From a virus: DNA of 20,234 bases. Position 1 is the first letter of the stretch; every line of letters starts with the position of its first letter. Location of the stretch: positions 1 through 20,234 of IMG/VR virus record IMGVR_UViG_3300044948_000072, one strand, 5' to 3'. The notes under the pieces were generated by a model. That model made no database searches and was not told where the DNA came from. It saw only the letters and a list, made by a program, of their open reading frames with translations. Shown here in pieces: positions 1-20,234 of the stretch. The translations under genes were made by a program, and so were the position numbers.

Positions 1-3000
1 TGGTTCCTGCTCCTTTACAAACTAGCATTAGATGTTTATAGGCTAAGTCAGATACTCTAACACATTTACCAACAGCGTAAGTGGTATTCCTAGCAATTAA
101 ATCTAAAGAACTATCTGGAGTAGTAACGGCGAATTCATTTGCAGACACAATAAATCTGGAAGTTGTGGCGTCATTATATAGACCATAACCAGCTACTTTA
201 CCACCAGAATCTATTTTTACAGAGTAGGTTCCAACTAGTCCTTCTGTTACACCATCTATACCAAATACGGCTTCATCTACACTATCTAATGTTTCATTTA
301 GATCTGCGTGTAACTCTGAAGATGTAATACTACCAGCTATTAATCCCAATACTTCCGGGGTACCAATCCTAGTAGTTACTTTTAGGCCTTTGTCCACATT
401 AAATGGGTAGTAGATTGAGGTATTACCTCTAGTATCCTTAACTCTTAACCAGTAATAAACTGTTTGTTCAGAAGCCAGTCCCATATGTGTATAAGCTGAT
501 GTAGGATAAGCTAAACTAATAAGTTTTGTAGCCAGAGTCCTATCATTGGTAGAAGCAGACCATATTTCAGTCTCTAAAGTACCAACCTTAGTTTCCTGAA
601 ATTCCCACCCCAAACTATTCTGGTTTATTTCACCACTACTTCTAACATCAACTACTGGTAATGGAGCGGTAATATCAATATCTAGTCTCGTAGGGTTAGT
701 ATAATCCCCACTATTAAATGTAGCTACGATCCAATAAGTATAAGTACCTATAATATTCTCGGTAATAGCTTGACTTCTACTTGTAATACCACTATATACT
801 ACAGAACTAGTTTCATAACTAGCACCTTTACTAATAGTATATGTTACCGGCTCAATACTTGGGTAGGCATCCCATTCTAACAATAAGTCTGTAGGCCTTA
901 GAGTACTTCTAAAGTTGGCTACCATTGAATTACCAACAGCTTCAGTAGTATGCTCTATAGTAAACCCATGTGCAATAGTACTAGGTCCTGATTTACCAAT
1001 TATATTAAATGGAGTTATTTTTATAGCATATTCTTCATTAGCAGATAAGTCATAAAATGTATAATTAAGCTCAGCCTTCTTAGTATACACTTCTACCCAG
1101 TTACCTGAATTACGCTTAATTTCTAATGTGTAGCTAGATGCGTATAATGCTGCTGAAAAGCCCACGGTTAGACTAGTTCTGAGAATGTCAGAACTATCAC
1201 GGTAGGTTCCACTTGAGGATACTATACTTTCGAGGCTAACTGCTTCAGGTAGAGCAGATAAAGTGGAGTAAGTCCTTTCTTCTAATTGGATATTATTTTC
1301 AATGAATGCAAACTTATCAGGGTTATGCAGCATTGCGGATATTTCATAAACTCCAATACTATCAGATTCTTTTAATGAAACTACTCTATATAGTTTTTCA
1401 TTTAAACTAGTACTATAAATAGACCAAGTAGCTCCAACTAATAAGTTAGTTGGAACTCCAGATAGAGTTAAAGTTTCATAACTACCGGGAATATTGGTAA
1501 TAGTAAATGTTTGAGTATAATACGAAGGATTAGTACCAATCTGATCGGAGGCAGTAATTTCATCGGTTGGAGAATAGTTGGGGTTATGAGTGCTTAGTCT
1601 AACAGAATAGGTCTGTCCTGTCGCTAGTGTTACTTCCCTATCTAGAGATATAGTATTAGTAAGGGACGAAACTATTCTACCACTATATTCTACACCTACT
1701 AAAGCTTCATCAAATACTTTTATAATAGTACCTGGTGTGCAATATACAGAATCTAGTCCTGCGGAAAAACTAACAATATTAGATTCTACCCTTTCAGTAT
1801 ATAGTAGCCAGTTTCCTGCACGAACAGCCTGACCTCTAGAAGTACATCCAAAAGCAATTATCTCAGAAGGATTATAACCATAGCGCTCTATTCCTAATCT
1901 ATCTTCTACATACTCAATCTTTTGTTGGTATAAAGCTTGAGGATCATTCCAGGTAACCAATGCAGCAGTATGTACAACTTTCTTTGAAGCACCCGAATAC
2001 GTAAATGTACCTCCTACTACATTACTATTAGTAAATTGTAGAGTAGGCGTACTACTAGAAGAGTCTTGTTCAGTATGTAAAGTGCCATTAGTCCAGTAAA
2101 TCATTCCACGGAAGGCACTGGCAATGTCATATAGGAGTTTAATAGCTTCTTGACGTTCTTGAATATAAGTATTTAGAGTAAAACGAGGTTCGAGTATATC
2201 TGTACCTTCAGTAGTCTTGAACCCTGTAGGTACTGACTGGTCACAATACTGTGCAATAGTATATAATGACCACTTATCTACTAAGTCTTCTGATATATAT
2301 TCACCAAGTCCGTAGCGCTCATTAGTAATAAGGTCGTAGTAACACCATGCAGGATTGTTAGTCCAAGCATAGTCAAACGTACCATCCCAAATACCAGTAT
2401 ATTCTCTAGTTTCTGGATTATAATTACTAGGAATTTTTACTTTTAGTAACTTTACGTGATAGCCGCGTTTAGGTATAGAGTTAAACTGAGAGGAAGCCAT
2501 TCTCATAGCACATAGTGCTGAGTTGGGATACCTCATCTTAGTATTTGATACCTTAGTAAAGCTAGAAAACTTTAATGTATTCTGGAGCTTTAATGTCGTA
2601 GAATCCTTAGTAAGTTTTGTTACTTTAATGGCGAAGAATTCATTTGCCATCCCAGGGGTACGTGGCAACTCAATAAGATAACTAAGTTGATAATTAGATG
2701 TAGTTTTTCCAATAACTGTTCTCTTTACAGCACTAATTGGAGAATTACCTAGACCATTCTTAATTATATCGATGTTAAATTGTACTTCTGAACCATTAGT
2801 ATCACCATTATCTGCGTAGTGCACTAAGGCGGGAATATCTATAGTTACTCTTACAAAGTCTACATTTTCCTCGGCGGAAGTTACAACAGTTTCCGTTACT
2901 GGGGAAGAAAACTTTACTTCTCTTCCAACAGGAATTTCAGCCTGAGGGACTTCAAAACCTGGAATATACTCCTGATCTTGAGTACCTGTTCTAAAATAGT

Positions 3001-3232
3001 ACTGGAAGCCACTTTCTTCATAGTTAAAGGTACCATCAGAATTTTGGATAGGGGTATCATTAATGTAGATAGATTTTATACCGTCTACTAAACCAACTAT
3101 CTCACCTTCACACAATAGATCAACTACTTCCGCAAAGGATTGAGATTTAAGAGTATCTGGGCTCTCTACTGGAGTATGACTACCTCCTCCTTTACCTCCT
3201 CCACCACTACCAATAATTAAATTTGTATTCAT
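1..3232 (-). CDS. J: Central tail hub / host-specificity protein, lambda gpJ-like (C-terminus beyond left edge)
   Basis: The frame opens at an ATG whose A is the last base of the gene I stop (TAATG), implying translational coupling, and stays open to the left edge: at least 1077 codons. The N-terminus has the Gly-rich stretch GSGGGGKGGGSHTP and then SFAEVVDLLCEGEIVG and YIPGFEVPQAEIPVG, hallmarks of lambda gpJ-type tip proteins (COG4733 family). The middle third carries conserved hub sequence such as DDLITNERYG-like DLITNERYGLGEY and an aromatic region around WTNGTLHTEQD. From about residue 660 there are fibronectin-III-like modules, and around 975-1047 a segment LNETLDSVDEAVFGIDG followed by YSVKIDSGGKVAGYGLYND, typical of the DUF1983 region near the J C-terminus. 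In lambda gpJ forms the trimeric tail tip and its C-terminus binds the receptor; that receptor-binding end is missing from this window. The family call is firm; the receptor is unknown. Confidence 0.93.
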   Translation of the reverse strand, partial: MNTNLIIGSGGGGKGGGSHTPVESPDTLKSQSFAEVVDLLCEGEIVGLVDGIKSIYINDTPIQNSDGTFNYEESGFQYYFRTGTQDQEYIPGFEVPQAEIPVGREVKFSSPVTETVVTSAEENVDFVRVTIDIPALVHYADNGDTNGSEVQFNIDIIKNGLGNSPISAVKRTVIGKTTSNYQLSYLIELPRTPGMANEFFAIKVTKLTKDSTTLKLQNTLKFSSFTKVSNTKMRYPNSALCAMRMASSQFNSIPKRGYHVKLLKVKIPSNYNPETREYTGIWDGTFDYAWTNNPAWCYYDLITNERYGLGEYISEDLVDKWSLYTIAQYCDQSVPTGFKTTEGTDILEPRFTLNTYIQERQEAIKLLYDIASAFRGMIYWTNGTLHTEQDSSSSTPTLQFTNSNVVGGTFTYSGASKKVVHTAALVTWNDPQALYQQKIEYVEDRLGIERYGYNPSEIIAFGCTSRGQAVRAGNWLLYTERVESNIVSFSAGLDSVYCTPGTIIKVFDEALVGVEYSGRIVSSLTNTISLDREVTLATGQTYSVRLSTHNPNYSPTDEITASDQIGTNPSYYTQTFTITNIPGSYETLTLSGVPTNLLVGATWSIYSTSLNEKLYRVVSLKESDSIGVYEISAMLHNPDKFAFIENNIQLEERTYSTLSALPEAVSLESIVSSSGTYRDSSDILRTSLTVGFSAALYASSYTLEIKRNSGNWVEVYTKKAELNYTFYDLSANEEYAIKITPFNIIGKSGPSTIAHGFTIEHTTEAVGNSMVANFRSTLRPTDLLLEWDAYPSIEPVTYTISKGASYETSSVVYSGITSRSQAITENIIGTYTYWIVATFNSGDYTNPTRLDIDITAPLPVVDVRSSGEINQNSLGWEFQETKVGTLETEIWSASTNDRTLATKLISLAYPTSAYTHMGLASEQTVYYWLRVKDTRGNTSIYYPFNVDKGLKVTTRIGTPEVLGLIAGSITSSELHADLNETLDSVDEAVFGIDGVTEGLVGTYSVKIDSGGKVAGYGLYNDATTSRFIVSANEFAVTTPDSSLDLIARNTTYAVGKCVRVSDLAYKHLMLVCKGAGT

Positions 3233-4212
3233 TAGGAACCCCAGCCTTCTGGTATAACATCTGAACCTGTTGCGCTACCATAAGTAGCATTAAAACCTTT
3301 ATTAATCCTACCAATAGCGAATTGCACTCGTGGTGATTTAAACCTACCTGTATATTCACTATAGGTGTACACTCTTGTGCTAGTAGACTCGGGATACTCT
3401 ACATAGTTTCCAAACTCATCGAAATCATAGTACGCTGGGACTAATGTAACTTGATTCCAAGTATACTCACCTAAATTTGTATTATATTTTATGTTCAGAC
3501 TATTACTCTGATAAGTAGTACCAGAAATAAGTGTCCAGCCAACAGTACCAGAGGCTGGAAAGCTCCACTCGTATTTTTTAGTTCCCGCCCCACTATCTAC
3601 ACTAAATGTAGCGCTTACAATAGCGGAACCAATAATAAGCTCCCCATAACCAATTGGTACTGGTAGCCCTTGTGCTACAGTATTTACAGCACCGCTAAAA
3701 TAAGTATTTGGAGTATTTTCTGTAGATTTTTGGGCTTTAGGCTTTGGTGGAGCAAATAGAACAGCAGAAATACCTGCCATTACTAAACCTACACCAATTT
3801 GACCAAGAGAGGCAGCCACACTAGCAGATATGGCTCCAGTACTTCCTAGCCAGAAAGAGCCTGCAGTGGTGCCCGCGAAAGTAGAGGACCCGAGAACTGC
3901 ACCTGATGCAGCACCTGCTGTCATATAGATTAGGAAAGCCCCCGCAATTATCATACCTAGTTTACCAGAACCAGCAACTACAGGTATTAGATGAATATCT
4001 TTATTACCGATTGGTTCCTCAAGAGTATCTTCTTCACGAAGAATATCTCCAACCTTAATATGAAAGCCAGGTTTATGCTCTAGCATATAATTGGCAAAAT
4101 TAGGGAAGTTAGCTGATAGTGCACGTATAGTTTCACGAATAGACTTAACTTCAAGGCCTATCTTATCCGTGAATAGCTCTGCTAGATCACCATATAGGTA
4201 TACTGTTCTCAT
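3232..4212 (-). CDS. I: Tail assembly protein I (lambda gpI-like), with long C-terminal extension
   Basis: A 326-residue protein. The N-terminal ~78 residues (MRTVYLYGDLAELF ... DIHLIPVVAG) are the ubiquitin-like start typical of lambda gpI. They are followed by glycine/alanine-rich hydrophobic stretches at about 84-108 and 136-153, then the family motif NTVAQGLPVPIGYGELIIGS at about 177-196. Lambda gpI is needed for tail-tip assembly and is not thought to remain in the virion as a major part. The start overlaps the stop of K by ATGA, and its own stop overlaps the J start by TAATG, so K, I and J look translationally coupled. Odd feature: about 125 residues follow the conserved motif, ending in GWGS, where lambda gpI (about 223 residues) stops soon after it; this tail is rich in Tyr, Ser and Thr and its role is unknown. 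Confidence 0.9.
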   Translation of the reverse strand: MRTVYLYGDLAELFTDKIGLEVKSIRETIRALSANFPNFANYMLEHKPGFHIKVGDILREEDTLEEPIGNKDIHLIPVVAGSGKLGMIIAGAFLIYMTAGAASGAVLGSSTFAGTTAGSFWLGSTGAISASVAASLGQIGVGLVMAGISAVLFAPPKPKAQKSTENTPNTYFSGAVNTVAQGLPVPIGYGELIIGSAIVSATFSVDSGAGTKKYEWSFPASGTVGWTLISGTTYQSNSLNIKYNTNLGEYTWNQVTLVPAYYDFDEFGNYVEYPESTSTRVYTYSEYTGRFKSPRVQFAIGRINKGFNATYGSATGSDVIPEGWGS

Positions 4213-4922
4213 TTTAACTCTCTATGCCTATATAAGGCCACTGTACATTTATTCCAGTAGCCTCCATATATTTCTTGTGAAGAAATTCTATTGGCTGTAT
4301 GGTGTAAAAATGTACCATTATCATACATTATACCTGAATGGTTAGGTATTTTAGTTCGACCAGCTTTAAATAATAATACATCATACTTATTTAGTGTTTT
4401 ATCTACTACTTTTTCAAAGCCGTTATCATCTGCATACTTTTCAAATAAATTTTCTTCATATTTGAACCAGTCCTGCTCTGTAACTTTTGGCCTACCAACT
4501 TTAATACCTTTCTCTTCTAGTAGTACATCTCCTACTAAGCCCCAGCAGTCTAGGGTACCGAAATAATAGGGTCTACCTAGAAAGGGGAATTTATAATCAG
4601 TAGGTGCATTTATACTACTAGTTTTGTCAACTAATGAATATATAAACCAAGGTACTTTACTCTTATTACATCCATAGATATCTGCTGGCGTAGGCTTAGA
4701 GGATCCAGTTAAATGACTATGACAAATAAACTGTATAGCACCCTGTTTAGAAGCCTTTAAATATTCTATAGGATCAATTATAAAAGTATCCTTATCAATT
4801 GCTATATTAGTGCAAGGTATAAAAGAATTATTTACAATTACTCCACAGGCTTCTTTTAGTATATTAGCTTCAGCGTACTCTATAAAATTAGCTAAATAAT
4901 CCTGCACCTGGAAAGGCTCCAT
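4209..4922 (-). CDS. K: Tail tip peptidase/hydrolase K (JAMM domain + NlpC/P60 domain)
   Basis: Two enzymatic domains are visible in 237 residues. The N-terminal JAB/JAMM metallopeptidase-like domain has Glu24 in EACGVIV and the zinc motif HSH (68-70) with Asp81 ten residues on (HxHx10D); Thr78 sits where the usual Ser is. The C-terminal NlpC/P60 cysteine-peptidase domain has Cys126 in TLDCWGLV, His195 in PNHSGIMYD and His207 in FLHH; the 12-residue His-His spacing fits a Cys-His-His triad. Lambda gpK has the same arrangement and is needed for tail-tip assembly; NlpC/P60 enzymes cut peptidoglycan stem peptides, so a role in assembly or local wall cleavage during DNA entry is inferred. The start lies inside the 3' end of L (35-base overlap) with no clear Shine-Dalgarno, suggesting reinitiation after L. 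Confidence 0.92.
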   Translation of the reverse strand: MEPFQVQDYLANFIEYAEANILKEACGVIVNNSFIPCTNIAIDKDTFIIDPIEYLKASKQGAIQFICHSHLTGSSKPTPADIYGCNKSKVPWFIYSLVDKTSSINAPTDYKFPFLGRPYYFGTLDCWGLVGDVLLEEKGIKVGRPKVTEQDWFKYEENLFEKYADDNGFEKVVDKTLNKYDVLLFKAGRTKIPNHSGIMYDNGTFLHHTANRISSQEIYGGYWNKCTVALYRHRELK

Positions 4923-5595
4923 AATTTAATACTGAACTTGCGCCAAATCTTAGTTTGCAGTCTGATAGTTTCTTACCACAAACGTCTAATAGGGGGTCTG
5001 TTGTTGGTGTACCTACACTAGTAAACATTCTGTTCTCGTGTGCTGAAGGTAGATAGTTACAATTAGCGTCTTTATACCTCCACTGACAAATATTTTGAAT
5101 AATTAGTCTACGAGGTAATTTAACGGAACTAACATCAAGAGCAGATACTAAGTCATAAACTACAGTAGTATTAGTTTCTACTACCTTACGATCAATAAAG
5201 TACACTTCTTTAGGAAACTGAGCCTCAGGGTCAGCTTCTAGGTTACCTTCTTCAAAGTTTACTGCATCTATGTATTTTAACATAGTGCGAATTCGAGTAA
5301 CTTTTAATCCTAATAAGTCTTGATATAATCTATTATACTCACTTATCAATCCACCTAAGTTAGCTATTGTTAGTTTAGGGGTTGCTAGTTGACCAGCACC
5401 ATCCCACTCAAAACCTTTCATCTCAAATGGGTAGGCAATATAGGTTTCAGAATCAAAAACTAAACTATTACCCAACTCATTAGTGTCCGAGAAAAAGTTT
5501 AACACCTCAGAACCTCCTACGGTAGACAAGTCCGCACTAAATAAATCTATAATCTTACTAGGAGAGGATTTTCTTAATTCTGTTAATATACTCAT
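4888..5595 (-). CDS. L: Minor tail protein L (Fe-S cluster tail-tip protein)
   Basis: A 235-residue protein with the gpL layout. The N-terminal two thirds form the predicted structural domain (PFEMKGFEWDGAGQLATPKL, TIANLGGLIS, VYFIDRK). The C-terminal third has four cysteines, 170, 179, 206 and 213, in NICQWRYKDANC and DVCGKKLSDCKLRFG. Lambda gpL binds an iron-sulfur cluster through four equivalent cysteines, and this spacing closely matches that pattern, so a [4Fe-4S]-type cluster is expected here. gpL sits in the tail tip between M and the J/I complex. The start overlaps the M stop by ATGA; the 3' end overlaps the start of K. The protein ends in FGAFPG-like YGAFPGAGLFS, close to the family's usual end, so it looks complete. 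Confidence 0.93.
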   Translation of the reverse strand: MSILTELRKSSPSKIIDLFSADLSTVGGSEVLNFFSDTNELGNSLVFDSETYIAYPFEMKGFEWDGAGQLATPKLTIANLGGLISEYNRLYQDLLGLKVTRIRTMLKYIDAVNFEEGNLEADPEAQFPKEVYFIDRKVVETNTTVVYDLVSALDVSSVKLPRRLIIQNICQWRYKDANCNYLPSAHENRMFTSVGTPTTDPLLDVCGKKLSDCKLRFGASSVLNYGAFPGAGLFS

Positions 5596-5936
5596 GTTAA
5601 ATCGTAAACCCTTTTGAATGTAGCATTTATACTTCTACTTATATGAGAAGTGTACTCTGTAGACCAGTCTTCACAAATAACTTTGAAAAATTCAGCTTCA
5701 CCTGGTGGCTTAAATAAAAAGTATTCAATACCACCTTTAGAAGCTAAAAAATCAAGTATATTATTTGCAGTAGATAGTGGTTGGTTAGTAAATTGTAGAT
5801 CCCAAGAATCGTCTAAGTTATTTATTCCATAGGCAACTCTTTGAGAGTACCCACTACCAAACTTAACAGTATTGACAGTGGGCTTACTAGTTCTGGAGAA
5901 CCCCCTAGAGGGTACGTAGGTAAAGATATCAGCCAT
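5592..5936 (-). CDS. M: Minor tail protein M (distal tail/tip connector)
   Basis: A 114-residue protein beginning MADIFTYVPSRGFSR, close in length to lambda gpM (about 109). Family-like segments are VNTVKFGSGYSQRV near residues 22-35 and WDLQFTNQPL near 45-54, with an aromatic/charged C-terminal strand pattern (FFKVICEDWSTEY, ATFKRVYD). gpM-type proteins form the hexameric ring joining the tail tube to the tip, recruiting L. The start is nested in the last codons of the tape measure gene (8-base overlap) and has a good Shine-Dalgarno (AGAGGA) about 8 bases upstream inside that gene. Position between H and L is exactly as in lambda. Confidence 0.9.
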   Translation of the reverse strand: MADIFTYVPSRGFSRTSKPTVNTVKFGSGYSQRVAYGINNLDDSWDLQFTNQPLSTANNILDFLASKGGIEYFLFKPPGEAEFFKVICEDWSTEYTSHISRSINATFKRVYDLT

Positions 5937-8900
5937 GTAACATTCCTCTAGGTTTCATCTGTTTCATAAGTTCTTCTTGGATAGTAGCTTTAATTGAAAC
6001 GCTTAAAGCTTTACTTAGGTTAGTAGCTTGATCAGCAGAAATAGATGTATCTACACTACCACTATTAGTTACTGTTACTGTAATATTAGTATCCCCAAAA
6101 GTAGCTCCACCACTACCTCCTTTTAGGGTAACAGGAATGCTACGATTATCTGGTAGTGGTACATATGCTTCATTTTTACTACCTTCCCCAAATAGTGCCA
6201 TCTGTGGTGATGTAGCTATACCACCTCTAGCATATTTATGGAGGGGCATGTCACCTAATGGACCTACAATACCACCTTTCGCTTTTGCAAAAATACTAGT
6301 TAATCCACCAGTTATACCACCACTAATAACACTAGTTGCTACTCCCATTAGTATTCCACCGAGAGCCCCTTTAGCACTACCTCCAGTAGCAAGTGCACCA
6401 ACTAAAGCACCTACTGCTCCATGCATAACAGTAGTAGCCATGTTAAACTTATCAGCAGCTACGTCTATTTTTGTTCCACCCTTTTCAATATTAGTAGTAG
6501 CTGTCTTACTCAGAATAGGTGTACTACTATCTTGCATAGCTGGTGGTTGTATAACATCTGGTACTGGTATACTACTTGGGTTAATCTTTTGTGCTATCTC
6601 GTTAAGAAGTCTATTAGTTTCTTTAGCGGAAGATGCTGTAGAACTAACTGCCTGTACTAAAGGATCGTAAGTTCCAGCTGATGCGCTAGTAGCGCCAATA
6701 CTAGATACACCATCTAGTTGCCTAGACATAATAGATGCACTAGTTGGATATGGATATGGGGATGTTCTAACTCCAGTATCATTAGCTTTATTAGCTTTCT
6801 CCCAATCAAGGTTATACTGTTTATCCAAATCTATGCCTTGTTGAGCTATAGGATCTATCTTACCTGGTACTAATGCCTGTAGTAAAGCCCTCATATCCTG
6901 TTGAATTAACTTTAGTTGATCAAGAGAACTATTAGCAGTAATCTGTAGTGCACTAGCCGCTTTTTCTTGGTTAGTACGAGTATCATACCCAAAATTTGCT
7001 GCTAGTAACTTGATTCCACTCTTCATAGCATTTTTAAATGCGTCTGAGGCCATATCCCTAAACATGTCGCTTAAAGTATTTCTGACCATATCACTAAAAG
7101 CTTTGAAAGTTAATTTTGTCTCATCCATTTTCTGTATCATAGTAGTAAAACTATCTACTATTATATCTGCAGAATCTACAATTCCAGTAGCCAGTTGAGA
7201 CATAACAGACTTAGATTTACCTGTAGTTTCCTCTATTCTATCCATGGCTATAGTTATAGCCTCTTGTAGTCCTTCAGTACCAAAAATATCTGAAGCTCTA
7301 CCAGACTGCTCTCTTATTTTTAAGCTGAGCTCAGTTTCCTTTTTAAATAGATCAGTTAATTTTTGATGAGTATCTAATTTAAAAGCTAAGTGTTGCTGTT
7401 GTAAGTCTACTATCTTCTGTTCTGCTTCTATATCTCCAACTTTAGATTTTTCAATAGCTATTTGAGCTTCAAGTATTCTCTCTTGTATTGAATATTGTTC
7501 TAGTAGTGTTTGAGTACTTACTGTATTAAACTCAGCAATTTTACTATAGTTAGTAGATACACTAAGTAAATAATCAGAGTAGGAAGAGGCTAGGTCTACT
7601 TGTTCACTTAAATTATCAGAAAGTTTTTCAGTTATTTCTAGGTTAGTTTTTCTAATTCTTAAATTTTCTTCGTCTTGTATAACCTTGGGTAGGTCACGTA
7701 GTGGTTCACCTTTTTTGAAAGCTTCATCCCTAGCCCTAGCTTTACCAACTACAGCTTCTCCTATAGATACATTAGTAGGATCTTTTATTAATTGTTCTAC
7801 AAGAGTATTATACTCCCCTATCTTTATTGCTAAATCTTTCTCATATTGTAATATATCAGCTTTTGCTTTAATAAGATTAATTTCACTATCTACTCTAGCA
7901 GATAAGTAAGATGAATCTAGTAATGCAATACTTTGTGATTTTTTCTCTAGATTATTGAGCTCTTCGAATAGTTTATCTTCTTCAGGTTTAAATTTCTTAT
8001 CAGCTTCAGCATCAGTTTCCTTAAATTCTGCTCTAGCCTCGGATTCTCTAGCTTTGCCTAGGGAGGCTCTGATTGAGTCTATTTTTAGAGTTGCAATTAC
8101 ACTAGCAGCCCCTAAGGACTCTAAACTATTAACTAAGGATAGAATTTGAGATGCTATAGACCCATCAAGTTCTTTTACTGATAAAGCTTGGATAGCTTGA
8201 TCTTTTACAGATCCTGTACCTAGAGGACTAGGATTATTGCTTTTGCTATTCTTAAATAGTTCTTTTGAGGCTAAAGATAGAGCAGTTCTTAATTGTTGCT
8301 CTGTATTTGATTTTTGAGCATCTATAGCTGCTGCATTAGTTTTTTCTGCTTTTATTTGAATATTTGCTATTTTTTCTTCAGTTTTACGTGCTTCTCTAAT
8401 AGCTCTAGCTTCTCCTTCTTTTGAAAAACTACCATAAAATTGAGTTTCTTTAAGCTTAGCGGATAGACTAGTTTGTGCCAAGGATGCGCGTCCGGCTGCA
8501 GTAGCTAAGTCTGCTAAACTTTTTGAAGCTTTTAATGAATATCCGATATAGTCCTGTTGTACTTTTTCAATTCCACCGTATGAGCCTAGTAGTGAACTAG
8601 TACCTTGACTAAGAGATTTTGCTCTATCATCCTCTGCTTTTTTCTGAAGATCTTTATCAGACCCAGCCAATTCCATAGCTGTTTTATAGTTATTATTTAC
8701 ATCTTCTTGTAATCTATTTAGCCTAGTACGTAATAATTCTAGATCCGCTGGTAGACTTATACCAGACATTTCTTCAAATTGATCTGTAATGCCAGATAAA
8801 AATTCTTGAATATTAGCACCAGATTTAGTAAGATCATTTTTATCTAGAAGTTTAATAGCTTGTGCACTAGAAGTACTAAAAGCATTAAGAGCCTTTAACT

Positions 8901-11286
8901 CTTTTGATTGATTAGTAATAGAAATAATATAATCACTAGAAATATCATTAAGTTCTTTTAGATTCTTTGACATTCCTGAAGCGGTATCGGCGTACTCTTT
9001 GGCCTCTTTTCTCAATTTGGGGTCATTTAGAGCGCTGAATACTTTTCTTACTACGTCTTCTGTATCACCAAGTCCTAGTGCATTAGCTCTTCTAAAAGAT
9101 GCTGCAGCTGTGGTACTGGCCCCTTTAATATTGGTTGTGAAAGTATCTTTATTAGCAGCAGCAAATTTCTTATCTGTAGCCATCCTCCTATCAAATTCTT
9201 CCATGATAGGATCCATAGCAATTTTACCGCCACTACCTCCATACCCAAGAGTAAACATATTAGCCATGTCATCAAAGTACGATGTTAGTAGTCCAGCATT
9301 AGCTTTAAAGTCATTATACTTTTTCATTGCTTCACTTACTGCACCTAATGATTCTGCGAAGCTCATAGCAGACGAAGCATTTAGCTCAAATATAGTATGA
9401 AAGTCACCAGCTACCTTTAAATCTTCACTAATTTTTTTACTTAGATCTAGCTTACTATTTAGAGAAGTCATGCTTTCTTCTAACTTAGCCGCATGATCTG
9501 TAGTTAATCCTAATGCATTAGTTATACCACCTAATATAGGTAGTAATATTGCTGCGGTGGCACCCCAGACAGAAAAAGTACCTAATAGCCTTCCTACACT
9601 TATAGTTAGTGCACCTAATCCACCACGTAGTCTTAACATACCGGCTTCAAAAGGACTTAAATTAAGTTTAGCAATCTCTTTATTTAGATCTGCGAAACCA
9701 TTGCGAAAGCCTAATAATTCTGTTTTTTCATATACTGCTGATAAAGCTTTTCTTTTATTAGCTACATGCTCTAGTGCCTGCCCCTCTATTTTTAGACTTT
9801 GTAAAGCCTTCTCATGTGCATGCGTAGTAGCATTAGCCGAGGCAGCTTGACCTGCTGAAGTAGATGTCTGCTGTATTAATCCATTATCCCCTTGTAGGCT
9901 TTGTAGTGCAGTACGTTGAGTTTCTAGTTTTTTTAGCTCTTTATCACCACTTTTACCTATTCTAGCTAACTCAGCTTGTTTTTGTTTTATTTTTTTATCT
10001 ATGTCTTTTAGAGCACTATCAACAGAAGCTAAAGCTAGGTCTCTATTTTTATTTATGTCTTCGGGTTTGCCCCATAATAAAGAATTAATATTAGTATTTA
10101 AACTATCAAATTGTTTTCCACTTAGTGTTTTCTTTAAACCCTTCTCTAAGTTAGATTGAGTTTCTTTAAGGGCTACTTGTGATAATCTTTTTTCTTCATT
10201 TTTTGCATCTATCAAAGCTTTTTGCTTTGCCTCAATAGCGGCTATTTGTGACTCTACCGCATCTTGCGCAGCTTTACTAGAAGCAATCCATGCCTCCCTC
10301 ATATTACCTATAGCAGGTATAGCTTGCTTAAGTAATAAACCTACTATAGCAATCATACCAAGTAGCAAGGCAGTAGGACTCTGAGAAAGCATATTCACAA
10401 ATGGGCCTAATACTGAGTTCATAGTAGTTAGTACACCAGTACTTAGATCTTTAATTGTAGAAAATAGTTTAGAGAAGGGATTAGCGGCTTGATCTGCTAG
10501 TTCTTTGTACTTATTTATACCTTGAGTAGTTACTGCATTAACGAAAGCTTGTCTACGCTCATAGTCTGTTAGTACTGATACAGTTTTACCTAGAGTTTTT
10601 GCGTAAGCTTTATTTGCATCATCTACTTTTACCATTAAACCTAATTCATCTAATAGTTCTGGTTCGATCTTAATAGTACCACGGAATACGCGTTGTAAGG
10701 CATCAGTCATATCGCGACCTAGCGCAATAGAGGCACCTTTGGCAACAGTAGTTAATTCTTTAATCTGAGTAGTTGTTAATCCCGCAGAACTAGCTAATGA
10801 GGCGGAACCTAGGGCGTCAGCCATAGATATAGCTCCGTCGGTTAGATCCTTCATATCTTTAGCTAGGCCATTAATACTTGCACCTACTTTTCTAGATAGT
10901 ATATCTGCTGCTTTTTCCATATTAGTGAAATCAGCGGCTTTTGATAAGGCGTTGAATGCAGCACTTACAGCGTATACGTTAGCTGCGAATGTAGCATATA
11001 AGTGAACTAGGCCACCTAGCCCTTGGGCTTGTCTGCCGAAGTCACGCGCGTCACCCCTACCTTGTGCACCTGCAGTTCCGCGGCCCAGGCCCTCTGTGGT
11101 TGGAGGAATGGCTCCTCCGCCTATACCACCAGACGCAGAAAGGGCAGCCGAAGCCGCCCGTGTTTGCACTTTTCTAGGTTGTGCGGTACGGTCTAATACA
11201 TCGTTTAGCTTGCGTGCCTCGCCTGCTACTTGTTTTAAAGTACCATTATCTGTTACTTCTACCGTTACTTTTCTAGTATCAGCCAT
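5929..11286 (-). CDS. H: Tail tape measure protein (lambda gpH-like)
   Basis: At 1785 residues this is the largest gene. The tape measure protein fills the growing tail tube, sets tail length and is later ejected into the host. Residues 1-40 are a short N-terminal strand/helix region; about 45-93 is a Gly/Ala/Arg-rich linker; about 95-265 resembles the TP901-type tape-measure domain (LYATFAANVYAVSAAFNALS, ASSAGLTTTQIKELTTVAKG, RVFRGTIKIEPELLDELGL). A hydrophobic segment lies at about 305-327 (ALLLGMIAIVGLLL) and another at about 550-590. Long heptad-like Lys/Glu/Leu-rich helices follow. The C-terminus has a glycine/alanine hydrophobic segment (about 1620-1670) and the lambda-type end KGGIVGPLG ... 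ARGGIA ... FGEGSKNEAYVPLPD. ATG follows the G-T stop by 9 bases with a GAGGG Shine-Dalgarno. In lambda gpH is C-terminally processed; processing here is not shown. About twice the lambda length. Confidence 0.95.
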   Translation of the reverse strand: MADTRKVTVEVTDNGTLKQVAGEARKLNDVLDRTAQPRKVQTRAASAALSASGGIGGGAIPPTTEGLGRGTAGAQGRGDARDFGRQAQGLGGLVHLYATFAANVYAVSAAFNALSKAADFTNMEKAADILSRKVGASINGLAKDMKDLTDGAISMADALGSASLASSAGLTTTQIKELTTVAKGASIALGRDMTDALQRVFRGTIKIEPELLDELGLMVKVDDANKAYAKTLGKTVSVLTDYERRQAFVNAVTTQGINKYKELADQAANPFSKLFSTIKDLSTGVLTTMNSVLGPFVNMLSQSPTALLLGMIAIVGLLLKQAIPAIGNMREAWIASSKAAQDAVESQIAAIEAKQKALIDAKNEEKRLSQVALKETQSNLEKGLKKTLSGKQFDSLNTNINSLLWGKPEDINKNRDLALASVDSALKDIDKKIKQKQAELARIGKSGDKELKKLETQRTALQSLQGDNGLIQQTSTSAGQAASANATTHAHEKALQSLKIEGQALEHVANKRKALSAVYEKTELLGFRNGFADLNKEIAKLNLSPFEAGMLRLRGGLGALTISVGRLLGTFSVWGATAAILLPILGGITNALGLTTDHAAKLEESMTSLNSKLDLSKKISEDLKVAGDFHTIFELNASSAMSFAESLGAVSEAMKKYNDFKANAGLLTSYFDDMANMFTLGYGGSGGKIAMDPIMEEFDRRMATDKKFAAANKDTFTTNIKGASTTAAASFRRANALGLGDTEDVVRKVFSALNDPKLRKEAKEYADTASGMSKNLKELNDISSDYIISITNQSKELKALNAFSTSSAQAIKLLDKNDLTKSGANIQEFLSGITDQFEEMSGISLPADLELLRTRLNRLQEDVNNNYKTAMELAGSDKDLQKKAEDDRAKSLSQGTSSLLGSYGGIEKVQQDYIGYSLKASKSLADLATAAGRASLAQTSLSAKLKETQFYGSFSKEGEARAIREARKTEEKIANIQIKAEKTNAAAIDAQKSNTEQQLRTALSLASKELFKNSKSNNPSPLGTGSVKDQAIQALSVKELDGSIASQILSLVNSLESLGAASVIATLKIDSIRASLGKARESEARAEFKETDAEADKKFKPEEDKLFEELNNLEKKSQSIALLDSSYLSARVDSEINLIKAKADILQYEKDLAIKIGEYNTLVEQLIKDPTNVSIGEAVVGKARARDEAFKKGEPLRDLPKVIQDEENLRIRKTNLEITEKLSDNLSEQVDLASSYSDYLLSVSTNYSKIAEFNTVSTQTLLEQYSIQERILEAQIAIEKSKVGDIEAEQKIVDLQQQHLAFKLDTHQKLTDLFKKETELSLKIREQSGRASDIFGTEGLQEAITIAMDRIEETTGKSKSVMSQLATGIVDSADIIVDSFTTMIQKMDETKLTFKAFSDMVRNTLSDMFRDMASDAFKNAMKSGIKLLAANFGYDTRTNQEKAASALQITANSSLDQLKLIQQDMRALLQALVPGKIDPIAQQGIDLDKQYNLDWEKANKANDTGVRTSPYPYPTSASIMSRQLDGVSSIGATSASAGTYDPLVQAVSSTASSAKETNRLLNEIAQKINPSSIPVPDVIQPPAMQDSSTPILSKTATTNIEKGGTKIDVAADKFNMATTVMHGAVGALVGALATGGSAKGALGGILMGVATSVISGGITGGLTSIFAKAKGGIVGPLGDMPLHKYARGGIATSPQMALFGEGSKNEAYVPLPDNRSIPVTLKGGSGGATFGDTNITVTVTNSGSVDTSISADQATNLSKALSVSIKATIQEELMKQMKPRGMLHG

Positions 11287-11295
11287 ACACAGCCC

Positions 11296-11658
11296 TCATT
11301 TCTTTTTCTTACTATTTATTTGTTCGGTTTCCTGACGGTCAAATAGAGTAACTATCTTTAATACAGATACTCTATCTGTTATACCAAACAGTTCGAATAA
11401 ATTTGATATGTTCTCAATAGCTTTTCCAAAATAGTGTCCACTGAAGGAATCATACCTATCAGGTAAATAACAATAAATTGTCCAAGCCTCTTGAGCTTCG
11501 TCAGGTAAGTCTCCTAGCTCAATAGGGATTTCATCCTCTAAAGGTTCGGAGCCTAACTGCTCACACATATCAAAGTACATATCCCTAGACATGTTAGCAT
11601 GTCTATTTTGGGAGAAGTTCTTTATCTTACTAATTAGTTCTTCGAACTGAATTTCTGA
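11296..11658 (-). CDS. T: T reading frame: C-terminal part of the G-T frameshift tail assembly chaperone
   Basis: This frame is open from the slippery site to the TGA and is in the -1 frame relative to G. If ribosomes slip at A AAT TTT, 120 residues are added after Phe133 of G, giving a 253-residue G-T fusion. The added part begins SEIQFEELISKIKNFSQ, continues through the internal Met-Ser-Arg-Asp, and ends in a lysine-rich QINSKKKK tail. A free-standing protein of 98 residues from the ATG at 11592 is the alternative, but that ATG (GACATGCTAACATG) has no Shine-Dalgarno, while the upstream codons are open right up to the heptamer. In lambda the T domain of gpGT recruits tail tube protein gpV onto the tape-measure/G complex and leaves before the tail matures. 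Highly acidic around PLEDEIPIELGDLPDE. Sequence similarity to known T proteins cannot be judged by eye. Confidence 0.78.
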   Translation of the reverse strand, partial: SEIQFEELISKIKNFSQNRHANMSRDMYFDMCEQLGSEPLEDEIPIELGDLPDEAQEAWTIYCYLPDRYDSFSGHYFGKAIENISNLFELFGITDRVSVLKIVTLFDRQETEQINSKKKK

Positions 11659-11664
11659 AAATTT
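11632..11664 (-). promoter_or_regulatory. Programmed -1 ribosomal frameshift site: slippery heptamer plus stem-loop
   Basis: In the G frame the bases read tcA AAT TTT (heptamer at 11664..11658), a canonical X XXY YYZ slippery site: both codons (Asn132, Phe133) can re-pair after a one-base backward slip (AAA, TTT). Four bases downstream starts a stem: AATT, a bulged C, AGTTC, loop GAA, GAACT, AATT (11653..11632), nine base pairs with one bulge. The G stop codon lies in its 3' arm, 7 codons after the slip. A -1 shift at the end of G is conserved across dsDNA-phage tail chaperone genes; lambda uses G GGA AAG. Site and structure are seen directly; use and efficiency are inferred. Confidence 0.82.
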
Positions 11665-12056
11665 GATAGATCACTCGTAACATCGGAGATAAAATTATCA
11701 AATTCTGTTGAATTCTTCATAAGTACTAGAGCGTTTTCTTCTGAATACTCTAATTCTTCATTTAAATCTTTAATACTAGATAGATCCACCAGCATTAGGT
11801 CTTGCAGATACTCATACTTAAGACCAGTCCATCCTTTTACAACGGAGGCTACGTAGTTCTTAGTAAATAGTTCGTCATTTAGTTCTTCGATAGGTTGACG
11901 AGTTTTTCTATCAAATTTTGTAGTAACGCAAGCTTTGCGCAACTTAATTAGTTCTTCTCTTGAAAGGAAAGCGACTTTAACTTTGAAACCAATCTTGTCT
12001 TGAAAATCAACCTCAACTACTTTAGAAGGGGTCAATAGTGATTGTAGTGAAACCAT
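11634..12056 (-). CDS. G: Tail assembly chaperone G
   Basis: A 140-residue protein, the same length as lambda gpG, sitting between the tail tube gene and the tape measure as in lambda. It begins MVSLQSLLTPSKVVEVDF and has the charged, helix-rich look of tail chaperones (FLSREELIKLRKAC, ELNDELFTKNYVASVVKGW). G-type chaperones coat the tape measure protein, keep it soluble and extended, and are absent from mature virions. The last codons hold the slippery heptamer that yields the longer G-T form. The start has GGAG ten bases upstream, a rather long spacing, and follows by four bases the stop of a 7-codon reading frame, so its translation may be tuned by the upstream hairpin. Confidence 0.82.
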   Translation of the reverse strand: MVSLQSLLTPSKVVEVDFQDKIGFKVKVAFLSREELIKLRKACVTTKFDRKTRQPIEELNDELFTKNYVASVVKGWTGLKYEYLQDLMLVDLSSIKDLNEELEYSEENALVLMKNSTEFDNFISDVTSDLSNFQKFSSKN

Positions 12057-12060
12057 TAAA

Positions 12061-12095
12061 TTATTTCTCCAAATAGGAGGGCATAAAGCCCTCCT
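12061..12095 (-). promoter_or_regulatory. Hairpin with nested Shine-Dalgarno and 7-codon leader ORF between tail tube gene and G
   Basis: In the 45-base gap is a perfect 8-bp stem, AGGAGGGC / GCCCTCCT, with a 5-base loop TTTAT (12095..12075). On the mRNA strand no U-tract follows (ATTTGG), so it does not look like an ordinary terminator for this operon; on the other strand it is followed by CTTTTATTAT. The 5' arm contains a perfect Shine-Dalgarno AGGAGG, five bases before an ATG in the loop that opens a 7-codon frame (MPSYLEK, 12084..12061) ending four bases before the G start. It could stabilise the abundant tail tube mRNA end, limit G expression, or couple G to a leader peptide. The structure is seen; every function is inference. 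Confidence 0.55.
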
Positions 12096-12101
12096 CTTTT
12101 A

Positions 12102-13451
12102 TTATAGGATACCGTAGTAGGAAACTACTAGGTTATTTGTCTTCTCAATATTATAGTCGGTGCCTTGGTAACCTTGAGCAGTAAATCCAATAGTTGTGGA
12201 AACTACGTCTTGAATGTCTACAGTAGGTACTTGTAATTGGCAGCCATCCATCAACATCTCAACTCTAGTTTGGTTAGAAATACCACCAATTTCAATCTGA
12301 AGTTTAAACTTAGTTTCAGAAGTAGTAGTAAGACCTGCTAGAATATCGGTTAGTAGCTTTGCTGACTCAAAAGAACCAGTTTTTAGGTAAGCATTTAAAC
12401 TTCCAGTAATGGAACGTGTACCTGTGAAGTAACCAATAGAGTTATTAACAACACCCATATTTTCAGGAGTTAGATACTCAATATTATTATTAATAGTTAA
12501 ATTACCACCAGTAATTGGTAAACTATAAGTATTCCCTGCTGTACCACTAATATTACTAACTAAAGTAGTAGTACTTAGTTTATTGGTAATGTAATATTTA
12601 GCATCATTGGTTGGGAAGGGGGTATAGTTACTACCAGTCCATGTTTGTAAGGTAGCCGGGGAAGTTAGTGTAGTACCAAATCCACTCCATGCAATCATTG
12701 CAATACCTTGTAAATCAAAAGTGATCTCTGCTTGGTTAACCGCAGCATTTGCAACCTTATAGATTGTATTATCTACTTTGAAGATAAGAGTAAACTTCTG
12801 TAGTTCATTCTTATTTGAACCTAGAGTAGAAGATACTGCTTTACTTGCTTCTTCGTGCCACTGACCGGTAAATATAGATGAGGATGTAACTGTACCATTA
12901 GGTCCTGTTGGGGCTACTGTAGTTTCTAAGTCTACAATTATATCATTACCGCTTTTTCCTACTACTCTGAAGTAACCATTACCAGTAGAACTACCTGTTA
13001 ATCCAGTTGTTCCTGTAATTCTGACCATGTCCCCTAAAGCTACAGTATTTGCTGCCTTAGTTAAGGTCATAGCATAAGAACCGTTGACTAGAGCTACTGT
13101 ACCTCCCGTCCATCCGGTTACTGCTGTGGAACTGATAGATGCACTACCCATTAAAGCATTCCATAAATACTTTTCTGGGGCTGTTACTACTGCTGCTGGT
13201 TTGTATGGTCTAATATATGTACTCATACTCCAATCTACTGGATTTAGTTTACTATTGAAAGCACGTTCACCACGAATTGGAGCAGTTCCTGCTTCTGATA
13301 ATGTAATAGTTTGTTGTTCTGTATTCTGACTAAAGCTATAGCCATCTAATACTTGAATTTCGAAAGTATTAGCCGCGGTATAGTCACCTAGAACATCAGT
13401 AGTAGCTGTGCTGAAGAATACCTTTGTATTTCTACTTAAATTTACTGCCAT
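12102..13451 (-). CDS. V: Major tail tube protein (lambda gpV position)
   Basis: A 449-residue beta-rich protein directly upstream of G, where the tail tube subunit lies in lambda. The N-terminus MAVNLSRNTKVFFST and LDGYSFSQNTEQQTITLSEAG, then ERAFNSKLNPVDWSMSTYIRPY, matches the style of long siphophage tube subunits; hexamers of this protein stack to form the tube. About residues 118-185 look like an inserted small beta-barrel domain (VALGDMVRITGTTGLTG ... GNGYFRVVGKSGNDIIVDL), which would explain a length well above lambda gpV (246). The C-terminal part (IGYFTGTRSITGSLNAYLKTG ... VVSTTIGFTAQGY) is again tube-like. The ATG has a strong Shine-Dalgarno (AGGAG, about 8 bases away). It is expected to be the most abundant tail protein. 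Confidence 0.85.
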   Translation of the reverse strand: MAVNLSRNTKVFFSTATTDVLGDYTAANTFEIQVLDGYSFSQNTEQQTITLSEAGTAPIRGERAFNSKLNPVDWSMSTYIRPYKPAAVVTAPEKYLWNALMGSASISSTAVTGWTGGTVALVNGSYAMTLTKAANTVALGDMVRITGTTGLTGSSTGNGYFRVVGKSGNDIIVDLETTVAPTGPNGTVTSSSIFTGQWHEEASKAVSSTLGSNKNELQKFTLIFKVDNTIYKVANAAVNQAEITFDLQGIAMIAWSGFGTTLTSPATLQTWTGSNYTPFPTNDAKYYITNKLSTTTLVSNISGTAGNTYSLPITGGNLTINNNIEYLTPENMGVVNNSIGYFTGTRSITGSLNAYLKTGSFESAKLLTDILAGLTTTSETKFKLQIEIGGISNQTRVEMLMDGCQLQVPTVDIQDVVSTTIGFTAQGYQGTDYNIEKTNNLVVSYYGIL

Positions 13452-13464
13452 AAAATTCTCCTAT

Positions 13465-13518
13465 ATACGAAATTAATAACGTAGTCAGTATTTACTAGCA
13501 TTGTACTAAATTTCGTAT
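13465..13518 (-). repeat. 10-bp inverted repeat spanning the tail terminator stop and tail tube ribosome-binding region
   Basis: Arms ATACGAAATT (13465..13474) and AATTTCGTAT (13509..13518) are perfect reverse complements separated by 34 bases. The upstream arm on the mRNA covers the last codons and stop of the tail terminator gene; the downstream arm ends three bases before the AGGAG of the tail tube gene. A hairpin here would bring the upstream stop close to the tube start while leaving the Shine-Dalgarno just outside the stem. Low GC (2 of 10 pairs) makes it weak, and it may be chance. Confidence 0.4.
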
Positions 13519-13937
13519 CTTATTGATAAATTCATTTCACCAACACCAAATGGTGCTAGTAGTCCTTCATCTGTGGTTATTGAAGTGATAAGAATCTCTG
13601 TTGTACTCTTACCAGTTTCATATTCTAGCAGTTCATTATCTGTAACAACCTGCTCTACATCTTGTAGAAGATCCTCTAGCTTACTAGTTGGGTCTTCTGA
13701 GTTGACATATAATTTAAGGGAGACATTTAAAAATCCCCACTTAAATCCTCCTGGGTGATATTCTCTAGTTTCACTACCCGGAACTATACATACTGCTGGA
13801 AAGTCTGAGAGCTCGTCCCAGAATACCAGTCTAGTAAGTATGTTGCTAGGAAACAGAGTACTTTTAAATGGAGAGGCCCCATTTATACTTTTGATCTTTT
13901 CAGCTAGTTTTTTAGCTATGGAGCTTCTTGCACTCAT
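13506..13937 (-). CDS. U: Tail terminator protein (lambda gpU position)
   Basis: A 143-residue protein, close to the lambda gpU length (about 131), lying just upstream of the tail tube gene. The alpha/beta layout fits tail terminators: an N-terminal helix rich in Lys/Ala (IAKKLAEKIKSINGASPF), then strands FPAVCIVPGSETREY, WGFLNVSLKLYVN, a helix SKLEDLLQDVEQVVTD, and a final strand pair EILITSITTDEG ... EMNLSIRYEI. Terminators form a ring that stops tube polymerisation and provides the head-binding face of the tail. Assignment is from position, length and predicted fold pattern rather than clear sequence identity. A good Shine-Dalgarno (GAGAGG) precedes the ATG, and a near-consensus promoter lies about 30 bases upstream. 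Confidence 0.75.
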   Translation of the reverse strand: MSARSSIAKKLAEKIKSINGASPFKSTLFPSNILTRLVFWDELSDFPAVCIVPGSETREYHPGGFKWGFLNVSLKLYVNSEDPTSKLEDLLQDVEQVVTDNELLEYETGKSTTEILITSITTDEGLLAPFGVGEMNLSIRYEI

Positions 13938-13966
13938 AATTCCTCTCTTTTTATATTAACCCACAC

Positions 13967-13995
13967 ATTATATAATAGTAGAAAAATAATTTCAA
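13967..13995 (-). promoter_or_regulatory. Sigma70-type promoter ahead of the tail terminator / tail tube genes
   Basis: On the minus strand TTGAAA (13995..13990) is followed after exactly 17 bases by TATAAT (13972..13967). The -35 matches consensus TTGACA at 5 of 6 positions and the -10 is perfect. Transcription would begin near 13960 and give a leader of roughly 23 bases carrying GAGAGG before the ATG at 13937. It lies in one of the few noncoding gaps (72 bases), which is very AT-rich, so a chance match is possible. An internal promoter here would boost the tail terminator and the highly expressed tube protein. Confidence 0.6.
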
Positions 13996-14009
13996 CTATA
14001 TTTTCCAGT

Positions 14010-15542
14010 CTATACTATTACCGTTCTCATCCTAGACTTAGTTAGTTGTGCTGCTATTTCTCTTACTGACCTATCTATTAAAGCTACAGGACTCTTATCT
14101 ATGCTACCTTGGTCACCCCCTGGTTCAAAAGTTGCATAAGGATACTTCATGTAGCTTAAAAAAGCAGTTAGTGCGTTTTGTCTACTATCAAACTGCACAG
14201 AGTTTAATTTAACTGACTCTGCAAATCTACCAGTTTGATAAGTTAGCGCCGGAGGCGCCATATTCTTACGTATTACTTCCTGAAGCCGTGCGGATAGAAG
14301 ACCCTGTAGATTTACTACTGACTGGAAAGCTCCTGAAGTTGAGCGAAGTCTACTAGTATTTTTTGCTTTAACTATTAGTGAAGACTGGTTATTTATTCTA
14401 TTGGAAGCAGTATTTGTATTTAATTTATGAGATACTTGTTTTGTGACCCTAGATATAGTATTAGTACTTTTAGTATTTTTGCTGCCTAGTATAGTATCTA
14501 CTATATGGTCAGTTATTTGTTCTCTGAATGACTTAGAACCGTGTAGATCTATAGTACCTGTATAATCCTTACCTAGTTTTTTATTATTGCGAATAGTAGA
14601 AAATAGAGATTCCATTACTAATCGTTTAAACTCATTAGTAATTCTAGACTCTGAATCTCCACCTTGATTTCTAGGAGAGGATTCTATAAATACTGTTACT
14701 GCTCCTCTACGCTTTTTTATATCAAATTCTGTTTTTTCTACTGTGAAGTTGTGCTTAACTACAGTTTCTTTTGCTTTTGATATTGCAGCTTTTTGTATGC
14801 CAGTAACTAGTTTCTTGATTTCTGCTTCTGTTAGTGTTTTTCCTGGTTTATTTAATTGAGGTATCTGGGCTATGGTATCCCTTACTAATCTATCTAGTAA
14901 ATCTTTATTAGAGGCGATTAATTCTATTTTCTTATAAGCAACCGGTATATTATGTCCTACGTCAAAACCTAGATCAAGTTCCTTGCTATATAGCTTGGCA
15001 TGTAGGGCCTGTGCTTCTTTACCCCCATTCTTTAAAATAGATAGTATAGTTTTGAATTCTTTTGGTTGGCTAAATATAGCCTCACCTACTCCGGATAACC
15101 TTATAAATTCTTCCTTAATACTATTATTATCTTTTACATAATTAAGTATACTAGTATCTCTATCTAGTAGGTTTATTGAACTAATAAAAGATCTAACTTG
15201 ATCAAATGAATCAAAAGTTAATATATGGCCCTTTTCACCAGTACTACTTATAGTCCTATGAGGTACTCTGCCAGATCTATGCTTCCTAGTTTTCCTATAC
15301 GCGGCTAATATTGCGTATACTGCACTTTTATCTTTAGTTGCTAATTTATCTATAGATTGTGGAGCTAAAGACTTTAGTAGCTCTTCACTTATTACTAGTA
15401 CATGTACTGTTTTGTTTAAATTAGTTCTTAGATCGGAAGTAGTTGTTCTCTCTTTACTACCAACTACCTTGTTACCTAGCTCATTAATAGGTATTGCTGC
15501 TGTAATCTCATCTAATAATTCACCAAGAGCTTTCTTACTCAT
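14010..15542 (-). CDS. Large virion/neck protein in the lambda Z (tail completion) position
   Basis: A 510-residue protein between the head-tail connector and the tail terminator, where lambda has gpZ (about 192 residues). The C-terminal ~100 residues (LLSARLQEVIRKNMAPP, LTYQTGRFAESVKL, LSYMKYPYATFEPGG, LIDRSVREIAAQL, RMRTVIV) have the look of tail-completion/neck proteins: an N-terminal helix, then TGRF and a Tyr/Pro-rich segment. The preceding ~400 residues are basic, helix-rich and not recognised; they contain FDVGHNIPVAYKKIELI (about 194-210) and a Ser/Thr/Asn/Lys-rich linker at about 355-405. The function (neck or tail completion) is inferred from position. The start overlaps the connector stop (TAATG). 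Alternative: a large structural protein unrelated to gpZ whose end merely resembles the fold. Confidence 0.6.
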   Translation of the reverse strand: MSKKALGELLDEITAAIPINELGNKVVGSKERTTTSDLRTNLNKTVHVLVISEELLKSLAPQSIDKLATKDKSAVYAILAAYRKTRKHRSGRVPHRTISSTGEKGHILTFDSFDQVRSFISSINLLDRDTSILNYVKDNNSIKEEFIRLSGVGEAIFSQPKEFKTILSILKNGGKEAQALHAKLYSKELDLGFDVGHNIPVAYKKIELIASNKDLLDRLVRDTIAQIPQLNKPGKTLTEAEIKKLVTGIQKAAISKAKETVVKHNFTVEKTEFDIKKRRGAVTVFIESSPRNQGGDSESRITNEFKRLVMESLFSTIRNNKKLGKDYTGTIDLHGSKSFREQITDHIVDTILGSKNTKSTNTISRVTKQVSHKLNTNTASNRINNQSSLIVKAKNTSRLRSTSGAFQSVVNLQGLLSARLQEVIRKNMAPPALTYQTGRFAESVKLNSVQFDSRQNALTAFLSYMKYPYATFEPGGDQGSIDKSPVALIDRSVREIAAQLTKSRMRTVIV

Positions 15543-16111
15543 TATCTAATAACCCTATATAAATCTAGGACACGCTTAATGTGATGAGGGAAATCAGAAC
15601 TACGAATGTACTCAATACTAACAGAACCTTGGGTTTTTCTAGGAGATGCTTCACGCTTCATATAGTATTCTAGTAAATCTAGAGCTGCTATATACAAGTC
15701 ACCTGGAAGTACTGAGTAACCAGCTCTATATGTAATCTTGAAGTAGTTTGGATAATTAATATCAGCAGCACCAAATATGACTAGTCTATCATTTTGTCTA
15801 TCAATTAGATAATCAGTATACTCTGCTAGTGGTATATATGTTTGACCACTGTCTTCTGAATAAGCAACCTCTTCTACACTAAGTATAGGAAATTCCTCTG
15901 TATATAGATAGTCATCTCCTCCATTATAATATTGTACAATATCTAAAAATTCCTCAGTATCAGCATCATAGCTATCAATGAAACTTCTAGTACAATAATT
16001 TTTAATTAACTGACTAATATAAGGTATTAATAGCTCAATGCGCTCATCTTGATCTGTACTGCTAATATTTGTATAGAGCTTATAATCGTCGACTGTAATT
16101 AGGTTTCTCAT
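15542..16111 (-). CDS. Head-tail connector / adaptor protein (HK97 gp6 / SPP1 gp15 type)
   Basis: A 189-residue protein starting MRNLITVDDYKLYTNI, followed by a helix-rich N-terminal segment DERIELLIPYISQLIKNYC, which is the usual beginning of the gp6/gp15 adaptor family that forms a ring under the portal. A middle beta-rich insertion (about 50-115) holds EEFPILSVEEVAYSEDSGQTY and DRQNDRLVIFGAA, and the C-terminus returns to helix (GDLYIAALDLLEYYMKR ... HIKRVLDLYRVIR). The pattern 'ITYRAGYSVLPGDLYIAALDL' in shortened form (TYRAGY, then LP.DL..A...L) is characteristic of these adaptors. The ATG overlaps the upstream stop (ATGA) and has a good Shine-Dalgarno (AGGTGG). It links the DNA-filled head to the tail proteins encoded just downstream. 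Confidence 0.83.
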   Translation of the reverse strand: MRNLITVDDYKLYTNISSTDQDERIELLIPYISQLIKNYCTRSFIDSYDADTEEFLDIVQYYNGGDDYLYTEEFPILSVEEVAYSEDSGQTYIPLAEYTDYLIDRQNDRLVIFGAADINYPNYFKITYRAGYSVLPGDLYIAALDLLEYYMKREASPRKTQGSVSIEYIRSSDFPHHIKRVLDLYRVIR

Positions 16112-16434
16112 TTATTCACCACCTGGATTTTTACACTTCTATCATCTTCTCTACCTAAAGATGTTACAATAGATACTACTACTATGTACTCTTTCCCAAC
16201 TAAACCACCATCTAACCAGAATAGTACTGAAGTATTACTATCTGATATAGTTGAAGATACTACTACTAACTCAGCTGGTTTGCTAGATACTACTGTGGCT
16301 GATACTATAGTTTCCGAATCTAATACTTGTAAATAATCTGTAGTAGCTCCAGGTCTATTATTTGTTTTTGATGCGAAATCCATTAAGTAGTCTAACTTAG
16401 CTTCTGGATCTTTCTGAAGTTTTTTTATTGCCAT
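16108..16434 (-). CDS. Small Ig-like phage structural protein (LDY...WLDGG family)
   Basis: A 108-residue protein. It shows a recurring phage pattern: an N-terminal KDPEAKLDYLMDFAS, a segment ETIVSATVVS, then VLFWLDGGLVGKEYIVVVSI followed by TSLGREDDRSVKIQV. This arrangement (D-x-LDY, then WL-GG-x-G-x-x-Y, then T-x-GR) is typical of small proteins encoded near head-tail connector genes in many siphophages; I know of no firm role, and annotations vary between head protein and hypothetical. The predicted fold is an all-beta, Ig-like sandwich. The start has AGGAG overlapping the stop of the tryptophan-repeat miniprotein, and the stop overlaps the connector start, so it belongs to a tightly coupled cluster. 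One difference from common relatives is TNNRPGATTDYLQVL where a Trp-Leu pair usually lies. Confidence 0.7.
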   Translation of the reverse strand: MAIKKLQKDPEAKLDYLMDFASKTNNRPGATTDYLQVLDSETIVSATVVSSKPAELVVVSSTISDSNTSVLFWLDGGLVGKEYIVVVSIVTSLGREDDRSVKIQVVNK

Positions 16435-16442
16435 ATGTACTC

Positions 16443-16550
16443 CTATCTGTGGGTGACCACTATTATCCTACTTAGAGGAACTCTTCTGAATGAAACTACT
16501 ATATATTTCCAAGAAGAACCCCAGGATTTACCCCAGGAGTTTTTCCACAT
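16443..16550 (-). CDS. Tryptophan-repeat miniprotein (35 residues, SW every fourth position)
   Basis: A short frame fills the apparent gap between two structural genes. Its ATG overlaps the stop of the 178-residue gene (TAATG), and its TAG overlaps the AGGAG of the next gene, so it is coupled on both sides. The N-terminal half reads MWKNSWGKSWGSSWK, with Trp at 2, 6, 10 and 14, each of the last three preceded by Ser. The C-terminal half is hydrophobic and basic (YIVVSFRR, VPLSRIIVV, THR) and ends in Arg. Comparable small WGxSWG-rich reading frames occur beside virion genes in other phages (from memory); no function is known to me. The TCC TGG GGT repeats explain a direct DNA repeat here. The coding call rests on coupling, repeat pattern and complete use of the gap. 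Confidence 0.72.
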   Translation of the reverse strand: MWKNSWGKSWGSSWKYIVVSFRRVPLSRIIVVTHR

Positions 16551-17086
16551 TATATAGGCCCCCAAGGATTAAGTTCAGTACCTATTCCGGTAACTTCTAT
16601 ATTATTAACTTTTTGTATATCTGCATGTATTGGTGTAACTTGTGCAGCAGCTAATACTGCAGCAGCGTTTTCATTAGCAGTAGGGGCAGGTGTTCCAGTA
16701 GTAGATAAAGCCTGAGTCATTTGCGAAACTCTAGACTGTATTATTGTAGTTGCCATGGGCCAAGGTATAAAAAATGGTAGGTTTGGATCTGTTGGATAAA
16801 AATTACCATCTATTACTACTTGTACATTACCTACATCTGGAGGAACTCCTCTCCAACCTAAATCATTTCTAATAAAGACATATGCCCCTAGAAAAGTTCC
16901 GCCACCTAAGGAGTCTCCACCAGCCGTGGAAAAGGCTGGTGGATACTTTAAATTATCTCCTTGAATAGTCCAATCTACCCACTCAGAGTACAACTCCTGA
17001 GCAGTAAACTGGAATACTCCACCTACTACAGCAAGCTGGTCACCTTCAATACTCAAAGTTGGTCCATCAAAGATGAACTTGCTCAC
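16550..17086 (-). CDS. Phage virion protein, YSEWVDW/GGD family (unassigned role; probable head/neck appendage)
   Basis: A 178-residue protein starting at GTG with AGGAG six bases upstream, overlapping the previous stop. The first ~100 residues hold FIFDGPTLSIEG, then LYSEWVDWTIQGDNLKYPPAF, GGDSLGGG, YVFIRNDLGWRG and VVIDGNFYPTDPNLPFF: a beta-rich module seen in phage structural genes near fibre and connector genes (recognised from memory). The rest is an Ala/Thr-rich segment (STTGTPAPTANENAAAVLAAAQ) that may be a short helical or linker stalk, ending in HADIQKVNNIEVTGIGTELNPWGP, resembling the end of other phage fibre-like proteins. It has an N-terminal motif in common with the next gene upstream. 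I infer a virion appendage or decoration role; it is unproven. Confidence 0.6.
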   Translation of the reverse strand: MSKFIFDGPTLSIEGDQLAVVGGVFQFTAQELYSEWVDWTIQGDNLKYPPAFSTAGGDSLGGGTFLGAYVFIRNDLGWRGVPPDVGNVQVVIDGNFYPTDPNLPFFIPWPMATTIIQSRVSQMTQALSTTGTPAPTANENAAAVLAAAQVTPIHADIQKVNNIEVTGIGTELNPWGPI

Positions 17087-17095
17087 AATATCTCC

Positions 17096-18478
17096 TTATG
17101 CGTATACGCGGTCGGTTTCAGCAACCAATGATAGACTAATACCTTTAGTACGTGATAGAGTACCACTAGCAACAGCGAACTTACCAGTACCTGGCTTAAT
17201 ACCGATTAGAGTAACTGCTCTATCAGTACCTCCTGCAAATCCACCCTGTACATTACCATCATAATCGTAATCAAAGTCAATACTACCGGCAGATATAGTT
17301 CCAGTAATTGGAGTACCAGCAGCATTATTAACTGTAATAGCCCCAGTCTCACCATAGTCATTACCGGCACCAGGTGGTGTAGTAAACATTAAGCGATAGC
17401 TGGATCCAGCACCTACTAGTACTGAATTGAAAGACATTGTACCTGCTGCTGTATATGGGTTAGTACGTAGAGTATTAGAATCATCGTAGAACTCAATTCT
17501 ATTACTATCTGCGGATAGAACATCATCAATATAAACTGAAGGTGAAGTTACTAAAATGTCACCAACGAAGCGTAGTAACTCATCTTGGATTTTACCAATT
17601 TTAGTACCTGCTGTTCCACTAGTATTAATATCAGTACCTTGGCGCAATAGATATTGAACCTTAGCGTAAATCTGCTCTAAAGTACCACCATTGCCTTCGA
17701 TAATAATCTTGAAGTTTCTTGAAGCCCCTGCAATAGTACGAGTTTGATTAACTGTATAGTAGGCAACTGTAATACCGTTATAAGGTGCACCAGTCATAGC
17801 TGTATCAGCTGTAGCTTGTACATCACCTAATAATCCAGTAATCTTTAAGTCATCCTCATTAGATACTAGAAAGTTCTGTTTATTAGCCCCGGTAGCAGTA
17901 GCACCGGTATCTGCTAGAATAGAAGATTTGAACTTTTTTCCATACTCACGTGCGAATGTCTTTGCATAAGTACGTTTATCAAAGTTACCATGAGTAGCAT
18001 CACCAAATACTTTAATACCAACGTTGAATTGATCAGTAAAGGGGAAGTTAGTTGGTGCATCTGTTGGTGCTAGATGATAATATGGTTGTACAGTACTAGC
18101 CGGAGTAATACTACCAAGACCTACGAAACCTGAATACTGCTGCAATAGTACTCCAGCAGCTGAATACTCTGACCAACCACCATCTCGCAGCATGTTACGC
18201 GTTGCATCAGAATTGAAAGTCCATCCAGAGAAGGTTGCACCATCTGTACCAATCTGGAACTGACCAGACAGCGCATCAATGGCGTAGAATGGAAACGGAC
18301 TATCTTGATAAGTTGGGGTTGCCCATAAGTCAACAAAGAAGGAGTAAAGTGCCTGCCAAGTGACACCATCCTTGGCCACTAAATCCCCAGCTACATTCAA
18401 TGTTATTACACGATTTGGTTCATCAATACTAACTTCTGTTCCTACAGCTAGTAATGTTTTTGAAGTAATTTTTGCCAT
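17096..18478 (-). CDS. Phage virion structural protein, GGWSEY family (probable fibre/decoration protein)
   Basis: A 460-residue protein. The N-terminal module includes DGVTWQALYSFFVDLW (about 37-52), PFPFYAIDALSGQFQIG, ATRNMLRDGGWSEYSAAG and YSGFVGLGSI, then YYHLAPTDAPTNFPFTDQFN and a charged segment NFDKRTYAKTFAREYGKKFK. The middle has NEDDLKITGLLGD, and the C-terminus is beta-rich: MFTTPPGAGNDYGETGAITV, IDFDYDYDGNVQGG, ending LSLVAETDRVYA. I recognise this as a recurring phage structural family; the exact role is not established to my knowledge. Major capsid is unlikely, because no HK97-fold features are visible. Position upstream of the connector and beside a beta-helix protein suggests head or neck fibres. 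ATG is preceded by AAGGAA; a short gap separates it from the upstream fibre gene. Confidence 0.62.
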   Translation of the reverse strand: MAKITSKTLLAVGTEVSIDEPNRVITLNVAGDLVAKDGVTWQALYSFFVDLWATPTYQDSPFPFYAIDALSGQFQIGTDGATFSGWTFNSDATRNMLRDGGWSEYSAAGVLLQQYSGFVGLGSITPASTVQPYYHLAPTDAPTNFPFTDQFNVGIKVFGDATHGNFDKRTYAKTFAREYGKKFKSSILADTGATATGANKQNFLVSNEDDLKITGLLGDVQATADTAMTGAPYNGITVAYYTVNQTRTIAGASRNFKIIIEGNGGTLEQIYAKVQYLLRQGTDINTSGTAGTKIGKIQDELLRFVGDILVTSPSVYIDDVLSADSNRIEFYDDSNTLRTNPYTAAGTMSFNSVLVGAGSSYRLMFTTPPGAGNDYGETGAITVNNAAGTPITGTISAGSIDFDYDYDGNVQGGFAGGTDRAVTLIGIKPGTGKFAVASGTLSRTKGISLSLVAETDRVYA

Positions 18479-18486
18479 ATATTTCC

Positions 18487-20234
18487 TTAAATATAGTTAC
18501 GATCTTGGATGAGGGAAACAGGAATAGTCGAACTGGTCAGCCCTAGCGTCAGATTGCGAATGAATTGCACCTGATACCCCGGCTTAATGAATCCCACATC
18601 AATCGTGGGCGTGCCTGCGTAGGCATAGGCGTAGGAAGTCCCTACGTTCTGATCAACCTGATCAATGATGGTGTTTGTGCCAGCGGTCAGAATCACAATG
18701 TCGCAACCTGTAGGCAGACCAGTGAAAGTCACCGTAGTCATGTCATCAGGATAGGTAGCCGTTTGGTCTACCGTGGTCCAGAGGTACAGACCTTGGATGA
18801 AGCTATTGAATGATGGGCCGAAAGCGAAGGACGTATTGACCAACACAAGATTTGCTCTCGCTTGGCTATCCGAATCCCTGACAATGTTAGTGGCTGTTGT
18901 CCAATTTCCAACAACCTGATCCACTACACATAACCCACTAGCGCCAGTATCAAAGTCTGCAAGTATCCGAGCAGTGCCACCCCCGGCAATGTGGCGAACA
19001 GTTTCACCAACTACGAAGTTATTGGTTTGGCTTTGGTAAATAAAGAACTGACGTGCAGTAATCCGAACCTTCAGGTTGAAACCCACAGTAGCCGATACCG
19101 TGATGCCAGCAAGATTTGCAGGGGTGGCTTCAATCCAACCACCATAACCCGTTCCTGTATCAACTTGAACTTCAATCAGTATGGCTTGCGGAATATCCGC
19201 ATTCGTAATGCCCGAATTAAGCTGTTCGCAATAGACCTTGGGCAGAATTGACCTAAAGCCACTCACCCCATAAATCTTATGCGGCCAAGTGTAAGTTACA
19301 GAGTCCCCTGCTTGCTGAAGATATAGCCTGCCGGTATTGGAGAAGGCAGCTAGACCAGTGAGTTCATAAGGCTTGACGGCTTGAGTAGAGGCAGTAAATA
19401 CCAGACCTAACGCACCCGTAGTCGCAGTGTGATACATCTCGGCAAAGTGAGTGTCGAACACGCCTAAGCCGCTTTGCGTTAAACCATCTGTAGTGCTACC
19501 AATATTCCAAAGAGGCGTAGTCGCCGCCCCATCTGGTTTAGACGAGCTACCACCACCCACTCCCTTGAATATCATGCCATTGTTATAGGTATATAAGGCA
19601 GCACTTCCGAATTCAGTTCTTACATTTTCCAAAATTGTATCGCTGGCGGTATTCAACGCATAAACAACTGGATTGCTAGCCCCTCTCACCATATTGCCAT
19701 CTATTTGAATATTCTTAAAACGGTTTCTGTTTGAGTCAAACTGAATATCTATATTAGCAGATGTGCCACTGAAAAACCCAGTGCCTAATTTCAGATCAAT
19801 ATTACGAATATAGTTATCTGAACTTGAAGCCGTTAAATTAAAGGCTGCCTGAACAGCACCACCCCATCCAGATTGTGTTACGTTTTCTAATACATTTCTA
19901 TTTGAGGATGTAGTAAATACAAAGAATGGTGTTGCAACAGCGGTCCAATACAGAATGTTTTCCTTGCTTGGTACAAAGTCAGGATCAGTGCCAACGCACC
20001 ATATATTCCACACCAAGTTAGAATTTCCGGTAAGGATTATTCCTTGGTTGCGAGTTTCACCTCCACTCGTATAACCCCTAGAACCCGCATAATTCATACC
20101 AATATCCGGAGTGACTGCGGCAGCAGCAGTTTCTTGCGTAAATACAGGAGTTGAAGTGCCTGTTACAAATACACCTTCATAAGCAATAACGTCAGCCGAT
20201 CTATTCATTCGTATAACTAAATCATGGCTTGTTG
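18487..20234 (-). CDS. Beta-helix fibre-like virion protein (N-terminus beyond right edge)
   Basis: The frame remains open from an in-frame ATG at 20208 to the right edge, and that ATG has no Shine-Dalgarno, so the real start is probably outside the window; at least 582 codons are present. Counting from that ATG, residues ~100-200 form four rungs about 29 residues apart (SSNRNVLENV, SSDNYIRNID, SNRNRFKNIQ, ASDTILENVR), a right-handed parallel beta-helix pattern common in phage tailspikes and fibres. Later parts include a small beta domain (VVGETVRHIAGGGTARI) and a C-terminus GFIKPGYQVQFIRNL ... IPVSLIQDRNYI, resembling phage fibre/decoration ends. No catalytic site of a polysaccharide lyase or hydrolase is identifiable by eye. 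Much of the gene has clearly higher GC (about 50% in several lines) than the rest. Probable surface-binding fibre; the attachment site is unknown. Confidence 0.68.
   Translation of the reverse strand, partial: TSHDLVIRMNRSADVIAYEGVFVTGTSTPVFTQETAAAAVTPDIGMNYAGSRGYTSGGETRNQGIILTGNSNLVWNIWCVGTDPDFVPSKENILYWTAVATPFFVFTTSSNRNVLENVTQSGWGGAVQAAFNLTASSSDNYIRNIDLKLGTGFFSGTSANIDIQFDSNRNRFKNIQIDGNMVRGASNPVVYALNTASDTILENVRTEFGSAALYTYNNGMIFKGVGGGSSSKPDGAATTPLWNIGSTTDGLTQSGLGVFDTHFAEMYHTATTGALGLVFTASTQAVKPYELTGLAAFSNTGRLYLQQAGDSVTYTWPHKIYGVSGFRSILPKVYCEQLNSGITNADIPQAILIEVQVDTGTGYGGWIEATPANLAGITVSATVGFNLKVRITARQFFIYQSQTNNFVVGETVRHIAGGGTARILADFDTGASGLCVVDQVVGNWTTATNIVRDSDSQARANLVLVNTSFAFGPSFNSFIQGLYLWTTVDQTATYPDDMTTVTFTGLPTGCDIVILTAGTNTIIDQVDQNVGTSYAYAYAGTPTIDVGFIKPGYQVQFIRNLTLGLTSSTIPVSLIQDRNYI

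Follow-up and report, generated by a model that had tools for sequence, protein, structure and literature searches.

A 35-residue tryptophan-leader reading frame beside a Gp77-like gene, and its counterparts in other phages

The reading frame and its neighbours

The DNA analyzed here, hereafter the window, is a 20,234-base virus record from IMG/VR. Its minus strand carries a run of genes (Table 1) which, in the order of transcription, specify proteins of 573, 460 and 178 residues, the product of a 35-residue ORF, a 108-residue Gp77-like protein, a head completion protein, a T5 p143-like tail completion protein and a tail terminator, followed by the major tail protein and a tail assembly chaperone. 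The roles of the neighbours of the 35-residue ORF are already known in kind, and since they are head and tail completion and tail genes the ORF can be placed in the connector region of a phage with a long tail. Profile searches with the 573- and 460-residue proteins gave no matches, while a fold search with the 178-residue protein returned no PDB match and, from BFVD, only unnamed phage proteins. The gene downstream of the ORF belongs to the family of podophage GP4 Gp77 (PF23148), whose profile led to one solved relative, PDB 8jou chain D (E 5e-24). The passage of PMC13243795 that cites Zheng et al. (2023) presents another 8jou chain as the fibril linking the adhesin and the tail nozzle collar.

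Table 1. Features at and around the 35-residue ORF of the window
Feature	Position	Strand	Evidence or remark
T5 p143-like tail completion protein	14010..15542	minus	PF25747
Head completion / head-tail adaptor protein, 189 aa	15542..16111	minus	PF24163, phrog_442
3-kb block identical between phages	15705..18702	minus	Adjoining stretches 73–90% identical
Gp77-like gene, 108 aa, fibre-tail adaptor family PF23148	16108..16434	minus	56.4 bits, cut-off 27
AGGAG, Shine-Dalgarno of Gp77-like gene, overlapping stop of 35-aa ORF	16440..16444	minus	Sequence
35-aa Trp-leader ORF	16443..16550	minus	ATG 16550–16548, stop TAG 16445–16443; 35 aa plus stop
Hydrophobic/basic tail KYIVVSFRRVPLSRIIVVTHR	16446..16508	minus	Possible degenerate Arg repeat, not significant
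Trp leader MWKNSWGKSWGSSW	16509..16550	minus	W2, W6, W10, W14
Preceding gene, 178 aa, PWGP-tailed	16550..17086	minus	Confident N-terminal domain; ends NPWGPI, then stop; TAATG overlap with 35-aa ORF
C-terminal tail of 178-aa protein, IHADIQKVNNIEVTGIGTELNPWGPI	16553..16630	minus	V..V.G.G....PWGP signature
TGGGGG (WG codons of PWGP), probable ribosome-binding element of 35-aa ORF	16559..16564	minus	Gly codon starts 11 nt before ATG

The translation of the ORF reads MWKNSWGKSWGSSWKYIVVSFRRVPLSRIIVVTHR. Its start lies at +2 from the first base of the preceding gene's stop, and at the other end its TAG shares bases with the AGGAG that precedes the ATG at 16434. The complete frame reported in the first-pass annotation, with start-stop coupling on one side and a stop/Shine-Dalgarno overlap on the other, was thus confirmed, and the claim that its tryptophan spacing is not random is borne out as well. 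All six frames of the window contain a single run of four Trp residues at period four, the one in this ORF, and 200 first-order Markov sequences of window length contained none; three-Trp runs have an expectation of 0.04 per window. The same annotation had proposed looking for conserved Trp spacing in related phages, and such spacing was found: all four leader Trp columns are invariant across 16 aligned short members of the class described below.

The 35-mer showed no Pfam or PHROG profile match at E 0.1 and no PDB match, and its AlphaFold model is of low confidence (pLDDT 60). Against the phage collection neither the flank (blastn) nor the 35-mer (tblastn) gave a match.

A gene pair of PWGP tail and tryptophan leader

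The pair, as defined in this work, consists of an ORF ending in V..V.G.G....PWGP plus zero to two residues and a following ORF whose start codon lies at −1 to +6 from the first base of the preceding stop, and which has three or more Trp among residues 1–30 at a spacing of four; in the majority (61%) the WGP glycine codon that precedes the start is GGG. In the window the preceding ORF ends in DIQKVNNIEVTGIGTELNPWGPI followed by the stop, with the start at +2, Trp at W2/W6/W10/W14 and the hexamer TGGGGG. The tail signature there is VN..-V-G-G-T..NPWGP, the class form being VN..-V.G.G....[DNT][PE]WGP.

An initial DNA pattern for WGxSWGxxW retrieved mostly papain-like proteases and wrong-frame matches, a fault cured by adding the PWGP codons. 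Patterns that required PWGP and then two WG repeats recovered at least about 190 stretches from IMG/VR, and from them at least 139 distinct pairs were obtained, each made up of an ORF with a PWGP end and a Trp-leader ORF coupled to it. Because both halves had been demanded, the scan was repeated with the tail alone. The tail was then found at 77 distinct places, 75 of them C-terminal, and a Trp-leader ORF (here one with three or more Trp among residues 1–30) lay directly after 71 of the 75; the four exceptions comprise one contig end, one mixed Trp/Phe leader and two cases without a leader. Conversely, in three PWGP-less relatives of the N-terminal domain of the 178-residue protein (L008, L009 and L010) the next ORF has no leader, a small but consistent contrast. 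A search for prophages in GTDB genomes yielded 29 stretches, mostly chance matches, with three true pairs (L397, L407 and L418).

Ten other upstream and leader-type proteins had no PHROGs match at 0.01. In the literature open without subscription the papers in which the leader strings occurred all dealt with papain-type proteases or antigens, none with phages, and DPWGP was not found there in the sense of a tail. The two-gene arrangement is apparently both widespread and undescribed.

In the tail-only sample successive Trp residues are four apart in 147 of 183 intervals, the usual form of the leader being MASAWGxSWGxSWGxSWG, with Trp mostly at every fourth residue. Counted from the stop's first base, the start offsets are chiefly +3 (61 pairs), −1 (38) and +2 (26), together 125 of the 139 pairs listed. 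Other Trp-leader ORFs (L217, L171, L089, L100 and more than 130 others from IMG/VR, and the deposited ctUtU524, MW202621) resemble that of the window in the PWGP-type tail before them, the coupled start and the Trp at every fourth residue; they differ among themselves in the sequence after the leader, of which the window has almost none. As judged from these comparisons, otherwise unrelated proteins share the Trp repeat as a generic tag at the N-terminus, and it is paired with the PWGP tail of the preceding gene.

A chance open frame without function would agree with the fact that the near copies in the window's lineage are all identical. It is hardly credible, given that no random window held the Trp run and that the pair recurs in other phages, on about 140 distinct contigs and also in a sample chosen without regard to the ORF. 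We regard it as nearly certain that the 35-residue ORF is a real gene of the Trp-leader class. The hidden miniprotein of the first-pass annotation therefore stands as a coupled gene among structural genes which evades annotation; it is not a one-off but the shortest member found in a common class whose complete members span 35 to 913 residues. We infer, strongly in the first case, that the ORF is translated and that its product is located in the virion.

The tail and the leader seem to be under selection in different ways. Among the 139 pairs listed, the WGP glycine codon, 8–12 nt upstream of the start, is GGG in 85, versus 16% of the other Gly codons in the same proteins, and a GGAG/GAGG-type site is present in only eight. 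The sequence GGGGG can pair with CCUCC of 16S rRNA, one G-U pair included. Since the WGP glycine codon is mostly GGG, the PWGP tail probably doubles as the ribosome site of the leader gene. The Gly codons of the leader have no such preference (GGG in 29 of 198). The second Trp position of the leader (n = 61) has Trp in 46 cases, Phe in nine and other residues in six, so that Phe makes up nine of the 15 replacements, a change which needs two base substitutions. Replacement mainly by Phe, together with the lack of GGG bias, argues that selection acts on the leader as protein.

Several variants were seen. Four stretches (L326, L362, L372 and L397) have a leader of mixed spacing, for example SSWDAGSWEPDAWDEGAW, after a PWGP tail. 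In podophage ctjLE16 (MW202627, L420 5082–5252) the tail signature occurs without PWGP (VVKINDVDVIGAGTSGDKWRA) and the next ORF, of 56 residues, begins with a Phe leader, AFDSDAFDTDAFDTDAFD, and is basic at its end; this suggests a second aromatic leader type, of period five. In a Rhizobium phage (L033) the gene before Gp77 starts with FQSDAFQNDAFQ. In L171, L254, L209 and L276 the Trp leader is followed by a repeat K.[WF].G..W (for example LKVWTGSAWEAKQVKRWNGSAWI), another kind of cargo.

Short forms, an identical block and the gene before Gp77

Next in length to the window's protein are those of L217 (36 residues), L172 (38), L219 (42), L160 (43) and L186 (45). Two of them end in FLRRRRR (L217) and YSRRRRMH (L172), and the partner of the L217 protein is the closest relative of the 178-residue protein in the set (phmmer E 6e-40). 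The slot between the partner and the Gp77-like gene is variably filled. In L012, which has homologues on both sides, it is occupied by a 259-residue protein with two RTWGWF repeats; in L019–L021 a Gp77-like gene 85% identical to that of the window follows a different gene, which ends in EDRLLIVSKDERDTTFIFDTRVLYISKDNRDILIS.

The ORF also falls within a block of 3 kb which is identical between phages and which contains part of the head-completion gene, the Gp77-like gene, the ORF itself and the 178- and 460-residue genes. Its limits are the same in L210 and L422, L006 shares the right-hand limit, and all near copies of the ORF are identical over its stretch. Since the block is identical and its flanks have diverged, the ORF, its partner, the 460-residue gene and the Gp77-like gene appear to move as one cassette. 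The block appears to record a recent exchange of a neck/fibre cassette; it may also be a chimeric assembly, an artefact shared by related samples.

Genes preceding Gp77-like genes form a variable group in many phages and often end in a repeat, ExR.[IV].V, of 9–11 residues. Of 75 such genes sampled independently, at least three chained Arg units were present in 25, against 1.4 expected from shuffles. Proteins of this kind include BcepIL02 gp56, annotated as a virion structural protein, those of Itty13, Lacusarx and Microcystis phages, and the leader proteins of L167, L218 and L316; searches of the PDB with the BcepIL02 and Itty13 proteins gave nothing credible. They share with the 35-residue protein, which is not itself Gp77 and is much smaller than the proteins that usually fill the slot, both position and a basic-hydrophobic C-terminus, and L167, L218 and L316 share the Trp leader too. 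Most leader proteins are followed by a gene other than Gp77. Among 130 complete leader proteins only those three carry at least three chained 10-residue Arg units, and they are exactly the three, besides that of the window, with a Gp77-like gene next.

The window has the Gp77-like gene downstream; its ORF lacks the three or more Arg units of 9–11 residues at the C-terminus. Unlike the Arg-repeat-ended proteins its tail is too short for the test: the best unit scores 8.4 bits, there are at most two degenerate units, and the shuffle p of 0.08–0.16, though it leans the expected way, is not significant. As the test fell short we do not claim membership of the Arg-repeat group for the 35-residue protein, the basic tail of which may be a vestige of such a repeat. 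Nor is the Arg repeat obligatory, since actinobacterial phages have Gp77-like genes without an Arg-repeat neighbour. A WG-repeat start and an Arg tail are combined in one protein before Gp77 in L439.

Two further stretches (L493 and L479) have ORFs of about 37 residues consisting of the Arg repeat alone (MYRVIPIQKENRLVPISKEIRLITVHKDTRVVPVTQG) just before a Gp77-like gene. JC1 gp55, a Gp77 homologue, was detected in purified virions by mass spectrometry (PMC9144972 Table 6), while the product of the gene before it, gp54, is absent from the virion-protein table of that paper; the evidence on the occupant of the slot is therefore mixed.

Possible function of the pair

We propose, with a probability of about one half, that the 35-residue ORF is a translated minimal member of a two-gene module, its leader docking onto the partner and its tail holding the Gp77-like adaptor. 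Protein A of the module would be a variable protein with the class form of the tail, and protein B a start-coupled protein with an aromatic leader in which W-G-x-S recurs every four residues, the sequence beyond it being freely exchanged. Ribosomes finishing A would go on to translate B, using the G-run in the last codons of A as ribosome site, so that A and B would be made together. The leader of B would then dock onto the tail of A or onto assembled A, and the C-terminal end of B would hold the next component, in the window the Gp77-like fibre adaptor near the neck. With no middle domain, the B protein of the window would act as a short staple joining A to the adaptor. The pairing, the geometry of the coupling, the Trp period, the exchange of one aromatic residue for another and the place before Gp77 are directly observed; both dockings are put forward as a hypothesis. 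Since most leader proteins do not precede Gp77, the adaptor end of the model applies to few of the class.

A broader form of this proposal, which we offer tentatively, takes the PWGP tail and the period-four aromatic leader as a matched docking pair with one coupled ribosome site, that is, a widespread attachment code by which unrelated cargo may be plugged into the virion. The window would then show the bare plug, its two docking ends separated by almost nothing, and before Gp77 an Arg-repeat end would be plugged in as well.

Of the other explanations, the one that deserves most weight, though we think it unlikely, accepts the module as real and translated and lets the junction serve translation and module swapping only, the TGGGGG site and the start forming a cassette for reinitiation with no contact between the tail of A and the leader of B. 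It would account for the strong GGG bias 8–12 nt before the start, for a junction that stays constant while upstream proteins vary greatly in length and leader proteins range from 35 to 913 residues, and for the identical 3-kb block in otherwise diverged phages. A ribosome site would not, however, need conservation of about 25 residues of the tail, including Gly, Val and Asn that lie far away from that site, nor a leader conserved as protein, with Trp replaced by Phe and no codon bias. The first-pass annotation had suggested that the protein could be an aromatic-rich clamp, a membrane-active peptide or a short virion plug. Distinctly less probable is a membrane-active or nucleic-acid-binding virion peptide, a plug or lysis-type protein, as the Trp stripe and basic tail might suggest. 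The short forms of the window, L217 and L172 do pair a Trp leader with a hydrophobic-basic end, but a membrane role looks weak because the longest hydrophobic stretch in the 35-residue protein is about six residues (YIVVSF), short of membrane-spanning length. Moreover, many members of the class have long acidic or repeat-rich ends, and a constant tag on unrelated cargo fits attachment better.

The overlap of stop and start, and the fact that half of the pairs are in frame, might point to frameshifting or stop read-through, giving an A-B fusion in which the leader is an alternative C-terminus of A. This we consider very improbable, for the relative frames are mixed (among the pairs listed 71 in frame, 65 at minus one and three at plus one), as coupled-start overlaps allow, and none of 12 same-frame matches was a natural A-B fusion. 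The letters KNSWGKSWG are also found in papain-like C1A proteases, where the asparagine motif is NSWG.SWG, and the WGxSWGxxW pattern matches many phage-borne enzymes of this type. Descent from one of these can be dismissed almost entirely: the likeness is confined to the short motif, the protein has 35 residues, no Cys and no Pfam match, the leader class varies the NS part and keeps the Trp, and no relative at the position of the ORF was seen with a catalytic domain. A papain remnant was accordingly rejected; the protein lacks a catalytic Cys/His domain. Papain-like proteases with the NSWG.SWG motif were themselves found in L036, L042, L087, L104 and other stretches, two of them in frames of more than 1000 residues.

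If the pairing does reflect docking, a partner and a position could be named for many unannotated phage proteins of 35 to more than 900 residues, the exchange of neck and fibre parts between phages would be easier to explain, and the leader could supply a short, genetically encoded tag by which cargo is attached to particles. Should there be no docking, a PWGP tail followed by a coupled Trp leader still provides a simple rule for finding small phage genes which pipelines miss or start too late. The deposited phage ctUtU524 (L421 5081–5527) provides an instance of the latter. The annotated gene starts at 5114, inside the leader, so that half of the leader falls outside it; a start from the ATG at 5081, which is coupled to the stop before it, would add MSGSAWGNSWS, and the annotated start is probably too late.
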